Shown: in pieces, positions 1 through 64,000 of the stretch
Layout of the letters: each line of letters opens with the position of its first letter
Numbering within the stretch: position 1 is the first letter of the stretch
Assembly: GCA_030706745.1 (NCBI GenBank)
Contig: JAUZNX010000003.1
Span: forward strand, 62,001-126,000
From: Bacteroidota bacterium
Lineage (GTDB): Bacteria; Bacteroidota; Ignavibacteria; Palsa-1295
Direction: 5' to 3'
DNA: 64,000 nucleotides
Program-made: the position numbers and the translations under genes
Notes under the pieces: generated by a model
What the model saw: the letters and a program-made list of their open reading frames with translations, nothing else
Databases searched by the model: none
What the model was told of the DNA's origin: nothing

Positions 1-750
1 AATCCTGTCGTTATCATCATTGATGGCGTCAACCAGCTTTCCGGCGTGGCGGCGAAGCTCGAATGGGTGCCGAAATTCTGGCCGAACAATATTCGCTTCA
101 TCATCACGGCGGCAACGGAGGAAACCCTGAATGACTTAAAGCAGCGGAATTGGCAGGAGATGAGGGTTCGCCTTCTCGAAGCCGAGGAGCGCAAAGCCAT
201 CATTGTACAGTTTCTTAGAGAGTATGGCAAGGCGCTGGCAAGTCATGAAATCGACCGCATTGCCAACGATCCTAAATGTGCGCACCCATTATTTCTGCGT
301 ACCCTTCTGGAGGAGCTTCGGATTTTTGGAAGTCATTTCGAGCTCAGTGACCGCGTAACAAGATGCTTGAGTACTGCCGGCACAGATGAGCTTTTCCAAA
401 TCGTTCTCGAACGAATGGAAGGAGATTTCAGCCCGCAACAAGTCCGCGATGTCATGTCTCTTATTTGGGCTGCCCGCACGGGGCTCGCAGAAGGGGAGCT
501 TGTCGATGTCACAGGCATTGGGCGACTCGACATCTCGATGATTACCATGTCGCTGGACTATCATTTGCTTCGGCGCGACGGACTGCTGACATTCTTCCAT
601 GACTTTCTCCGCCGAGCGGTTGAGGCCCGCTACCTCGACGCGGAAGAGACAAAGCGGCAGCGCCACCTTGCACTTGCCGATTACTTCGAGAAGATCGTTA
701 TGGACTTGGCTGAGAAGGAACTTGCGGAGTCTGTCCAGACCGCAGCATGA
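1..750 (+). CDS. STAND/NACHT-type P-loop ATPase, C-terminal part (5' truncated by window)
   Basis: The reading frame is open from the first base, so the gene starts upstream of the window. The first visible residues (VVIIIDGVNQL) form a hydrophobic strand ending in Asp, the Walker B signature of NACHT/STAND ATPases. It is followed by WVPKFWPNNIRFIITAA, a sensor-like segment typical of TEP1/NPHP3-like NACHT proteins. The remainder is helical and ends in a winged-helix-like segment (FFHDFLRRAVEARYL). STAND proteins are ATP-driven switches in signalling or defence; the N-terminal effector domain that would define the function is outside the window. The stop overlaps the next start as ATGA. No WD40 or TPR repeats are present here; the repeats are on the next gene. 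The family call is fairly secure, the function unknown. Confidence 0.7.
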   Translation, partial: NPVVIIIDGVNQLSGVAAKLEWVPKFWPNNIRFIITAATEETLNDLKQRNWQEMRVRLLEAEERKAIIVQFLREYGKALASHEIDRIANDPKCAHPLFLRTLLEELRIFGSHFELSDRVTRCLSTAGTDELFQIVLERMEGDFSPQQVRDVMSLIWAARTGLAEGELVDVTGIGRLDISMITMSLDYHLLRRDGLLTFFHDFLRRAVEARYLDAEETKRQRHLALADYFEKIVMDLAEKELAESVQTAA

Positions 751-2327
751 TTACGTTTCGGGTTGCTCGTGAACTGACATATCAACTCGAAATGGCGAGC
801 GAGCACGATCGGCTGGCGCAAGTGCTGGCGAGCGTTCCCGTATTCCTATGGCTATCAGGCGTCTCAGATCGCACGGATGTCTTCCGGCAGTGGCAATATC
901 TCACGGTATCTGGGATCAACCCGGAGCCGCTATATCGTGCCTCATTGGCAAAGGCCCGTAATATTAATTCGAGCCTGTTGCCGGACGCGCTTTACCAACT
1001 CTACTGGATGTTTCAGGTTCGTGGGGCGTGGGATCTATCTTACGATCTGCTGACGGAACTCCGCCTGTGGGCTTGCAATAACGGCAGCCCAACATGGGAA
1101 ATCCGCGCGACGCTTGGCTTGGGCGTCATTCGCTGGAGACGTGCGGAATATGATGATGCCATGAAGCACCTGGAGCGATCGCTCGAATTAAGTGAAAAGA
1201 ACCACGATTTGGTGAGCGTATCATTCGCATTGGGGAACATGGGAAACGTCTATCGTGACCAAGGCCAGTATGCTGATGCAACCAAGTGTTTTGAGCGGCA
1301 CTATACAATCGCCAATTCGCTCAACGACAAGCTTGGAATGTCACGAGCGATCACAAATCTCGGAATCGTTCGCAGAGAACAAGAACAGTTGGAAGAGGCA
1401 CGGGCATGCTTTGAGGAGGCGCTTCAACTCGCTCAGTCTTTTGGGGATCGTTCAATCCAGCTCTATGCCCTCGGGAATATGGGAGCGCTCTTTGTCGACA
1501 TGGGGCGACTCGACGAAGCAACAACCTATCTGTCAGAGCACCTTGCACTCGCGGAGCGCCTGGGAGACAGAAGAGGAATGGCCGCGACGATGACCAACTT
1601 TGGCAATATCCAGGCCGTGCTCGGACGATACGAAGCTGCTTTGCACTCGTTCGAGAAGCAACTAGCGGTTTCGGAGTCACTCGGCGAGAAAAAGGGGGTA
1701 GGTGAGGCCTCATTTGCGGTCGCAAAAATGCATCTGAAGCAAGGTACTTACGAATCAGCCTTACAATATACCCGACGCTCGCTTGATACATTTCGTGCGA
1801 TTGGCGTTTTGACCGGCGTTGGTGTCACGCTCGCGCAGCAGGCGCAGATCCTTCTGGAAACCGTAAGCGCTTCAACGGCCGAGCAACCTGCGATGCGCCC
1901 GTTCTACCTCGATGGCGTCATCGAGGAATCGACCGGATCGACGTGGCAGCAGAGCACACTTCAGGCGGCGCGCTCCCTGGCGGAGGAAAGCGTCTCTATA
2001 AGTCAGCAGGTTGCCAAACAGGATGCACTGTTCCTTGCTTCAATCCTTCTGGCCCGCATCGACGCCGCCGAAGGAAACCTTCCAACGGCCCTGAAAACAC
2101 TTGAAATCATGCTCTCCAAAACGACCGATGGAGAGCAGATTGCCGATCTGCATTATTGGCTCTGGAAGATGGGGAGCGAAAGACCAGTTCGCTCCACACA
2201 TCATGATGATGCGCTTGCTCGGTACGAATCACTCTACTTGCGGATCCCGAAATTCGAATTCTTGAGGCGCATCGCAGATCTGCGCGGCCAGCGGATTCCG
2301 ATGTCGGCGGATGATCTGGAAGCGTGA
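747..2327 (+). CDS. Tetratricopeptide-repeat protein, probable sensor half of a split STAND system
   Basis: 526 aa. The first ~60 residues (ELTYQLEMASEHDRLAQVL) resemble the linker that in one-piece NACHT-TPR proteins joins the winged helix to the repeats. From about residue 80 to 470 there are repeated ~40-residue TPR units of the kinesin-light-chain/TPR_12 kind, with recurring LGNMGNVY, TNLGIVRREQ and TNFGNIQAVLGRYEAALHSF motifs. TPR arrays bind proteins or peptides and act as sensors in STAND proteins. There is no signal peptide or membrane segment, so it is probably cytoplasmic. The ATG lies inside the upstream stop (ATGA, frame -1), which implies translational coupling. No catalytic domain is visible. 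Confidence 0.75.
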   Translation: MITFRVARELTYQLEMASEHDRLAQVLASVPVFLWLSGVSDRTDVFRQWQYLTVSGINPEPLYRASLAKARNINSSLLPDALYQLYWMFQVRGAWDLSYDLLTELRLWACNNGSPTWEIRATLGLGVIRWRRAEYDDAMKHLERSLELSEKNHDLVSVSFALGNMGNVYRDQGQYADATKCFERHYTIANSLNDKLGMSRAITNLGIVRREQEQLEEARACFEEALQLAQSFGDRSIQLYALGNMGALFVDMGRLDEATTYLSEHLALAERLGDRRGMAATMTNFGNIQAVLGRYEAALHSFEKQLAVSESLGEKKGVGEASFAVAKMHLKQGTYESALQYTRRSLDTFRAIGVLTGVGVTLAQQAQILLETVSASTAEQPAMRPFYLDGVIEESTGSTWQQSTLQAARSLAEESVSISQQVAKQDALFLASILLARIDAAEGNLPTALKTLEIMLSKTTDGEQIADLHYWLWKMGSERPVRSTHHDDALARYESLYLRIPKFEFLRRIADLRGQRIPMSADDLEA

Positions 2328-2392
2328 CCCTCAGCACTTTTTGGTAGGTGGGCCAGTTGTTCCACGAAGGCTATTATTATGTTGCTGACCCC

Positions 2393-3817
2393 ATGCAAAC
2401 CAACGGTCGAACCAACAACTCAAACGGTCAAACGGACATGCATTGGTCTAATGCTCCCGAGCTACGTGGTACTGGAGCACCGCTCGCTAACTATAACTTC
2501 CCGAAAGACTTACGCCGATTAGGTGGCGACTTCACCGTGGAGGAGTGCCAGCAACGGCTGCTCCGCTTTTTTCTGTTCGAACGCAACATGCTTCGGGCAC
2601 TGGCGGGCTGGATTATCGGCACGCCCGAGTTCGAAGTCAAGGTCGAGTATGGCCGTCATGTCTTCTGGCACGCGGAGGCTGGTATGAAGCTCCGCACCCG
2701 CCTGGCTGAACTTCGTATCGCCGAGGAGACGACCGACGCTTTCGATGCCGATGACATCGCCGAATTCTTCGCCGAACTCCTGCACGCCGAGACTCCTGCG
2801 CATTTCCTCGCCGCCATGTATGGCGTCCTGTTGCCCGCAATGAAGCTTGCGTATCAGGAGCACGCCGCCCACACCGATCAAGTTGCCGATGCCCCGACGC
2901 TCCGGTGCATCCGCCACATCCTTTTCGATTACGATGATATGATCGCTTGGGGGAGCGGGGCGATTGAAGCTTACGTGCAAGGTGGATACGACTTGTCCGC
3001 GCTCCACCAGTGGCAGTACCACACCGCGAAACTGCTCCGTTCGTTTGGTGGCGTGACTGCTATGGCCAGGAAAGGGCCGCGACCCGGCCAATTACGCTCC
3101 CTGGGCAAAGCACCCTTCGAACGATCTCTCATTGCCACTCGCGACCCACGCTTTACCACGTTCGATAATACCTACGAGTACCAGGAGGCTGATGAAGCGG
3201 CCACGCTGAAAGGGGGCATCGCTTACGAAACCGAGTTCGATAAGACAAGACTCAATCTTGTCCGCTCTCAGAGAGACGAGATCGACGCCATCGAAACATT
3301 CGGCAACGTCCTTTATGAGATTCGACCAACGGCCACCACCTCGGTTCCATTTGGATTCGATTACGACATCGCCCATATTATCTGGGACGAAACCCGGCAC
3401 ACCGAGCTTGGGCACAAAGCTCTGGAGGCACTCGGATACAATCCCTACGACTTGCTCAACCGGCTACTTGGCATTAAAGTACGTACCAAGATGCCGCCGC
3501 TCTATGCTTTGGCCGAGATTAATCTGTTTGGCGAGGCCAATATCGTTCAGGAGTGTCTGCGATATGCACGCGAAGCATACGAACGAGGCGACGACCTCAC
3601 TGGGCGCATCTTCGATTTCGTCAATGCCGACGAGAGGACGCATTTAGCTAAGGGCGTATACTGGCTCCGGCACTTCTTTCAGACCGACTCCGTACAGGAG
3701 ATCGAGCAAAAGACCAAGACCATCGCAATCGAGCGGCTCCTCGAACTCGGGATTATCAATCACGAGGTCGCCCTCACGATCTCGCACCGGGATTTGGCGA
3801 AGATCATTGGGGAATAG
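2393..3817 (+). CDS. Ferritin-like (putative di-iron) protein, uncharacterised
   Basis: 474 aa from the ATG chosen here; an in-frame GTG at 2348 would add 15 residues, and neither has a clear ribosome-binding site. The protein is helical and carries paired acidic/His motifs of a ferritin-like four-helix bundle: FLFERNMLRALAGW (about residue 60), HAEAGMKLR (about 93), WDETRHTELGH (about 331) and NADERTHLAKG (about 411). The two E/D-x-x-H motifs in separate helices suggest a di-iron site. Proteins of this kind include oxygenases, oxidases and iron-storage proteins; I cannot assign a substrate. The first 30 residues are polar and low in complexity. It lies 65 bp after the TPR gene on the same strand, and a functional link is not shown. 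Confidence 0.55.
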   Translation: MQTNGRTNNSNGQTDMHWSNAPELRGTGAPLANYNFPKDLRRLGGDFTVEECQQRLLRFFLFERNMLRALAGWIIGTPEFEVKVEYGRHVFWHAEAGMKLRTRLAELRIAEETTDAFDADDIAEFFAELLHAETPAHFLAAMYGVLLPAMKLAYQEHAAHTDQVADAPTLRCIRHILFDYDDMIAWGSGAIEAYVQGGYDLSALHQWQYHTAKLLRSFGGVTAMARKGPRPGQLRSLGKAPFERSLIATRDPRFTTFDNTYEYQEADEAATLKGGIAYETEFDKTRLNLVRSQRDEIDAIETFGNVLYEIRPTATTSVPFGFDYDIAHIIWDETRHTELGHKALEALGYNPYDLLNRLLGIKVRTKMPPLYALAEINLFGEANIVQECLRYAREAYERGDDLTGRIFDFVNADERTHLAKGVYWLRHFFQTDSVQEIEQKTKTIAIERLLELGIINHEVALTISHRDLAKIIGE

Positions 3818-3888
3818 AACCTGGCGCGATAGGTCACAAATCAGTCCCACTGGAATCCCTTGCGCATGCAATTTGCTTGCGGATTGCG

Positions 3889-3896
3889 TATCTTTG
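3889..3896 (+). promoter_or_regulatory. Candidate Bacteroidota-type -7 box
   Basis: TATCTTTG matches the TAnnTTTG consensus of the Bacteroidota primary sigma factor and lies 26 bp upstream of the ATG of the secreted repeat protein. A TTTG at 3872-3875 is closer than the usual -33 spacing, so only the -7 element is convincing. Confidence 0.4.
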
Positions 3897-3922
3897 TGGT
3901 TTCTATAACAATTCTCAATCCT

Positions 3923-5752
3923 ATGAAACTTCGCATTCTTGCCGCGGGCGTTTTGCTCGCTTTCTTATCTCTGAATTCCACGGCATTCGCTCAGTCGGCG
4001 AGTGCTTCCGGCATGTTTAGCGTGCAGGGGCGGCTCACGAACTTGAGCGGTGCGGCCATCGCAGATGGCTCGCATCGCATTACAAGCAGTCTTTATGTCA
4101 AAGGGAATGCCACAGCCATTTACACTGAGACGGATACCGTCAATACCTTAGACGGTGTTTTCACAGTTCTTCTTGGCGCAAAAGGAACATTGACCCTCGA
4201 TGCGACCACGAAGTATGAAGTGGGGATCGCACTCGATGGCGCAGCTGAACTGGCCCCACACATCGCACTAGCCTCCGCGCCACGCGCAATAACGGCGCTG
4301 GTCGCGGATACGACGCAAGTGGCAAATAGTCTCAGCGCGAGCGCTATTAGCGGACTCGCCGCTACGTTGGGCTCCAATGTTGTTACGAGTGTCAATGGCC
4401 AGCGTGGCGCCGTGACCATCTTGGGCGGCGGTAACCTTAATGTGAATTCCTCCAGTGATACCATTCAACTGAGTTTCGCCGGTTCGGGTGGTGGATTAAT
4501 TCTGCCGTATGTCGATACCGCGGCATCGGCCATTGGCAGCCTTTTCTCGATTGACAATACTTCGACCGGCACGGCTGCAACGTTTACGAATACTGGGACC
4601 GGTAACGGCTTGCGCGTTCAGGCTAAAAGCGGCTCTGCCATCAGTGCACAATCGAATGGGACGGCGGCAACGATCGATGTGGCAAATACTGGTGGCTTGG
4701 CGATCAATGCACTTTCGACAACGGCGAGCGCATTTTCAGCCACAACCAACGCCGGTGAAATCGCCGCCCTCATGCTGAGAAACTCTGGGAGTGGCAGCGG
4801 ACGCGTTTTGCTTGCAAGCAATTCCAATGGAGCGACGATCCTCGACGCGACGAATATCGGCACGACGATCGCCGCTTCGGATACTTCGCGAGCGTCCTTT
4901 GCCGTTTTGAAGCTCCAGAACCGCGCGGCGAATGGCAACAATCTCCTTGTTGGAATGGACTCATTGGGCAACGGTGTGTTCACCCTGTCATCGACTGGCG
5001 CCGCAAATCTGAAGTCCTCGGCGGCAACAGCATTAAATGTTAATGCAGCATCTGGAATTGCGGTAAATGCCACTGGTTATAACCCAAATGGACCTGCCCT
5101 GCAAATTATGAATACTGCGCTTCCATCAACGCCTGGCGCAATTATTCTTGCGGCAAGGGATTCCGGTGGCGCGACGGTCATGAAGGTTGCAGCAAACGGG
5201 ACGACTTCGCTCTCTTCCTCGAGCAGCATGGCATTGAACGTAGCCGCCAAGAATGCCGCTGGAGCCGCCGCACAGATGCAAAATACTTCCTCGGCATCGG
5301 CCTCGGCATTAATCGCAAAGGATTCGACTGGAAATACTATCCTGAATGCGGCCGGTAACGGATCCACGTTGGCGAGTTACAGTGGTGCCGCTCATGTCGT
5401 GCTTAATGTCACTCCTCCTGGTGTCACAATCACGGCGACCGGAACGACCGGCGGAACGGCGCTCTACGATTCGACAAGTTCCGGCAATACCGCGGCAAGA
5501 TTTGCTGGTGGGATACAAATTGCGGGACCAGTCGGGACCGGGACGATCCTCACTGGCAATGGATCGGCTACGATCTCGAATCCGTACGTGAAGGCAAATT
5601 CCATTATCTTTTTGACTGTTGCCTCGAATGCCGCGAGCATTGTTCCGATTCATGTTGCCAGCGTAACCAACGGTTCGTTTGCGGTTGCCTTGATTGGGGT
5701 CGGGTCGCTCGCCAATGATCTTTCGTTTAACTATCTCATTATTAATCAATAA
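3923..5752 (+). CDS. Secreted Ala/Ser/Thr/Gly-rich repetitive surface protein
   Basis: 609 aa. I chose the ATG at 3923, which begins a clear signal peptide (MKLRILAAGVLLAFLSLNS, cleavage after AFAQ); an upstream in-frame start would precede it without reason. Residues ~30-150 form a domain with the motif FSVQGRLTNLSGAAIADGSH, seen at the start of many tail-fibre-like surface proteins. Residues ~200-560 are loosely repeated units rich in N-T-G-S-A with recurring ALNV, MQNTS and DSTGNT motifs, probably a beta-rich fibre. The C-terminus (FNYLIINQ) is not a T9SS sorting domain. It is followed after 9 bp by a small T9SS-tailed protein. The function is unknown; an adhesin or filament is plausible. 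Confidence 0.6.
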   Translation: MKLRILAAGVLLAFLSLNSTAFAQSASASGMFSVQGRLTNLSGAAIADGSHRITSSLYVKGNATAIYTETDTVNTLDGVFTVLLGAKGTLTLDATTKYEVGIALDGAAELAPHIALASAPRAITALVADTTQVANSLSASAISGLAATLGSNVVTSVNGQRGAVTILGGGNLNVNSSSDTIQLSFAGSGGGLILPYVDTAASAIGSLFSIDNTSTGTAATFTNTGTGNGLRVQAKSGSAISAQSNGTAATIDVANTGGLAINALSTTASAFSATTNAGEIAALMLRNSGSGSGRVLLASNSNGATILDATNIGTTIAASDTSRASFAVLKLQNRAANGNNLLVGMDSLGNGVFTLSSTGAANLKSSAATALNVNAASGIAVNATGYNPNGPALQIMNTALPSTPGAIILAARDSGGATVMKVAANGTTSLSSSSSMALNVAAKNAAGAAAQMQNTSSASASALIAKDSTGNTILNAAGNGSTLASYSGAAHVVLNVTPPGVTITATGTTGGTALYDSTSSGNTAARFAGGIQIAGPVGTGTILTGNGSATISNPYVKANSIIFLTVASNAASIVPIHVASVTNGSFAVALIGVGSLANDLSFNYLIINQ

Positions 5753-5761
5753 GTTACGGCC

Positions 5762-6265
5762 ATGAACTTAAAGCTAATCATAGGTGCATTGTTACTCGTC
5801 TCCGGGGCGAGTACTGCCGATGCGCAGGTAATGCTTCAAAAGGCCGTTATTGCGGCTGGCGGAGGAGCCTCGGCAAGCGTGACCACTCGATCGAATATCA
5901 CGATTGGTCAGGCTGTGACCGGCACGGCATCGAACAGTACAACGCGGGGCCAGTTTGGATTCTGGATGGGTGCGCCTCTCGCATCCTTCGTAACACCGGA
6001 GACGCGAGGCTTCGATCTCCAGATTCAGGCATGGCCGAATCCGGCTAGCAGCCAGTGTCAAATCACCGTGACTTCTGCCACCTCACGCGATCTGGACATT
6101 CGTCTCTTTGATCTCACGGGTAAGGAAATGAAGGTCGTGTTCACGGGGATGAACAACGGTCAGCCAATCCCGCTAAGCGTGTCGGACCTTCCGAGTGGCT
6201 CCTATATACTCGCGGCGCGGGTACCAGGTGAGTTAATCGAGAAGCAGATCTCAGTAGTCCGATAA
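5762..6265 (+). CDS. Small exported protein with T9SS type A sorting domain
   Basis: 167 aa. It has a signal peptide (MNLKLIIGALLLVSGASTADA, then Q), a short middle part of ~70 residues rich in Gly/Thr (GQFGFWMG), and from about residue 85 a T9SS type A C-terminal domain: QAWPNPASSQCQITV, LFDLTGKEM, LPSGSYIL and the ending EKQISVVR. T9SS tails direct export across the outer membrane through SprA-type translocons and are then removed or used for attachment. So little sequence remains outside the sorting tail that this may be a surface peptide carrier, possibly working with the repetitive protein just upstream, with which it probably shares a transcript. Confidence 0.7.
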   Translation: MNLKLIIGALLLVSGASTADAQVMLQKAVIAAGGGASASVTTRSNITIGQAVTGTASNSTTRGQFGFWMGAPLASFVTPETRGFDLQIQAWPNPASSQCQITVTSATSRDLDIRLFDLTGKEMKVVFTGMNNGQPIPLSVSDLPSGSYILAARVPGELIEKQISVVR

Positions 6266-6313
6266 CAGGACTGAGCGGGTTTTCTAAACCCTCGTCGCTT
6301 TCCTGGGTTTCAA

Positions 6314-6349
6314 AATAAGGGGGCAAGCCAGCCGGCTTGCCCTCTTATT
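6314..6349. terminator. Bidirectional intrinsic terminator hairpin
   Basis: A 16-bp stem (AATAAG and GGGCAAGCC on the left, GGCTTGCCC and CTTATT on the right, one G-T pair) with a 4-nt loop lies between two convergent genes. A/T-rich outer arms on both sides could terminate transcripts from either direction. Confidence 0.65.
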
Positions 6350-6350
6350 G

Positions 6351-7619
6351 TTAGAAGTGGTATGACCCACTGACAAGCGGAATGACATCGAACGTGGTGT
6401 TGAAGACGTACTCCCCCAAGGTCGGCAAGGCATGGTATCCGCCCTTGTATAAGGAGAAGACGACGCCGACATCAATGGTAAAGTCGTTCTCAAAATAGCG
6501 AACGGAAAAGACGGTAGGGACAATGCCGAAATCCCCGATGAATGCGAACTCGATAGCGGCCTTGAGGTTCTCGCCCACGCGCATATCCCCGGCCACGACC
6601 ACAACGGGATTGGAATGTGTAAACGGAATGCCCGCGCTATCGGTGGACTGATAGCCAATACCGCCCAAGACCGTGAGTTCGGATTCCCATGTGCCGTAGG
6701 TTGCGGCAAGAAATGGGAATGCAATGCGATTGGCCTTGGTCACATAGGAATACACGCCCTGGGCGCCCGCCGCCAGCGTAAAGAGTGGCGAGGCATACGG
6801 GGTGATCTTCATGCCCGCCGTCGCGGTGCTGATGGTCGTCGGCAAGAACGGTGCGAATAGGCCGCCGCCATTGAGACTGAGCCAGTCGGTCACACCGTAG
6901 TTGAGTTGAAGTCCGGCGACAAGGTAGTCCATAAGGAAGATGTGCTGGCTTCCGAAGGCCCGTGCGGTCGGCGTGAGGAAGTCCTGCGAGGTGAGCGGGT
7001 CTTTAGACGTGATATAGGTGTTGGTCTGGAAGACATCCCGTCGGTCGTTTTGTCCCGACCAATTCTCGACGAACTCGAGATCGGGATACTTGAAGAAGAG
7101 ATTGCCATAGCCGGTGGCGAGAATGACGTGGGCGGAATCATCGAAGAGATAGCGTCGGCCCTTGAAGAGATTGTGATCTCTGGTCGCGACGGTTGAGGTA
7201 TCGGGGAGCTTAGGCCGGTTCAGAAATCGTGCGAGGTTATACTTGGATTCGTCGCCAGTGGTTCGGAGCGCCTCGCGTTTGAGGTCGTCCTTTTGCACCC
7301 AGTTATAACGATAGTCGATGGCATACGAAATAGCGGCGAGCGGAATCTCCAGGCGTCCGTATCGAGTCTCGGCAATGATGCGGTCTGGGAGTGGCCGCCC
7401 GAGCACGACGACATAGAATTGAGCAGAGTCCTGCATGACCAGTTTGACGTAGGAATCGGGGGTGAGTTCGTCAGGCCGGAGCTGGGAGTGTGCGGCCTCT
7501 GGGAAGACGGAGATACTGGCCAGGAACGACAGGCTGGCAAGCGAAAGGGTGACGAGGGTTCGAGTAATGACCATTCGGTTGACGACAGTTCGGTTAGCGA
7601 CAGTTCGCAGCAGCTTCAT
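6351..7619 (-). CDS. Outer-membrane beta-barrel-like protein, uncharacterised
   Basis: 422 aa. The N-terminus carries several closely spaced starts within a tandem DNA repeat (about 15 bp, encoding VANRTVVNRMVITRT), then a hydrophobic signal segment (LVTLSLASLSFLASISVF) and AHSQ. After ~120 residues of polar sequence the protein becomes a series of alternating aromatic/hydrophobic strands (residues ~150-422) and ends SGSYHF, with the terminal Phe characteristic of outer-membrane barrels. There is no similarity I can name. The true start could be the Met at about residue 16 rather than the first. It lies just downstream of ruvC in the same direction, 11 bp apart. Confidence 0.55.
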   Translation of the reverse strand: MKLLRTVANRTVVNRMVITRTLVTLSLASLSFLASISVFPEAAHSQLRPDELTPDSYVKLVMQDSAQFYVVVLGRPLPDRIIAETRYGRLEIPLAAISYAIDYRYNWVQKDDLKREALRTTGDESKYNLARFLNRPKLPDTSTVATRDHNLFKGRRYLFDDSAHVILATGYGNLFFKYPDLEFVENWSGQNDRRDVFQTNTYITSKDPLTSQDFLTPTARAFGSQHIFLMDYLVAGLQLNYGVTDWLSLNGGGLFAPFLPTTISTATAGMKITPYASPLFTLAAGAQGVYSYVTKANRIAFPFLAATYGTWESELTVLGGIGYQSTDSAGIPFTHSNPVVVVAGDMRVGENLKAAIEFAFIGDFGIVPTVFSVRYFENDFTIDVGVVFSLYKGGYHALPTLGEYVFNTTFDVIPLVSGSYHF

Positions 7620-7630
7620 TCGATAAAGGC

Positions 7631-8182
7631 TTATTTCTTAATACGATCCGGGTTCTCCAGGAGGAATTGCTTCCAGTTTTTCGCGCGGCCATTGGAGACC
7701 GACGTGCCTCTCGCAGCATGGGTGATGGCGACAGCCAACGCATCGTAGGCGTCCGGCAACTTGCGGTCGGTGGGTTCGAGTTTCAGGAGGCTCCGCACCA
7801 TGAACTCGACTTGCTCTTTCGAGGCATTGCCATTGCCGACGACGGCCCGCTTGATCTCACGCGGGGAATACTCGGCAGTCGGAAGTTCCTTGAGCACCCC
7901 GGCGAGGATTGCCACACCTCTGGCGTGCCCAAGCTTCAGTGTGGACTGGACGTTCTTGTGGTAGAACGCGGACTCGATTGCCAGTTCATCCGGCGCGGTG
8001 CGTTCGATCACGGCGGCCAAGCGGGTGAAGATCGCTCGCAAGCGAAGCGGCAGCGTCGAGATGCGCTTGGACTCGACCGTCCCATACTCGATCACGATCA
8101 TGGCGCTGCTGGAGCGTCCGGCGGTTTCAATCACGCCGTAGCCAGTCACGAGAGTGCCGGGGTCGATGCCGAGAATAATCAT
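7631..8182 (-). CDS. ruvC: Crossover junction endodeoxyribonuclease RuvC
   Basis: 183 aa, close to the usual ~170. It resolves Holliday junctions with RuvAB during recombination and repair by paired nicking of opposite strands. The acidic catalytic residues are visible: Asp7 in ILGIDPG, Glu70 in ELAIESAFYHKNVQS, and Asp144/Asp147 in KLPDAYDALAVAITH. The FYHKNVQS loop and the GHARGV helix are also typical. ruvA and ruvB are not adjacent. It starts 4 bp below the end of hpnD, so it may be co-transcribed with the squalene genes. Confidence 0.95.
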   Translation of the reverse strand: MIILGIDPGTLVTGYGVIETAGRSSSAMIVIEYGTVESKRISTLPLRLRAIFTRLAAVIERTAPDELAIESAFYHKNVQSTLKLGHARGVAILAGVLKELPTAEYSPREIKRAVVGNGNASKEQVEFMVRSLLKLEPTDRKLPDAYDALAVAITHAARGTSVSNGRAKNWKQFLLENPDRIKK

Positions 8183-8186
8183 GCCT

Positions 8187-9071
8187 TCAAAAATAGCGAG
8201 CGGACCAATGCCGGAGCGCCAACAGGAGTTTGCGATGAGTGCTGACGCGTACCCGGCGATCGAACACGTGAAAATCCGCCAGCTCGATTTGTTGCAGTAG
8301 TTCGAAATAGATGGCGCGCATAATCTCAGCGGGGAACATCGTGCGGCGTTCGTCCGGGGCCAGCAACTCGCTTGCTAACGAATAATACTGCCTTGCTCGT
8401 GCCGCTTCGAACTTCATTAGTGCCACAAATTGTGGATTATACACTCCTCGTAATAACTCCACTTCGGAATACTCGAATCGTCTGAGGTCTTCCAGCGGCA
8501 AGTAGATGCGGCCCATATCAGCATCAACACGGAGATCGCGAATGATATTGGTAAGCTGAAGTGCCTTGCCAAGGGCAACCGCGTATTTTGGAGTGTTTTC
8601 AGACTCATAGCCGAACACTTCGATCGACATTAGGCCCACGACGCTGGCAACGGCATAACAGTATGCTTCAAGATTTTCGAACGTTTGATAACGGGAGTGC
8701 CGCAAGTCCATTTCGACCCCATCAATCAGCGTAGTGAGGTAGTGTTTCGGAATATCATATCGTTGAACGACTGGGGCGAGTCTCTGGAGAATTGGATGTG
8801 ACGGCTGGCTGGCATAGCATCGTTCGACGTCCTCCCGCCAGGCGGCGATGGCTGATGTCGCGCTGCCTTCAGAGGACTCATCGACCAGATCGTCTGTGAA
8901 CCGACAGAAATCGTAAATGCGACGCATGGCTTCGCGCTGCTCCCTCGGCAACAGTAAGAACCCATAGAGAAAGCTGCTCTGCTCGCGTTTCGGAAGCCTG
9001 CTTGCCGCGTCCATCAGCGGGCTAACAGCGATCGCCCGCGCTGAGTTTGATGCGATCAAACCTGCTCTCAT
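8187..9071 (-). CDS. hpnD: Presqualene diphosphate synthase HpnD (squalene/phytoene synthase family)
   Basis: 294 aa from the ATG that overlaps the hpnC stop (ATGA); longer upstream starts would run into hpnC. HpnD condenses two farnesyl diphosphates to presqualene diphosphate in the three-step HpnCDE route to squalene, the hopanoid precursor. The two Asp-rich Mg-diphosphate motifs are present: FTDDLVDE (residues 58-65) and RDLRVD (178-183) followed by MGRIYLP. Gln/Asn in LGKALQLTNIIRD is typical. The FAD enzyme HpnE, which turns the hydroxysqualene intermediate into squalene, is not in this window. Assignment of D rather than C rests on gene order and motif form. Confidence 0.85.
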   Translation of the reverse strand: MRAGLIASNSARAIAVSPLMDAASRLPKREQSSFLYGFLLLPREQREAMRRIYDFCRFTDDLVDESSEGSATSAIAAWREDVERCYASQPSHPILQRLAPVVQRYDIPKHYLTTLIDGVEMDLRHSRYQTFENLEAYCYAVASVVGLMSIEVFGYESENTPKYAVALGKALQLTNIIRDLRVDADMGRIYLPLEDLRRFEYSEVELLRGVYNPQFVALMKFEAARARQYYSLASELLAPDERRTMFPAEIMRAIYFELLQQIELADFHVFDRRVRVSTHRKLLLALRHWSARYF

Positions 9072-9931
9072 CCGAGCGCCTTGAATAGGACCAATCGCCT
9101 CTCGCGTGGACTCAGCATGGGTCGCTGGTGGATTGTATCGCCTCCGATTGCTCTGATCTTTCCCAGCATAATCCATGCGCCGGCCAGAATCGCGCGGAGT
9201 TCATATCGCAGCCGTCCGGTAACCATCTCCGGCAGACGAGACCCGGATACAAGCAGGGACTCGATGCGATGGCATTGCTGAAGTACGAGCCGTGGAGCAC
9301 TCGGCGAGTTGAGAATGTCTTCGCAACTCTTTAGCCCAAATAGGTTCATGTCTTCCTGCGGGAAGTAGCAACGAGTTTCTGAAAGATCGGCCTTTGCATC
9401 TTGCATGAAGTTTATGAGTTGCAGGGCGGTGCAGATGTCGTTTGAATAGCGCACCCGCTCCTCGTCCCTATATCCGAAGAGTGCGAGGACAAGTTGCCCG
9501 ACCGGCTCGGCAGACCGCTGTGTATAGAAATGCAATTCTTGATATGTCTCAAAGCGTACCTCGCCGTGCGCATCGAACTCGAAGGCATCCAGTAATAGAT
9601 CGAACGGCTTCCGAGACAGCGTGAAGGACTGGATCGTATGCTGGAGTGCGAGGAAGATAGGGGATGAGGGAGGGTCATACGAGGAGGCCTGACTTAGGTG
9701 CTCGCGCCATTCCGCCAGGAGGTGAAGTCGTTCATCTGGGTTGCGTCCTGGCAGGTCAGCGAAATCATCGGCGGTTCGCATGAAGGCATAGAGCGCATAG
9801 ACATGCGGCCGCAATGCCTTAGGAACGAGAAATGATCCGACTGGAAAGTTTTCGTAATGCGACTGCGCGATGCGGCGGCATTCGTCGTACGCGGCTTTAA
9901 TTTTCTGGTTTGGCCATGACATTGAAGCCAT
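9068..9931 (-). CDS. hpnC: Hydroxysqualene synthase HpnC (squalene/phytoene synthase family)
   Basis: 287 aa from the ATG at 9931. It is a paralogue of HpnD that converts presqualene diphosphate to hydroxysqualene. The first Asp motif is DDFAD (residues 55-59, in FMRTADDFAD). The second is QDAKAD (177-182), followed by TRCYFP. The N-terminal SHYENFPVGSFLVPKALRPHVYALYAF is characteristic of HpnC. It heads the hpnC-hpnD-ruvC group and is divergent from ctaA with 57 bp between the starts, where promoters for both directions must lie. Confidence 0.87.
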   Translation of the reverse strand: MASMSWPNQKIKAAYDECRRIAQSHYENFPVGSFLVPKALRPHVYALYAFMRTADDFADLPGRNPDERLHLLAEWREHLSQASSYDPPSSPIFLALQHTIQSFTLSRKPFDLLLDAFEFDAHGEVRFETYQELHFYTQRSAEPVGQLVLALFGYRDEERVRYSNDICTALQLINFMQDAKADLSETRCYFPQEDMNLFGLKSCEDILNSPSAPRLVLQQCHRIESLLVSGSRLPEMVTGRLRYELRAILAGAWIMLGKIRAIGGDTIHQRPMLSPRERRLVLFKALG

Positions 9932-9988
9932 CAAAACTAAGCTGCCTCATTGCTCGTTTCTTCGTCCGCCTACGATCGTGCGCACATT

Positions 9989-11200
9989 ATGAACCTCTAT
10001 CTATCCAATCGCCTTCTCCATTTCTTTGCGGTTGTCATCTCCGCACTCTGCTTCTTGCTGCTATTTATTGGTGGACTCGTAACGAGCCACCAGGCGGGAC
10101 TTTCGGTGCCGGACTGGCCGACGAGCTTCGGTTCTAGTATGTTCACATTCCCGATCAAAGACTGGATTGGCGGCATTTTTTTCGAGCATACTCACCGCTT
10201 GTTCGCGACGTTTGTCGGTTATCTCATTCTCGTCCAGGCGCTGATCTGGCAGTTTGATTTCAGGGGTCTATGGAAGCGTCTACTTTGGAGCGCTGCCGCT
10301 GTTGGGGCGGTCTACCTAATCATAAGCTTCTTCGATCTTGCCACGGAAGCTCTTGGGACTGGTCTTCCGGGAATTGCGTTTGCGGCGGCAATTCCGCTTG
10401 CCTTTTGTCTCGTTGTTTTGCTCTACATCGTTAGCGCATTGGTTTCGAGCAAGATGGATCACGTGTCACGGGACTCGAGCACCTCGGTGAGTCGCAGACT
10501 TTCTTGGTATGCACTGGCAGGAGTTGTATTGCAGGGGATTCTTGGCGGAATGACGGTATTATACTATCTCCCGGCTACGATTTCAAGCGCGCATGCCGGG
10601 CTCGGTCAGGCCGTCTTTTGTCTTACCCTCGCAATAGGGATCGTGTCCGGCAAACGCTGGAATGTGATTCGACCAAAGCGAGTGGACCGCGCACGATTTG
10701 GTATTCGAACGCTCTCGCTGCTGACCGTGATCGCGGTCTTTATTCAGTTGCTTATTGGAGCCGTAATGCGGCATACAGCGTCAGGTCTTGCCATTCCTAC
10801 ACTTCCGCTCGCTCCGAATGGAAGTCTGATTCCAGACTTCACATCGTTTGGAGTTGCGATTAACTTTACGCACCGCGTATGGGCCGTCGTAGTCACGCTA
10901 TTGATGTTTGCATCGGCGCGGGCTGTGTTCCGATTTCATGCGAAGGAAAAGTCACTTGCCAAGGCGATGATGTTCGGAGTATTTCTTCTCGGCATCCAGA
11001 TCGTGCTCGGTGCTATTGTCATTTGGACCAGCAAGGCCGTAACGCCGACGACACTTCACGTCTCCTGCGGCGCGGCCATCCTGGGTACAATGTTCTATAT
11101 CATGTTGCTCAGTCGGCATTGGTACTCGGCGCCGGTCAACCAAGAAGCCGAAAGCATAGCCGAACGCAACGCTGAGTTTGTACCTGCCACCCAAAGTTGA
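9989..11200 (+). CDS. ctaA: Heme A synthase (CtaA/COX15 family)
   Basis: 403 aa from ATG 9989; an upstream TTG would add 13 residues. CtaA oxidises the C8 methyl of heme O to a formyl group, giving heme A for aa3-type cytochrome c oxidase. Eight or so transmembrane helices are visible in two four-helix halves. The first half has GLVTSHQAGLSVPDWPTSFG and the heme-ligating His in FFEHTHRLFATFVGY; the second half repeats the pattern with GAVMRHTASGLAIPTLPLAP, INFTHRVWAVVV and TLHVSCGAA. It is followed immediately by ctaB. The Cys-pair loop of Gram-positive CtaA is absent, as in class 2 enzymes. Confidence 0.93.
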   Translation: MNLYLSNRLLHFFAVVISALCFLLLFIGGLVTSHQAGLSVPDWPTSFGSSMFTFPIKDWIGGIFFEHTHRLFATFVGYLILVQALIWQFDFRGLWKRLLWSAAAVGAVYLIISFFDLATEALGTGLPGIAFAAAIPLAFCLVVLLYIVSALVSSKMDHVSRDSSTSVSRRLSWYALAGVVLQGILGGMTVLYYLPATISSAHAGLGQAVFCLTLAIGIVSGKRWNVIRPKRVDRARFGIRTLSLLTVIAVFIQLLIGAVMRHTASGLAIPTLPLAPNGSLIPDFTSFGVAINFTHRVWAVVVTLLMFASARAVFRFHAKEKSLAKAMMFGVFLLGIQIVLGAIVIWTSKAVTPTTLHVSCGAAILGTMFYIMLLSRHWYSAPVNQEAESIAERNAEFVPATQS

Positions 11201-11201
11201 T

Positions 11202-12107
11202 ATGGACTCCGCACTCCGAACTCCACCCACTGCGCTTGGCGATCATTTTGATTGGCGCCAACTCTTTCGTGATTTCTACGATCTCTCCAAACCTGGGATT
11301 GGATTCTATTCTTTGCTCACGACGGCTGCATCATTCTGGCTGGCTTCGCGAGATTTTAATACAATCCTCTTTATTCATACACTCATCGGTACAGGTCTGG
11401 TGACTTGTGGCGGGGGAGCACTGAACCAAGTTCTCGAAGTGGATGCGGACAGCCGTATGCGGCGGACTGAAAATCGCCCGCTGCCATCCGGTCGGATCTC
11501 GCTTCTGAGTGGACTCACTTTTGGGATTGCCACGTCGCTTATCGGGGCCATCTACCTCCTCGCATTTGCTGGTGCCTTGCCGGGTCTGCTCGCAATTATT
11601 TGCCTGGCCGGCTACCTCTTCGTTTATACCCCGCTAAAGAAAAAGACGCATCTCTCGACGCTGATTGGCGCTGTGCCGGGCGCCGTGCCAATTCTCATAG
11701 GCTGGGCAGCGGCTCGCGGTGAAATTGGATTAGCTGGCTGGGTGCTATTTGCGATTCTCTTTCTCTGGCAAATTCCACATTTTCTCGCAATTGCCTGGAT
11801 GTACCGCAAGGATTATGCCCGAGCCGGATTCCCCATGCTCACGGTGATCGATCCCGAAGGGACACGGGCCGCATTTCAAGCAGTTAGTTACTCACTGGTA
11901 CTGATTCCCGTCAGTTTGCTGCCATCATTGCTTCGACTGACCGGCCCGGTTTACTTCGTTGGTGCACTCCTCGCTGGCATTCTATTCGCACTCCAGGCTC
12001 TTCGGACGGCGAAATCACGGACCAATGCGTCCGCGAAGCAGCTCTTACTGGCTTCGATCGTGTATTTGCCGGTTGTTCTGGCGCTGATCGTGCTCGACAA
12101 AGTGTGA
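11202..12107 (+). CDS. ctaB: Protoheme IX farnesyltransferase (heme O synthase)
   Basis: 301 aa from the ATG one base after the ctaA stop. It is a UbiA-superfamily membrane prenyltransferase that adds farnesyl to the vinyl group of heme B, giving heme O, the substrate of CtaA. The diagnostic first Asp-rich motif is NQVLEVDADSRMRRTENRP (residues 75-93). The second conserved region is YTPLKKKTHLSTLIGAVPGA, followed by GWAAARG and LWQIPHFLAIAWMYRKDYARAG. About eight to nine transmembrane helices are present. It forms one transcription unit with ctaA and the following oxidase-subunit-like gene. Confidence 0.95.
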   Translation: MDSALRTPPTALGDHFDWRQLFRDFYDLSKPGIGFYSLLTTAASFWLASRDFNTILFIHTLIGTGLVTCGGGALNQVLEVDADSRMRRTENRPLPSGRISLLSGLTFGIATSLIGAIYLLAFAGALPGLLAIICLAGYLFVYTPLKKKTHLSTLIGAVPGAVPILIGWAAARGEIGLAGWVLFAILFLWQIPHFLAIAWMYRKDYARAGFPMLTVIDPEGTRAAFQAVSYSLVLIPVSLLPSLLRLTGPVYFVGALLAGILFALQALRTAKSRTNASAKQLLLASIVYLPVVLALIVLDKV

Positions 12108-12138
12108 TCCGTGCCGGCGTATTGCAGGGGACATGGTC

Positions 12139-12741
12139 ATGTCAGACACACTCTTCGAAGAGTCAGGATTCGTGGCGCGGATTAATGGCGGCAGACCACT
12201 GGTCGATAACAGCCGGTTTGTTTTTTTCATCGGGCTAGCACTCGACTTGATGCTCTTTTCCGGGCTGATTGGCGCGTTCTATGTTCTGCGAGAAGGCGCA
12301 GCCAGTTGGCCGCCGCCGGATCTCGTTATACTCGATCTCCGAGTAGCTGAATCGGGTTCGAGTTGTCTATTGATTGCGAGTTTGCTGCTCGTACTTACCG
12401 TACGGGCGCAAAATAGAAATTCCCTGGGACTAATGCGAGCGAGCCTCGCAGCTGCGTTGCTTTTTTTACTTGCGACTCTGGCTATCGGTGTCGTGCAGTG
12501 GCGCTTCTATCTCGCATCAGGCGTTCCGATGCGAAGCGCATTCGGCATACTATTCTTGATCGTGACTGCGGTCTATTACGTTCACATTGCCGCATCCGCA
12601 TCATATATTGCAGTCAAATATCGGGGGATGCTTCGCTGGAAACAGTATACGCGTTCCGGGGTCAGCTTGATGCACCTGGCGTCGTTCGTGGTCGCTATGT
12701 TTGTCGTCTGGCTTGGTCTGGTTGCAGTTGTATACTTCTAA
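12139..12741 (+). CDS. Heme-copper oxidase subunit III-like membrane protein
   Basis: About 200 aa; I chose ATG 12139, eight bases after an AGGGG ribosome-binding sequence, over the ATG two codons earlier. Five hydrophobic helices follow a short polar N-terminus: FVFFIGLALDLMLFSGLIGAF, SCLLIASLLLVLTV, ASLAAALLFLLATLAIGVVQ, a helix with YYVHIAASAS, and the last ending LVAVVYF. The Trp/Phe/His placement and the helix count resemble cytochrome c oxidase subunit III (CoxC/CtaE). It is short for a seven-helix subunit III, like the five-helix quinol-oxidase versions. It closes the ctaA-ctaB operon. Catalytic subunits I and II are not in the window. Confidence 0.65.
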   Translation: MSDTLFEESGFVARINGGRPLVDNSRFVFFIGLALDLMLFSGLIGAFYVLREGAASWPPPDLVILDLRVAESGSSCLLIASLLLVLTVRAQNRNSLGLMRASLAAALLFLLATLAIGVVQWRFYLASGVPMRSAFGILFLIVTAVYYVHIAASASYIAVKYRGMLRWKQYTRSGVSLMHLASFVVAMFVVWLGLVAVVYF

Positions 12742-12745
12742 GAAG

Positions 12746-14503
12746 TTAGGCCGTTTCCAGCGATTCCTCCAGAAGCTGACGGCGGTAGAGATCGTAATAG
12801 TGTCCTCCGAACTCAAGCAATTCGGCATGTGTACCGCGCTCGACGATGCGGCCGTGCTCGATCACAACAATGAGATCCGCCTCCTTCGCCGTTGAGGTTC
12901 GATGGCTGATCAATACCGTAGTGCGGGGAATGGGCTCGGCCCGAAGATTAGAAAGAATCCGCTCTTCTGTGGCAGTATCAACTGCCGACATTGCATCATC
13001 CAGAATGAGGATGCGTGGGTTGCGCGCGATGGCGCGAGCAATCGCCGTGCGCTGCTTTTGACCACCGGATAGAGTAATGCCACGTTCGCCGAGCATCGTC
13101 TGGAATTGCTCGGGAAACTCCATGATATTGTCATAGATATCCGCTGCCTTGGCTGCATCCTGCGCGCGTGCATGGACTGGGTGGGCATCTCCCGCGATGC
13201 CAAATCCGATGTTCTCCTCAATGGTCTCGGAAAAGAGGAATGGCTCCTGGGTAACGAATCCGATCGATCCGCGAAGCACTTCGAGTGGGATTGTTCTGAG
13301 TTCGTGGCCATCGACTGTGATCGAGCCGGTTGTGGGATCATACAGCCTCGCAAGCAGATCGACCAGGGTGGTCTTCCCGCTGCCAGTTCTGCCAATGATC
13401 GCCAGTGTGCTACCCTGCTCGATCCGCAATGACACATCTTCGAGTACGGCTGGCAATTCGGGGCGGTAGCGGAAACCAACGTTCCTAAACTCGATCGCGC
13501 CTGAGAGCGACGTAATCCGCATGTCGGTTCGATCGGAGTTCTTAATATCGGGTTCGGTCTCGAATAATTTGATGAGTCGCGCCATGCTGGCCGCCGCACG
13601 TTGCACCATGTTGGTGACCCAACCGAGTGCGATAAACGGCCAGGTCAACATTCCAAGATAAATTACGAATTGAGACAGCACTCCAATCGAGAGGGTGTGG
13701 TGCATGATCATGCGGCCACCCAAGAGGAGCAGTATCACGGTCGAAAGGCCCATGAAGGCGAAAATGATCGGCTGCATGAGGCCCTGAGTACGCACCAATC
13801 GCATATTCTTGTCATAGTACCCGGTTGCCAGCGCATTGAATACGCCTTCTTCATATCGCTCACGGACGTAGGCGCGCACAACGCGCATTCCGCTAATGCT
13901 CTCGGTCGTTCGTGCTGTCAGATCCGCAAAATGAGCCTGGACGGCGTCGAACAAGGGATGAACTTTGCGGCCAATAAAATAGACCGCGACAGACATCAAT
14001 GGCAACGGCAGAACTGTCAGCAAGGCGAGTGTCGGCGAAAGGGCCAGCATATAGCCAAAGATCGCGATGAACGTTGCAAGCGTGTCGGCGGAATACATGA
14101 TGCTCGGACCGACAAAGAAGCGGACAGCCTCGACATCGTTCGTTGAATAGGCCATGAGTTCACCCTGCGGAGTGTTCTGAAAAAACCGCATCGAAAGCCG
14201 TTCGACATGTGCAAGCAAGTCATTGCGGATGTCGTACTCGATGTGCCGGCTCGCAACAATGATATTCTGCCGGACTAAATAGTAGAAAAATCCGCTGATA
14301 AATGCGAACCCGACGATATATAACGCCTGCACCAACAGCGTTGAGGCTGTTGCCTTGCCGCTCGTCAGATCATTGATCGCAGTGCCAAAAAAGTGTGGCC
14401 ACGCGACTTGGGCCGCGCTCGAGATTGCTACCAGAACGAAGCCCTTTAGGTACATCGCTCGGTATCGACTGAAATAGGGAATTAGACGCAAAAGCGATTT
14501 CAT
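12746..14503 (-). CDS. ABC exporter, fused permease-ATPase (MsbA/MdlB type)
   Basis: 585 aa. The N-terminal ~325 residues hold the six-helix exporter transmembrane domain (VLVAISSAAQVAWPHFFGTAIN at the first helices). The C-terminal nucleotide-binding domain has Walker A GRTGSGKTTL, the Q-loop VTQEPFLF, signature LSGGQKQR (about residue 479), Walker B ILILDDAMSAVD and H-loop ISHRTST. Such half-transporters act as dimers that flip lipids or export drugs or peptides from the inner membrane. The N-terminal part resembles the YheI/MdlA kind. Single exporter genes like this cannot be given a substrate from sequence alone. It converges on the oxidase-subunit gene, only 4 bp away. Confidence 0.88.
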   Translation of the reverse strand: MKSLLRLIPYFSRYRAMYLKGFVLVAISSAAQVAWPHFFGTAINDLTSGKATASTLLVQALYIVGFAFISGFFYYLVRQNIIVASRHIEYDIRNDLLAHVERLSMRFFQNTPQGELMAYSTNDVEAVRFFVGPSIMYSADTLATFIAIFGYMLALSPTLALLTVLPLPLMSVAVYFIGRKVHPLFDAVQAHFADLTARTTESISGMRVVRAYVRERYEEGVFNALATGYYDKNMRLVRTQGLMQPIIFAFMGLSTVILLLLGGRMIMHHTLSIGVLSQFVIYLGMLTWPFIALGWVTNMVQRAAASMARLIKLFETEPDIKNSDRTDMRITSLSGAIEFRNVGFRYRPELPAVLEDVSLRIEQGSTLAIIGRTGSGKTTLVDLLARLYDPTTGSITVDGHELRTIPLEVLRGSIGFVTQEPFLFSETIEENIGFGIAGDAHPVHARAQDAAKAADIYDNIMEFPEQFQTMLGERGITLSGGQKQRTAIARAIARNPRILILDDAMSAVDTATEERILSNLRAEPIPRTTVLISHRTSTAKEADLIVVIEHGRIVERGTHAELLEFGGHYYDLYRRQLLEESLETA

Positions 14504-14704
14504 CGGGACTCAGAACACCAGATCATAGTGGAATATACTCCGCCACCGCCACCATCAGACAAAATTTCCGATTAGGACAATTAATGTTCGCGTTTTTTGG
14601 TTTACTATGTTTATGGCTTCAATCCAGAAGCACTTTCAATAGACAAGCTTGCCTCTCCGGCCATTGAATGCCGCAGTGATGAGGGCACGCGTTAAAAAGA
14701 GAAT
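14504..14704. promoter_or_regulatory. Divergent intergenic region between ABC exporter and GT2 gene
   Basis: About 200 bp with the starts of two divergent genes at its ends, so at least two promoters are expected. A/T-rich sequence at 14570-14640 (including TATGTTTA near 14607, one base off TAnnTTTG) is the best candidate for the rightward promoter. No hairpin or RNA gene is apparent. Confidence 0.3.
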
Positions 14705-16849
14705 ATGCCTGAAGACAACCAGACGGTAAATCCAACGGAAACCGCTACCGAGCATCGTGATCCCATGCTCCAGACTTCGTTGACATCATCCACCTCAGAC
14801 GCCAATACCGGAAATCCGCCGGCTCCGATGGACCTTGCGGGACGACCGGTGGGCACCGAACTTCGCGACGATCCCTCGACTGAACCGATCCCTTCGAAAT
14901 CTCCGGCTCCCGCCGCGACTGCCAGTAGCTACCGCGATATCATTGCAGAGCGTCTCGCGCGGCAAGGCCGGCCGAGTTCAGCCACGCGTCCAAGTGAGGG
15001 CCGAAGCCCAATGGCGCACTCTTCCGATGTGGAGCGGACAAGAGTACCAGAGATTCCACTGTCCGAGGCTGAGACACTCGCCAAAGTCCCAGAAGGAAAT
15101 ATACCGGAAGAAATTGAAGCTGCGACGCGCGCGCAGGAAATCAAACCCGAGACTTCGTCCCAGCAAGATGCACTTTCATCCAGCCGCGAGCGGGCCCGTC
15201 TTCGCCAATTAGAGCGAGCGGAACTCCGGCGGGCCGGTGCTCAGCGTCCTGCGCGCCCAATTGTCGAGGAGGAGCATGCCATCGGCGAAAGCGAAATGCC
15301 CGAGCAATTGGAGGAGACTTCGGTGCCGGAACCGATGCCAAAACTTGTTCGCGCCGAACGGCGCGAACCGATCGAACAGCCACGAGAAGCGCGGGAGGAA
15401 ACTCGTGAGCCTCGGGAGGGCCGTTCGCGACAAGATCGTGGACCGCGTCCTGAGCGGGCTGCACGAGAGGACCGTGGGCCTCGCGAAGAGCGCTCCCCGA
15501 GAGAAGAACGCACGCCTCGTGAAGAGCGGGCCCCAAGAGAAGAACGCGTTCCAAGAGAAGAGCGTACTCGGGAGCCTCGTGGGCGTGAGGAACGACCGCA
15601 GCGTACGATTGAACCACGAGGCATCGAACCCCGGACCCGTGAGGAGCGCCCCGAACGGCAGCGCCGCGAGGAGCCAGTTCGTCAACAGCGTTCAATCGAA
15701 CCGAAACCGGCGATCGCAGAGCTTGCGGGTGGTGAGCCGAAGCAGACCGAACGGACCTTCGAGTCGGCTCGTGCACTCGCCAACAAGACCGGAATTTCGG
15801 TCGTCATTCCGCTCTACAACGAACAGGATTCTTTGCGTGAGCTCACTGCGGCACTCAAACAGCAGTTGCTGCGCCTTGCCGGAGCCCGCTATGAGATTCT
15901 CTACATTAATGATGGATCCACAGATCGCTCGGGTGAAATTTTAGAAGATATTCTGGCGACCAGTTCGCGGGTTACGGTTCTTTCCTTCCGCCGAAATCTT
16001 GGGAAGTCCGCCGCCCTGGCCGCAGGATTTGCTGAAGCGCAGTATGGGATCGTCATTACAATGGACGCAGACCTTCAGGATGATCCGCGCGAATTTGTCA
16101 ATTTGATCGCAAAGCTTGCCGAAGGCTACGATCTCATCAGCGGATGGAAGAAGAAGCGGCACGATCCGATGACCAAGACCGGACCGAGCAAATTCTTCAA
16201 TACGATCACGAGCCTGTTCAGCGGGATCAAGCTCCATGATTTCAATTGTGGGCTGAAGGCATACCGCAAGGAAGTAACGGATAGTCTCAGCGTCTATGGC
16301 GAGATGCACCGCTATTTGCCGGCACTCGCTTATTGGCAGGGATTCCGCGTGACGGAGATTCCGGTAGTCCATCATCCACGCAAATTTGGTAAGTCTAAGT
16401 TCGGCTCAAGCCGTTTCTTCAAGGGCTTCCTCGATTTGATCACGATCGTCTTTACGAACCGCTATGGCCGTCGGCCCTTGCATTTGTTTGGTACGGTCGG
16501 GACCTTGCTTGGTTTTGCCGGACTCGTGATCGATGCCTGGGTTACCTACGATAAATTTGTTGGCGGCATTCCACTCTCAAATCGACCGGCATTGCTTCTT
16601 GGCGTGCTGCTGATTCTGGTTGGTGTCCAATTAGTATCGCTTGGTCTGCTTGGGGAGATGATCGTCAAGAACTCTTTTGTGCGGGGTGGCGGAAGCGGCT
16701 ACCAGAAGCAGAAGGGACGACCCTCTGCCGAGGCGCAAGAGCGCCGCGCTTCGCGTGTCGCTCGTATGGGCCGCATCCCCGGACGTTCGCCACGCTCCGG
16801 TGGCAATCGTGAGCGGTCCCGCGAGGGTTCACGGGATAGACAGGTATAG
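14705..16849 (+). CDS. GT2 glycosyltransferase (DPM1/GtrB-like) with long Arg/Glu-rich N-terminal extension
   Basis: 714 aa, about twice the usual length. Residues 1-~360 are disordered: a Pro/Thr/Ser-rich start, then an Arg/Glu/Pro-rich array with approximate 7-8-residue repeats of the form PREERxx. From about residue 363 comes a GT-A domain (GISVVIPLYNEQDSL, INDGSTDRSGE, FRRNLGKSAALAAGF) with the DxD-type metal site in MDADLQDDP (about 453) and the acceptor-loop motif DFNCGLKAYRK. Two C-terminal transmembrane helices (~585-650) anchor it. Enzymes of this kind move glucose, mannose or GlcNAc onto undecaprenyl phosphate on the cytoplasmic face. The C-terminus is again basic (GRSPRSGGNRERSREGSR). 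The extension is not typical of the family and its role is unknown. Confidence 0.8.
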   Translation: MPEDNQTVNPTETATEHRDPMLQTSLTSSTSDANTGNPPAPMDLAGRPVGTELRDDPSTEPIPSKSPAPAATASSYRDIIAERLARQGRPSSATRPSEGRSPMAHSSDVERTRVPEIPLSEAETLAKVPEGNIPEEIEAATRAQEIKPETSSQQDALSSSRERARLRQLERAELRRAGAQRPARPIVEEEHAIGESEMPEQLEETSVPEPMPKLVRAERREPIEQPREAREETREPREGRSRQDRGPRPERAAREDRGPREERSPREERTPREERAPREERVPREERTREPRGREERPQRTIEPRGIEPRTREERPERQRREEPVRQQRSIEPKPAIAELAGGEPKQTERTFESARALANKTGISVVIPLYNEQDSLRELTAALKQQLLRLAGARYEILYINDGSTDRSGEILEDILATSSRVTVLSFRRNLGKSAALAAGFAEAQYGIVITMDADLQDDPREFVNLIAKLAEGYDLISGWKKKRHDPMTKTGPSKFFNTITSLFSGIKLHDFNCGLKAYRKEVTDSLSVYGEMHRYLPALAYWQGFRVTEIPVVHHPRKFGKSKFGSSRFFKGFLDLITIVFTNRYGRRPLHLFGTVGTLLGFAGLVIDAWVTYDKFVGGIPLSNRPALLLGVLLILVGVQLVSLGLLGEMIVKNSFVRGGGSGYQKQKGRPSAEAQERRASRVARMGRIPGRSPRSGGNRERSREGSRDRQV

Positions 16850-16893
16850 CGTATAAATAGGACCTATCCAACCCTTTCGTCCTATCCCAGTCC

Positions 16894-18045
16894 ATGCCTG
16901 AGGCCATGCTGTATCATGCAGATTGCCGCCACTTTCGCGGTGATATTCCGTGTGCTCCCAATAAACGAGAGGGAGTGCACTGCGAAGGATGCGCTTACTA
17001 TGATCCGGTCAGTGAGAACGTCCTGATCATCAAGCTTGGCGCGGCTGGCGATGTGCTTCGTACAACTCCGTTGTTGCATCCTCTGAAGTTGGAGCACCCG
17101 AATGCTCGGATTTGGTGGCTGACTCAATCGCCCGAGCTCGTCCCGGGAAGTCACGTCGATCGCATTCTAAAATGGAGCACAGAGAGCCTTCAAACGCTCG
17201 ATGGAATTCATTTTGCACGGCTCATTAATCTCGACAAAGATGCCCATGCGTGCGCCTTAGCCACACGACTAACAGCCGATCGCAAGGAAGGCTTTATTAA
17301 TGGCAGTTTTGCGCAGGCCATGCCGGCAAATGACCGTGCCGTACCCAAGTTTCTAACCGGACTGTTCGATGATGTCAGCCTTGCCAACCGCAAGGACTAC
17401 TTCACCGAATTGTTCGAGATTTGCGGCTATCGATACAACGGGGAGACCTATCTTCTCGATGCCGTAGCACCAATTTCATTTCCTGATCTCGATCTGTCAT
17501 TGCCACTCATCGGGCTTAATACCGGTGCCGGCGCGCGTTGGACATCCCGACTCTGGTCTACGGACCAATGGATCGAGCTTGTCGAGTTAATCTTGGCTTC
17601 AGGCAAGGGCGTTCTGCTATTGGGCGGTCCCGATGAGGACGAACGAAATCGTGCGATCCACAAGGCAACTCGTGGAGGTGCGCAATACATTGGGTATTAC
17701 CATTTGCGGGAATTCATCGCATTGATGGACCACTGCGAACTGGTCGTTACCGGCGTGACAATGGGGATGCACATCGCGTTAGCGCTTCGAAAAAAGACTG
17801 TCCTCATCAACAATATTTTCAATCCCTTCGAGTTTAGCGATCTGTTTGGCCTGGGCGAGATCGTGCAGCCGGATAAGCGGTGCATGTGCTATTTTCGCGG
17901 TCAGTGTGTCAATCCCGATTACTTCTGCCTCGATCATCTGCCCGCCAACAAGATACACGCGGCGATTGAGCGTGTCTCGTCCGGTCGGTTCAAGCAAGCG
18001 TCCCTGGATACTCCGGGGCTGATCCTTTCGAAGTTCGCTGCGTAA
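16894..18045 (+). CDS. GT9 (heptosyltransferase-like) protein with N-terminal Cys cluster
   Basis: 383 aa. From residue ~42 it shows the GT-B fold of ADP-heptose:LPS heptosyltransferases: VLIIKLGAAGDVLRTTPLL, then IGLNTGAGARWTSRLWSTDQW, VLLLGGPDEDERN and VVTGVTMGMHIALALRKKTVLI. The first ~40 residues have four Cys and a His (CRHFRGDIPC, then HCEGCAYY), like a small metal-binding site. The C-terminus has another group (CMCYFRGQCVNPDYFC). Such Cys flanks occur in a GT9 subgroup of unknown acceptor. The role is likely transfer of a sugar to LPS or a related glycolipid at the inner membrane. It lies 44 bp after the GT2 gene and is probably co-transcribed with it. Confidence 0.75.
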   Translation: MPEAMLYHADCRHFRGDIPCAPNKREGVHCEGCAYYDPVSENVLIIKLGAAGDVLRTTPLLHPLKLEHPNARIWWLTQSPELVPGSHVDRILKWSTESLQTLDGIHFARLINLDKDAHACALATRLTADRKEGFINGSFAQAMPANDRAVPKFLTGLFDDVSLANRKDYFTELFEICGYRYNGETYLLDAVAPISFPDLDLSLPLIGLNTGAGARWTSRLWSTDQWIELVELILASGKGVLLLGGPDEDERNRAIHKATRGGAQYIGYYHLREFIALMDHCELVVTGVTMGMHIALALRKKTVLINNIFNPFEFSDLFGLGEIVQPDKRCMCYFRGQCVNPDYFCLDHLPANKIHAAIERVSSGRFKQASLDTPGLILSKFAA

Positions 18046-18094
18046 CGGGCACCCGATTTGCTATTGGAAGAATCCAGATCGGAGGATTCAGCCA

Positions 18095-18421
18095 ATGACG
18101 TATTTGTTTGGAGTCGCAATCATGATTGGCATTACTATGCTATGGATGAGGTTGCGCGGTACTCTGATACCATCGACGGGCTTTGCCGTCTTGCATGGCA
18201 TTTTTGCAGTGGTCGCGTTGGTGATTATCATTGCCACCGTGGCCGATGGCGGTGCACGCTCGACCCATCTCGCCGCAGCCATGATACTCTTCAGTATCGC
18301 TACGCTGGGCGGATTGATTCTATTTCTTGGCTATCATATACGAAAACGCCCACTGCCGTTGGCACTGATGTGGGCACACGGCATTCTGGCGCTCATTGCG
18401 TTCTTTTGGATGGTCACCTGA
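18095..18421 (+). CDS. Small multi-pass membrane protein, unknown
   Basis: 108 aa, preceded by a good ribosome-binding site (CGGAGG about 10 bases upstream), unusual in this genome and a support for the start. Four hydrophobic segments: YLFGVAIMIGITMLW, VLHGIFAVVALVIIIATV, LAAAMILFSIATLGGLILFLG and PLALMWAHGILALIAFFW. The spacing, with His residues near the membrane ends (LHGIF, STHLAAAM, GYHIRK, WAHGIL), suggests a four-helix membrane protein that might bind a cofactor such as heme, but no known family is recognised. It converges on a small lipoprotein gene. Confidence 0.65.
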   Translation: MTYLFGVAIMIGITMLWMRLRGTLIPSTGFAVLHGIFAVVALVIIIATVADGGARSTHLAAAMILFSIATLGGLILFLGYHIRKRPLPLALMWAHGILALIAFFWMVT

Positions 18422-18429
18422 GGCTCATC

Positions 18430-18636
18430 CTAATGCAGCGTATCCGGACGTACTGCCGTATCCGGCTTTGAGGGAGCCGGAGCCGCACCGCTTGGGGCTG
18501 GCGGAGGGGCAGTATAGGTCTGAGTCGAAGAGGATGAGTTTGTGGTCGAGCTTGAATCGTAGTTCAGTTGCTGGTCTTGCTTCGTGCAGGCCGCAAGAAA
18601 CAGTAAGAGGGTGGTGCAGATGAAAAGTCGCTTCAT
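18430..18636 (-). CDS. Small lipoprotein with Ser/Thr/Pro-rich tail
   Basis: 68 aa. The signal peptide MKRLFICTTLLLFLAAC ends in a clear lipobox (LAAC), so Cys17 should be lipidated. The mature part is only ~50 residues of low-complexity Ser/Thr/Asn, then Pro/Ala (APPPAPSGAAPAPSKP). The tail could span into the peptidoglycan or periplasm. The gene is divergent from ffh across a 129-bp gap that must hold both promoters. No function can be given. Confidence 0.65.
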   Translation of the reverse strand: MKRLFICTTLLLFLAACTKQDQQLNYDSSSTTNSSSSTQTYTAPPPAPSGAAPAPSKPDTAVRPDTLH

Positions 18637-18765
18637 AAGATAGGTATTGTTTTGCTTATCACCGTCACTGCAAAAAATTGACCAAGCCGCTCCGTCTCAA
18701 AGGCAACTGGCACAAAGGCCTCGTGCCTCGTGTTCCTGCTCCGCTAAAATTTCACAGGACAGATA

Positions 18766-20106
18766 ATGTTTGAATCCCTCAGTTCACGCTTCGACGAACT
18801 CTACAAGAAAATCCGTGGCCAGGCACGCCTGAGCGAAGGAAATGTCGCGGAAATCTCCCGCGATATTCGTCGCGCGCTGCTCGACGCCGACGTGAATTAC
18901 AAGGTCGCGAAGAAATTCGTCGATGACGTACAGGCCAAAGCGCTCGGCGCGGAGGTCTTGCGCTCGGTCAACCCCGAACAGCAGTTCATCAAGATCCTCT
19001 ACGATGAGCTGGTGATGATGATGGGTGAGAGCACGCAGGAGATCAAGTTCTCTACGGACTTCCCGACCGTAATCATGATTTGCGGTCTGCAGGGCTCGGG
19101 CAAAACGACATTCACGGCGAAGCTCGGAAATCTCCTCAAAGGCAAAAACCGCAAGCCGCTTCTCATCGCTGCCGACATCTACCGTCCGGCCGCTATCGAG
19201 CAATTGAAATTACTCGGGGCACAGATTGATGTGCCAGTCTTTACGATCGATGGTGAAAAGAACGCCGTCAAGATCGCGGAGCAAGGAGTTCGATATGCGC
19301 GAGAGAACGCATACGAGACGGTCATCATCGATACGGCAGGACGGCTCTCGATCGATGAGGTGATGATGCAGGAGGTCGCCGACATTAAGTCGCGCGTCAA
19401 GCCGCACGAGATCCTGTTCGTATGCGATGCGATGACTGGTCAGGATGCCGTCACGACCGCAAAGACATTCCACGACAAGCTGAAATTCGATGGCATCGTA
19501 CTGACCAAGCTCGATGGCGATGCTCGTGGGGGAGCGGCGCTTTCGATTCGCTCCGTCGTCGAAGAGCCGATCAAGTTTGTATCCACCGGTGAGAAGCTCG
19601 ATGCGATCGAGACATTCCACCCGGACCGCATGGCTTCGCGCATTCTCGGCATGGGCGATGTCGTCTCGCTGGTCGAGCGCGCCGAAGCGCAGGTCTCTGC
19701 CGAGGAAGCCGCCAAGGTTGAGGAGAAGCTCCGCAAAAACGAGTTCACATTCGATGATTTCTTGGTGCAGCTTCAGCACATCAAGAAGATGGGCTCGCTC
19801 AAGGAAATCCTGGGGATGATTCCCGGCGTGAATGCCGCTGCGCTCGCCGAAGCCAACATCGACGAGAAATCATTTGCGCGCGTCGAAGCCATTGTTCACT
19901 CGATGACGAAAGAGGAGCGCCACTGGCCGCATATTCTCAGCGGACCCCGCCGCGCGCGCATTGCACTCGGCAGTGGGACGAGTGTGCAAGAGGTCAACCG
20001 GCTGGTCAAGCAGTTTGCCGATATGCAGAAGATGATGAAGAAACTCTCGCGAGGGAAGATGTCGAAGCAAGTGCGGGAGCTCGCCGGTATGAAATTGCCC
20101 GAATAG
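18766..20106 (+). CDS. ffh: Signal recognition particle protein Ffh
   Basis: 446 aa, normal length. Ffh is the GTPase that, with 4.5S RNA, recognises signal sequences of nascent membrane proteins and docks with FtsY. The N domain occupies residues 1-~90. The G domain shows G1 GLQGSGKTT (about residue 107), the insertion-box region DIYRPAAIEQLK, G3 DTAGR (about 189) and G4 TKLDGDARGGA (about 246). The Met-rich M domain follows from ~325 (QLQHIKKMGSLKEILGMIPG, then QFADMQKMMKKLSRG). The spacing ALGSGTSVQEVNRLVKQF is the RNA-binding motif region. The 4.5S RNA gene was not found in this window. Confidence 0.97.
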   Translation: MFESLSSRFDELYKKIRGQARLSEGNVAEISRDIRRALLDADVNYKVAKKFVDDVQAKALGAEVLRSVNPEQQFIKILYDELVMMMGESTQEIKFSTDFPTVIMICGLQGSGKTTFTAKLGNLLKGKNRKPLLIAADIYRPAAIEQLKLLGAQIDVPVFTIDGEKNAVKIAEQGVRYARENAYETVIIDTAGRLSIDEVMMQEVADIKSRVKPHEILFVCDAMTGQDAVTTAKTFHDKLKFDGIVLTKLDGDARGGAALSIRSVVEEPIKFVSTGEKLDAIETFHPDRMASRILGMGDVVSLVERAEAQVSAEEAAKVEEKLRKNEFTFDDFLVQLQHIKKMGSLKEILGMIPGVNAAALAEANIDEKSFARVEAIVHSMTKEERHWPHILSGPRRARIALGSGTSVQEVNRLVKQFADMQKMMKKLSRGKMSKQVRELAGMKLPE

Positions 20107-20327
20107 AACCTGGATTTCGCGGATTGAGGGTGGCGCAACCATGGTTGCGCCCGATTACGCGGACGATTTTCAGGATTTGGAACCTCGGTCAATAGCCCAG
20201 GGTGGAGCAGAGCGGAACCCTGGGATTCGGTTTAGTGGTGCGCCCCATTACAATTGAAACCTCCTGCCAAGACACTCCGTATGTCTTCTAGCATTCGCTT
20301 AGCATTCGCTTAACCAATCGTCACATT
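20107..20327. repeat. Intergenic palindromes and short tandem repeat after ffh
   Basis: Three structures are visible. A perfect 20-nt palindrome at 20132-20151 (GGCGCAACC and its complement) may end ffh transcription but lacks a T-run. An inverted repeat CCCAGGGT/ACCCTGGG lies at 20196-20203/20217-20224 around a 13-nt loop, resembling a dispersed repeat. A duplicated 12-mer AGCATTCGCTTA lies just before the next gene (about 20290-20313). Confidence 0.5.
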
Positions 20328-20750
20328 ATGAAATCTGGTCTTAAATTCTTCGCGATCATCCTTACGCTCACGCTGACGCTTGCCCATACGAATAAGGCCA
20401 GCGCCCAACAAAAGCCGAGCGCGGATTCTGCCGCATTCGACGAGCAGCTCTCGCAGAAGATCAAACAGACCATCGACATCGCGATGAACGCGGCCTCCAA
20501 GGCCATGGTCATCGCGCAGCAAGAGCTGAAGCGGTCCGATTCCTCATTGCACTTGTCGGATTCCGCGCTCAAGCAATCCGATGAGGCAATCAAAAAAGGG
20601 AAAGCCGCGATGAAGGCTGCCGCGAATGCGCTCAAAAAGTCTGGCGCACTCGAGCGCGCGCAAAAATCTTTCGAAGGCGCCGCCAAGTCGTTCGAAGATG
20701 CGATGAAGGAGTTCGAAAAGGAATTCGAGAAGGAGATGCACGGGCAATAG
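20328..20750 (+). CDS. Exported Ala/Lys/Glu-rich helical protein, unknown
   Basis: 140 aa. Signal peptide MKSGLKFFAIILTLTLTLA with cleavage near KASAQ. The mature part is almost wholly predicted helix, with an AxxA/KxxK pattern and heptad-like spacing (ALKQSDEAIKKGKAAMKAAA, then FEGAAKSFEDAMKEFEKEFE), so an amphipathic or coiled-coil periplasmic protein is likely. It resembles no family I can name with confidence. The opposite strand is also open over much of its length because of the skewed composition, but the signal peptide supports this frame. Confidence 0.6.
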   Translation: MKSGLKFFAIILTLTLTLAHTNKASAQQKPSADSAAFDEQLSQKIKQTIDIAMNAASKAMVIAQQELKRSDSSLHLSDSALKQSDEAIKKGKAAMKAAANALKKSGALERAQKSFEGAAKSFEDAMKEFEKEFEKEMHGQ

Positions 20751-20868
20751 GGGACACGGCCCTGATGGAGTTCGATGCGCCGAAGGCGCCGGGTACGTAT
20801 GTGATTCGAATTTTGGGACTCGCCGGCGCGGTGCGACTGGTTGTCGAGTGAATGCCCCGATCCCCGAA

Positions 20869-20977
20869 CAATCTCCCTGTCCAAGTAATCGCACTTGCGC
20901 TGAAGTTGCTCGCGCTCGGAATCGCGGTGCGTGGCGGCACGCTGCTTCTTGGTCGAGCGCATTTTATCGACGAGAAG
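20869..20977 (-). pseudogene. Remnant of type IIG R-M enzyme C-terminus (copy 3)
   Basis: On the minus strand this encodes STKKQRAATHRDSEREQLQR and CDYLDREI, nearly the same as the coiled-coil C-terminal tail of the type IIG enzyme further right. It stops matching before the final LVYQLYGL segment. No start, stop or catalytic part is retained, so this is a fragment. Its other end (ATCGACGAGAAGAG at the right edge) matches sequence just upstream of the tail in the intact gene. Confidence 0.8.
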
Positions 20978-20982
20978 AGCGT

Positions 20983-21022
20983 CAGAACTGTGATTCATGT
21001 GATTGGATTGATTGGCGCATGA
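20983..21022 (+). repeat. 40-bp direct repeat, left flank of GxxExxY gene
   Basis: It matches 21482-21521 at 34 of 40 positions in the same orientation, including the end GCGCATGA/ACGCATGA. Its last base is immediately next to the stop codon of the GxxExxY gene. Core: GAACTGTGATTCATGTGATT. Confidence 0.8.
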
Positions 21023-21481
21023 TTACTGCTTTGCTTCTCCCTGCATCGGGTGCTCAACAGCAGCAATCTCAGTTCGGACACGTGGTTTGTACTTCGCGTT
21101 ACTCAGCCGGTGAAACTGCAGGCTGCGGGCTCCGAAATTGATGAGCAGTCCAGTCTTGATATTGTATGCTTCTAAATAGTTGATCGCTTGCGCCAAATGC
21201 ACATCCTGCAACTCGATCAGCGCTTTCAATTCCACGGAGATGCGTTGCTCCACGAGAAAATCAACTCGACGCGTTCCAACGCGCTCTCCCTTAAAATAGA
21301 TAGGCATCTCGTGCTCGCGGGAGAACGCGAGTCCTTCATCACGCATCTCGATGCCGAGCGACCGTTGGTACACGACTTCCTGAAATCCATTGCCGAGCGC
21401 TGCGTGAACCCGCATCGCACATCCGATGATGCGGCCAGTGAGTTCGCTATCGACATACGTAGGATCAATGTAGGATGCCAT
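21023..21481 (-). CDS. GxxExxY protein, PD-(D/E)xK nuclease-like
   Basis: 152 aa. It carries the family-defining motif GFQEVVY (G32, E35, Y38) inside GNGFQEVVYQRSL. It then has RRVDFLVEQRISVELKAL, with Asp74, Glu84 and Lys86 in the D-x9-ExK arrangement of PD-(D/E)xK nucleases, and QAINYLEAYNIKTGLLINFG. GxxExxY proteins are small, often multi-copy and patchily distributed; their function is unknown. The gene sits exactly between two 40-bp direct repeats, start codon against one and stop codon against the other, and between two remnants of the type IIG enzyme. A mobile or exchangeable cassette is the obvious reading. Confidence 0.88.
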   Translation of the reverse strand: MASYIDPTYVDSELTGRIIGCAMRVHAALGNGFQEVVYQRSLGIEMRDEGLAFSREHEMPIYFKGERVGTRRVDFLVEQRISVELKALIELQDVHLAQAINYLEAYNIKTGLLINFGARSLQFHRLSNAKYKPRVRTEIAAVEHPMQGEAKQ

Positions 21482-21521
21482 CTGAACTATGATTTATGTG
21501 ATTGTAGTGATTGACGCATGA
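21482..21521 (+). repeat. 40-bp direct repeat, right flank of GxxExxY gene
   Basis: Partner of the repeat at 20983-21022 (six mismatches). It begins one base after the GxxExxY start codon, so it also forms that gene's 5' untranslated region. Core GAACTATGATTTATGTGATT. Confidence 0.8.
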
Positions 21522-21550
21522 AGGAGGCCGGTGCATCAGAAATCATATCC

Positions 21551-21684
21551 CAATCAAACAAATCAGACGAATCACAGTTCAGATACTGGCGTCTAAACTG
21601 TGATTCGTTCGATTGGGCAATTACCTCAACGAGCGTCAAAGCCAATCATCGTTCAATCACGCAACTCACATAAATCACAGTTCA
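21551..21684. repeat. Three further copies of the AACTGTGATT repeat
   Basis: The same motif as the 40-bp direct repeats recurs at 21551-21583 (minus), 21591-21617 (plus) and 21651-21684 (minus). The first two face each other as an inverted pair round ATACTGGCGTC. With the two direct repeats this makes five copies in 700 bp, so the stretch between the GxxExxY gene and the next type IIG remnant is built of this repeat. Confidence 0.7.
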
Positions 21685-21843
21685 GATGCCCCCTCCACAA
21701 TCCTAATCTCCTCCGCCGTCAGCCCGTAAAGCTGATACACCAGCTTGTCGATCTCCCCGTCCAAGTAATCGCACTTGCGCTGGAGCTGCTCGCGCTCGGA
21801 CACGCGGTGCGCGGTGGCAAGCTGCTTCTTCGTCGCGAGCATT
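21675..21843 (-). pseudogene. Remnant of type IIG R-M enzyme C-terminus (copy 2)
   Basis: The minus strand encodes MLATKKQLATAHRVSEREQL, then QRKCDYLDGEIDKLVYQLYG and LTAEEIRIVEG before a stop. Apart from a few residues this is the C-terminal ~50 residues of the intact enzyme. DNA identity is roughly 90 percent, with differences mostly at third codon positions. It directly abuts the 3' end of the 240-aa membrane-anchored gene. No upstream catalytic part exists. Confidence 0.85.
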
Positions 21844-22564
21844 ACCTGGAAGTTGTGAGCCATGAGAATACGAATGCCGCTAATAGATTTACGACGAAGG
21901 CAACGAGAACTGAAAGGATCAAAGAAATATATGGATGCGCCTGAATTCGCGTCCGCCAGCGGTAGTAAGCTTGCTGCCGCAGCTTACGAAGTTCCTTTTT
22001 TACATCGTGAATGAGATCCGTGGAAATGCCGCGCCGTCGCAATATCGAAGCACATGACTCGCACAGACTGGGACTGGCGGAGGAGTACACCACATCTGCG
22101 ATGCTCCCACTCAAATCAAAAAGACAGCCACGAGTGGCTTCGTGAAGCATCTCGATTCGGTCGTCACTTGGAAGTCGACTCTTGTATGCTTTATAGGCCA
22201 GAACCGCCTCATATAAATTTCGCAAGATGAAGTTTTCAAAGTCAATATGTTCTGCCTGGAGGAATAGCCCCGGTTCCGATAGGCTTATTAGAGCACGATT
22301 ATCTGAGAGACGTCGCATATAATAATTGTCTTCCAGAGGTGCGTTAATAAGGCCTATGGTAATATCCGCCTCAACCTCACATTCAAGCATCCTGCTCGCT
22401 GTGGCATCAGAGTAGCCCCAGGTTTCGAGATCGCAGTCCTCGGTAATCTCATGGTGTTGAATGTCACTTATCCGGAATAGCTCTGACTTCCAATTCCTCA
22501 ACTTCGATTCATTGAGCGCGTATGGCAACTCAAACACTTTGAGGGCGATGTTCACAGCATTCAT
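21842..22564 (-). CDS. Membrane-anchored protein coupled to type IIG R-M gene, unknown
   Basis: 240 aa; the ATG overlaps the stop of the restriction-modification gene (ATGA), so the two are translated together. It has a soluble part of ~205 residues with the conserved-looking segments SLSEPGLFLQAEHIDFENFI, HEATRGCLFDLSG (about residue 145) and a CxxC in SLCESCASILRRRG (about 170). A basic stretch is followed by one C-terminal transmembrane helix (YISLILSVLVAFVVNLLAAF). I recall uncharacterised proteins with a TRGCLFD motif, but none with a known function. It is tail-anchored, with the bulk in the cytoplasm. The coupling suggests an accessory defence role, which is inference. Confidence 0.6.
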   Translation of the reverse strand: MNAVNIALKVFELPYALNESKLRNWKSELFRISDIQHHEITEDCDLETWGYSDATASRMLECEVEADITIGLINAPLEDNYYMRRLSDNRALISLSEPGLFLQAEHIDFENFILRNLYEAVLAYKAYKSRLPSDDRIEMLHEATRGCLFDLSGSIADVVYSSASPSLCESCASILRRRGISTDLIHDVKKELRKLRQQAYYRWRTRIQAHPYISLILSVLVAFVVNLLAAFVFSWLTTSR

Positions 22565-25530
22565 TTCACTTCCCCCTCCACAATTCTAATCTCCTCCTCC
22601 GTCAGCCCGTAAAGCTGATACACCAGCTTATCAATCTCCCCGTCTAAGTAATCGCACTTACGCTGAAGCTGCTCGCGCTCGCTGTCGCGGCGGCTTGCCG
22701 TGGCGAGCTTCTTCGTCGCGAGCATTTGATCGACGAGAGACACGAGTCGAATACGTAGCGAGGTATTCTCGGAGTCGTCTGTGGCAATGCTGCGAATCGG
22801 AACCTGCGCGAGGCTGAAAATCGTGACTTGTGGAAATGAGCTTTTGAAGTCGGCAAACATCGTCTGCCAATAGTATCTGACAAGATTCGAATTGAGAATT
22901 GCGAGAATGTACTTCTCCTCGTTCTCATCTTCTGTCATGACGGTGAAGATGTTGCCTGTAACCGCTGTCGGCACTTCAAGCAATGATGCCGTCGGTCTAA
23001 TCCCGATCTGTCGAATCAAAAGCTTGTGCGGAGCAAAGTGAACTTCAGGATCCCAGCAACCGCCGGAGGTCTTTGGTCGCTGGAAAAGGACATACTCGGT
23101 TGATGGATGAATGTAATAGCGATTTACATCGGTGCCAGCGAGAATGGGCACGAACTTGTCACTCTTCTTTTCTTCTGAGAAATACTTAGCTCTATCACCC
23201 GTGATGAGACCCCGATTTATCTTTGCCTTAGTCCCAAGTCTTGTGCTCTTCGCCTCCATCTTTTGAATTAGCGGAGCATTCCCTTCATTCAACAGGACGT
23301 TCCAGACAGCGCCACTAAACTCACCGAACCGGTGCTGTGCGATTGGCTCATAGATCTCCGTTCGATTGAGGAAGTCATCGTTGCCTCCTATTGTGACACG
23401 AATGACATTGTCCCCATTCGACATGCCTTCTTGCTCTCGGCCAAGAACTAATACCGCAGTGTGAACATCGGCTCCGGCAAATACTGACTCGCGATGCACA
23501 GCGACAATATCCAGAAGCGAATGCTCAATGAGCCACTTGCGCAATTTCTCGACATAGACATTATTCAAAATGCTCGAAGGAATGATGTAGCCGAGCTTTC
23601 CTCTGTTTTTGAGCAGAAGCGTTGCTCGCTGAAGAAAAAGGTGAAAGAAATCTACTTTGAAATCAGCGGCAAAGAATCTCGAACGAAGGTATGCAAGCAT
23701 CTCATTCGATGTGTTATGAGGCTGCAACATCCTATATGGCGGATTCCCAACGATTGCATCGAAACCGCCATGGCGCATGACGTCACGGAATGAACTCTCA
23801 AAACTAAAAGGGTTGATCCGCTTCTTTTCTTCGTCCGATAGAGGGAACAGAGTCTCGATGTCATACTCGACAAGCGAGTTGCCGCAGACGATATTCTTAG
23901 AAAGATCGGGGAGAATTTTGGTCCGTTCGAAGGAGAGCTGGCTTGCACCGGCGCCGGACTCGGACTCCAGAAATTTCAGGAAGAGCGAGAGCTGCGCGAC
24001 CTCGACGGCCTGCGGGTCGATATCGACGCCATAGATATTATCGAGCAAAATCTGCTGCTTCTGTTTGAGCGAGAGCGCATAGACGCCTTTGTCGATCTGG
24101 ATGCACCCGGCTTTCTTTGCTTCGTCGGGATGCTGGTTGTACCACGACTCGACGTGGTGCAATACCCGATCATACACGGCAATGAGGAAGGAGCCGGAGC
24201 CGCAAGCGATGTCGGCAAAGCGGAGTTTGGAGACTTCCTTCGGGGTCAGCCCGATTCCCGCCTGTGTGCTCGGAAGCGCTGCTTCCGAGCTCTTGACGGA
24301 AGCAGCGCTTCCGTCCACACGGGCGGGATTGAGGATTTTCCCGACGGTATTCTCGACAATGTAATCAACAATATACTTCGGCGTGTAATAGACGCCGCCG
24401 GCTTTGCGGACTTCGGGTTTGTAATCAATCGATGCACGCTTGGCCGTTACGGTGACGACCTTGCCCAAGAACCGCTCGTAAATCGAACCGAGTAGTTCGA
24501 CCGGGATGTAACTGAACAGGTACTTCGAATTGTGGTGCGAGATTTCGCTGCAAATCTCTGCGAAGACTTTTTCATCCGGCGCGTGGAACGTCGGCTTATC
24601 GACATCATGCGGCTTGAAGACGACACCGTTGTACTTGACGTCGAGTTCTTTGCTCCACGCGATAAATGACTTCCACGATCCGCCTTTCTTCGCCGCTATC
24701 TGATCGACGATGTAGTCCGACTCGATATTACGATCTTCGAGGAATCGGATGAAGACGAGGCGGTCGATAACTTTTTGCGTCGCCTCGGTGAGCGATTCGG
24801 CATCGAGCGATTCGTCCGCCTTCTTGAACGCCTTTGCGAGCTTCAAACGGTACTCTTCGAGCGTGTCGAGGAATTTGTCGTCGGTGGGTCGGGCTTCTTC
24901 CTGTGTGAGTTTCGCTGCACCTTTGCCGCGCTGCTTCGGCAACTCCAAAGCAAACCCCTTCAACTTGCCTGCTTCGATCGCTTCGCGGGAGAAGAGCCAG
25001 TAGAAGTCTCCGAACCGTTCGCGGTCGAGAAAGTCCTTGTAGTTGAAGGTCTTTATCTGCGCCGAAGGAAAGCTTTTATCGATGTTCGGCTCATACCGGC
25101 AATCGACAATATGGAATTCCTGAAAATCGGTCAGCACGCCCACGGGCGTCTTTGCGCTTCGTCCATATCGGACGATCTGAAAATAGGAATCGGGATTGCC
25201 AACGGATACGGATGGCTTCTTCGCTTCAACGAAAAATACCGTATCCCGATAGTTCGGCTTGAGATGAAACGCATAATCCGCCCGGCGTCCGGATGAGTTG
25301 CTGTCGGGATTCTTCTCGACTTTGACCTCTTGCTCGCGCGGGTTCGTCTGCCGCTCGTGCCGCACGTCCCACCCGAGCGCGGAGAAGAACTTGTCGATGA
25401 AATCGGTGCGGACCTCAGACTCCTGATATTTGGGCGAGAGGTATTCGGTCTCATGCTCTTCGAACTGGCGGGCGAGCTCACCGACTTTTAGGAATGCGTC
25501 TTCGAACGGAGTCAAGGTAGGATCAATCAT
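22561..25530 (-). CDS. Type IIG restriction-modification enzyme (Eco57I-like, fused nuclease-methyltransferase)
   Basis: 989 aa from ATG 25530 (MIDPTLTPFEDAFLKVGELA); upstream in-frame sequence is not protein-like. The N-terminal nuclease domain carries the PD-(D/E)xK pattern RRADYAFHL...FFVEAKK (about residues 80-105). The adenine-methyltransferase domain has motif I DIACGSGSF (about 440) and catalytic NPPY (about 597, in FDAIVGNPPYRM). A target-recognition domain follows, then a coiled-coil C-terminus (REQLQRKCDYLDGEIDKLVY). It cuts and methylates DNA at its own site without a separate methylase. Residues ~402-425, just before motif I, are encoded by a palindromic insertion. The stop overlaps the next gene, and the tail is copied twice downstream. 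Confidence 0.9.
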   Translation of the reverse strand: MIDPTLTPFEDAFLKVGELARQFEEHETEYLSPKYQESEVRTDFIDKFFSALGWDVRHERQTNPREQEVKVEKNPDSNSSGRRADYAFHLKPNYRDTVFFVEAKKPSVSVGNPDSYFQIVRYGRSAKTPVGVLTDFQEFHIVDCRYEPNIDKSFPSAQIKTFNYKDFLDRERFGDFYWLFSREAIEAGKLKGFALELPKQRGKGAAKLTQEEARPTDDKFLDTLEEYRLKLAKAFKKADESLDAESLTEATQKVIDRLVFIRFLEDRNIESDYIVDQIAAKKGGSWKSFIAWSKELDVKYNGVVFKPHDVDKPTFHAPDEKVFAEICSEISHHNSKYLFSYIPVELLGSIYERFLGKVVTVTAKRASIDYKPEVRKAGGVYYTPKYIVDYIVENTVGKILNPARVDGSAASVKSSEAALPSTQAGIGLTPKEVSKLRFADIACGSGSFLIAVYDRVLHHVESWYNQHPDEAKKAGCIQIDKGVYALSLKQKQQILLDNIYGVDIDPQAVEVAQLSLFLKFLESESGAGASQLSFERTKILPDLSKNIVCGNSLVEYDIETLFPLSDEEKKRINPFSFESSFRDVMRHGGFDAIVGNPPYRMLQPHNTSNEMLAYLRSRFFAADFKVDFFHLFLQRATLLLKNRGKLGYIIPSSILNNVYVEKLRKWLIEHSLLDIVAVHRESVFAGADVHTAVLVLGREQEGMSNGDNVIRVTIGGNDDFLNRTEIYEPIAQHRFGEFSGAVWNVLLNEGNAPLIQKMEAKSTRLGTKAKINRGLITGDRAKYFSEEKKSDKFVPILAGTDVNRYYIHPSTEYVLFQRPKTSGGCWDPEVHFAPHKLLIRQIGIRPTASLLEVPTAVTGNIFTVMTEDENEEKYILAILNSNLVRYYWQTMFADFKSSFPQVTIFSLAQVPIRSIATDDSENTSLRIRLVSLVDQMLATKKLATASRRDSEREQLQRKCDYLDGEIDKLVYQLYGLTEEEIRIVEGEVK
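22571..22727 (-). repeat. Type IIG tail, intact copy of the three-copy repeat
   Basis: These ~155 bp encode the last ~50 residues of the intact enzyme and match 21689-21843 (about 90 percent) and, in part, 20869-20977. All three copies are in the same orientation. They therefore act as direct repeats bracketing the 240-aa gene and the GxxExxY gene. Confidence 0.85.
24257..24327. repeat. In-frame double-palindrome element inside the type IIG gene
   Basis: Two 17-bp palindromes lie in inverted order: CGGAAGCGCTGCTTCCG (24271-24287) and CGGAAGCAGCGCTTCCG (24297-24313). Outer arms GTGTG/CACAC and CCCGCC/GGCGGG close a 71-bp imperfect hairpin. On the coding strand it is read through as PARVDGSAASVKSSEAALPS and then TQAGIG, without a stop or frameshift. 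A related element lies in intergenic DNA at 52701-52775. Confidence 0.85.
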
Positions 25531-25979
25531 TGGGGCAAAAATACGGCGGAATGTGTCCCGCCACGGCGGGCAGGCACATATTTCGCCCCTAACGGGGCTG
25601 GATTCTCTCGCGGCAGGCTTCACGGCGCTTCCGCACCGTGCTACACAGCGCGGCCTCTCCGAGGCAAGGGCCGGCGGGAGGTTGCCGAGTGGTCCCTACA
25701 ATTATTTGCAGTATTCATAGAAAAAATGCGATGCCGGAGGTATCGAACAACGTTATATTAGATGGAGGGGGGTCTCTTTGTCAATTACGAATTACGAATT
25801 TGGGTCAAAATCGGCTTGTTTGCAAATGGAAAGCAGATGGCTATCCAAGAGACACCGTAACTGTTTCATGAATATTTTCCGAAAACGTAATATAAAATTA
25901 TATAGCGTGTCCATGAGACAGGATTGCAGACAAATTTGGGGAGGAGAGGGCGTTCATTAAATGACAACTCAAAAGAGAG

Positions 25980-26000
25980 AGTTAAAGTATTACTTTAACT
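25980..26000. promoter_or_regulatory. Perfect AT-rich inverted repeat, possible operator or hairpin
   Basis: Two 10-bp arms (AGTTAAAGTA and TACTTTAACT) are separated by one base. There is no following T-run, so an operator fits better than a terminator. No obvious regulator gene is adjacent. Confidence 0.35.
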
Positions 26001-26244
26001 TCGGGCACCTGTTGTCAGGGAAAATATGAAATATGAAGTATGAAATATGAAATGGGCACCTGAACAAAATCGGCTAGCGAAATCGCTTCAGGGAGACTAC
26101 CGAATTTGAATCGAGGGAGCCATTCGGCGAGTAGATTGTTTACACGGCGCATCTGAAATGGACGATCGGTCGTCGAATGATCGATCATCTACAGGAGACT
26201 CTGCGAAGGCCTCTCATGGTATTGGCTCGGCAGACATCCTCCAA

Positions 26245-26263
26245 CGGCGAATGGAATTCGCCG
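26245..26263 (+). promoter_or_regulatory. Hairpin in the rpsP 5' leader
   Basis: CGGCGAAT and ATTCGCCG form an 8-bp perfect stem with a GGA loop 25 bases before the rpsP start codon. A leader stem so near a ribosomal-protein start could regulate translation; this is inference from position only. Confidence 0.35.
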
Positions 26264-26288
26264 GTACACCAATTAATTAGCAAGAACC

Positions 26289-26912
26289 ATGGTAAAGCTG
26301 AGACTCGCACGTCAGGGACGGAAGAAAGTCCCGATCTACAAAATTGTTGTCGCCGATAGCCGGGCCCGCCGCGATGGTCGGTTTATCGAGGCTCTGGGAC
26401 AGTACCGTCCGCAGAACGAGCCAGGCGAAAAAGTCACGATCCTCGAAGACCGCGCCCTGTATTGGCTCGGCGTCGGTGCCCAGCCGACGGATACGGTCCG
26501 GTCGCTGCTCTCGAAGGAAGGGATCCTTCTGAAGTGGCACTTGGAGAAGAAGAAAATCGAGCCGGCGCGCGCCAGCGAGATTCTCACCACCTGGAAGGCG
26601 ACCCGCGACGGTAAGGTCGAAGCCGCGAAGAGCGATCGTCAGCGGACGAAAGACGAGATCCGCCGCAAGGCATCGGAAGCTGCTCGCAAGAAAGTCGAGG
26701 CTGCCGCTGCCGCCGAAGCTGCCGAGTTGGCCGCCGCCGCTGCTGCTGAAGCCGCCGCGAATGCACCAGCCGCGATTGTCGAGGAGAGTGCAGCATTAGT
26801 TTCTGAGAGCCCAGCCGAAGCGGCAGCGGAAGTGCCGCGTTCGAATGCGCTTGCCGCTGAAGGTGGCGAGGATTTTCGCCGGTCAGATAGCGCCGTATCG
26901 GCCGGGATTTGA
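26289..26912 (+). CDS. rpsP: 30S ribosomal protein S16 with long Ala-rich C-terminal extension
   Basis: 207 aa, more than twice the usual 80-90. Residues 1-~85 are canonical S16: [39 protein letters not shown] and [22 protein letters not shown]16 binds 16S rRNA and is needed for 30S assembly. The remaining ~120 residues are a Lys/Arg-rich helix (~100-135) and then an Ala/Glu-rich run ([19 protein letters not shown]) to an acidic end. Extended S16 proteins are known in Bacteroidota, though this is a long one. The stop overlaps the rimM start (TTGA), so the two are coupled. Confidence 0.95.
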
Positions 26913-27430
26913 CAACGGAATTGCCGGACGATTACGTCCTGATTGCTCGAATCCGGAAGCCCCATGGGCTTCAGGGCGAGTTGGAGATCGAGTCCTTTAC
27001 GTGGGACGAGGGTCGGTTCGGCAAGTTGAAGCGAGTGTTCCTCCGGAATGCCGAGGGGATCATCACTGAGCAGATTGTGGAATCAGCACGCCCGACGAAT
27101 CGTGGTGTGCTGATTCGGTTTCAGGGGGTTCAGGACCGCGATGCAGCGGATGGCCTAAGGGGTGCGGAGATGTTCATCCCTGAATCAGAACGGCCTAAGT
27201 TGCCGGAAGGTCGAGCCTATTACGATGAGATAATCGGGATGTACGTGATTGATGATGTCTCTGGGACTGCGATTGGGCGAGTGACAAACGTTCTGAATAT
27301 GCCAGCAGGCGATGTGTTTGTGTTGGATATCAATGGCCAGGAGCATCTCGTCAGCAACGCCGGAGATGAGATAGTCAAAATCGACACGGCGAAGAACGAG
27401 GTCCGAGTCCGGCTACTGGAAGAATATTAG
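26909..27430 (+). CDS. rimM: Ribosome maturation factor RimM
   Basis: 173 aa with a TTG start that overlaps the rpsP stop. RimM assists late 30S maturation near the 16S head and binds S19. The N-terminal RimM fold starts [20 protein letters not shown]. The PRC-barrel half carries [32 protein letters not shown] and the final [19 protein letters not shown]. The usual next genes trmD and rplS are missing; a convergent gene follows after 19 bp. Confidence 0.93.
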
Positions 27431-27449
27431 GACCGCGGCCGAGAAGGGT

Positions 27450-27833
27450 TCAGGCCGCTCCGTTGGCAGAGGACTCTTCCATGGCAACGCGAGACGCTTT
27501 AGAGCGAACGCCGGCGAGGATACCATAAGGGATGATAACACAATAGCCGATTATCAGGATGATCGGACTAAGGGTCAGGGCAGTCCAGCTCATCGTCGGG
27601 CTCTGCCACATGATCAAATAGCCAAGTCCAACCACCAAAACCCCCAAGAGAATGATGCGAATGTTCTTGCCTTCGAACGGCATTTCAAATTTTCGAGTCG
27701 GCGCATCATCGTGCTTTTTCGCGCGAGCGAGTGGAGTCTGGCGCGTCGGTGCCTGACGGGGTGTGGCGCGAACTGGTCTGGCGGGTGCTGTAGCTGGTTT
27801 CGACATCGGAAAGCTAACTTTTGGATGGGTCAT
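27450..27833 (-). CDS. DUF3098-type two-helix membrane protein
   Basis: 127 aa from the ATG at 27833; another ATG nine codons later (27806) is equally possible. The first ~60 residues are Pro/Ala/Arg/Thr-rich and basic. They are followed by FEGKNIRIILLGVLVVGLGY and a second helix LSPIILIIGYCVIIPYGIL, matching the short DUF3098 family of Bacteroidota (two helices with a KN...G start and a P-x-x-x-x-x-GY second helix). The family's function is unknown. A TATCTTGC box on the minus strand (about 27880) is near the -7 consensus. Confidence 0.7.
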   Translation of the reverse strand: MTHPKVSFPMSKPATAPARPVRATPRQAPTRQTPLARAKKHDDAPTRKFEMPFEGKNIRIILLGVLVVGLGYLIMWQSPTMSWTALTLSPIILIIGYCVIIPYGILAGVRSKASRVAMEESSANGAA

Positions 27834-28021
27834 GTCGTTCCGATTCCGGAATCTTTGAGTCGAGAAAAGCCGCGATCGGCAAGATATGTAACATAGAGTC
27901 CTACAATAGAGGATCAGAGAATCGGAACATAAGCCGCGGCTCGCGCTTATCCACAAGCCCTCTGATGTTCGTGACTTTACATAATGTATCTTATGGACAT
28001 TTATTCTCTGTGGATTTCGGC

Positions 28022-29137
28022 TCAATTGGCCGACTGCCGGACAACATTCAGTGAGCGCATGTTCCTTTCAGCGAACTCGAAGATGTCTTCCACATCTGCT
28101 TGTTCGCGAAGCCATTCCACATAATCTCTGACACTTTCTTCGACCTGTCGAGACGGATTCCAGCCGAGTGCCTTGAGCTTGGAAATATCTGAGCAAGAAT
28201 TTCTAGTATCACCAAACCGAAACGCTCCTGGCAGGCTCGGCTGAACATCCTCACACCCTGAGATCCTTGCGACGATTCGGTCGAACTCCGATACCGTATA
28301 GGCCAGTCCACCGCCAACGCAAAACTGCTCGCCGACCATTCGTTCGTCCTCAAGCGCCATTAGATTTGCATTGACCACATCATGGATGTTAATGAAATCC
28401 CGATGCATCTGGCCGTCTTCATAGATGGTAGGCGCCTTTCGGAAATAATAATGAAGCGCAAAGATCCGACAGGCACCACTATAGGCATTATAAAAAGATT
28501 GTCGCGGCCCCTGGACAATCGAATATCGAAGCGCGACACTGGGAATATCATAGCGGCGTCCAAAAGATAGTGTCATTTTCTCCTGAGATTCCTTCGAGAG
28601 TGCATACTGATTCTCAGGATGCGAGAAGCTTTCAGGTGTCCATTGCCACTGCATTGCCTCGCCGCAGATTGCGCAGCGCATAGCCCAATCGCCATGCTCA
28701 AGTTGGCCGATCGGGCGCGCCGTCGGCCCCTGTAATCCATGCTGCTCGCACTTATATAGCCCCTCACCGTTGACTGCCTGGGAACTAGCGACAACGACTC
28801 GTTTCACTGGAAGCTTGTGAGCAACGATGAGCTCATAAAGCAGCGCAGTCCCGACAGCATTAACGCTAAAAAAGGTGCTGAAGTCGGGTAGATAATCCTG
28901 ATAGGCAGCAAGATGGACTACTTTCTCAACGCCATTCAACGCATCGAGGAAGACCTTTGGATCGCGAACATCCCCGATTATCAGTCTTGCTTTTGGATGA
29001 AGGTAGGTCGGTATCCCCTTCAAATGTACTGGCTTAGAGAGATTGTCTAATAATACGACTTCATCGCCGCGCTCGATCAGAGCATCTGCCGTGTGAGAAC
29101 CGATAAAGCCGGCGCCGCCAGTAATTAGTATTTTCAT
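28022..29137 (-). CDS. NAD-dependent nucleotide-sugar epimerase/dehydratase
   Basis: 371 aa. Extended SDR fold: Rossmann motif ITGGAGFIGSHTADALIERG, Ser-containing VVASSQAVNGEG and catalytic YALSK (Y-x-x-x-K). A Cys pair in RCAICGEAMQWQW forms an unusual inserted loop between the Ser and Tyr motifs. Such enzymes interconvert UDP- or GDP-sugars in the cytoplasm; which sugar cannot be read from the sequence. It is the last gene of the minus-strand polysaccharide locus. Its upstream flank is a dispersed inverted repeat. Confidence 0.8.
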   Translation of the reverse strand: MKILITGGAGFIGSHTADALIERGDEVVLLDNLSKPVHLKGIPTYLHPKARLIIGDVRDPKVFLDALNGVEKVVHLAAYQDYLPDFSTFFSVNAVGTALLYELIVAHKLPVKRVVVASSQAVNGEGLYKCEQHGLQGPTARPIGQLEHGDWAMRCAICGEAMQWQWTPESFSHPENQYALSKESQEKMTLSFGRRYDIPSVALRYSIVQGPRQSFYNAYSGACRIFALHYYFRKAPTIYEDGQMHRDFINIHDVVNANLMALEDERMVGEQFCVGGGLAYTVSEFDRIVARISGCEDVQPSLPGAFRFGDTRNSCSDISKLKALGWNPSRQVEESVRDYVEWLREQADVEDIFEFAERNMRSLNVVRQSAN

Positions 29138-29150
29138 GTAATTCTTTTTG

Positions 29151-29219
29151 TCATTCCCGCGGAGGCGGGATTCCGGGTACCAAGCGCTCGACTGGATTCC
29201 CGGTTTCGCGGGAATGACG
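29151..29219. repeat. Dispersed inverted repeat, GTCATTCCCGCG type
   Basis: Arms GTCATTCCCGCG and CGCGGGAATGAC bracket a 45-bp centre with a second nested GGGATTCC/GGATTCCC pair. A longer relative lies at 52985-53085. Repeats of this form are common mobile palindromes (MITE-like) in bacterial intergenic DNA. Confidence 0.8.
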
Positions 29220-29242
29220 CTCAGGCAAATGTGAAATCAACG

Positions 29243-29752
29243 CTATTCGTCTGTCGGCTGCATGGCTACCTTATCCCCTGCGCGGTTTACCCATCCAGCA
29301 TGTCGCGCCGGGCAGCCGACAACAAGCTCGAAGTTGCGAACGTCTTTAGTGACAACTGCGCCAGCGCCAATCATGGCGTAATGTCCGACTGTGATGCCAG
29401 CCAAAATCGTTGCGTTTGCGCCAATGGAAGCGCCTTCGAGCAAGCTTGTGCGAACAGGTTCGGCATGATAGACTTTACTCCTGGGCCGCGTGTCGTTCGT
29501 GAATGCAACATTTGGCCCGACGAAAACCCGGTCGCCGAGTTCGACGCCATCCCAGACGCTTACGCCATTCTTGATTGTCACATCGTCCCCGATCACGACT
29601 CCACTCTCAACAAAAGCGTGATCCCCAATATTGCAGCCTTTCCCGATACGCGCACCTTTCATCACATGCGCGAACGCCCAGACCCGCGTGCCAGCACCGA
29701 TCTGATCCGATTCAACTAAAGCCTGGGGATGGATAAAAACTGGGTCAGCCAT
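29243..29752 (-). CDS. Left-handed beta-helix acyltransferase, WbpD-like
   Basis: 169 aa. Hexapeptide repeats run through the protein (IGAGTRVWAFAHVM, IGKGCNIGDHAFVESGVVIG, then IGANATILAGITVGHYAMIG). The loop FTNDTRPRS and the ending VGCPARHAGWV are typical of WbpD/FdtC-like N-acetyltransferases acting on the 3-amino group of UDP-sugars. With the Gfo/Idh/MocA oxidoreductase and the DegT aminotransferase of the same locus it completes a WbpB-WbpE-WbpD-like set (inference). The enzyme is likely a trimer in the cytoplasm. Confidence 0.8.
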   Translation of the reverse strand: MADPVFIHPQALVESDQIGAGTRVWAFAHVMKGARIGKGCNIGDHAFVESGVVIGDDVTIKNGVSVWDGVELGDRVFVGPNVAFTNDTRPRSKVYHAEPVRTSLLEGASIGANATILAGITVGHYAMIGAGAVVTKDVRNFELVVGCPARHAGWVNRAGDKVAMQPTDE

Positions 29753-29779
29753 GGGACGGTAAACACAGCTTCAAAGAAA

Positions 29780-29860
29780 GTCATTGCGCGAAGTCCGCGA
29801 AGCAATCTTGGCCGTGAGAGTCTCGCCTCAAAACGAGATTGCTTCGCTTCGGTCGCAATA
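29780..29860. repeat. Dispersed inverted repeat, GTCATTGCG type
   Basis: GTCATTGCGCGAAGTCCGCG and GAAGCAATCT on the left face AGATTGCTTCG and GGTCGCAATA on the right. This is another widespread intergenic palindrome type, located between the acetyltransferase gene and the 3' end of the T9SS cargo gene. Confidence 0.7.
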
Positions 29861-29877
29861 ACGGCAAAATAAGGAGG

Positions 29878-31971
29878 CTATCGGACCAGCATCATGGGCA
29901 AAGTCTCAACTCGCCCATTCATCCGAACAAGGCATATATATGTCCCATCTGGCAAATAGCCCGGCTTCCACTCGATACTATGCTCCCCTGCTGCCATTTC
30001 ACCCGCGAAGATCTGCGCGATCTCCGTGCCCACCAGGTTCAGGATCGTGATCTTGGTAAATGCGCCGACTTCTGTGCTGAAAGTGATTGTGGTTGAGCGC
30101 GCAAATGGATTTGGATGGCTGTAAAGTTCACGCTTAACTATCGGCACTCCAGTAACAGATCGTTGACTAATTATCTCCGAGAGAGGACGACGCCAGACAC
30201 CCGAACCATACGTCCCGGCGAAGATATCAGTGCCGCCAATAATCAGACTGGTGACAAAAGCATTATCAAGACCGGCATTCGCTACGCTCCAACTCATACC
30301 TCCGTTTGTTGAGTAAAACACGCCACTACTCGTCCCGGCAAAGACATTACTCCCAACGGCTGCCAATGTATACACAACAATGTTCGAAAGACCCGTATTG
30401 GAGATATTCCACGTCAAGCCTCGGTCCGTGGATCGGAAGACACCGCCGAAGGTCCCGGCAAGCACATCGCTCCCACTAGTGATGAGCGAATAGACATCGG
30501 GATTGGTGAGGCCTGAATTAGCGGCGGCCCAACTGGCACCGCTATCCGTTGAACGGAATGCTCCTCCGCCATTCGTACCAGCGAAGAGATAGGTGCCACT
30601 CTTTACCAATGCGCGAACGGAAGTAATACTCAGTCCACTGTTCACTGCCACCCAGCTTGCTCCTCGATTCGTAGATCGAAACACTCCATTGATGCCAGTC
30701 CCGGCATAAAGATCGGAGCCATCCAGCAGCAGCGCACGGACGTTAGCGTCGGTCAAGCCTGAACTTGCGGGAGTCCAGCTTGCACCGGAGTTGGTTGAAT
30801 GATAGACACCGCCGGAAGTCCCCGCAAAAAGATCGGTATCATCCGAAGCAATAACAGCGATATTGTTTGCATCGAATGAGTTGAGACCACTCGCTGCAGG
30901 TTTCCAGGTAGCACCCTCATCGGTGGTAGAAAAAATACCCTCGCCATCCGTGCCCGCAAAGAGCTTTGTGCCCATTAGTGCCAGATCGTAGACATCGGTG
31001 TTTGTCAGGCCCGAGTTTGTCGATCTCCATTGCGCACCCGAATCAACAGTAATATAGACACCACCGCCGCCCAGACCGGCCAATAGATACGTCCTCCCAA
31101 TCCCAGCAAATGCGTACACTGGATAGTTCGATGGCAATCCGGTATTCTGCAGGCTCCAACTTCGACCGGTGTCACTCGAATAATAGATCCCGCCACTGGT
31201 GGCACCAGCATATAGCTTCGAACCGAGCACGGCAAAAGCGTACACGGGTTTACTGATGGGTAGTCCATTATTGATCGGGCTCCATGACTCTCCTTTATCG
31301 CTCGAACGAAGGAGGCCGCTTCCTCCTCCAGCCGCGGCAAACAGGTAGGGGCCATTTACTGCAAGCGCATTGATCGTGATATTCTCGATCCCGGACCGCA
31401 CAGGAATCCAGCTTGCTCCACTATCCGTCGACCGAAATACTCCGGCGTTCGTACCTGCGTATAGAATAGTCCCATTCACGACGAGAGCATGGATGACCGT
31501 GTTCGTCAGTCCTGAATTTGCAGACGTCCAGTGCCCACCATTGTCACTGGAGAGAAACACCCCCACATCAGTGCCGGCATAAATGGCTGTGTCACGCGCC
31601 GCCATGGTAAGGACTTCGCTCGTTGCGAGTCCGCTGCTGGCGCTTGTCCAGGTTATTCCATCGTCACTCGAACGAAACACGCCACCGTAGGTAGCAGCGT
31701 AGAGATAGTCCCCGCTTGCAAGCAGTTCGCGAACATCGAGATCGCCTAATCCGGCATTGACCATTCTCCAGCTGTTGCCGTTGTTCGTGGACCGGAACAC
31801 TCCGCCGGTATATGTTCCTGCGAAGAGATAATGACCTTGTACCGCGAAAGTCTGGATAAAACCGCCGACTGGGCCGTCCGTTTGCACCCATTGAGCGCAT
31901 AGCGGCATTGGCGCGAACGCGAACGCCGCGAAGATAGCAACTGCAATGTATCGACTCGGGACTTTGAACAT
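29878..31971 (-). CDS. T9SS cargo protein with BNR/YCF48-like beta-propeller repeats
   Basis: 697 aa. Signal peptide (IAVAIFAAFAFAPMPLCAQ). The body is built of about twelve ~45-residue units, each with an FAGT-x-x-GVFRST-D-G-x-SW core, the Asp-box/BNR pattern of beta-propellers (VYHSTNSGASWTPASSGL is one). From about residue 615 the chain carries a T9SS type A sorting domain: YSHPNPFARSTTITFSTEV, NLVGTEIAQIFAGEM, WKPGYLPDGTYICLVRMNGR and the end LPMMLVR. The propeller may bind glycans or proteins outside the cell. It lies within the polysaccharide locus in the same direction. Confidence 0.85.
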   Translation of the reverse strand: MFKVPSRYIAVAIFAAFAFAPMPLCAQWVQTDGPVGGFIQTFAVQGHYLFAGTYTGGVFRSTNNGNSWRMVNAGLGDLDVRELLASGDYLYAATYGGVFRSSDDGITWTSASSGLATSEVLTMAARDTAIYAGTDVGVFLSSDNGGHWTSANSGLTNTVIHALVVNGTILYAGTNAGVFRSTDSGASWIPVRSGIENITINALAVNGPYLFAAAGGGSGLLRSSDKGESWSPINNGLPISKPVYAFAVLGSKLYAGATSGGIYYSSDTGRSWSLQNTGLPSNYPVYAFAGIGRTYLLAGLGGGGVYITVDSGAQWRSTNSGLTNTDVYDLALMGTKLFAGTDGEGIFSTTDEGATWKPAASGLNSFDANNIAVIASDDTDLFAGTSGGVYHSTNSGASWTPASSGLTDANVRALLLDGSDLYAGTGINGVFRSTNRGASWVAVNSGLSITSVRALVKSGTYLFAGTNGGGAFRSTDSGASWAAANSGLTNPDVYSLITSGSDVLAGTFGGVFRSTDRGLTWNISNTGLSNIVVYTLAAVGSNVFAGTSSGVFYSTNGGMSWSVANAGLDNAFVTSLIIGGTDIFAGTYGSGVWRRPLSEIISQRSVTGVPIVKRELYSHPNPFARSTTITFSTEVGAFTKITILNLVGTEIAQIFAGEMAAGEHSIEWKPGYLPDGTYICLVRMNGRVETLPMMLVR

Positions 31972-32009
31972 AGAGTTAACCGAAGTCGATGAGGCGATGA
32001 ATGGTGCCC

Positions 32010-33017
32010 CTAGTTGTCACGCCTCGCTTCCTTCATGATCATTTCCAGCAGCCGTACAACCTCAACGCCGATCGCTCCGCCATTGATCGGTTTCTTCCCA
32101 CTCTCGATGCAATCGACGAAGTGGCGGCACTCAGCGGCCAGCGGCTCATGTCGCGGCAGTGTCGGAATGAAGATGTCTCCGGGACGGTATGTGAGTTCGG
32201 CGGATCCGGACTCATCGGCACCGATGCGGGTGTCCACGGCGGCGGAATAGATCTTGACTTTCTCGGCCGGCTGCATATCGTCGAATACGACAGTGCCATG
32301 CTCAGCCGAGATTTGCATGAGGCGCACTTTGTTCGACGTGACCCAACTCACGTGAACATGGGCTGTCATGCCACATTCGAACTCGATGAAGATATGAGTC
32401 AGATCAGCAAGTTTCTCTTTAACGAAACTACCGGCCATGACGCGCATGGACCGAACGTCGGTTGGAAGTCCGGTTTGCCACATCAGATAAATCAGGATTG
32501 ATAGATCGTGCGGCGCCAAATCCCACACCACATCGACTTCGGATGCTGGGGGTCCAAGATTGATGCGAATTGAATCGATATGGAATAATCGACCAAGATT
32601 CCCACTGGAAATTCGAGTTGCGAGCCACTCGACTGCCGGCGAGAATTGATAGACATGACCGACAGTCAGTACTTTGCCGAGGGAGTCCGCAAGATCACGA
32701 AGTTTTCGCGCGTCGTCATATGAATATGCCATCGGCTTCTCGATCATGGCATGCTTGCCGCTTTCGAGGACGCGGCGACCCACATCGTAATGAGTCGGTA
32801 CAGGCGTCGCAACGACGACGGCGTCGATCTCCGGATCGGCGAGGATGCTCTCCATGTCGTCCGTCGTCCGAATGTGCGGGTACCGTTTAGAGACGAAGGA
32901 GAGTCTCCCCTGCTTCTTGTCCGCTACGGCCGCGACGACCGCGCTCTCGGTATCGTTAAATGCGCGAACGAGGTTCGATCCCCAATAGCCCGCTCCGATA
33001 ATGCCAATTCTTACCAT
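32010..33017 (-). CDS. Gfo/Idh/MocA-family oxidoreductase, WbpB-like
   Basis: 335 aa. The N-terminal Rossmann domain begins MVRIGIIGAGYWGSNLVRAF, binding NAD(P). The sugar-binding motif is HAMIEKPMAY (EKP), followed by VGHVYQFSPAVEWL and the His region WDLAPHDLSILIYL in the C-terminal domain. In the Wbp route such an enzyme oxidises the 3-OH of UDP-GlcNAcA to the keto sugar used by the WbpE aminotransferase. That substrate is inferred from the company of the DegT and hexapeptide genes. Confidence 0.85.
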   Translation of the reverse strand: MVRIGIIGAGYWGSNLVRAFNDTESAVVAAVADKKQGRLSFVSKRYPHIRTTDDMESILADPEIDAVVVATPVPTHYDVGRRVLESGKHAMIEKPMAYSYDDARKLRDLADSLGKVLTVGHVYQFSPAVEWLATRISSGNLGRLFHIDSIRINLGPPASEVDVVWDLAPHDLSILIYLMWQTGLPTDVRSMRVMAGSFVKEKLADLTHIFIEFECGMTAHVHVSWVTSNKVRLMQISAEHGTVVFDDMQPAEKVKIYSAAVDTRIGADESGSAELTYRPGDIFIPTLPRHEPLAAECRHFVDCIESGKKPINGGAIGVEVVRLLEMIMKEARRDN

Positions 33018-33026
33018 GCTACGTTG

Positions 33027-34484
33027 TTAACCTCCACCCTTTCCTGTTAGCACTACACCAACTGTTCGAAGAATAATCGCGGCATCGAGCCAGAGCGAGA
33101 TGTTATGGATGTAGTACAAATCCAAGATCACCATATCGTTGAAGCTCACGGATGAGCGGCCGCTCACTTGCCAGAGTCCTGTCATTCCGGGCCGAACGGC
33201 AAACCGCTCCTTGTGCCAGGCGGCATACTGTTCGAACTCATACGGCAGACATGGACGTGGACCAACCAAACTCATGTCGCCTCGCAAAACATTGTATAAC
33301 TGAGGCAACTCGTCAAGTGAATGGCGTCGAAGCCAACGCCCGATGGGCGTAATACGCGGGTCGTTTTCCAGCTTCCCAGTCGGGCGCGTACCAAGTTGAA
33401 TATGCTGTGCTACGTGTTCGCGGTGGAGTTCATCGCTCGGGCCGAGTTGCATCGTTCGGAATTTGAACCAGCGAAATCGCTCACCATGTTGACCAATCAC
33501 TTCCGTGCTAAAGAAAATAGGCCCACGACTTCCAAGTTTGATCGCAACGACAATGATTGCAAGGAATGGCGACAAAAGAACCAATCCGATGATGGTGCCG
33601 ACGAGATCGACAAAGCGCTTCAGCGAGGTTGAGTAGAATCCATGCAGTCCATGTGAGATTGGCGCTGCCGTGACGTTCAGGAACTCGGATGTACTTTTAG
33701 TCACCCGCTCGTGGATGACTTTGAAATGATCGCTGAGCAAATGAATCGGCACGCCTGTCTCCCGTGCTTCACCAATGAGCCGAACGACGTCCTCGTATGG
33801 AAGGTCATTCTCGGCCACAACAACTTCGTGGATATTGTATTTCAGAACAAACTCCTTTAGGAGTGGTACAGTCGTGAGCAGAAGAGCCGCAGAAGAATCC
33901 TGCGAGAGCGAGCCACCTTGATCGACCATCGCGACAATCTCGAAGGGATGGATTCGGCCGCTGGTGCTCTCGGCCAGCAGAGCGCGCGCCTCCTCACCGG
34001 CACCGACCAAAAGAATGCGGCGGGCCTCGATTCCCGTGATGGCTGGAAGCAACAGCTTCCGATAGAGTACGATGCGAAAAAATGATAGCAGTACAAGCGA
34101 CGAAACGGTGAACAGGAACAGGTTTGTCCGACTATGCTGAATCCAATCTTCGCGCAAGAAAAACAGTACGGCAATCAGCAATAACGCATTGATTAGTAAC
34201 GCCCGGGCAAGCTGAGCAAATTGGGAGACACCCGTCGAATAGACCTTGTATTTATAGAGAAGATGTTGGCGAAAGATAAGCACCAGCAACGGGAAAGATG
34301 CATAGAGAATCGCGACACGTAAGATATACTCGCCAAGCGAATGTTCGACATCATAAGAATCGAAGCCGGCGAAATAATGCAACAAGAGCGTTGTGACCGC
34401 CGCCAGCGTGACCGCGACGAAATCGAGGAGGACCAGTGAAATTTTCGGCCAGCCGTGCCGGCGAATCGCAGTTTCGAAAATCAC
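33027..34484 (-). CDS. Polyprenyl-phosphate sugar phosphotransferase (WbaP/WcaJ-like)
   Basis: 485 aa with a GTG start that overlaps the aminotransferase stop (GTGA). Four N-terminal transmembrane helices, a CoA-binding-like central domain (RRILLVGAGEEARALLAE), a fifth helix (LVGTIIGLVLLSPFLAIIVV) and the catalytic C-terminal domain: KLGSRGPIFFSTEVIGQHGE, FKFRTM, RRHSLDELPQLYNVLRGDMS, LVGPRPCLPYE and KPGMTGLWQVSGR-like RPGMTGLWQVSGR. Such enzymes transfer sugar-1-phosphate from UDP-sugar to undecaprenyl phosphate, the first membrane step of exopolysaccharide or O-antigen synthesis. Confidence 0.93.
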   Translation of the reverse strand: MIFETAIRRHGWPKISLVLLDFVAVTLAAVTTLLLHYFAGFDSYDVEHSLGEYILRVAILYASFPLLVLIFRQHLLYKYKVYSTGVSQFAQLARALLINALLLIAVLFFLREDWIQHSRTNLFLFTVSSLVLLSFFRIVLYRKLLLPAITGIEARRILLVGAGEEARALLAESTSGRIHPFEIVAMVDQGGSLSQDSSAALLLTTVPLLKEFVLKYNIHEVVVAENDLPYEDVVRLIGEARETGVPIHLLSDHFKVIHERVTKSTSEFLNVTAAPISHGLHGFYSTSLKRFVDLVGTIIGLVLLSPFLAIIVVAIKLGSRGPIFFSTEVIGQHGERFRWFKFRTMQLGPSDELHREHVAQHIQLGTRPTGKLENDPRITPIGRWLRRHSLDELPQLYNVLRGDMSLVGPRPCLPYEFEQYAAWHKERFAVRPGMTGLWQVSGRSSVSFNDMVILDLYYIHNISLWLDAAIILRTVGVVLTGKGGG

Positions 34485-35605
34485 TTACTCTTCCTCCCAT
34501 TCGTATAAAATGTCCGAATGGTCTTCGCGACGAACTCAATTTGTTCGTCGCGCATCTCGGGATACATCGGAAGCGAAAGAATCCTCTTGGCAGCGTGTTC
34601 CGCTTTTGGAAATGCCCCTTCCTTGTACCCAAGCTGTGCAAATGCCGGTTGCATATGTAATGGCACGGGATAGTGAAGCCCAGCCCCAATGCCGTTTGCC
34701 TCCAGATGATCACGGAGGTTATCTCGACGGTCCGCCTGTATCACGAAAAGATGATAGACCGGGTCCGACAAAGGATGCTCAAGAGGAAGCTGGATCGGCT
34801 CGCAGTCTGCCAACAATTCAGAATATCGGGCAGCATGGGCACGGCGGAGATTAGTCCATTGTGCGAGATGCTGTAATTTCACGTTAAGTATTGCTGCCTG
34901 CAGTGCCTCCATCCGATAATTATGACCGGCCATGACATGCTGGTACTTTGTCTCGGAGCCGTGATCGCGCAGGAGGCGCATTCTTCGATTCAATTCCGCA
35001 TTATGGGTGATGACCGCACCGCCCTCGCCATATGCGCCTAAGTTCTTTCCAGGGTAAAAGCTGAAGGCGGTGGCATCGCCCCAGGAACCGATGGACTTGC
35101 CATCGAACGTTGCCAGATGTGCTTGTGCGGCGTCTTCAACCAGCCAGAGATCATGCCGCTCAGCAAGCGCGGCAAGTTTATCCATCCGTGCGGGCTGGCC
35201 ATAGAGATGCACTGGTAAAAGGGCCTTCGTCCGGCGGCGAATTCGAGCGGCGGTCTGCTCGACGTCGAGATTATAGTATTCATCGTGATCGACAAACACT
35301 GGCGTTGCGCCTGTTAACACTACCGCTTCAGCAGTCGCGATGAAGGTATTGACAGGCACGATCACCTCATCCCCACGCTGGAGGCCGAGAGCCCAAAGTG
35401 GCAGATGCACGGCACTCGTGCCATTATTAACGGCAATTCCATGAGGCGCATTATGTGTCCGTGCGAATGCCTCCTCGAATGCCGATACCTCCGGTCCGAG
35501 GATATACTGTCCGGAATCGAGCACGCGCGTGATGGCCTGAGCGATCTCGCTGTGAATCGAATGGTATTGTTCTTTCAGGTCGAGGAAAGGAACGCGCATG
35601 TTCAT
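34481..35605 (-). CDS. DegT/DnrJ/EryC1 sugar aminotransferase, WbpE/PorR-like
   Basis: 374 aa; I chose the ATG that overlaps the upstream stop (ATGA) because it places MRVPFLDLKEQY at the N-terminus as in the family. This is a PLP fold-type I enzyme: NNGTSAVHLPLWALGLQRGD, VEDAAQAHLATFDG and the PLP lysine in FSFYPGKNLGAYGEGG (about residue 185). It transfers an amino group from glutamate to a keto sugar, and in the Wbp pathway it makes the 3-amino sugar. In Porphyromonas the homologue PorR is needed to anchor T9SS cargo on the cell surface. Substrate specificity here is inferred. Confidence 0.9.
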   Translation of the reverse strand: MNMRVPFLDLKEQYHSIHSEIAQAITRVLDSGQYILGPEVSAFEEAFARTHNAPHGIAVNNGTSAVHLPLWALGLQRGDEVIVPVNTFIATAEAVVLTGATPVFVDHDEYYNLDVEQTAARIRRRTKALLPVHLYGQPARMDKLAALAERHDLWLVEDAAQAHLATFDGKSIGSWGDATAFSFYPGKNLGAYGEGGAVITHNAELNRRMRLLRDHGSETKYQHVMAGHNYRMEALQAAILNVKLQHLAQWTNLRRAHAARYSELLADCEPIQLPLEHPLSDPVYHLFVIQADRRDNLRDHLEANGIGAGLHYPVPLHMQPAFAQLGYKEGAFPKAEHAAKRILSLPMYPEMRDEQIEFVAKTIRTFYTNGRKSK

Positions 35606-36924
35606 GTCGCTGGCTGAAGCTCTCCCATTTGCTCCTTTAAGGTTTCCACTTCGTCCGGACTCAGCACCATGGTTTCCAAGCCACGCAGGACTCGATCCTC
35701 GTAGCACAGTCGTGCGCCGAACCCCATGAAAACAAAGAGATACTGTGTAAAGACGTAAAAATAAAAGAAGGTATTATCGTTCGTGCAGCTCACGGCAAAC
35801 ATAATCGGCGTCATGACCAGAATAGCACGGTACGGGAAATATGCCTTGACCCCTCTGCCCCACCATAAGCCACGCACGAGGATGTCTGCAAGCCCCAGGT
35901 AAAACAATGCCAGCCCTATGATGCCGCCATCGAAACGAATACGAAGATACTCATTATGTGGGGCGCCCACCATGGTGACATGTTCGGTGAGCCACTGGGC
36001 ATATTTCTCCGTTCCGCCCGCACCATATCCCCACAACGGTCCCTCCTCGGCTTTATCCTCGAAGTATTTCTGGAAAAAGGCGCGCCCCGAATCGCGCATG
36101 TTCAGGGACTCGTCAGAATTCAAGAACTTGTTCCGCGTCGGAAGGAGAAAAAGCGTGCCGACGAGCATCGCGAGCACAACGATGCCGATCACGGCAAATT
36201 TCAGGCTGCGGCGATAGATGATGGCCACCAAGGCCCCAGCAATGAACGTGAACGTGGGAGTTCGACTTCCGGCAATGAGCATAAGAAAGACGTCAATGGC
36301 AAACACCGCCAAGAGTCGCCACTCAAATGCATCCATCAGACGCATCAAAAGGATCGTACTCATCGTGACATAGAAATACGCAGTCACGGTCCGGTATCCG
36401 ATCACCCCTTCTGACATTGCGCCGGCTCGCTCAATCATGGTCCAGCCATTATACGCGTTATACAGATCGAATACTGCCACGACAAGGTTGATCGCGATCA
36501 TCCACTTGAGGTATTTCTCCAGGTGAAGATCGTTCTGGATTACATTGAAAGCAACCAGATACAGAAACGAAGGGAAGGCAATCTCGAGGACCGTCCGGAC
36601 TCCAGTTGCCAGGTTGTTCGTCCAAAAGAGTGAGGCGAAATAATAGGCGAGAAACAACCACCAGAACTTTGGCGAATATTTCCATGCGCGCCGTCGCTCG
36701 GTCGCACTGAGTTTCTGCCATACCATGATGCAGACCACCATCGGTAGCACTCCGCTAAACAACTCAACTTCGGTGAACCCCAGGTTGATATAGAGGCTCT
36801 TGAATCCGAAAATGATATAGAAAATCGGCGTCGCGAACGACCAGAGAATTGTGTATTGCCGCTCGGTCTTGGAAATCAGGCCGATCAGCAGCATGAGGAT
36901 CGCGATCGCGATAATCGTATTCAT
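35602..36924 (-). CDS. O-antigen ligase/polymerase-like membrane protein
   Basis: 440 aa with about eleven transmembrane helices. It has the large extracytoplasmic loop of the Wzy/WaaL superfamily between late helices, containing FFQKYFEDKAEEGPLWGYGAG and VGAPHNEYLRIRFDGGIIGL (the His and Arg in HNEYLRI are typical). It polymerises or ligates undecaprenyl-linked glycan on the periplasmic side. The start overlaps the end of the upstream glycosyltransferase (ATGA), and the stop overlaps the aminotransferase start. Polymerase versus ligase cannot be decided from the sequence. Confidence 0.85.
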   Translation of the reverse strand: MNTIIAIAILMLLIGLISKTERQYTILWSFATPIFYIIFGFKSLYINLGFTEVELFSGVLPMVVCIMVWQKLSATERRRAWKYSPKFWWLFLAYYFASLFWTNNLATGVRTVLEIAFPSFLYLVAFNVIQNDLHLEKYLKWMIAINLVVAVFDLYNAYNGWTMIERAGAMSEGVIGYRTVTAYFYVTMSTILLMRLMDAFEWRLLAVFAIDVFLMLIAGSRTPTFTFIAGALVAIIYRRSLKFAVIGIVVLAMLVGTLFLLPTRNKFLNSDESLNMRDSGRAFFQKYFEDKAEEGPLWGYGAGGTEKYAQWLTEHVTMVGAPHNEYLRIRFDGGIIGLALFYLGLADILVRGLWWGRGVKAYFPYRAILVMTPIMFAVSCTNDNTFFYFYVFTQYLFVFMGFGARLCYEDRVLRGLETMVLSPDEVETLKEQMGELQPAT

Positions 36925-38084
36925 ATCGTGTGTGCCGCCTCCTTCGCACGTGACTCATATTCGACCGAATTGCGACCGGCAAGCAACTCCTCGTAAAGCC
37001 CTATTTGCTGGCGCGCAATGATATCATTTGTAAATCGCTGCTGCAGTCGCTCGAAAGCGCGTTGTGCCAGTCGCGACCGTTCGCGAGGATTAAAACGAAG
37101 AAATTGAATCGCATCGGACAACGCTGGAAGATCTCCCTCCTGAAAGATTAGACCGGCATCACCGATCACATTTGGAATCTCGCCGCTATTGGAGCCAATG
37201 ACAGGAACGCCGTTGGCCATCGCTTCGAGAAGGATATGACCAAATTGCTCGACCCATGTAGGAGTTGAACGACTCGGAAGTACGAGTACGTCCATGAGTG
37301 CGAGGTGTTCTGGAATCTCTTCATTCCGGACCGCATCATGATGGATGAATCGAATCCCTCGCACCGCCGCCCGACGCTTGACTTCTGCAAGTGCAGGGCC
37401 GGCCCCAACGAAGTAGAGGCTCACGTCATTCAGATCTTCGATTTTGCCGACGGCATCGAGCAGATCAAGCACGCCTTTTTCCTCGGTGATGCGGCCGGCG
37501 TAGCCGATCGTGAGACTCTTGGTCTCTGACTTGCCATAAGGGTTCTGAGAGTCCAGATCGATGCCAAGTTGGGGAAGAATAGATATTGGCTTTCGAAATC
37601 CATGATCGCGGAGGATGGTCTCTGCTGCATTATTCCCGGCGACTGCTCCGGAGGAATTTGCCAGGTTGAATCGTTCAAGGAATCGCCTGATACCATGAGG
37701 CTCATACGGCAGATTCCACCAGGTAAAGAACAATGCTCGCGATCGACGCGAGAATAGCTTAAGGGCTAAAAGGATCTGGGCATACGAGACAGCATACGCG
37801 CCTTGCTCGACATGGACAATATCCGGCTTTAGACGAGCTATCAACGAGAAGAGCGATGGGCCGAAAAAATATGCGCTCTCTTTACCTATAAAGTAGGCGC
37901 GCAAAATCCGGTGGTCGACATTCGACACACCTTCAAACTTATCCGTTAGATTGTTATATAGCGGCCCCTTCCACCCATGTGGCGTGACGAGCGTGATCTC
38001 CACGCTGGGCAACCGCGCCAGCGCGGCAATCTTGGCATGGTTCGCACGGACCGTATAGGTATGTCCGACGTATAGAATCTTCAT
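36921..38084 (-). CDS. GT4-family glycosyltransferase
   Basis: 387 aa, GT-B fold. The N-terminal domain starts MKILYVGHTYTVRANHAKIA; the nucleotide-sugar domain has TIGYAGRITEEKGVLDLLDA, YFVGAGPALAEV and the donor-binding E-x7-E-like region FGHILLEAMANGVPVIGSNS, followed by EIPNVIGDAGLIFQEGD. It should add a sugar to the lipid-linked repeat unit at the inner membrane. The end overlaps the polymerase gene start, and the upstream CgeB-like gene is 6 bp away, so one transcript is expected. Confidence 0.9.
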   Translation of the reverse strand: MKILYVGHTYTVRANHAKIAALARLPSVEITLVTPHGWKGPLYNNLTDKFEGVSNVDHRILRAYFIGKESAYFFGPSLFSLIARLKPDIVHVEQGAYAVSYAQILLALKLFSRRSRALFFTWWNLPYEPHGIRRFLERFNLANSSGAVAGNNAAETILRDHGFRKPISILPQLGIDLDSQNPYGKSETKSLTIGYAGRITEEKGVLDLLDAVGKIEDLNDVSLYFVGAGPALAEVKRRAAVRGIRFIHHDAVRNEEIPEHLALMDVLVLPSRSTPTWVEQFGHILLEAMANGVPVIGSNSGEIPNVIGDAGLIFQEGDLPALSDAIQFLRFNPRERSRLAQRAFERLQQRFTNDIIARQQIGLYEELLAGRNSVEYESRAKEAAHTI

Positions 38085-38090
38085 CTCAAC

Positions 38091-39092
38091 TTACTTGGCA
38101 AACCCGAGCGCATCCAGGATCGTCCTTGCGCGCTTTGCATATGTCTCTTCACGCACTCGACGGTGTCCTGCTTCCGCAATCCTTCGCGCCCGTTCGGAGT
38201 CGCGACTCAGAAGAAGAATCTTCTGCAACAACTCCTCTGGACTGGCGTAGCACTCCATCTCAGAACCCTCGGCAAACCACTGACTCTGCTCGGCAGAGCG
38301 CGTCGTGAGCATTGCATGTCGCGTTGCTGGGATTTCGAATGTCCGCATATTGTGGCTGCCCTCGTTCTGCGCCCGTAGGATATTCAGCGCTATCGGGGCG
38401 AGACTCTGCATCCGTGTCGCTTCCGCACCGTAGATTGCTTTTCCTTGCAGCCATTGCTTCGGGACGTGCATCGATTTCTCCCAGCCATTGCCCCAGATCG
38501 CGATATTACAACCCACCAGATGGCTCAACAGTTTATCGCGGTCCGGAGAAAATGTGCCAAGAAATACCGCGTCGAATTGTGGCCTGGTTTCGCTATCCTC
38601 GATGGGCCGGTGAAGTGCCGGATCGTAAGCAAATGGCAGAAACTCGATCGACTTCGCACCAGCGGCCGCAAAGCGATCCTTTAGGTGGCTGTTCCATGTA
38701 AAGTGAAAATTGTACATTGGAATCGCCGCCAAAAGCCGCTGCGAAGAATTCAGCTTTTCCCAGGGACTATCAGGGTTAAAATTCACGATGGGTCTTGTAC
38801 CAAGAATTTCTTTGGCGCGATGAATTACGTTCGGATGTATGAATCTACCCTTGATCACAAGGACAATATCGGGTTGTCGGGATTCGATCTCACTTATCAG
38901 CCAATTCCCTACCCGATCGGCAATTCGCAATCGAAGGAGCCTGTCACCGAAAGCCACCTTTGCGAGTGGATGGGCACGGGCGAACTCGTCCCAGTCAAAC
39001 CGTAGCACTGTCCAGCCAAGGCTCTCGAATGCCTGCGCGTAGCTTTCCTCAAGAGAGCCATGCCAGAACGAGCCGGATATTAGAATCTTCAT
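38091..39092 (-). CDS. CgeB-like glycosyltransferase (GT-B)
   Basis: 333 aa from ATG 39092, which overlaps the stop of the upstream gene (ATGA). It has an N-terminal domain (MKILISGSFWHGSLEESYAQ, then DIVLVIKGRFIHPNVI and NFNPDSPWEKL). The C-terminal part carries FDAVFLGTFSPDRDKLLSHL, IWGNGWEKSM and the CgeB-type motif LNILRAQNEGSHNMRTFEIPA followed by GSEMECYASPEELLQKI (written here in pieces under 22 residues). CgeB-type proteins were first known from spore-coat glycan loci and now include many polysaccharide glycosyltransferases. Donor and acceptor are unknown. Confidence 0.82.
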   Translation of the reverse strand: MKILISGSFWHGSLEESYAQAFESLGWTVLRFDWDEFARAHPLAKVAFGDRLLRLRIADRVGNWLISEIESRQPDIVLVIKGRFIHPNVIHRAKEILGTRPIVNFNPDSPWEKLNSSQRLLAAIPMYNFHFTWNSHLKDRFAAAGAKSIEFLPFAYDPALHRPIEDSETRPQFDAVFLGTFSPDRDKLLSHLVGCNIAIWGNGWEKSMHVPKQWLQGKAIYGAEATRMQSLAPIALNILRAQNEGSHNMRTFEIPATRHAMLTTRSAEQSQWFAEGSEMECYASPEELLQKILLLSRDSERARRIAEAGHRRVREETYAKRARTILDALGFAK

Positions 39093-41071
39093 CTCGCCTT
39101 CCGCGCGCGAACAATGATGTGCGGGGCAAAGAGTGACGGCCAAACATTTTCAAGAAAAGCCAGACGCGCAAAGCGCGGCAGCTTGCGACGGAGCAAAGTT
39201 GTCGCATGTTGCATTCCGTAGCCACCGAGCGCATCCAAACCGTCGAAGATAGATGCATCCCCATTCGAACGGACGGATTCAATCTCGAATCCGCATACTT
39301 CCAGCATTCTCCGAAATGATTGAAGGCTATAAAAACGGATGTGAGCACCCTTCCACTCATTCGAGAAGTCCGAGATCGATGTCGATAGCTCGGCGCGAGT
39401 GAGCGCCCTCAGCCGTTCACGGAAATAACCGTTGTTCGGGACACTGGCGACGAACAACCCGCCCGGAGCTAGCACGCGAAAGATTTCGCTGACCGTGAAT
39501 TTTGGGTCATAGAGATGTTCGAGAACCTCGATGCACACTGCGCCATTGAAACTTGCGTCAGGATATGGAAACGGCTTTGAGAGATCGTGTACGCGAGCGT
39601 CGAGGCCCATTCTTCTGGCATTTGCCACTCCCCTATTGCTGATGTCAATTGCCGAAAGCTTCGAGACCTGATTCACGAGCCAGGACTGATAGTTAGAGGC
39701 ATCACCGCACCCAACATCGAGCACCTTATCCGTCGGTTTGAACGCGTTTTTAAAATGGAGATCGAGCATCTCTTGCGAGAACGAGTGCTTCGGAGTCCAT
39801 CCGCTATCCCGGTTCCAATACTCGTCATAGAAAGATGCGATCTCGTCACCGTCTTCTTTTGACGAGGGCGGTACAGTATCGAGAATCATTCTGTATGTGC
39901 GCTCAATCGCATCGCCGTATGCATCCCACCCAAACAAATTCGAGGCTTCCGCGGCAGCTTGGCCGATGTGACTGGATCTTGCCGGATCGTCGATCAACGA
40001 TCGAACCGACGCCGCGATGGCCTGTGAATCCGACGGAGGAACGATGAGGCCACTTCTGCCATCCTCGATAAACTCGCGACCACCAGTATTCTCCGTTGCA
40101 ATGACAGGCAATCCGCACGCCATTGCTTCCGCGATTACGAGCGCAAGTCCCTCTTGAATCGAAGGCAGGCAGAAGACTTGGGCGGAATAAAAATGCTGGA
40201 GCAATTCGTGGTTTGCGACAAACGGGATATGCTCGTTGATCTCCTTTCGTAATGGACTATGCGAGAGCCACGATTCAAAGTCGCGCTCCATGCGGCCGAT
40301 GAGCTTCAGCCGCAATTTCACTCCGCTCGCGCGGAGCGATTGGATAGCCTCCAATAAGTATGGCATCCCCTTCTGGAACCCGATGGCTCCGACAAACAGA
40401 ATTGTTGGGATAGCCGACGAGCCAGTCGCTTGGGCCGGACGAAAGCGGCCCAAATCGACTCCATAGCGGATCTTAAGGATCTTTTCTGCAGAAAATCCGC
40501 GGGCAAGAAAGCTCGTGCGCGCAAACTCGCTCGGTACCATGATGTAGTCCGCTTCGTGGTACTCTTTGAGTTGCTTCTCTTCAAGGAGTCGATCCCATCG
40601 TGAGCGATTGGGTGCAGCAACACCAAATCGCTTGCGCTCCTCCTCGATCAGTCGATATTGCTCCGTGATATGGGTGGAGCCGCGCTCGATAATCGTGCGA
40701 GCCCCTCGCGATTTTGCCTCTCGCAATTGAAACAGCGATTGGCTTGCCCATCCGACGAAGAGATCGGACTGCGGTATGGATTGCGCCGCGCGCCGATCAT
40801 AGATATTATCCTTCACGAAATATGAGAGTGATTGCGCATCCGAGACCGGCAACTTTCGGAGCGCGAAACCGAGATATTCCGGTAGCGGAATTTGTACGAC
40901 CTGCTGCAGGAAGTCTGCATTACCTTGAAGCTCTGCGGGGAGACGACGATTGGGCAATAGCCTATCGTTGAGCGTCGTCGTGATAAAGCGAGTCAGGTGT
41001 CCACGCCGAAATAATTGCTGGACAAGGTTGAACGCGTGAAAGCGTCCGGCGGCACTAACGGTTACACGCAT
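39089..41071 (-). CDS. Fused GT4 glycosyltransferase and class I methyltransferase
   Basis: About 660 aa. I chose ATG 41071 (MRVTVSAAGRFHAFNLVQQL). Residues 1-~400 are a GT-B enzyme: TIIERGSTHITEQYRLIEEE, TILFVGAIGFQKGMPYLLEA, FCLPSIQEGLALVIAEAMA and GLPVIATENTGGREFIEDG. From about 420 a SAM-dependent methyltransferase follows: KVLDVGCGDASNYQSWL (motif I), AVCIEVLEHLYDP and LAPGGLFVASVPNNGYF. The two domains probably add a sugar and methylate it, or methylate the chain end as a cap. Methyl capping often sets polysaccharide chain length, but that is inference. Confidence 0.9.
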   Translation of the reverse strand: MRVTVSAAGRFHAFNLVQQLFRRGHLTRFITTTLNDRLLPNRRLPAELQGNADFLQQVVQIPLPEYLGFALRKLPVSDAQSLSYFVKDNIYDRRAAQSIPQSDLFVGWASQSLFQLREAKSRGARTIIERGSTHITEQYRLIEEERKRFGVAAPNRSRWDRLLEEKQLKEYHEADYIMVPSEFARTSFLARGFSAEKILKIRYGVDLGRFRPAQATGSSAIPTILFVGAIGFQKGMPYLLEAIQSLRASGVKLRLKLIGRMERDFESWLSHSPLRKEINEHIPFVANHELLQHFYSAQVFCLPSIQEGLALVIAEAMACGLPVIATENTGGREFIEDGRSGLIVPPSDSQAIAASVRSLIDDPARSSHIGQAAAEASNLFGWDAYGDAIERTYRMILDTVPPSSKEDGDEIASFYDEYWNRDSGWTPKHSFSQEMLDLHFKNAFKPTDKVLDVGCGDASNYQSWLVNQVSKLSAIDISNRGVANARRMGLDARVHDLSKPFPYPDASFNGAVCIEVLEHLYDPKFTVSEIFRVLAPGGLFVASVPNNGYFRERLRALTRAELSTSISDFSNEWKGAHIRFYSLQSFRRMLEVCGFEIESVRSNGDASIFDGLDALGGYGMQHATTLLRRKLPRFARLAFLENVWPSLFAPHIIVRARKAR

Positions 41072-41081
41072 GGGCAAAAGC

Positions 41082-41567
41082 TTAGCTTAACTCGATCTCG
41101 ACAAGGGCTGCGTTCTTCTCTACTGATTTCCCTTCGCTGGCGTGGACGATTGCAATGCGTCCAGCAGCACCTGCGAGAATATTATTCTCCATCTTCATTG
41201 CTTCGAGGATCACGAGCGTCGAAGCGCGCTCGACAATGTCGCCGGCGCGTACATTCACGGAACGGATCATGCCGGGCATCGGGGCCTTCACAACATGCAT
41301 CCCTGCAGCCACACCCTTTGGTCCGGCGCCAAACGCGCCGAAACGCTCGCGGATGATGCGCTCCCTCTCCGACTCGACGTACAGTTCCACACCATCAAGC
41401 GAGCAACCATCGCCCAACTTGCCGTTGGACTCGAAGACCTCGATCAGGGACTCACCGTCTCGCACGAGATAATGACCCGGAGCGAGTTGCTCGACAGCAA
41501 GCTCCGGAGACTCGATCTCGCGCCATTCACCATTGAGTTGGATGCGAAGTGTTCGATCGTTAGGCAA
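41082..41567 (-). CDS. Biotin carboxyl carrier-like protein
   Basis: 161 aa with a TTG start (no ATG exists before the carrier domain). The C-terminal ~75 residues form a biotinyl-lipoyl domain (VVKAPMPGMIRSVNVRAGD) with the biotin lysine in LEAMKMENNI (Lys125). The N-terminal part (LRIQLNGEWREIE, HYLVRDGESLIEVF) resembles the extension of acyl-CoA carboxylase alpha or oxaloacetate-decarboxylase-type carriers. The carboxylase and transferase subunits are not nearby. It is squeezed between the porin-like gene (3 bp) and the GT/methyltransferase gene (10 bp), an odd place for a carboxylase subunit. Confidence 0.85.
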   Translation of the reverse strand: MPNDRTLRIQLNGEWREIESPELAVEQLAPGHYLVRDGESLIEVFESNGKLGDGCSLDGVELYVESERERIIRERFGAFGAGPKGVAAGMHVVKAPMPGMIRSVNVRAGDIVERASTLVILEAMKMENNILAGAAGRIAIVHASEGKSVEKNAALVEIELS

Positions 41568-41570
41568 CGC

Positions 41571-42935
41571 TTAGAAAAATATGTGGGTCTGAATCAGGGC
41601 CGTTGTTTCGGTATGGTCCTCCAATTTTGTCGGATCCGCTGGGGACGGTGCAGTGCCGCGGGCAACGCGGAACTCGGGCCGGAACTCCAGGAATCGCACC
41701 GGAAACCACTGTGCCCCAACCATGAGGCGGGTCTTAATGTTCGTGGAAATCCCGCCCACATTGCCGCCATAATAATTATCGAATCGGAGGATCCCCGTGA
41801 GCCCTTTCGTAATATCGACCGCGGTCTCTATCGCCATGGCGTGGACCGTGTCGCTATACTGCCCGACGGGATTGCTGATCGGATAGTTCGGTGGCAGCAC
41901 ATGATAGATGAAATTCCCCATGTCAAACTCGGCCAGTACGCTCACCGGGCCGACGTGAATACCACCGTGAATCGCCGTCAGCCAAGTGCGCGCCGTGGAA
42001 TCGCCAACGCCGGGTGGGGGCTGCGGCGGAAAATGCTGAATTGTGTGAGCATAGAGAGAGCCGCCAATCTCGGCCGAAACGGTGTGGTCCATCATGGGAC
42101 CTGTGTTGATGACACCACGCAGTGCGATGGCATATGGTCCAAGCGGATCGTTCTTGAAAAGCGAGGCTCCGGCTTCATTGCCATTCAGGAAGTCTGCTGT
42201 AATGAATGCGTGATCGAACAGCTCCGCACCGAGTTCGATACCTTCATCGACGTAGTTCGGCTGCCAGAATAGTCCGGCCGGGCCGAAGCCGGAGAAGCTT
42301 GCGTTGCCACCTCGCGTATAGACTGTATGGTCATCGAACCGTATGCCAAAGGCCGGATAGAATGCACCAACTTTGAAGTATGCATCGCCAACGATTGCTC
42401 CGGCATCGAAGAATTCGCCGGATGAATGGACAAAATGGATGATACCATATCCTTCCCAGGTCGTCGAGACCAGTGGCGAGACGATCGGATTTACCTTCAC
42501 AAATGCCTCGATCGATTCCGAAAGCTTGGCACTCACATAGATTGGCAACGCCATTTCAAGCGCGCCGCTCGCCTTGACAGTCGTGTCGCGAAGGATATGC
42601 CTTGCCAGAACAGAGTCATGCCCTGGAATGACAAAATCCGCTGTGGTGTGATCGCCAAAGTAGAGATACTGGCTTCGCATATCGACACCGATGCGAATTG
42701 CGTCGCCTATATTGGCGCTAAACTTCGGGCCACGCTCCCACATGGGTAGCCGGTTCATTGCGAAGTTATCACCGCCCTGGGTCCGCATCCGGCCACCCGT
42801 AGGATCGACATGGCAGCCGCGACAATCGACTTCGCCACCGCGCAATGCAAATCGCGGAAGACTCGAAGCTGAAGCGCCAAAACAACAGAGCAGTATAGAC
42901 GTAAGCGCAAGCATGCGCCGGGGATTAGCAATCAT
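41571..42935 (-). CDS. Outer-membrane barrel protein with N-terminal heme c motif
   Basis: About 454 aa from ATG 42935; an in-frame ATG at 43022 would add a non-signal-like stretch. Signal peptide (MLALTSILLCCFGASAS). A single CxxCH heme-binding motif lies at about residues 38-42 (DCRGCHVDPTGGRMRTQGG). From ~60 the chain alternates strand-like segments rich in Gly/Tyr/Phe, ending TALIQTHIFF with a terminal Phe, so it should insert as an outer-membrane barrel. The CxxCH segment is cytochrome-like but solitary. It may be a short periplasmic heme domain feeding a porin-like barrel, as in porin-cytochrome conduits. Confidence 0.65.
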   Translation of the reverse strand: MIANPRRMLALTSILLCCFGASASSLPRFALRGGEVDCRGCHVDPTGGRMRTQGGDNFAMNRLPMWERGPKFSANIGDAIRIGVDMRSQYLYFGDHTTADFVIPGHDSVLARHILRDTTVKASGALEMALPIYVSAKLSESIEAFVKVNPIVSPLVSTTWEGYGIIHFVHSSGEFFDAGAIVGDAYFKVGAFYPAFGIRFDDHTVYTRGGNASFSGFGPAGLFWQPNYVDEGIELGAELFDHAFITADFLNGNEAGASLFKNDPLGPYAIALRGVINTGPMMDHTVSAEIGGSLYAHTIQHFPPQPPPGVGDSTARTWLTAIHGGIHVGPVSVLAEFDMGNFIYHVLPPNYPISNPVGQYSDTVHAMAIETAVDITKGLTGILRFDNYYGGNVGGISTNIKTRLMVGAQWFPVRFLEFRPEFRVARGTAPSPADPTKLEDHTETTALIQTHIFF

Positions 42936-43074
42936 GATTGTGAGGAAAAATGTTAGACAACGAAGCACCACTAACAAGACACTTGATCGAGCTCCTACGG
43001 GACAGACAAAACACGTTTCCATCCATAATTTCTATGGATGAGCTTGCACCTATTGCCAGGGTTTCCTGATTGCG

Positions 43075-43998
43075 CTACAACTCCCGGATTACCTGTATAT
43101 CACGGGTAATAGCCTCGCGAAGCTCTTCGAGCGAGCGAAACCGCTCCTGCGGCCGAAGATAACGGTGGCACTCAACCGTTAGCGTTCGGTCATACAAATC
43201 ACCATCAAAATCGAGTAGTAATACCTCGACAGTCCGCTCGCCTGCAGAGTGAATCGTCGGCTTCGTGCCAATGCTGAGAGCAGCCTGAAGTCTCTTGCCG
43301 TCCAAGATGACTCGTGCGGCATAGACGCCATCGGCAGGAATGAGCTTTGGCGCTGGAAGCTCGAGATTTGCGGTTGGGAAACCGAGTTTGCGGCCAAGCG
43401 CATCGCCATGCACAACGCGTCCGCTAAATGCATACGGACGGCCAAGCCAGGCGTTCGCATCACCAAGTGCACCGCCCTTCAGAGCGGTACGTATCTTAGT
43501 TGAGCTGATCGAAACATTATCAACCGTGACAGGCAAGATCTCCTCGATCAAAATTCCCATTTGGGGCGCGAGCTGCTTGAGGTGTGCTGCATCGCCTTCG
43601 CGATTACGCCCAAACGCATGATTGAAGCCGACAATCATTGCACGTGTGCCAAGCCGGCCAACTAGAATCTCACGAAAGAATTCGATGTAGGACGTCTGCG
43701 AAAATGCCTCCGAGAATTTGATCACAATTGCCTCATCAATCCCTTTGCCTTCCAGGAGCGCAAGCCGTTCCTCGATGGTCGTCAGCAATTCGATCTCCTT
43801 GCCATGGCGTTTGAGGATCTCTTGAGGATGCGGGTGGAACGTCAGCAATACAGAACGCGAGAGTCCCATCTCACGCTTGCGCTCCGCGAGCCGTGAAAGG
43901 ATGAACTGATGTCCCAAATGGACGCCATCATAGCTGCCGAGCGTTGTAATCGTGCTCGGGTCGTGCGTGGCGTTCTCTAGTCCCCAGGTGATCTTCAA
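43075..43998 (-). CDS. ribF: Bifunctional riboflavin kinase/FAD synthetase
   Basis: About 307 aa if a TTG at 43998 (before KITWGLENATHDPST) is used. Longer frames reach into a TAACGAG tandem repeat and would give the improbable YSLLITRYSLLVT start. The N-terminal FAD-synthetase domain has TLGSYDGVHLGHQ, LTFHPHPQEIL and ISSTKIRTALKGG. The C-terminal flavokinase domain has GRPYAFSGRVVHGDALGR and LGFPTANLELP, then DGVYAARV. It converts riboflavin to FMN and FAD. It is the last gene of the nusA-infB-rbfA-truB-ribF series. Confidence 0.93.
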   Translation of the reverse strand: MKITWGLENATHDPSTITTLGSYDGVHLGHQFILSRLAERKREMGLSRSVLLTFHPHPQEILKRHGKEIELLTTIEERLALLEGKGIDEAIVIKFSEAFSQTSYIEFFREILVGRLGTRAMIVGFNHAFGRNREGDAAHLKQLAPQMGILIEEILPVTVDNVSISSTKIRTALKGGALGDANAWLGRPYAFSGRVVHGDALGRKLGFPTANLELPAPKLIPADGVYAARVILDGKRLQAALSIGTKPTIHSAGERTVEVLLLDFDGDLYDRTLTVECHRYLRPQERFRSLEELREAITRDIQVIREL

Positions 43999-43999
43999 A

Positions 44000-44044
44000 G
44001 TAACGAGTAACGAATAACGAGTAATGAGTAACGAGTACCGAGTC
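44000..44044. repeat. TAACGAG-type tandem repeat at the ribF start
   Basis: About six imperfect 7-9-bp units (GTAACGA, GTAACGA, ATAACGA, GTAATGA, GTAACGA, GTACCGA) lie just upstream of the likely ribF start codon. The AACGAGTACCGAGT form recurs at 49887-49900 upstream of nusA. Slippage here could alter the ribF leader. Confidence 0.7.
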
Positions 44045-44083
44045 GTGAATCTCAAAAATGCAATTCCTGCCGCGAGTGCATTC

Positions 44084-44824
44084 TCAATTCCTGATTAAAG
44101 ATTCTATCTCATCGACCGTCATTGCATCTTCAACCTTCCACCCGCTGATGGCTTCGCGGCGCAGATCGGTCACGACAGCGCCGGTGCCGAGCGTGACGCC
44201 GAGATCGCGTGCCAGCGAGCGAATATACGTGCCCTTCGATACGTGTGTGCGAAATGATGCAAGCGGCAAGTCGACGGTGACGACGCTAGAATTGTGGACA
44301 AATATACGGCGCGGTTGGAGCTCGAACTGCTCACCCGCTCTTGCGCGGTGATACACCGGTCTCCCCCTCTGCTTGATGGCACTGTGCATTGGTGGTACCT
44401 GATCGTGCTCGCCCACCAGTGCTTCAATCGCGGTGCGGACGGCCTCCTCAGTCAAATTCTCGTCACCGCCGGTAATCTCAATCGGACGTTCCAGATCGAA
44501 GCTCGCCGACGTCACGCCAAACCGGATCCCAATCGAATAGATCTTGTCGAGACCGATGAGATCAGCAAGGGACTTGGTCTTACCTCGAGTGGCGAGAATC
44601 AGTAGACCCGATGCGAGTGGATCGAGTGTGCCGGCATGACCACATTTGATCTTTCGGATTCCGGTTGCAATCGAGATTTGTTTGCGGATCCGATTCACTG
44701 CAGAGAAAGAAGTATCACCGTATGTCTTGTCCACCAGAAGAAGTGCGCCGGACTCACTTAGTATCTCATCGCGTGGCGAAGTACTTCCATTCAGCGCAAG
44801 GCAACTCCGATCGAGAATTGTCAT
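44084..44824 (-). CDS. truB: tRNA pseudouridine(55) synthase TruB
   Basis: 246 aa. TruB isomerises U55 in the T-loop of tRNAs. The catalytic Asp is in GHAGTLDPLASGLL (Asp68), with LLLVDKTYGDTSFSAVNRIR before it, VPPMHSAIKQRGRPVYHRAR after it, and FRTHVSKGTYIRSLARDLG in the C-terminal half. The N-terminus is ~25 residues longer than a minimal TruB, so the true start may be an internal codon. The gene is downstream of rbfA with a dispersed repeat between them. Confidence 0.95.
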   Translation of the reverse strand: MTILDRSCLALNGSTSPRDEILSESGALLLVDKTYGDTSFSAVNRIRKQISIATGIRKIKCGHAGTLDPLASGLLILATRGKTKSLADLIGLDKIYSIGIRFGVTSASFDLERPIEITGGDENLTEEAVRTAIEALVGEHDQVPPMHSAIKQRGRPVYHRARAGEQFELQPRRIFVHNSSVVTVDLPLASFRTHVSKGTYIRSLARDLGVTLGTGAVVTDLRREAISGWKVEDAMTVDEIESLIRN

Positions 44825-44832
44825 ACCCCAAT

Positions 44833-44912
44833 GTCATTCTGAGCGATGCGATGTATCGCTTGACTCGGCGGATTGGATCCTTCGACTACAAAACGCTTCG
44901 TCTCAGGATGAC
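44833..44912. repeat. Dispersed inverted repeat, GTCATTCTGAG type
   Basis: GTCATTCTGAG on the left and CTCAGGATGAC on the right frame an 80-bp element containing CGATGCGATGTATCG-like inner symmetry and GGATCCTTCG. It is a third family of common intergenic palindromes in this window, inserted in the rbfA-truB junction. Confidence 0.7.
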
Positions 44913-44930
44913 AAGTCTGTAAGCAAGTCA

Positions 44931-45293
44931 TCATTCTGTGTCTGCCGGTTTATCGGCTTCGTGGATCTTCCGGAAGATTTCCTCGACACGAGAGACATTC
45001 TCGGCAGTGTCATCGATATAGAAATGGAGTTCTGGGACGAACTTCAAACGCACCGATTTCGTGATGGCGTGCCGAATATGCGGCACTTCGGCCTCGATGG
45101 CTTCGAGCGTCTTCTCTGCCGGACGCGAACCGCCGAGCAAGCTGACATATACACGACCGCTCCGAAGATCGGGCGACATGCGGACTTTTGTGATAGTGAT
45201 AAGGCCGTCGCTCAAATCCGCGAAATCGGTTTGAAACAGATGGGCTAGCGCCTGCTGCACTTCCCCGGCTACGCGTTCGGTTCGGATGGACAT
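44931..45293 (-). CDS. rbfA: Ribosome-binding factor A
   Basis: 120 aa. RbfA is a small KH-fold protein acting in late maturation of the 16S 5' end and in cold adaptation. Typical elements are RTERVAGEVQQALAHLFQ at the N-terminus, ITKVRMSPDLRSGRVYVSLL and KFVPELHFYIDDTAENVSR. It ends TE, a short acidic tail. It begins 6 bp after infB and is probably co-transcribed. Confidence 0.95.
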   Translation of the reverse strand: MSIRTERVAGEVQQALAHLFQTDFADLSDGLITITKVRMSPDLRSGRVYVSLLGGSRPAEKTLEAIEAEVPHIRHAITKSVRLKFVPELHFYIDDTAENVSRVEEIFRKIHEADKPADTE

Positions 45294-45299
45294 AGTGTG

Positions 45300-48203
45300 T
45301 TATCTTGCTGCTGCCACCTTCTCCAATGTGCGTTTAATCTCGACGATCTTGTAGGCCTCTATTATATCGCCGGGCTTGATGTCGTTGAAGTTCTCGAGTG
45401 AGATACCGCATTCGTAGCCAGAATCCACATCGCGGACATCGTCCTTGAAGCGGCGTAACGATGCCAGGCCACCCGTCCAAACTTCGACGCCATCGCGCAA
45501 GAGTCGTACTTTGTTGCCACGGGCGATCTTGCCATCGACAACATAACATCCGGCGACCATGCCGGCCTTTGGTACCTTGAAGGTATCGCGGACTTCGACC
45601 GTTGCTGTGACCTCTTCCTTCTCCTCCGGAGACAGCAATCCTTCGAGTGCATCGCGGACTTCGTTGATGCAATCGTAGATGACGCTGTAGAGGCGAATCT
45701 CGACGTGTTCGAGTGCGGCCAATCGTCGCGCATCCAGATTTGGACGCACGTGGAATCCGAGGATGATCGCGCCGCTTGCTGCTGCAAGTCGGACGTCGTT
45801 CTCTGAAATTGCGCCCACTGCTCGGTGGACCATCTCGACCTGGACCTCAGGTGTTGAAAGGCGCTGAAGTGCGTCGGCTAATGCCTCGACCGAACCATCG
45901 ACGTCTCCTTTGAGGACGAGCCGCAAGTGCTGCACGCCGCCCTGCTTGATTTGCTCTGAAATGTCGTCGAGTGTCAGGAAGCGGACTTGCTTGAAATCCT
46001 GCTCGCGCTTGAGCTGTTGCCGGCGCGAAGAAATTTCCTTTGCTTCGGAGTCGGAGGCGAGCACGATAAACTGATCGCCGGCAGCGGGGATGCCATCAAA
46101 TCCGAGAATCTGGACCGGGGTGGATGGTCCTGCGATTTCTTTCTTGTTTCCTCGCTCATCGAACATCGCACGGACACGACCAGAGTATATTCCGGCCAGG
46201 AATGGGTCGCCCATTCTGAGCGTGCCCTTCTGGACAAGAATTGTAGCCTGAATGCCACGACCCTTATCGACTTCCGCCTCGATGATAACGCCGCGCGCCG
46301 TACGGTCCGGATTCGCTTTGAGCTCCAGCAATTCCGCTTCGAGGGAAATGCGCTCGAGCAATTTGTCAACGCCCTTCCCGGTACGAGCCGACAGCTCGAC
46401 CTCCCCGTACTTTCCTCCCCAAGACTCGACCAGCACATTCCGATCCGCAAGTTGCTGACGGATGCGATCTGGATTCGCATCAGCACGATCGGTCTTGTTC
46501 AGTGCAATGATGATCGGGACGCTCGCCGCCTGAGCATGCGAAATTGCCTCTAAAGTTTGCGGCATGACACTATCATCCGCAGCAATAACCAGCACGACGA
46601 GATCCGTCACCTGTGCACCGCGAGCGCGCATGGCAGTGAAGGCCTCGTGTCCGGGTGTATCGAGAAACGCGATTCGATGACCAAGACTGTTCGTGACCTC
46701 ATACGCACCGATATGCTGCGTGATTCCACCCGACTCGCCAGCGACAACGTTCGCCTTGCGGATGTAATCGAGCAGCGATGTTTTGCCATGATCGACGTGA
46801 CCCATAATCGTAACGACCGGTGGGCGAGACTTGAGCGTCTCCGGTTCATCTGGCGTATCGTCGAGCGTTTCGGTCGTGAACTCGTCCTGGAATTCAACGC
46901 TGTAACCAAACTCATCGGCCACAAGCTGGATCGTATCCTTTTCGAGCCGCTGGTTGATCGAGACCATCAGTCCAAGCGCGATGCACTTGGAAATGATGTC
47001 ACCGACATCGACATTCATGAGGTTGGCCAGCTCGTTGGCCGTCAGGAATTCCGTTGCGTTAATAACCGTGCGGTCGCGCGCGGCCTCTTCGGCACCACGG
47101 CGCTCCTGCTCCTCGGCTCGTTCGCTACGCCGGGCGCGGCGCGCCTTGGCACGTCGGGAAAGCGCTGAGGACTCATCGATGCCAGCCAGCGTGCGGCGGA
47201 CAGCATCCTTGACATCACGGGCGTCGACGCTCTTGCCACGGCGCTTCTTGACGATCTCCCCTTCCTCACCGGTTCCTGCCGGCTTGGCGGTTGTGGGTGC
47301 ATGTTTTGTGGCAAGGCCTTTGAGCTTGGTGCCGAGTCTTCCATCCGCGCCCCGAGTGCGCAATTGTGGCTGTTCCTTTGGCTCGAGTTCAATCTTGCCC
47401 TTGATTTTGAGTCCCGGAAGCGCGACGCGAAGATCCATCGGATCGCCGGTAGCGATCACGGTCTTCCGTCGATGTTTGCGCCGAATTCCGCCTGCGCCTT
47501 CGGGTCCATGCGTGGCGGTACCGCCTTCCGCTCCCTCGGCAATCTCTGTTTCCGGTGCCGGACCTTCGGCAACGACAGAGACTTCCTCAACAGGTTCGGG
47601 CTCGACTTCTGTCGCAATTTCCGCTGCAGGTTGCGCTTCGACTTCCGGTTCAGCTGCCTCAGGAGTCTGTGCTTCCGGAACCTCAACCTCAGTCGGGGTA
47701 GCGGCGGCTGCAACAAGATCCGGCGCGACTGGCTCGGGCGCCTCGACCGGCGGCAGTTCAATCGTTTCGGGTGCTGATACTTCGATTGGCGCAGACGGTG
47801 TGACTGGCGAAGCAGCAACAATAGGGGCCGCAACAGGTGGAGCTGTCACGGGAGCTGCTACCTCAGCAGTGCCTGGTTCTTCGGTGCGGCGCTGATCCGG
47901 ATGATCGGAGAGATAGTCCTCACGCGTTTTTGCGCGTTGTTCTTTGAAGGCAGCTAGCTTTTTATGGCGCTTTTCGGCAACGTCCTTGTCCTTGCCGAAC
48001 TGCTTCATCACCGCATCGAGCGCATCGGGCTCGATCTTGGACATAATCGTTTTGACCGAGGTGTATCCCTTTTTTTGCAAAAAGGATATCAGCGTCTCAT
48101 GCGAGACGTTGATCTCGGTAGCAAGCGTTCTGACAGTTATCTTTTTAGCCGAATCACCTTTGGTGTCCGGCGTTGCGCCCTGCGCGACTGCGGTTTCTGA
48201 CAT
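45300..48203 (-). CDS. infB: Translation initiation factor IF-2
   Basis: 967 aa from ATG 48203 ([20 protein letters not shown]); longer frames reach into the leader. IF-2 is the GTPase that brings initiator tRNA to the 30S P-site and drives subunit joining. The N-terminal IF2N domain ([20 protein letters not shown]) is followed by ~200 residues rich in Ala/Pro/Glu/Val. A second IF2N-like segment ([17 protein letters not shown]) precedes the G domain with G1 [14 protein letters not shown] (about residue 470), G3 DTPGHEAF and G4 NKTD, then domains II-IV with the fMet-tRNA-binding C-terminus. Confidence 0.97.
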
Positions 48204-48283
48204 TACTCTCCTTGCGGAACCACCTCGGGCGGGCATAACTCGCCCCTGGCAGTCCCCGTGTACTGCGATGAATGGCCGAAACC

Positions 48284-48342
48284 GTTAGCTCACTCATCGC
48301 AGAGGCTATGCAGCAAGACGCCGCGTAGCCCGGTGAGCTAAC
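48284..48342 (-). promoter_or_regulatory. Structured leader between nusA and infB, hairpin 1
   Basis: A perfect 10-bp outer stem (GTTAGCTCAC with GTGAGCTAAC) encloses a second imperfect hairpin (GGCTA...TAGCC with inner GC pairs) about 80-140 nt before infB. A second perfect hairpin is beside it (48356-48392, arms ACGGATGGT/ACCATCCGT). No T-run follows, so a leader RNA structure or processing site is more likely than a terminator. The small ylxR-type genes often found in this gap are absent. Confidence 0.45.
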
Positions 48343-48355
48343 TTCCCCGACAGTG

Positions 48356-48392
48356 ACGGATGGTCCGTTTAATGCGCATCGCAACCATCCGT
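48356..48392 (-). promoter_or_regulatory. Structured leader between nusA and infB, hairpin 2
   Basis: A perfect 9-bp inverted repeat ACGGATGGT/ACCATCCGT with a 19-nt loop, immediately 5' of hairpin 1 on the transcribed strand. Together they occupy much of the 250 nt between nusA and infB. Confidence 0.4.
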
Positions 48393-48452
48393 ACAGACGA
48401 ACTGAATCGTCGTATGACCGACTCGACCGTGCCGGCTCATCTTACTATCGTC

Positions 48453-49871
48453 TTATCCATTGTCCACACTTTCTTCATGTACTGGTACATCCTCGGATGC
48501 CATTGCTCTGGTAGGCGATAGCGGAGCAGGCACGGGTTCGGCCTCCTCCGATTCTCCATCCGATGGTCCAAACTCAGGACGCAAGGTCGTCAAAGAAACT
48601 CCGGCCTTCTCGGCGGAACTCTCCAGCAACTGATCGCCCTGCACAAATTCTGATTCGATGGCTTGCCGTATCGCTTCGAGGCGTTCCGGCGTCATACCCG
48701 GCAAGCGCAACAAGCTTTCGCGAGGCGCTCCCAAAAACTCTTTTGCGGTATCGATGCGAGCGCGAATCAACTCGGTGTAGAGATCGGCGCCGATCACATC
48801 GCGGAAATCAATCAACTCGATATCCTCTTCGTCACGGGCTTCCTTGACGAGATTGATCTGATAACCGGTCAGACGCGAAGCCAACCGGACGTTTTGTCCC
48901 TGCTTCCCAATCGCGAGCGAAACCTGATCGTCGCTGACCAGTACGGTCGCGGTCTTGGAATCCTCGTTAATCTCGACTTCAAGCAACTTCGCCGGCGAAA
49001 GAGCGCGGGCCAAGAACTGCGCCTTATCTGGCGACCACGGGATAATATCGATGTTCTCATTGGCAAGCTCACGGACGATCGAGTGAATGCGAACGCCCTT
49101 CATGCCGACGCATGCACCGACCGGATCGACGCGATCATCTGTCGTCTCGACGGCAACTTTCGCACGTTCACCCGGTTCCCGGGCAACACCCTTGATGAGA
49201 ATAATGCCATCGTAAATTTCTGGAATCTCGATCTCCATCAGGCGCTCCAGGAAGCGCGAATCACTACGGGAGAGAATGACGACCGGAGTCGAGGTCGGTC
49301 CGCCACGGCGGACTTCCTTCACGATCGCTCGGATCGTATCGCCCTTGCGCCAGCGCTCGCGCATAATTTGCTCGCCCTTTGGCAATAGCAGCTCGCGGCG
49401 ATTATGGATCACAAAGAGGTCACCGTGTCGAATCTGATAAACCTCGCCGACAATAATCTCGCCAACCAACGAATTGTATTCGTTAAAGACGTTATCCCGC
49501 TCGATTTCGCGGATGCGCTGATTCAGGTTCTGCTTGGCGGCAACGATCAGGCGGCGACCGAAGTCCTTGCCCATGTTGATAATCTCAACATACTCATCGC
49601 CCGGCTCCAATTCTTCACCTGATTTCTTATAAGCGTCTGCGGGTGTGATTTCGATATCCGGGTTCGTGACTTCTTCCACGACCGTTTTTTCAAGATAGAT
49701 TTCGATATCGCCCTTGTCCATATTCATGACAAGGTCAAATTTCGAGTCCATCCCGTATTTTTTGCGGATGATCATCGCAAAGGTCTCCTCGATCACGGAC
49801 ATCAGGATGTCGCGATCGATCCCTTTCTCGCGGACCATGTCCGCAAACGATTCTACGATCAGTGGATTCAA
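48453..49871 (-). CDS. nusA: Transcription termination/antitermination protein NusA
   Basis: 472 aa. NusA binds RNA polymerase and modulates pausing and termination. The N-terminal domain (MNPLIVESFADMVREKGIDR) is followed by the S1 domain (about 130-200, VGEIIVGEVYQIRHGDLFV). Two KH domains come next: VGACVGMKGVRIHSIVREL, with ENIDIIPWSPD between, and VSLAIGKQGQNVRLASRLT. The C-terminal region has a helix-hairpin segment (LLRLPGMTPERLEAIRQAI) and an acidic tail. rimP, which usually precedes nusA, is missing here. Confidence 0.96.
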   Translation of the reverse strand: MNPLIVESFADMVREKGIDRDILMSVIEETFAMIIRKKYGMDSKFDLVMNMDKGDIEIYLEKTVVEEVTNPDIEITPADAYKKSGEELEPGDEYVEIINMGKDFGRRLIVAAKQNLNQRIREIERDNVFNEYNSLVGEIIVGEVYQIRHGDLFVIHNRRELLLPKGEQIMRERWRKGDTIRAIVKEVRRGGPTSTPVVILSRSDSRFLERLMEIEIPEIYDGIILIKGVAREPGERAKVAVETTDDRVDPVGACVGMKGVRIHSIVRELANENIDIIPWSPDKAQFLARALSPAKLLEVEINEDSKTATVLVSDDQVSLAIGKQGQNVRLASRLTGYQINLVKEARDEEDIELIDFRDVIGADLYTELIRARIDTAKEFLGAPRESLLRLPGMTPERLEAIRQAIESEFVQGDQLLESSAEKAGVSLTTLRPEFGPSDGESEEAEPVPAPLSPTRAMASEDVPVHEESVDNG

Positions 49872-50118
49872 GTCTTTTCCCTAAATAACGAGTACCGAGT
49901 GATGAATTCCCGCGATACTGCCGCCCTCTAACACGTTATCGCGCAGCAAATTCCGCAGACCCCCATTCGTGTCCGTTGTTAATTCTTAATGGCCGAATAC
50001 TAATTAAAAAGCCCGCTTCCGGGGTCCAGAAGGGGCTCTCAGACAACGGGCTAACACGCTGAGCGGGCAGAAGATTTCGCACCAGAGGTGTAGGGGCAAG
50101 CTCCTGCTTGCCCCCGCC
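49872..50118. other. Intergenic region upstream of nusA
   Basis: It holds a copy of the TAACGAGTACCGAGT repeat (49885-49900), the nusA promoter, a terminator hairpin for the left-facing secreted protein gene and the left half of a palindromic element. No rimP or RNA gene is seen. Confidence 0.5.
50006..50068 (-). terminator. Probable intrinsic terminator of the T9SS cargo gene
   Basis: On the minus strand GCCCGCT (50062-50068) pairs with AGCGGGC (50011-50017) and is followed by TTTTTAATTAG, a T-rich tail. The intervening ~44 nt contain a further GAGCCCC/GGGGTC pairing. It lies ~50 nt after the stop of the gene ending at 50119. Confidence 0.5.
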
Positions 50119-50152
50119 TCACGGTGCAAGCAGGAGCTTGCACCTACACACC
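50087..50152. repeat. Double-palindrome element fused to the end of a T9SS gene
   Basis: Palindromes GGGGCAAGCtcctGCTTGCCCC (two 9-bp arms, 50093-50114) and GTGCAAGCaggaGCTTGCAC (50124-50143) lie in a pair closed by outer arms GTGTAGG/CCTACAC. The minus-strand gene reads into it and ends inside (stop at 50119-50121), gaining the C-terminus VCRCKLLLAP. The layout is like the element in the type IIG gene but the sequence differs. Confidence 0.8.
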
Positions 50153-51561
50153 ACTCGGCCGTTCATGCGGACGAGGCACTCATACATCCCATCTGGCAAG
50201 CCGGCGGGATTCCACGTGAAGGTATGCTCCACTGCCGTTAGCTCGCCCGAGAAGAGCCGCGCTACATTCACCCCCAGCAGATTCACTATGGAGATGTCCG
50301 CATAGCCACTCGTCTCCGGCGTGAACGATATGGTGGTGGATTGGGAGAAGGGATTGGGGAATAGCGAGAGGCGACTTGAAATATGGATACCGGACGAAAT
50401 ACCGGCTTCGCCAATTCGCTCGCGCCGAAGAATCACACCTGGGGCACCGACACCGACAACATGATCGTACGTAAACAAGCCAATGACATGCCCATCGCCC
50501 GTCACGGATAGCCCCATCGAATGAGTGGGGTTATAATTCGTATCCACCACCATTGTATCCGTTCTCCAGGACGCTCCTCGGTCCGTGCTCATCAAAACAG
50601 CACCGACATTAACCCCCGCAAGCCCGGCGGCAAAAACAGTGTCGCGCTTGAGGGTCGTCATGGTTCCCAGATCATTCGGAAATGGCGGCATTTTTAGTTC
50701 AGCCCAAGAGCGCCCGGCATCCGTTGAGCGCATCACGAGGTTGCTATCCGAAGTAAACACTCGATTAGAACCATGTAAACTGGTCCCATAGCAGATGATG
50801 GTATCGCGACCTGTAAAATTGAAATAATCTATTTCGTCGGATTGACTATCGGTCGAGGGCCGCACGAGCGGCAAAGTCGAATCAATGCTCCTCCAACGAT
50901 TGTGCGTGCTGTATGTCTTTTGGGTTAGCAGATTGAAGACAACGAATGAGTCGGTACTCATGGCGGCCGATTGGGCTCCGCCGACTGGCAGTTGGGCTGG
51001 AATACTATCCCAATGGTCGCCACCATCCGTCGTTGTAGCGACCTGACCCAAACCCCAATGGGTGACGAGCCCCAGCTCGGAATTCGTGAAGCTAACGCTC
51101 GATGGAGAGGAGCTCCATGTGTCGAACTGACGAATCCACGTGTTGCCGCCATCTCGAGTTCTCAGGATAATCGAGCTCACGCTGTCACTTCCAAACCCTC
51201 CCGTATTGCCTCCGACGGCAATCGCGTTGAGCGAATCGATTTGCTGAAGCGCAACGATGACATCGCCGCTGAAATGGAGGTCGGGCATCGCAGGCCCGGG
51301 ATCCTGCTCCGTCCAGGTTTCCCCGTTATCGTCACTCCGAAGAAACACGAGGCGAAGCAGACCCGATGGATATGTGAGACGGAGCGCGGCAACCGTGCAT
51401 GTTGGACCGTAGCAGTCAATCGCACTCGGCGAGTAGAACTCGCTTCCAATCCGGTCGGAGTGCTTCACGCGCCAGACGTATTGCTGCGCGCTCGCGCTGG
51501 TGACAAAAGTCACCAGCGCGAGCAACGAGGAGAGCCATGTTCTGCGAGCCGTCATTGACAT
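50119..51561 (-). CDS. T9SS cargo protein with BNR-like repeats, C-terminus altered by a repeat
   Basis: 480 aa from ATG 51561 (signal peptide SSLLALVTFVTSASA). The body has several Asp-box-like units (FLRSDDNGETWTEQDPG, ILRTRDGGNTWIRQFD, MRSTDAGRSWAELK, LMSTDRGASWRTDTM) of a beta-propeller. From about residue 400 comes a T9SS type A sorting domain: SLFPNPFSQSTTISFTPETS, VNLLGVNVARLFSGEL, WNPAGLPDGMYECLVRMNGR. Where the related gene at 29878-31971 ends VETLPMMLVR, this one ends VVCRCKLLLAP, encoded by a palindromic element. Whether the tail still directs secretion is uncertain. Confidence 0.8.
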   Translation of the reverse strand: MSMTARRTWLSSLLALVTFVTSASAQQYVWRVKHSDRIGSEFYSPSAIDCYGPTCTVAALRLTYPSGLLRLVFLRSDDNGETWTEQDPGPAMPDLHFSGDVIVALQQIDSLNAIAVGGNTGGFGSDSVSSIILRTRDGGNTWIRQFDTWSSSPSSVSFTNSELGLVTHWGLGQVATTTDGGDHWDSIPAQLPVGGAQSAAMSTDSFVVFNLLTQKTYSTHNRWRSIDSTLPLVRPSTDSQSDEIDYFNFTGRDTIICYGTSLHGSNRVFTSDSNLVMRSTDAGRSWAELKMPPFPNDLGTMTTLKRDTVFAAGLAGVNVGAVLMSTDRGASWRTDTMVVDTNYNPTHSMGLSVTGDGHVIGLFTYDHVVGVGAPGVILRRERIGEAGISSGIHISSRLSLFPNPFSQSTTISFTPETSGYADISIVNLLGVNVARLFSGELTAVEHTFTWNPAGLPDGMYECLVRMNGRVVCRCKLLLAP

Positions 51562-51568
51562 ACGTATC

Positions 51569-52153
51569 TTAATTTGGGCAATTTGCGATATAGCAATGGC
51601 CCGGCTGCCAAAGTGCTGGCGCCGGTGGCTGGATCTCACAATCGGGCGGAAACCCGATTGAAGAATAGCTACAATTAGAAGTAACGACGATGATATTGCC
51701 TCTCGCACCGAATGTTCTGCAAAGTTGACACGTCTTGACACAGAAGCCCGTCCAACTCGACATACTGCATGGAAGCAGTTGTCTGGCATTAGTTGTAGCT
51801 ATTTGCGGACTCCAGCAATAGGCTTGCCAGACCGAATGGCTGATCGTCGTGCCATCGCTACACAAGGGCATTGATCTCAACGGGTAGGCTTGGACTGCGG
51901 AGTCGGCGGACAGAAGGATGTTGCCATAGTCGGTGCAGGCGCTCGTATCGCCGGAGATGTCGATCTCCTCGATGAACGAAACATCCGCGCTATCGCACCA
52001 CCATACTGTGATGCCACAGCCACCGGGCAAGGAGTAGGTCCACCCAGTTGGTCCAGTCCAATTGGAGCTTGGGCATGACGGTTGTGCCTTGAGTATCGAA
52101 ACGAAACCGAGAAACGAAATGCACATCAGGAGGGAAAACACGATCTTCTTCAT
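51569..52153 (-). CDS. Cys-rich exported protein, unknown
   Basis: 194 aa from ATG 52153, preceded by an AAAGGA ribosome-binding sequence 8-10 nt upstream. Signal peptide MKKIVFSLLMCISFLGFVSI with cleavage near LKAQ. The mature part has about 14 Cys, mostly spaced as in disulfide-rich extracellular proteins (SCPSSNW, GGCGITVWWCDSADV, SWTGFCVKTCQLCRTFGARG, CYIANCPN). No sorting tail is present. It lies 7 bp before the T9SS gene, probably in one operon, and is divergent from a C-protein-like regulator whose likely operator overlaps its promoter. Confidence 0.65.
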   Translation of the reverse strand: MKKIVFSLLMCISFLGFVSILKAQPSCPSSNWTGPTGWTYSLPGGCGITVWWCDSADVSFIEEIDISGDTSACTDYGNILLSADSAVQAYPLRSMPLCSDGTTISHSVWQAYCWSPQIATTNARQLLPCSMSSWTGFCVKTCQLCRTFGARGNIIVVTSNCSYSSIGFPPDCEIQPPAPALWQPGHCYIANCPN

Positions 52154-52229
52154 ATCAATTTGTCCTTTCTGGTACGAGATGGAGTCCACTGTTCCTCAGA
52201 CCGGGGAAACACTGAGCTGAATCAGGATG

Positions 52230-52237
52230 CAAAGATA
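52230..52237 (-). promoter_or_regulatory. Bacteroidota -7 promoter box of the Cys-rich gene
   Basis: The minus strand reads TATCTTTG, a perfect TAnnTTTG match, 77 bp before the start of the Cys-rich gene. No clear -33 TTTG is visible at normal spacing; the operator palindrome occupies that space, so activation by the neighbouring regulator is possible. Confidence 0.5.
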
Positions 52238-52246
52238 CAACATTTA

Positions 52247-52262
52247 ACATACTATAGTATGT
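52247..52262. promoter_or_regulatory. Perfect 16-bp palindromic operator
   Basis: ACATACTATAGTATGT is a perfect palindrome centred between the divergent Cys-rich and regulator genes. It begins 9 bp upstream of the -7 box of the Cys-rich gene and 32 bp before the regulator's GTG. Its TACTATAGTA core recalls C-boxes of restriction-modification controller proteins. It probably binds the regulator encoded to its right. Confidence 0.65.
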
Positions 52263-52294
52263 AATGCGATTTGCCGTGTGTAGTAAGACGCTTC

Positions 52295-52552
52295 GTGACG
52301 ATCAGCGCAATCATCGCCGAGAATGTCAGAGGGTTCCGAACTCAGCGGGGTTGGTCTCAAGCACGACTTGCAGAAGAGGCAAGGCTACATCCCAATTACA
52401 TCGGTTATGTAGAACGCGCCGAACGACACATCACGGTTCATAAACTGGTTGACGTTGCTCGGGTCTTAAAGGTCAAACCGTCCCTATTCTTGATTGAAGG
52501 CGCATATAGAAAGTCAGCAAAAGAGTTGAACACAGTGCTCCATTGCGACTAA
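52295..52552 (+). CDS. XRE-family regulator resembling a restriction-modification controller (C) protein
   Basis: 85 aa from a GTG start (MTISAIIAENVRG when translated); the upstream TTG adds unlikely residues. It is almost wholly one HTH_3 domain: GFRTQRGWSQARLAEEARLH, PNYIGYVERAERHITVHKLV and DVARVLKVKPSLFL. This closely follows the pattern of C proteins that time expression of restriction genes (GWSQ, YIG, ER-x-E-R, KP-x-LFL). No restriction or methylase gene is adjacent, so it is an orphan, with a palindrome upstream that suits autoregulation. Confidence 0.8.
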   Translation: MTISAIIAENVRGFRTQRGWSQARLAEEARLHPNYIGYVERAERHITVHKLVDVARVLKVKPSLFLIEGAYRKSAKELNTVLHCD

Positions 52553-52700
52553 AACTCACAAAAGCGCCAAGAGGTATTGTCACCTGATTGAAGCAGCGCG
52601 AGATGTGGGCGTAAGGAATCGCGTAGGTAACATGAAGTTACTCAGAGTGACACCGAAATAGTGTCCCGCAATTAGGGCAATTCGGAGTACCGTGAATCAT

Positions 52701-52775
52701 CCTGTGTGCGCGGAAGCGCTGCTTCCGCCACCCACCGCGCGATCCACCTGGGAAGCAGCGCTTCCCAGCCCACAG
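52701..52775. repeat. Intergenic double-palindrome element, GGAAGCGCTGCTTCC type
   Basis: It begins CCTGTGTGCGCGGAAGCGCT and continues GCTTCCGCC; after ~20 bp the partner palindrome GGGAAGCAGCGCTTCCC follows, then CCACAG closing with CTGTGTG. The first palindrome and its CCTGTGTG flank match the element inside the type IIG gene. Confidence 0.8.
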
Positions 52776-52984
52776 AATATTTCGTCGTATATTGATTCCG
52801 TGGTGATGGGCACCGGTTTTCGGAAGGATGAAGGCTGAGGCGGAGATGGCGTTCATTATATGACAACGAGAATGGATGAATTTCGACCTTATTGAAATTG
52901 GAGTGGAATCGCCGTTATTCATGAAGCACAAACGCTCGCGCATCTTGAGGCTATGTCTTAGGGAAAGAAGGACAATCTCCTTAT

Positions 52985-53085
52985 GTCATTCCAGCGAAGG
53001 CGGGAATCCCGGTTCTACTCTGCCGGGACACCATGCAATAGCGTTGAACCAATCGGGCCTGGATCCCCGCGTTTGCGGGGATGAC
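52985..53085. repeat. Dispersed inverted repeat, GTCATTCC...GGGGATGAC
   Basis: Arms GTCATTCCAGCGAAGGCGGG on the left and CCCCGCGTTTGCGGGGATGAC on the right, with GGGAATCC/GGATCCCC inside. It is a longer relative (101 bp) of the repeat at 29151-29219. Confidence 0.8.
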
Positions 53086-53150
53086 TAAGGTGCCTTTCTT
53101 TCCGCACAACTTTCACGAACCATCCGGGGTACTATTTCGTATAGGTGGCC

Positions 53151-53984
53151 ATGCTAATCCAACCGAATCAGCTTATGGGAATGCCCGTGGCAACCAGCGT
53201 AGTCGCTGGCGCTGCTCGTAAAATCGAGCAGCATGTCAAGGAGCTTCCGGAAGCTGCCGTAACAACTGCTCGTGCGCTAATCAGCGCTGAGGAGCGGCTC
53301 CGGCAGCGAATCGGTTCGGCATTGCGCGTCACGTTAGCGACGCTCTTCTTCTTAGTCTCAGGCCTGATTTCCTTGGGCGCGAACGCTGCCGTTGCCGCAG
53401 CTTCCGCGCTTGCCAAGAAAGTAAGTCCTCAGTCAGAAGTCCACGAGCGGAGCCATCGCGCAAAGCGAACCAAGTCCCATCTGAGAACGAAGCTACATGG
53501 ACGATCCCTCGTCCTCCGTCACTCGGAGCTTCATTCTGAGATGTCTTACCATCAGCGAGGAATCGCGTCGTGGTATGGTAATCAATTCGATCACCGTCGG
53601 ACGGCCAGCGGCGTCCGATTTAACACGCACGCCATGATGGCTGCCCACCGGACACTTCCCTTCGGGAGCAAAGTCCGGGTTACGAACATGACCAATCACA
53701 AGTCATGCGTCGTCGAAATCACCGATCGGGGTCCGTTCAAGCCCGGGCGCATTATTGATCTGAGCCGAGCCGCGGCGCAACAACTCGACATGGCCCAGAC
53801 TGGTACGGCGCGAGTCGAGATCGAGGTGCTTGGCACCGAGACGATGTTCCAGGAGATCGCCTCCGAAACCTACGAGGATTCCTCGTTCGAGCATCGTCGT
53901 CCGGTGTTCGATGGCATTCCGTCGACTCCAGAGCGAACGCTCGACAGCATGTCAAAGGCCGCGCCCGATCAGGCATCTCGCTAA
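53151..53984 (+). CDS. RlpA-like septal lytic transglycosylase/DPBB protein
   Basis: About 277 aa from ATG 53151 (a GTG two codons earlier is possible). One membrane-spanning or signal-anchor segment (VTLATLFFLVSGLISLGANA, residues ~60-85) follows a 60-residue polar start, so the signal is unusually deep. The double-psi beta-barrel domain (~135-235) has GIASWYGNQFDHRRTASGVR, MMAAHRTLPFGSKVRVTN, VEITDRGPF and GRIIDLSRAAAQQL, with the Asp of ITDRGPF as in RlpA catalytic regions. RlpA cleaves naked glycan strands at the septum or is a structural lipoprotein. No lipobox or SPOR domain is present. Confidence 0.85.
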   Translation: MLIQPNQLMGMPVATSVVAGAARKIEQHVKELPEAAVTTARALISAEERLRQRIGSALRVTLATLFFLVSGLISLGANAAVAAASALAKKVSPQSEVHERSHRAKRTKSHLRTKLHGRSLVLRHSELHSEMSYHQRGIASWYGNQFDHRRTASGVRFNTHAMMAAHRTLPFGSKVRVTNMTNHKSCVVEITDRGPFKPGRIIDLSRAAAQQLDMAQTGTARVEIEVLGTETMFQEIASETYEDSSFEHRRPVFDGIPSTPERTLDSMSKAAPDQASR

Positions 53985-54088
53985 TTCAGGATTCGCGAAG
54001 TCAGTTGCGTGCCGCGCCAGAGCATGGCGCGGCACTGGCTTCGTTTTTGAAGAGTGTCAAATTGTATCATTCACCTAGCCAATTGTTG

Positions 54089-54940
54089 ATGCGAAAACTC
54101 ACCGTCACCACCCTTACAGCTTTACTCTCGATATCCCTTCTTCCGTCCTTGAAGGCGCAGGACACAACGTATGGCTGGCGTCATGCGCTCGTCGCATCAG
54201 TGAATCTGGCGCAAGTCAGCTTTTCCCATTGGGCGCCCGGAGGAACCGATGCTTTCAGCTACGTCGCTATGCTAAACGGCAAATCGGAGAAGAACGAACC
54301 AATGACTAACTGGGCGACCAGCTACAAGCTCGCCTTTGGGCAGACGAAGCTAAATGGCCAGGAAATTCGGAAGGGAGATGACGAGATCAATCTTGAGTCG
54401 ATGCTGACGTACAAGATCGGTGTCCACATCAACCCGTATGCGGCAGTTTCGCTTCGCACACAATTCGCGACAGGCTATGAGTACCCAGATTCCGGCGGGC
54501 GTATTGCGGTCTCTGGTTTATTCGACCCGGCCTATGTGATGCAGAGTGCCGGTATGGGGTGGAAGCCCTCCGCGATATTCCAGACGAGACTTGGAGTTGC
54601 GTTGCGGGAGATCTTTACGAACCACTATCCTCAATATGCCGCAGAGCCTTTGGAGCCTGGCAGCAGCCACGCTTCGCGTGTACAAGGTGGTGCGGAATCG
54701 GTTTCGGAACTGGCCCTGCCGGTCGATGACAATGTACTCTTCCGGGCAAAGCTCGATCTCTTCTCCCCTTTCAAGACGATGGACCGGATGGTCATGCATG
54801 GTGAAACCAGTTTGATCGCCAAGGTGAGTAAGGTATTCAGCGCCGAGTTGGCGGCGGTCTTCGTCAACGATCCGGATCTATCCCCATTTACACAGATCAA
54901 GCAAGGGCTTTCGATCGGGATTTCGTATGCAATCTTATAG
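54089..54940 (+). CDS. DUF3078-family outer-membrane barrel protein
   Basis: 283 aa from ATG 54089 (MRKLTVTTLTALLSISLLPS, cleavage near LKAQ). The beta-rich body begins WRHALVASVNLAQVSFSHWA, then PGGTDAFSYVAMLNGKSEKN and WATSYKLAFGQTKLNGQEIR with KGDDEINLESMLTYKIG. This matches the DUF3078 family found across Bacteroidota, assumed to be an outer-membrane barrel of unknown role. It ends LSIGISYAIL, a typical final strand. It converges on the subtilase gene 7 bp away. Confidence 0.85.
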   Translation: MRKLTVTTLTALLSISLLPSLKAQDTTYGWRHALVASVNLAQVSFSHWAPGGTDAFSYVAMLNGKSEKNEPMTNWATSYKLAFGQTKLNGQEIRKGDDEINLESMLTYKIGVHINPYAAVSLRTQFATGYEYPDSGGRIAVSGLFDPAYVMQSAGMGWKPSAIFQTRLGVALREIFTNHYPQYAAEPLEPGSSHASRVQGGAESVSELALPVDDNVLFRAKLDLFSPFKTMDRMVMHGETSLIAKVSKVFSAELAAVFVNDPDLSPFTQIKQGLSIGISYAIL

Positions 54941-54947
54941 CTTAAGG

Positions 54948-56957
54948 TCAGTGGATGACCACCATCGGCTTGAGGACTTCCTGTCCGTTCTGGGCGGTTA
55001 CGTGAAGGTAGTATACTCCACTCATCAATGGCTCGGTACTGATAGTAGAGAAGAAACTGTCTGATTGCAGGCGGCCCGGTGATACGTCGCGACCAGCAAT
55101 ATCGAAGACGCGCCAAGTCATTGGCTCGTTGGATGTTATCAGAATCCCGTCATCCGATTGATAGCGTATTGAGACGTTCAATTGGGGTTGCTCAGTTGCG
55201 GCACCAACAATCTGCTCAGATGGAGCCTCGATGGATTCGACATTTGAGGGCCGAACCGTGCGCACGCCGACATTGGACACAGCAAGTACCTGATAGAAGA
55301 CAGTGTCACCCGGGTCAATCGCCAGATCACAGGAATAGATCAGCGAGTCCGCTACAAGTGCGAGCGGTGCGAGACGGGTCGAGAAATTCTTTGAGGTGTG
55401 ATATTGGATGAACGCCGATTTGATGCCGCTCGAATCGGCAAGGGCAATACAGAACCGCACTGTATGTCCTTTCAAACTGACGTTCTTGACGTGGATGATC
55501 GTTCCGAGTCGTAGTGCGGCGGCATAGGCATTCATGCGGCCCCAGCCAAGGGCCGTATCGGGATGCTTGGCGTTATCGCCTGTTGACATGATGGCGCGTC
55601 GAATCTGTTGGACGGTGGCTTCGGGATGTGCCTCATGAATGAGGCAACAGGCTCCTGAAACGAGCGGCGTCGCAAAACTTGTCCCATTGGCGGGTTCGAA
55701 AACGCCAGCAACGGATTGTACCCAAACAGCCATCCCTGGTGCGCAAATCTCAGGCTTCATGCGACCATCGCTGGCCGGACCGCGCGAGGAGAAATCTGCG
55801 ATGGTGTTATCTGGCGCCAGAGCCCCGACCGATATAACACTGTCGGCATCCGCCGGAGTGAGCATGTGAGGAGAGAGGGTATCCCGGCCGCTGTTCCCCA
55901 TCGCCGTTACCATTAGGACCCCGAGCTTTGCTGCCCTAGCGGCCGCCCGGGCACATATCGAAGTATGACCATTCAGATCAGAGTAGGTATAACTGGAATC
56001 CGGTGGATCGAACGTGAAGTATCCGAGTGAGCATGTCGTGACGTCGACACCTGCGGCTTCCATATCTTGCAGGGCTGCCGCATAATTATCTTCTTCGACA
56101 TGGTGCTCGGTAGGGATGTATTCCGTCTTTGCAAGATAGACCGATGCATTGTAAGCCGGGCCAATGAGTGAGTCGGGTTCATATCCCATGGCCGTGCTGA
56201 AGGTAGATGTCCCGTGGTTGTCTTGACCAAGATCGTCACCAGTCTGATTTGCGGTCACACTGTCATGAAAGACATAGTCATATTCGGAAAGGACATGGCG
56301 TGTTTGGAGAGACGAGGTTTCGCGCCATCGAAATCCGGTGTCGAGAAACCCAAGGCGAACCCCCGTGGCATCGAGTCCCATCGCATGAAGTGGTGGCACG
56401 TTAATACGATCCAGTTGGGACTGTGCATATCCATAATGAAATATGACCGAATCATAACCACAGGTCGAATTGCTCTCAGGCATGTCTTGGTTCTGACGGA
56501 TCACAGGAGTAAATGCGGAAGCGTCTTTCGGTTGAGTCGAAAGAGTCGCTGCTCGGCCAACCGGATAGACCTCTCGAACAAACGGGAGCGCTCGCACGAG
56601 GGCAATCTGACCAGCATCAAGCGAGGCACTAACGGCATTCGACCAGCGAAACATCTTCTCAGTCTTGATTCCCATATCCGCTAAAGACTGAAGGTACAAT
56701 CTCGAAACAGGAGCATCCTCCACTGTTACTGTTTGCAACTCGGGCAAGCCCATTTCATGGGAGCGGCGCCGCAGGCATGCTGGTGTAAGCATTGCTGTCG
56801 TCAGATCGAAATTCGGCTCACCGGGTTGAAAGCAAGCAGAGTCTATTCCCTTATCGCGGAATTCAATCCAGAATTTCTGCTGGGATAAAGATGGGGCCGG
56901 TCGCAGAAACAGGCAAAAAGCAACGAGTAATGAGAGAAGAAAAGACAATTTGCGCAT
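54948..56957 (-). CDS. T9SS-exported subtilisin-like (S8) protease
   Basis: About 669 aa from ATG 56957. Signal peptide (LSFLLSLLVAFCLFLRP), then a propeptide-like region. The S8 catalytic triad is complete: Asp ~206 in GFLDTGF, His ~248 in DNHGTST and Ser ~424 in NGTSFATPLVSG, with Asn in AMGNSGRDTLSP as the oxyanion residue. The C-terminal ~75 residues are a T9SS type A domain (MTWRVFDIAGRDVSPGRL, LMSGVYYLHVTAQNGQEVL and the end KPMVVIH). It is a secreted or surface protease, last in the M16-MoxR series. Confidence 0.93.
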   Translation of the reverse strand: MRKLSFLLSLLVAFCLFLRPAPSLSQQKFWIEFRDKGIDSACFQPGEPNFDLTTAMLTPACLRRRSHEMGLPELQTVTVEDAPVSRLYLQSLADMGIKTEKMFRWSNAVSASLDAGQIALVRALPFVREVYPVGRAATLSTQPKDASAFTPVIRQNQDMPESNSTCGYDSVIFHYGYAQSQLDRINVPPLHAMGLDATGVRLGFLDTGFRWRETSSLQTRHVLSEYDYVFHDSVTANQTGDDLGQDNHGTSTFSTAMGYEPDSLIGPAYNASVYLAKTEYIPTEHHVEEDNYAAALQDMEAAGVDVTTCSLGYFTFDPPDSSYTYSDLNGHTSICARAAARAAKLGVLMVTAMGNSGRDTLSPHMLTPADADSVISVGALAPDNTIADFSSRGPASDGRMKPEICAPGMAVWVQSVAGVFEPANGTSFATPLVSGACCLIHEAHPEATVQQIRRAIMSTGDNAKHPDTALGWGRMNAYAAALRLGTIIHVKNVSLKGHTVRFCIALADSSGIKSAFIQYHTSKNFSTRLAPLALVADSLIYSCDLAIDPGDTVFYQVLAVSNVGVRTVRPSNVESIEAPSEQIVGAATEQPQLNVSIRYQSDDGILITSNEPMTWRVFDIAGRDVSPGRLQSDSFFSTISTEPLMSGVYYLHVTAQNGQEVLKPMVVIH

Positions 56958-56996
56958 CACACAACTCAATACTTGTTCCCTATTATGGCATGCTCG

Positions 56997-58046
56997 TTAT
57001 TCCCGAACGAGCCGTTCGATAATATCCACGCTAGTGAGACCCTCAGCCTCCGCATTGAAATTCGTAATGATTCGATGGCGAAGTACGGGAAGCGCGAGTG
57101 CGCGAACATCTTCGATCGATGGGGTGTAGCGGCCGTCGAGAATCGCACGGACTTTTGCCCCGAGAACAAGATATTGCGAGGCACGCGGGCCTGCGCCGTA
57201 GCTGACATACTTCGAGACGAGGTCTGTCGCAATCGCCGATCCGGTCGGCTTTGACTTCTTGCTACGAGTTTTTGCCACAAGTCGCACCGCATACTCGATT
57301 ACGTTGTCGGCGACCGGTACGGTGCGGACAAGATCCTGAAACTTGCAAATCTCCTCCGAACTCATGATCTTGGAAAGGCCCGCCGCGTACGAACTCGTCG
57401 TTGTCCGAACGATCTCAATCTCCTCCTTTTCGGATGGATAGTCTAGCCAAAGATTGAACATAAACCGGTCGAGCTGCGCTTCCGGCAGCGGATATGTGCC
57501 CTCTTGTTCGATCGGGTTTTGCGTTGCAAGCACGAAGAACGGCTCGGTGAGTGTGTAGGTCACATTTGCCGCCGTCACGTGATGTTCTTGCATCGCTTCC
57601 AGAAGCGCCGCCTGTGTTTTTGGCGGCGTACGGTTGATCTCGTCGGCCAGGATGATATTCGCGAAGATGGGTCCGCGAATAAAGCGAAATTCCTTGGCGC
57701 CCGTGGAAAGGTTCTGTTCAAGGATCTCCGTGCCAGTGATGTCGCTCGGCATGAGATCGGGGGTGAACTGAATACGACTGAAGGCTAAATCAAGAACAGA
57801 ACTGACAGTCCGAATTAGCAATGTTTTTGCAAGGCCGGGCACGCCGACCAGCAGGCAATGTCCGCGCGCGAGCAGAGCGATCATCAATTCATCAATGACA
57901 GCATCCTGTCCGACGATGACTTTGGCGATCTCGCGTTTCATCTCATGGTATTTGCGAACGAGTTCTGCCGCGGCTTCCACGTCGCGACCGTTTGCAGTTG
58001 AAGCGGACGCCGTGCGAGAGGCAACATCTGTTGTTGTAGTAGCCAT
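56997..58046 (-). CDS. MoxR-family AAA+ ATPase
   Basis: 349 aa from ATG 58046 (MATTTTDVASRTASASTANG). A core AAA+ domain: IVGQDAVIDELMIALLARGH, Walker A LLVGVPGLAKTLLIRT, Walker B-like NIILADEINRTPPKTQAALL, sensor I FFVLATQNPIEQEGTYPLPEAQ region and the Arg finger. MoxR ATPases are chaperones for metal-cofactor or membrane-protein assembly, usually next to a DUF58 protein and VWA-domain proteins. Those partners are absent here, with M16 peptidases in their place. This is an atypical context, so the client is open. Confidence 0.93.
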   Translation of the reverse strand: MATTTTDVASRTASASTANGRDVEAAAELVRKYHEMKREIAKVIVGQDAVIDELMIALLARGHCLLVGVPGLAKTLLIRTVSSVLDLAFSRIQFTPDLMPSDITGTEILEQNLSTGAKEFRFIRGPIFANIILADEINRTPPKTQAALLEAMQEHHVTAANVTYTLTEPFFVLATQNPIEQEGTYPLPEAQLDRFMFNLWLDYPSEKEEIEIVRTTTSSYAAGLSKIMSSEEICKFQDLVRTVPVADNVIEYAVRLVAKTRSKKSKPTGSAIATDLVSKYVSYGAGPRASQYLVLGAKVRAILDGRYTPSIEDVRALALPVLRHRIITNFNAEAEGLTSVDIIERLVRE

Positions 58047-58053
58047 AATATTC

Positions 58054-59451
58054 TTAGAGAGTGACCGGCGCGTGCATGCGCTCTCCTTCTTCATCGAAGA
58101 TTTCGATCTCACCGAACTCGGCCATGCCGGCTTCGATGGCCTGCACGTTACCGCTCGCGACAATCACGAGGTCCGATGGATTGAGGTACTCACGGCTCAC
58201 CCGGTAGAGATCCTCAACAGTCAGGGTGGCCAGTTTGTCACGGTAGGTATCGTAATAATCCCGATCGAGTCCATAGAGCACTATCATCGCAATCCGACTG
58301 GCAATTTGCTGAGGGGTTTCCAGTTGAAGCGGGAAATTGCCGATCATGTAATTCTTCACCATCCGAAGCTCTTCTTCCGTCACGAAGTCGGATGTGATCC
58401 GTGTCAATTCGCTTACTATCTCTTCGGCGGATCGAACGGTGACCTCGGTTCGGACTTCCGTCGAAACTGCAAACGGTCCAGGCAATATCCGCGCATCAAA
58501 TCCGCTTCGGGCCCCGTAGGTAAAACCATGTACCTCCCGCAAATTCAGATTGATTCTGGAGTTAAAATAACCCCCAAGTAACGTGTTTAGAGCTGTGAGC
58601 GGAATATAGTCCGGCGTGTTACGCGGAATGCCCACATTCCCGATGCGAATGGCCGACTGTACGGCTCCCTCTTTATCAATCAGCCCAACGTGGCGCCCGG
58701 CAACAACGGGAGCCGGTGCGATGGTATCCTCGATGCGCGGAGCCCCGCGCCAACTTCCGAGATAGTCCTCGAGCTGACGCATGAAATCTTCCGAACGCAC
58801 ATCACCAGCTGCAACGAGGAAGGCATTTTCTGGGCCGAAATAATCATTGGCGAACGAAATAACATCCTGCTGCTGAATTCGCTCGATCGATTCTGTCGTT
58901 CCCATCGCCTGCTTACCATACGGATGATTCGCAAAGACGAGCTTGGCAAATACCATATCCGCGAGGAAACCAGCATCGGCCTTCGCCTGACGCAGACCCG
59001 CCAGACGCTGCAAGCGGACCCGTTCAAGCTCCTCGGCCGGATATGTCGAGTTTTGCACGACATCGCCAAGAATATCCAGCGCCGTCTTAGTGTATTTGCT
59101 GAGTACATTGACGCCGATCGTCAGAGCATCCCAAGAAGTACCCGCCATAAGGGAGCCCCCAACAAAATCAATTTCTTCCGCGATCTGGGTGGCACTCCGA
59201 CGTTTTGTGCCTTTTGTCAACATATCTGCCACGGTGGCAGCCAGACCTTCCGTGTGATGCGGATCGAGAACGGCTCCAGCGCGCAAATATAGTGCAATCG
59301 ACAATATCGGCTGCTCATGGTCTTCCACGATATAGACAGAGAGACCGTTGGATAGCCGTCGCGCTTCAAATGGCGGAAATGCGATTTTCGGCAACGGACC
59401 GGGCTCTGGCGGTCTGGAGCGATCCAATGGCGTATTCTTTGAGTCTTGCAT
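58054..59451 (-). CDS. M16-family protein, catalytically inactive partner type
   Basis: 465 aa. Two M16 halves are recognisable (ARRLSNGLSVYIVEDHEQPI, then GAVQSAIRIGNVGIPRNTPD and SRINLNLREVHGFTYGARSG, the substrate-binding R/Y motif). The HxxEH zinc motif is replaced: where active members have H-x-x-E-H, this reads HHTEGLAATVADML. In bacteria and mitochondria such inactive M16 proteins pair with an active one. It starts 10 bp below the end of the neighbouring active M16 gene and ends 7 bp above the MoxR start, so all are in one operon. Confidence 0.9.
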   Translation of the reverse strand: MQDSKNTPLDRSRPPEPGPLPKIAFPPFEARRLSNGLSVYIVEDHEQPILSIALYLRAGAVLDPHHTEGLAATVADMLTKGTKRRSATQIAEEIDFVGGSLMAGTSWDALTIGVNVLSKYTKTALDILGDVVQNSTYPAEELERVRLQRLAGLRQAKADAGFLADMVFAKLVFANHPYGKQAMGTTESIERIQQQDVISFANDYFGPENAFLVAAGDVRSEDFMRQLEDYLGSWRGAPRIEDTIAPAPVVAGRHVGLIDKEGAVQSAIRIGNVGIPRNTPDYIPLTALNTLLGGYFNSRINLNLREVHGFTYGARSGFDARILPGPFAVSTEVRTEVTVRSAEEIVSELTRITSDFVTEEELRMVKNYMIGNFPLQLETPQQIASRIAMIVLYGLDRDYYDTYRDKLATLTVEDLYRVSREYLNPSDLVIVASGNVQAIEAGMAEFGEIEIFDEEGERMHAPVTL

Positions 59452-59461
59452 TGATTCCAGT

Positions 59462-60748
59462 TTAGTGATTCGGCTCGTAAACGAGCGTGCAGCGATTCTT
59501 GGGAGTCAGATACCGCAGGGCAACGTGCTGAATATCATCCAGCGTAACCTTTTGGTATCGTCCTAGCGACTCATTAACGACTCCCGGGTCGCCAAAAATC
59601 AGCGCTGAGTGAGCAAGCTGATCGGCCTTCCCCTGAAGGGTAACACGTGTGGCAACGGTCCGCGCTTCCATCTTATTCTTCGCCTTCTCCAATTCAATTT
59701 CCGTCACACCATTCGCAGCGACTTCGTTCAGCACTTGCTCGAAGGCTGCTTCGAGTGCTGCCGACTCGCAATCCACTTCTGAAGCGACGGCATAGGAATA
59801 GAAAAGTCCCGGACACTCGCGGCTATCGACATAGGCGGCTGTTTCCGAGGCAATCTGCAAGTCATAGACCAACTTCCGATGCAGTCGAGCACTTTCGCCA
59901 CTCGACAGAATATCGCTCAGCAAATCGAGGGCAAAGTGCTCGTCTGTTCCCTCCGGCGGAACTCGGTATGCATAAAAAACTGCCGGAAGCGGAACGGGTT
60001 CCTCACGGATAATCTCGCGACGTTCGGCTGTTAGTGGTGGATCGTTGAAAATGGGTCGCTCGATCGTAGTCCGGCCATTTGGAATGTTCGCGAAATACCG
60101 ATCGATCAATGCCATGGCCCGATTGCGTTCAAAATCGCCAGCGAGTACGAGCACGGCGTTGGAGGGAATGTAGAACGTCTCGTAGAATTCGCGAACGTCA
60201 GCGAGCGTCGCGGCCTCGATGGTCTCCATATCACCAATCACGGCCCACCAATAGGGAAAGTTGGTGTATGCCATGCGGTTCATCCGAATAGATACGGATC
60301 CATAGGGAGTGTTATCGTAGCGCTCACGCTTTTCTTCCTTCACTACGCTCTTCTGCGTCTCCAGACTCTCGTTGGCGATTGCAAACTCCAACAGTCGGTC
60401 ACTCTCAAGCCAGAGCGCAAGTTCTAGCTGGTGCGAAGGAAGAACCTCATAATAATTCGTAATATCCTCTGTAGTATAGGCATTGTCATGCCCCCCGGCG
60501 TGTACAATATGCTGATCGAAGGCGCCGCGCGGCACGTGCCGGGAGCCTTCGAAGAGTAAATGTTCGAACAAATGTGCGAAACCTCGCCGTTTGACGTCCT
60601 CGTTCTTACTGCCTGCGTGATATGCAATATTAACGCAAACAACTGGCACCTTATGATCTTCGTGCAGGATCACACGCAACCCGTTCGGGAGCCGATATTC
60701 CTCGAAGTCGATCCGACCTGGATTCATGCTGCCGTTCATTGCGATCAT
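59462..60748 (-). CDS. M16-family zinc metallopeptidase (active type)
   Basis: 428 aa, no obvious signal peptide, so probably cytoplasmic or exported by another route. The inverted zinc motif HLFEH is in RGFAHLFEHLLFEGSRHV, with the third ligand Glu about 75 residues later in the ESLETQKSVVKEEKRERYDN region. The partner half has PAVFYAYRVPPEGTDEHFAL and LLSDILSSGESARLHRKLVY. It cleaves short peptides in a clam-shell dimer. Start and stop overlap or abut the adjacent M16 genes (ATGA with the one upstream). Confidence 0.93.
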   Translation of the reverse strand: MIAMNGSMNPGRIDFEEYRLPNGLRVILHEDHKVPVVCVNIAYHAGSKNEDVKRRGFAHLFEHLLFEGSRHVPRGAFDQHIVHAGGHDNAYTTEDITNYYEVLPSHQLELALWLESDRLLEFAIANESLETQKSVVKEEKRERYDNTPYGSVSIRMNRMAYTNFPYWWAVIGDMETIEAATLADVREFYETFYIPSNAVLVLAGDFERNRAMALIDRYFANIPNGRTTIERPIFNDPPLTAERREIIREEPVPLPAVFYAYRVPPEGTDEHFALDLLSDILSSGESARLHRKLVYDLQIASETAAYVDSRECPGLFYSYAVASEVDCESAALEAAFEQVLNEVAANGVTEIELEKAKNKMEARTVATRVTLQGKADQLAHSALIFGDPGVVNESLGRYQKVTLDDIQHVALRYLTPKNRCTLVYEPNH

Positions 60749-62034
60749 TTGGGAAGAACATAAAGCGCGACCGAGCGCTCATGAACAAGATACCGGCGCG
60801 CGGCGTCTCGAAGTTCATCGGCACTGATCGACCGGTAGATCTCAAGCTCGCGATTTACCTGAGCGGTGTCCCGCTTGAAAACATAAGCGCGCTGGAGTGT
60901 ATCGGCCCTCCTGCCCTGCTCGCTACGGCCAGTAACCAAGCTCATTTCCACTCGATTCTTTACTTTCTCAAGCTCGGCATCCGAGACCAGATCATCTTTC
61001 ACTTTTTGAATCTCTGTCCAGATCGCAGCCTCCACTTCCGTAGGTGTGCTGTTTGGCTGAACTTTGGCACTTACGACGAACGCGCCGGATTTTTCCAGTG
61101 AATAATTAAATGCTTCAGTCTCGCGGGCAATTTGACGGCGATAAACCAACTCCCGGTACAGCCGGCTGCTACGTCCTGTGTCGAGAACGTGTCCAAGCAA
61201 ATCAAGTACGTATTCATCATGATGAAAGACTGGTGCGGAGCGCCAGCCAATGTGAACGGCGGCCAGCCTTACAGTATCTTCCATTGTAAGATGAATGGAC
61301 CCTGCGATGTCCTCGATCGCCTGGATTGGCCGCACGATGTCTTCACCTTTGGGAATACCTCCGAAATACCTGTCGATCAAATGCCGGGCTTCGGCCTCAT
61401 CAAATGAGCCGCTGAGTGCAAGCGAGCAATTGTTCGGCTTATAGTACGTGCTATGAAAAGCGCGGACCTCGTCAATCGTTGAACGGTCGAGGTGCTCCAT
61501 CGAGCCAATCGTAATCCAATTATATCCGCTCGTTGGAAAGACGTGGCGCATCAACGTTTCCCAAACCGAGCCATATGGACGATTCTTGTAACGTTGTCGC
61601 CATTCTTCCTTGACGACATCACGCTGGTTCTCGAAATTCTCCACAGTCACGTTGAGCGCAAGCATGCGATCGCTTTCCAGCCAGAGGGCCAACGCTAGGT
61701 CACTTGAGGGTAGCGTTTGGAAGTAATTAGTTCGGTCGACACTTGTGGTAGCGTTCAACAGCCCACCGGCTTGCTGAATATATTTGAAGTGCTCGGTCTT
61801 ACCCACATTGCGGGAACCCTGAAACATCATATGCTCGAAGAGATGGGCAAATCCGGTTCGCGTAGGATCCTCATCCTTCGATCCGATATGATACCAGAGG
61901 TTTGTAGTCACCAGTGGCACACCAGTCGAGCGTGCCAGGATCACGTGAAGTCCGTTATCGAGGTCGTACTCGCTGAACGGAATGGAAGCGGCCCGGGATG
62001 GGGCCGCAGAAATCAAATTCTCGGACTGCATCAA
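60745..62034 (-). CDS. M16-family zinc metallopeptidase (active type)
   Basis: 429 aa. Zinc motif HLFEH in TGFAHLFEHMMFQGSRNVGK, downstream Glu in ENFENQRDVVKEEWRQRYKN, and C-terminal half AAVHIGWRSAPVFHHDEYVL with LLGHVLDTGRSSRLYRELVY. It is about as similar to the next M16 gene as expected for paralogues in a heterodimer. It is coupled by ATGA overlaps both to the SurA-like gene upstream and to the next M16 downstream, so the four are a single translational unit. Confidence 0.93.
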   Translation of the reverse strand: MMQSENLISAAPSRAASIPFSEYDLDNGLHVILARSTGVPLVTTNLWYHIGSKDEDPTRTGFAHLFEHMMFQGSRNVGKTEHFKYIQQAGGLLNATTSVDRTNYFQTLPSSDLALALWLESDRMLALNVTVENFENQRDVVKEEWRQRYKNRPYGSVWETLMRHVFPTSGYNWITIGSMEHLDRSTIDEVRAFHSTYYKPNNCSLALSGSFDEAEARHLIDRYFGGIPKGEDIVRPIQAIEDIAGSIHLTMEDTVRLAAVHIGWRSAPVFHHDEYVLDLLGHVLDTGRSSRLYRELVYRRQIARETEAFNYSLEKSGAFVVSAKVQPNSTPTEVEAAIWTEIQKVKDDLVSDAELEKVKNRVEMSLVTGRSEQGRRADTLQRAYVFKRDTAQVNRELEIYRSISADELRDAARRYLVHERSVALYVLPK

Positions 62035-63365
62035 TAATATTGGGCGAGGTCGTGAATGCTAATATATACGGTCTTTCGCGCAGCCGCCAACCATTTGGCA
62101 GCTTCCTGCGACTGCTTCCATTGGATCGCGGCTGCCTCAAGATCGCGGTAATCCTCATCGAGAGATACTTTGTGCTCAGGTATATGGCGGAGGACCTTGA
62201 CGATCTGCCAGCCGGTCCGGTTGCCAGAGTAGGCAATCTTGACGGGATGGCATACTTCACCTTCCTTGAGAGAATCAACCACCGCGCGTTGCTCTGCTGC
62301 AAGATCCTCGAGCCGAATGCGGCCCAGCGATCCTCCGAAGGACCGCGTTTCGGGATCGTCCGAATAGGTCGATGCCAACTTGGCGAAGTCTTCACCATTC
62401 ATCGCACGCGCGCGAATCAACTCCAGCGAATCACGAGCAGCCGCCTCGTCCACCGAACTTACGGTTGGCTTAATCAGGATCTGCGCGACATGAATCTCTT
62501 CACCACGACGCTCCAGCAGCTTAATAATGTGATAGCCTTGCTCGGTTGTCACTACGTTGGAGACTTCACCAGGCTTTAGCGCAAATGCCGCCTCCTCGAA
62601 TGCCGGGAGGAACGTCCCGCGGGGAAAAAATGCACCAAGATCACCGCCACTCGCTGCCGTGCTGTGTTGTGAATACCTACGAGCCAACTCCGCAAAGTCT
62701 GCTCCGTGATGCAGAGAATCGACGAGCGATCGCGCAAACGCGAGCGACCGTTGCTTTTGATCGCCCTGCGGTGTGATCAGCTTCACGATCGTTGCCAATT
62801 CCACACCTGCGCCAACCGTTGGCAGCGAATCCTTATAAAGATTATAGAACTCGGCCACATCTTGTCGGGAGACATTCTGTACCCGTGGCATCGACTTCTC
62901 TTGCTCTTTCTGAACGAGTATTGTTTCGCGAGTTCGGTCTCGAATGCTAGGCGTGGACTTCAACTCGGATATTGACTGGCCAAATGCCTTCTCTACTGCG
63001 GACTCACTGCCAAACCGCGCAACATAGCTTTTGATCCGTTGGTCGAGTGCTTGATCGATCTCCGCATCCGTTACCGTGATGGAGTCTTCATCGGCCTTGG
63101 CGAGCGCTACCTTTTGGTCGATCTCCATATCGAGAATCTGGCGACGCAAACGCATCATGCTATCAGCTGGCATCTCAGCCATGCCGCGCTGCATAACGAA
63201 GAGCTGCGCCTGCGCCTCAATCGAAGACTTCAAAATGGGATGCCTGCCGACGACCGCAACAACGGCATCGAGCCTCTGACCTTCCTTAAGAGTGACTGGT
63301 GCCTGGGCCGCCGCTCGAATGGTAAGACCGAAGAAAATCAGGAGAAAGAAACGACTGAATCTCAT
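62031..63365 (-). CDS. SurA-like periplasmic peptidyl-prolyl isomerase
   Basis: 444 aa. Signal peptide MRFSRFFLLIFFGLTIRAAA. The SurA N-terminal chaperone-like part (LDAVVAVVGRHPILKSSIEA, LRRQILDMEIDQKVALAKA) is followed by two parvulin domains. Parvulin 1 has FAELARRYSQHSTAASGGDL, GAFFPRGTFLPAFEEAAFAL and VVTTEQGYHIIKLLERRG. Parvulin 2 has VAQILIKP, FAKLASTYSDDPETRSFGGS and a divergent end. SurA chaperones unfolded outer-membrane proteins through the periplasm, which suits a genome with many barrels. It leads the M16 operon; promoter DNA lies between it and the terminator to its right. Confidence 0.85.
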   Translation of the reverse strand: MRFSRFFLLIFFGLTIRAAAQAPVTLKEGQRLDAVVAVVGRHPILKSSIEAQAQLFVMQRGMAEMPADSMMRLRRQILDMEIDQKVALAKADEDSITVTDAEIDQALDQRIKSYVARFGSESAVEKAFGQSISELKSTPSIRDRTRETILVQKEQEKSMPRVQNVSRQDVAEFYNLYKDSLPTVGAGVELATIVKLITPQGDQKQRSLAFARSLVDSLHHGADFAELARRYSQHSTAASGGDLGAFFPRGTFLPAFEEAAFALKPGEVSNVVTTEQGYHIIKLLERRGEEIHVAQILIKPTVSSVDEAAARDSLELIRARAMNGEDFAKLASTYSDDPETRSFGGSLGRIRLEDLAAEQRAVVDSLKEGEVCHPVKIAYSGNRTGWQIVKVLRHIPEHKVSLDEDYRDLEAAAIQWKQSQEAAKWLAAARKTVYISIHDLAQYY

Positions 63366-63588
63366 AGTTAAAATTGCAACTGAGTGGAAGTCTTTCGGCG
63401 GCGGCTTAGTTCAGACATTATTTTTTCATTGGGGAACTGTCATTCCATCTTCACCAAAACGTCTAGCCGGCAGAAGGCTGACAAGGCTAGCTGGGGGCTT
63501 CGCGAGTTCCTGCGCGCTCGGTTATTGAAGCGAAAAAGAAAAGGCCGGTAGCGATTGAGCTCCGGCCTTCAAAAATAACCTGCAAGCT
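63366..63588. promoter_or_regulatory. Intergenic region with promoter and terminator
   Basis: It holds the promoter for the SurA-like operon (minus strand) near 63370-63430 and the terminator hairpin of the next gene at its right end. CATTATTTTTTCATTGG (63417-63433) is an A/T-rich stretch in the promoter half. No gene is seen. Confidence 0.4.
63541..63569 (-). terminator. Intrinsic terminator after the partial PPIase gene
   Basis: AAGGCCGG and CCGGCCTT form an 8-bp perfect stem with a 13-nt loop; on the minus strand it is followed by TTTTCTTTTTCG. It lies 20 bp after the stop of the gene that runs off the window's right edge. Confidence 0.75.
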
Positions 63589-64000
63589 CTACTTCACGAC
63601 TGCGCTTTGGTCAGGTGTTTGGCCGTGCTGTTTCTGCCACTCGGAAGTGATCAGATGCTCGTTAATCTGCCGACCGTACTTGGTTCGGAGTTCCTCGACC
63701 CACTGTTGCCGCAGCTCATTGGCCCGATCATCCTGATACTGGCTGGCGACTTCCTGCCGGGCCTCCTCGAAGGTCTTCATGTGAACGGGCTCCCGCTTGT
63801 TCAGGCGGACAATCGAATAGCCCCCCTGGAACGCAAACGGCTCCTTAATTTCATCGGTCACGAAGTCGAATGCGCGCCGCGCCAGTTCGTTCTCGTCCTT
63901 CATCAGCAAACCCCAATGTCCAGCTTTTGCCTTGAAACCAGGGCGCTCCGTGTATTGCTTCGCGATTGTATCGAAGTTCTCGCCGGCCATGACGCGCTTG
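63589..64000 (-). CDS. Parvulin-type peptidyl-prolyl isomerase, C-terminal part (cut by window)
   Basis: The frame is open to the right end, so the start is outside; about 137 residues are visible. The C-terminal end of a parvulin domain can be read: AGENFDTIAKQYTERPGFKA, GHWGLLMKDENELARRAFDF and FQGGYSIVRLNKREP (the GGY...L element). A helical tail follows (ARQEVASQYQDDRANELRQQ) typical of SurA/PpiD-like proteins after the catalytic domain. It is probably an envelope folding catalyst like its neighbour but transcribed separately, since a terminator follows. Confidence 0.8.
   Translation of the reverse strand, partial: KRVMAGENFDTIAKQYTERPGFKAKAGHWGLLMKDENELARRAFDFVTDEIKEPFAFQGGYSIVRLNKREPVHMKTFEEARQEVASQYQDDRANELRQQWVEELRTKYGRQINEHLITSEWQKQHGQTPDQSAVVK

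What the first reader, a model, noticed from the sequence alone, without database searches (positions are those of the whole stretch)
29243..35605. WbpB-, WbpE- and WbpD-like genes with a T9SS cargo gene in the polysaccharide locus
The oxidoreductase, aminotransferase and acetyltransferase form the central three steps for 2,3-diamino sugars. In Porphyromonas this route (with PorR as the WbpE-like enzyme) makes the sugar that joins T9SS cargo to anionic LPS. A T9SS cargo gene lies between the oxidoreductase and acetyltransferase genes on the same strand. The locus may make the anchor and one of the proteins to be anchored.
Basis: partly seen in the sequence, partly recalled or inferred. Interest (0 to 1): 0.55.

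Follow-up and report, generated by a model that had tools for sequence, protein, structure and literature searches.

The report
Diacetamido-sugar module in polysaccharide locus
A conserved set of sugar-building genes in an uncultured bacterium probably makes the first sugar of a surface polysaccharide, and the secreted-protein gene that sits among them looks like a passing neighbour rather than its partner.

Summary
The genes are real: a Gfo/Idh/MocA oxidoreductase (32010-33017), a DegT aminotransferase (34481-35605) and a hexapeptide N-acetyltransferase (AcT, 29243-29752), with a T9SS cargo gene (29878-31971) between the first and the last. A polyprenyl-phosphate glycosylphosphotransferase (GPT) lies between oxidoreductase and aminotransferase. 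Two results weaken the anchor-plus-cargo idea. (1) In 19 related loci read, GPT and Gfo stay together, but the cargo slot is empty in 10 of the 16 that keep AcT; it is filled only within the genus (6 of 7), by two kinds of passenger, a frameshifted copy, a CTD remnant and toxin-like genes. The cargo's C-terminal domain recurs at 14 other places in the genome. (2) The Gfo model fits GnnA (UDP-GlcNAc 3-dehydrogenase, rmsd 1.6) better than WlbA/WbpB (2.8). Best reading: a Wzy-type locus whose module makes a nucleotide-activated 3-acetamido (probably 2,3-diacetamido) sugar that the GPT loads onto the lipid carrier. A T9SS linking-sugar role stays possible but unsupported. New member of a known kind.

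The parts
28022..29137 (-). SDR-family NAD-dependent epimerase/dehydratase of the module (371 aa)
   Evidence: PF01370 119 bits; 58-85% identical in 13 module loci
29243..29752 (-). hexapeptide-repeat sugar N-acetyltransferase (AcT; WbpD/WlbB/FdtD-type)
   Evidence: PF00132; best PDB 4mzu, 7s43, 3mqg; 54-86% identical in 11 loci
29878..31971 (-). T9SS cargo: BNR beta-propeller with C-terminal sorting domain; read as an insertion in a variable slot, not a module part
   Evidence: families; slot comparison; CTD recurs in the genome
32010..33017 (-). Gfo/Idh/MocA oxidoreductase, probable nucleotide-sugar 3-dehydrogenase, GnnA-like
   Evidence: PF01408; NF040723 sub-cut-off; AF2 model best match 7bvj/7bvk GnnA Z 37.5
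33027..34484 (-). polyprenyl-phosphate glycosylphosphotransferase (GPT, initiating enzyme)
   Evidence: TIGR03025 366 bits over cut-off; PF02397 212 bits; next to Gfo in 19 of 19 loci read
34481..35605 (-). DegT/DnrJ/EryC1/StrS aminotransferase, C3-type by its nearest solved relatives
   Evidence: PF01041 402 bits; best PDB 2oga, 7b0d, QdtB 3frk, WbpE
35602..36924 (-). Wzy/O-antigen-ligase-like membrane protein
   Evidence: PF04932 58.9 bits
36921..38084 (-). glycosyltransferase family 4
   Evidence: PF00534 92.8 bits
38091..39143 (-). glycosyltransferase
   Evidence: PF13524 86 bits
39089..41077 (-). glycosyltransferase fused to a methyltransferase domain
   Evidence: PF00534 and PF13489

Best explanation
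The locus is a Wzy-type surface polysaccharide operon. Its conserved core (DegT-GPT-Gfo-AcT-SDR) makes a nucleotide-activated sugar with an acetamido group at C3 and loads it onto the lipid carrier. Inferred order: Gfo oxidises C3 of a UDP-sugar, most likely UDP-GlcNAc as GnnA does; DegT transaminates the 3-ketone; AcT acetylates the new amine, giving UDP-GlcNAc3NAc; the SDR may epimerise or otherwise alter it; the GPT transfers the sugar phosphate to the carrier; the glycosyltransferases and Wzy extend and polymerise. Shown: gene families, order, conservation, fold match. Inferred: substrate, product and order of steps. The T9SS cargo gene sits in a variable slot of this operon and need not take part.
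For: Families. In 19 of 19 loci read (of 27 class genomes with Gfo at E<=1e-84) GPT is the direct neighbour of Gfo; SDR in 18 of 19 (the 19th contig ends), AcT in 16 of 19, DegT in 13 of 19 (2 untestable at contig ends, 4 without). AF2 model of Gfo (pLDDT 86.5, pTM 0.86) fits GnnA 7bvj best: Z 37.5, rmsd 1.6 over 297; WlbA 3q2k ranks 26th, Z 34.0, rmsd 2.8 over 307; Foldseek top hit also 7bvj. Profile search of PDB sequences: 7bvj 2.8e-28 (4th), 3q2k 5.9e-17 over the Rossmann part only. AcT's three best solved families include WxcM-like and Wlb-type enzymes. Tight spacing from DegT to Gfo (-4 and 9 bases) against 38 and 125 around the cargo. Slot comparison.
Against: GnnA identity to the Gfo is only 25% and Z differences of 3.5 within one fold family are modest; the best sequence match is 3c1a of unknown function. 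The genome has a second Gfo (C10) that is a much closer GnnA relative (9.1e-62), so the window Gfo may have another substrate. Four loci of family f4 lack a DegT match, three of them lack AcT too, so the module's product varies or the reading is incomplete there. No enzyme here has been assayed.
Confidence: 0.62

Rival explanations
1. One reading: the three enzymes make the T9SS linking sugar (Wbp/Vim type, 2,3-diacetamido uronate precursor), and the cargo in the operon is one protein anchored by it.
For: PorU, PorV, SprA present. wbp genes are also scattered in P. gingivalis (PMC4031482, passages), so missing neighbours are no objection. Dehydrogenase and 2-epimerase at C4, an eps_aminotran_1/asparagine-synthase-like gene at C10:101156 (529 bits to TIGR03108, cut-off 817) and a FemAB/GNAT-like protein at C8 could supply further steps. 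Linking sugars differ between T9SS species (PMC11969387, passages), so patchy distribution does not exclude it.
Against: Gfo is nearer to GnnA than to WlbA. No TIGR03019 match. C4 dehydrogenase plus WecB looks like a UDP-ManNAcA pair (best curated models are UDP-ManNAc dehydrogenases, best PDB 4r16). Five of six other genomes of the family outside the genus have PorU but no Gfo at 1e-60. Cargo slot empty in 10 of 16 loci.
Confidence: 0.1
2. The module makes a dTDP-3-acetamido-3,6-dideoxyhexose (Qui3NAc/Fuc3NAc type), as the nearest solved aminotransferases (DesV, QdtB) and acetyltransferase (WxcM-like) suggest.
For: 2oga and QdtB outrank WbpE for DegT; 4mzu WxcM-like and 7s43 slightly outrank 3mqg for AcT.
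Against: Those pathways make the 3-ketone with a cupin isomerase (recalled), none of which was seen in the locus; here a Gfo stands in its place. The SDR scores only 90 bits against dTDP-glucose 4,6-dehydratase (cut-off 365).
Confidence: 0.15
3. True UDP-GlcNAcA pathway (WbpB/E/D) for an O-antigen-like polymer with GlcNAc3NAcA or ManNAc3NAcA, unrelated to T9SS.
For: Same three enzyme families as in P. aeruginosa (PMC4031482, passages); dehydrogenase and 2-epimerase available at C4.
Against: Fold and profile rankings favour GnnA; no dehydrogenase or 2-epimerase in this locus or in the related loci as far as annotated.
Confidence: 0.13

Closest known systems
GnnA/GnnB route to UDP-GlcNAc3N (Acidithiobacillus ferrooxidans GnnA, PDB 7bvj/7bvk)
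   Same: Gfo/Idh/MocA 3-dehydrogenase fold, rmsd 1.6 over 297 residues, followed by a DegT aminotransferase
   Different: Here an N-acetyltransferase and a GPT replace lipid A acylation; identity only 25%; the genome has a closer GnnA relative at C10
Wbp/Wlb pathway to UDP-GlcNAc3NAcA (WbpA, B, E, D, I)
   Same: Oxidoreductase, aminotransferase and acetyltransferase families
   Different: No WbpA or WbpI in the locus; Gfo ranks WlbA 26th
Wbp/Vim linking-sugar pathway of P. gingivalis and T. forsythia (PMC7468200)
   Same: Same three enzyme families; PorU present in the genome
   Different: No clear VimA; VimE not looked for; link to cargo not shown
Wzy-dependent exopolysaccharide loci with a TIGR03025 GPT
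   Same: GPT, Wzy-like protein and glycosyltransferases in one operon
   Different: No flippase or chain-length regulator was identified in the stretch scanned

Membership tests
Wbp/Vim T9SS linking-sugar pathway | T9SS with PorU sortase in the genome | tested here: met
   NF033707 682 bits, cut-off 420, PorV next to it; SprA
Wbp/Vim T9SS linking-sugar pathway | WbpB acting on UDP-GlcNAcA | tested here: inconclusive
   Gfo model fits GnnA better than WlbA; substrate not assayed
Wbp/Vim T9SS linking-sugar pathway | WbpE (PorR) C3 aminotransferase | tested here: inconclusive
   DegT of the right family; DesV and QdtB rank above WbpE
Wbp/Vim T9SS linking-sugar pathway | WbpD 3-N-acetyltransferase | tested here: inconclusive
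   WxcM-like, 7s43 and 3mqg all near 1e-45 to 1e-49
Wbp/Vim T9SS linking-sugar pathway | VimA amino-acid transferase | tested here: inconclusive
   No TIGR03019 match at 1e-3; one PF13480/FemAB-like protein at C8
Wbp/Vim T9SS linking-sugar pathway | VimE deacetylase | not tested
   No search made
Wbp/Vim T9SS linking-sugar pathway | Linking sugar on cargo C-termini | not testable with these tools
   Needs mass spectrometry
GnnA-type UDP-GlcNAc 3-dehydrogenase | Fold and closest solved relative | tested here: met
   7bvj Z 37.5, top of VIA-align and Foldseek lists
GnnA-type UDP-GlcNAc 3-dehydrogenase | Curated-model membership (NF040723, archaeal UDP-GlcNAc 3-dehydrogenase) | tested here: not met
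   154.7 bits, cut-off 450; the C10 paralogue also misses it (203 bits)
T9SS type A cargo (TIGR04183) | CTD over cut-off | tested here: not met
   21.2 bits, cut-off 23; its near relatives in the genome pass, so probably a true CTD
Polyprenyl glycosylphosphotransferase TIGR03025 | Model score | tested here: met
   366 bits, cut-off 295.6

The most novel reading that the evidence does not exclude
In this genus the GnnA-like route makes a non-uronate 2,3-diacetamido sugar that serves as PorU's linking sugar, a third linker chemistry beside those of Porphyromonas/Tannerella and Prevotella, and the operon keeps a slot in which cargo passengers are exchanged in front of a fixed CTD.
Probability: 0.06. 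Interest if true: 0.6.

Novelty: new member of a known kind. Interest (0 to 1): 0.2.

Why it matters
It separates two things that look joined in one genome: a conserved sugar module and a chance-prone secreted-protein neighbour. Linking sugars outside Porphyromonas, Tannerella and Prevotella are little known (PMC11969387, passages), so candidate loci in deep-branching T9SS bacteria are worth having, but they need chemistry rather than gene adjacency.

Tried and rejected
Cargo as a conserved module part: rejected on the slot comparison. CTD as slot-specific: rejected, since the non-slot CTD at 50119 is 47-67% identical to the four slot CTDs, which are 46-60% identical to each other, and 14 other CTDs in the genome match at 43-55%. 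WbpE residues as a test of uronate specificity (recalled as N227/R229): not discriminating, since the N-x-R pattern is shared by WbpE, QdtB, 7b0d and the window protein. PorU co-occurrence as a test: PorU is universal in the class (245 of 245 matched, 233 over cut-off), so it says only that PorU does not need the module. Searches for WlbA/GnnA papers gave nothing useful. Foldseek's best 50 rows hold no WlbA; VIA-align lists it at rank 26.

Weak points of my own scripts: three of twelve CTD rows (L001, L002, L005) were read on the wrong strand and are noise; they went into the ad hoc CTD profile with the others, and four of the six slot hits were among its own training rows, so only the L079 (88 bits) and L042 (17 bits, E 1.2e-4) hits are independent. 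ORF lists are greedy and can drop overlapped genes. Eight of the 27 close Gfo loci were not read; two loci that were read (L092, L093; E 9.2e-77 and 1.7e-73) lie outside the 27 and have Gfo without GPT. Of 10 loci, I compared six (L039-L044) by script.
Full report
WHAT IS THERE. The window lies in contig 3 of a 3.81-Mb genome in 30 contigs, 99.5% complete. A scan of named genomes puts it in a genus with 'Candidatus Kapaibacterium sp.' MAGs: the Gfo is 94% identical in JADGPZ010000119 (L043) and 83-85% in four others. On the minus strand, from 43 kb down to 28 kb, run a membrane-type protein without Pfam match, a biotin-carrier protein, a glycosyltransferase-methyltransferase fusion, two glycosyltransferases, a Wzy-like protein, DegT, GPT, Gfo, the cargo, AcT and an SDR. 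From DegT to Gfo the genes touch or nearly touch (-4 and 9 bases), while 38, 125 and 105 bases separate Gfo-cargo, cargo-AcT and AcT-SDR.

WHAT THE ENZYMES ARE. DegT: PF01041 402 bits, best solved relatives DesV-type 2oga, 7b0d, QdtB, then WbpE. AcT: WxcM-like 4mzu, 7s43 and 3mqg within four orders of magnitude of each other. That these are C3-acting enzymes is recalled knowledge of those proteins. Gfo: no curated family passes its cut-off; the best is UDP-GlcNAc 3-dehydrogenase NF040723 at 154.7 of 450 bits. A profile of 13 module Gfo proteins finds 3c1a (function unknown) first, GnnA 7bvj fourth at 2.8e-28 and 3q2k at 5.9e-17 over the nucleotide-binding part only. An AlphaFold model from the same alignment (pLDDT 86.5) aligns with GnnA at Z 37.5, rmsd 1.6 over 297 residues, and with WlbA at Z 34.0, rmsd 2.8 over 307; titles of both entries come from that call. 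This favours UDP-GlcNAc over UDP-GlcNAcA as substrate but does not prove it, since many sugar dehydrogenases of the family score Z 34-36. A second Gfo at C10 is the closer GnnA relative, 9.1e-62.

CONSERVATION. Of 245 genomes of the class, 78 have a Gfo match at E<=1e-60 and 27 at E<=1e-84 (43% identity or more). I read 19 of those 27 loci (window, L039-L043, L079-L091). GPT is the direct neighbour of Gfo in 19 of 19. The SDR is present in 18 of 19 (the contig of L042 ends before it), AcT in 16 of 19 (not seen in L083, L086, L090), DegT in 13 of 19 (L043 and L085 begin too late to tell; L081, L083, L086 and L090 have none). The SDR is 58-85% identical in 13 loci. A biosynthetic set kept beside an initiating GPT is best read as making the sugar that the GPT transfers; this is inference.

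THE SLOT. Among the 16 loci with AcT, the gap between Gfo and AcT is at most 6 bases in 10. It is filled in six, all in the window's genus: window (697-aa BNR cargo), G030 (708 aa, passenger 33-38% identical), G040 (BNR protein whose CTD lies in another frame, plus a PIN-domain protein, a glycosyltransferase and, further on, another CTD gene), G094 (312 aa, different passenger, plus a ParE-like toxin), G067 (317 aa, passenger 35% identical to that of G094) and G080 (a short CTD remnant, E 1.2e-4, and toxin-antitoxin-like frames read by eye). The seventh genus member, G010, has Gfo and AcT overlapping. So the cargo is an occupant of a variable slot. But this CTD type recurs at 14 other places in the genome at 43-55% identity, and at least 150 CTDs exist.

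T9SS AND THE LINKING SUGAR. PorU with PorV beside it, and SprA, are present. PorU is matched in 245 of 245 class genomes, over cut-off in 233, so it does not depend on this module; five genomes of the same family (G020, G050, G059, G074, G100) have PorU and no Gfo at 1e-60, while G087 has both. In P. gingivalis the linking sugar needs WbpA, B, E, D and VimA, VimE (PMC7468200, abstract, passages and one section read). Here: dehydrogenases at C1 (TuaD-like, followed by an SDR) and C4 (best curated models UDP-ManNAc dehydrogenases, directly before a WecB-type 2-epimerase); no TIGR03019 match; one FemAB/GNAT-like protein at C8 with no deacetylase annotated beside it by me; an asparagine-synthase/eps_aminotran_1-like gene at C10. 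These leave the linking-sugar reading possible. P. intermedia uses an N-alanyl deoxyhexose and lacks WbpB and WbpD (PMC11969387, passages), so linkers vary and absence in relatives cannot refute the idea for this genus.

VERDICT. A common type of polysaccharide locus with a conserved 3-acetamido-sugar module. Interest low; new member of a known kind.

Noticed in passing
L086 3916-10133 and L083 4965-10018: In two genomes of family f4 the genes between Gfo and SDR are an FkbM methyltransferase, 2-oxoacid dehydrogenase E1-like proteins and a protein fusing a lipoyl domain to a NeuD/PglD-like hexapeptide acyltransferase. This suggests an acyl-lipoyl group as acyl donor to a sugar; unusual and worth its own study.
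   Followed up: partly
L091 12101-13671; L082 6368-9163: Beside the SDR, several relatives carry a heptose-7-phosphate-kinase-like GHMP kinase and a GmhA-like isomerase, hinting that the SDR may act on an activated heptose there.
   Followed up: partly
window 28022-29137: In the window's family the SDR carries a C-x2-H ... C-x2-C insertion that looks like a zinc site and is absent in the other families aligned (alignment, read by eye).
   Followed up: no
L039 12250-12546; L042 3010-3717: ParE-like toxin gene and similar frames (by eye) in the same Gfo-AcT slot in two genomes.
   Followed up: partly
L014 (C4:150001-170000) and L012: A second Wzy-type locus with nucleotide-sugar dehydrogenase, WecB, GPT and a DegT closer to WbpE.
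   Followed up: partly
L097 8153-9151 and 1156-3063: A closer GnnA relative beside FtsH, 5 kb from an asparagine-synthase/eps_aminotran_1-like gene; possibly lipid A diamino sugar.
   Followed up: partly
L044 7870-11801: In an Omnitrophota MAG a Gfo (39%) and an AcT-like gene lie next to an asparagine-synthase-like gene (start motif read by eye), reminiscent of WbpS neighbourhoods.
   Followed up: no
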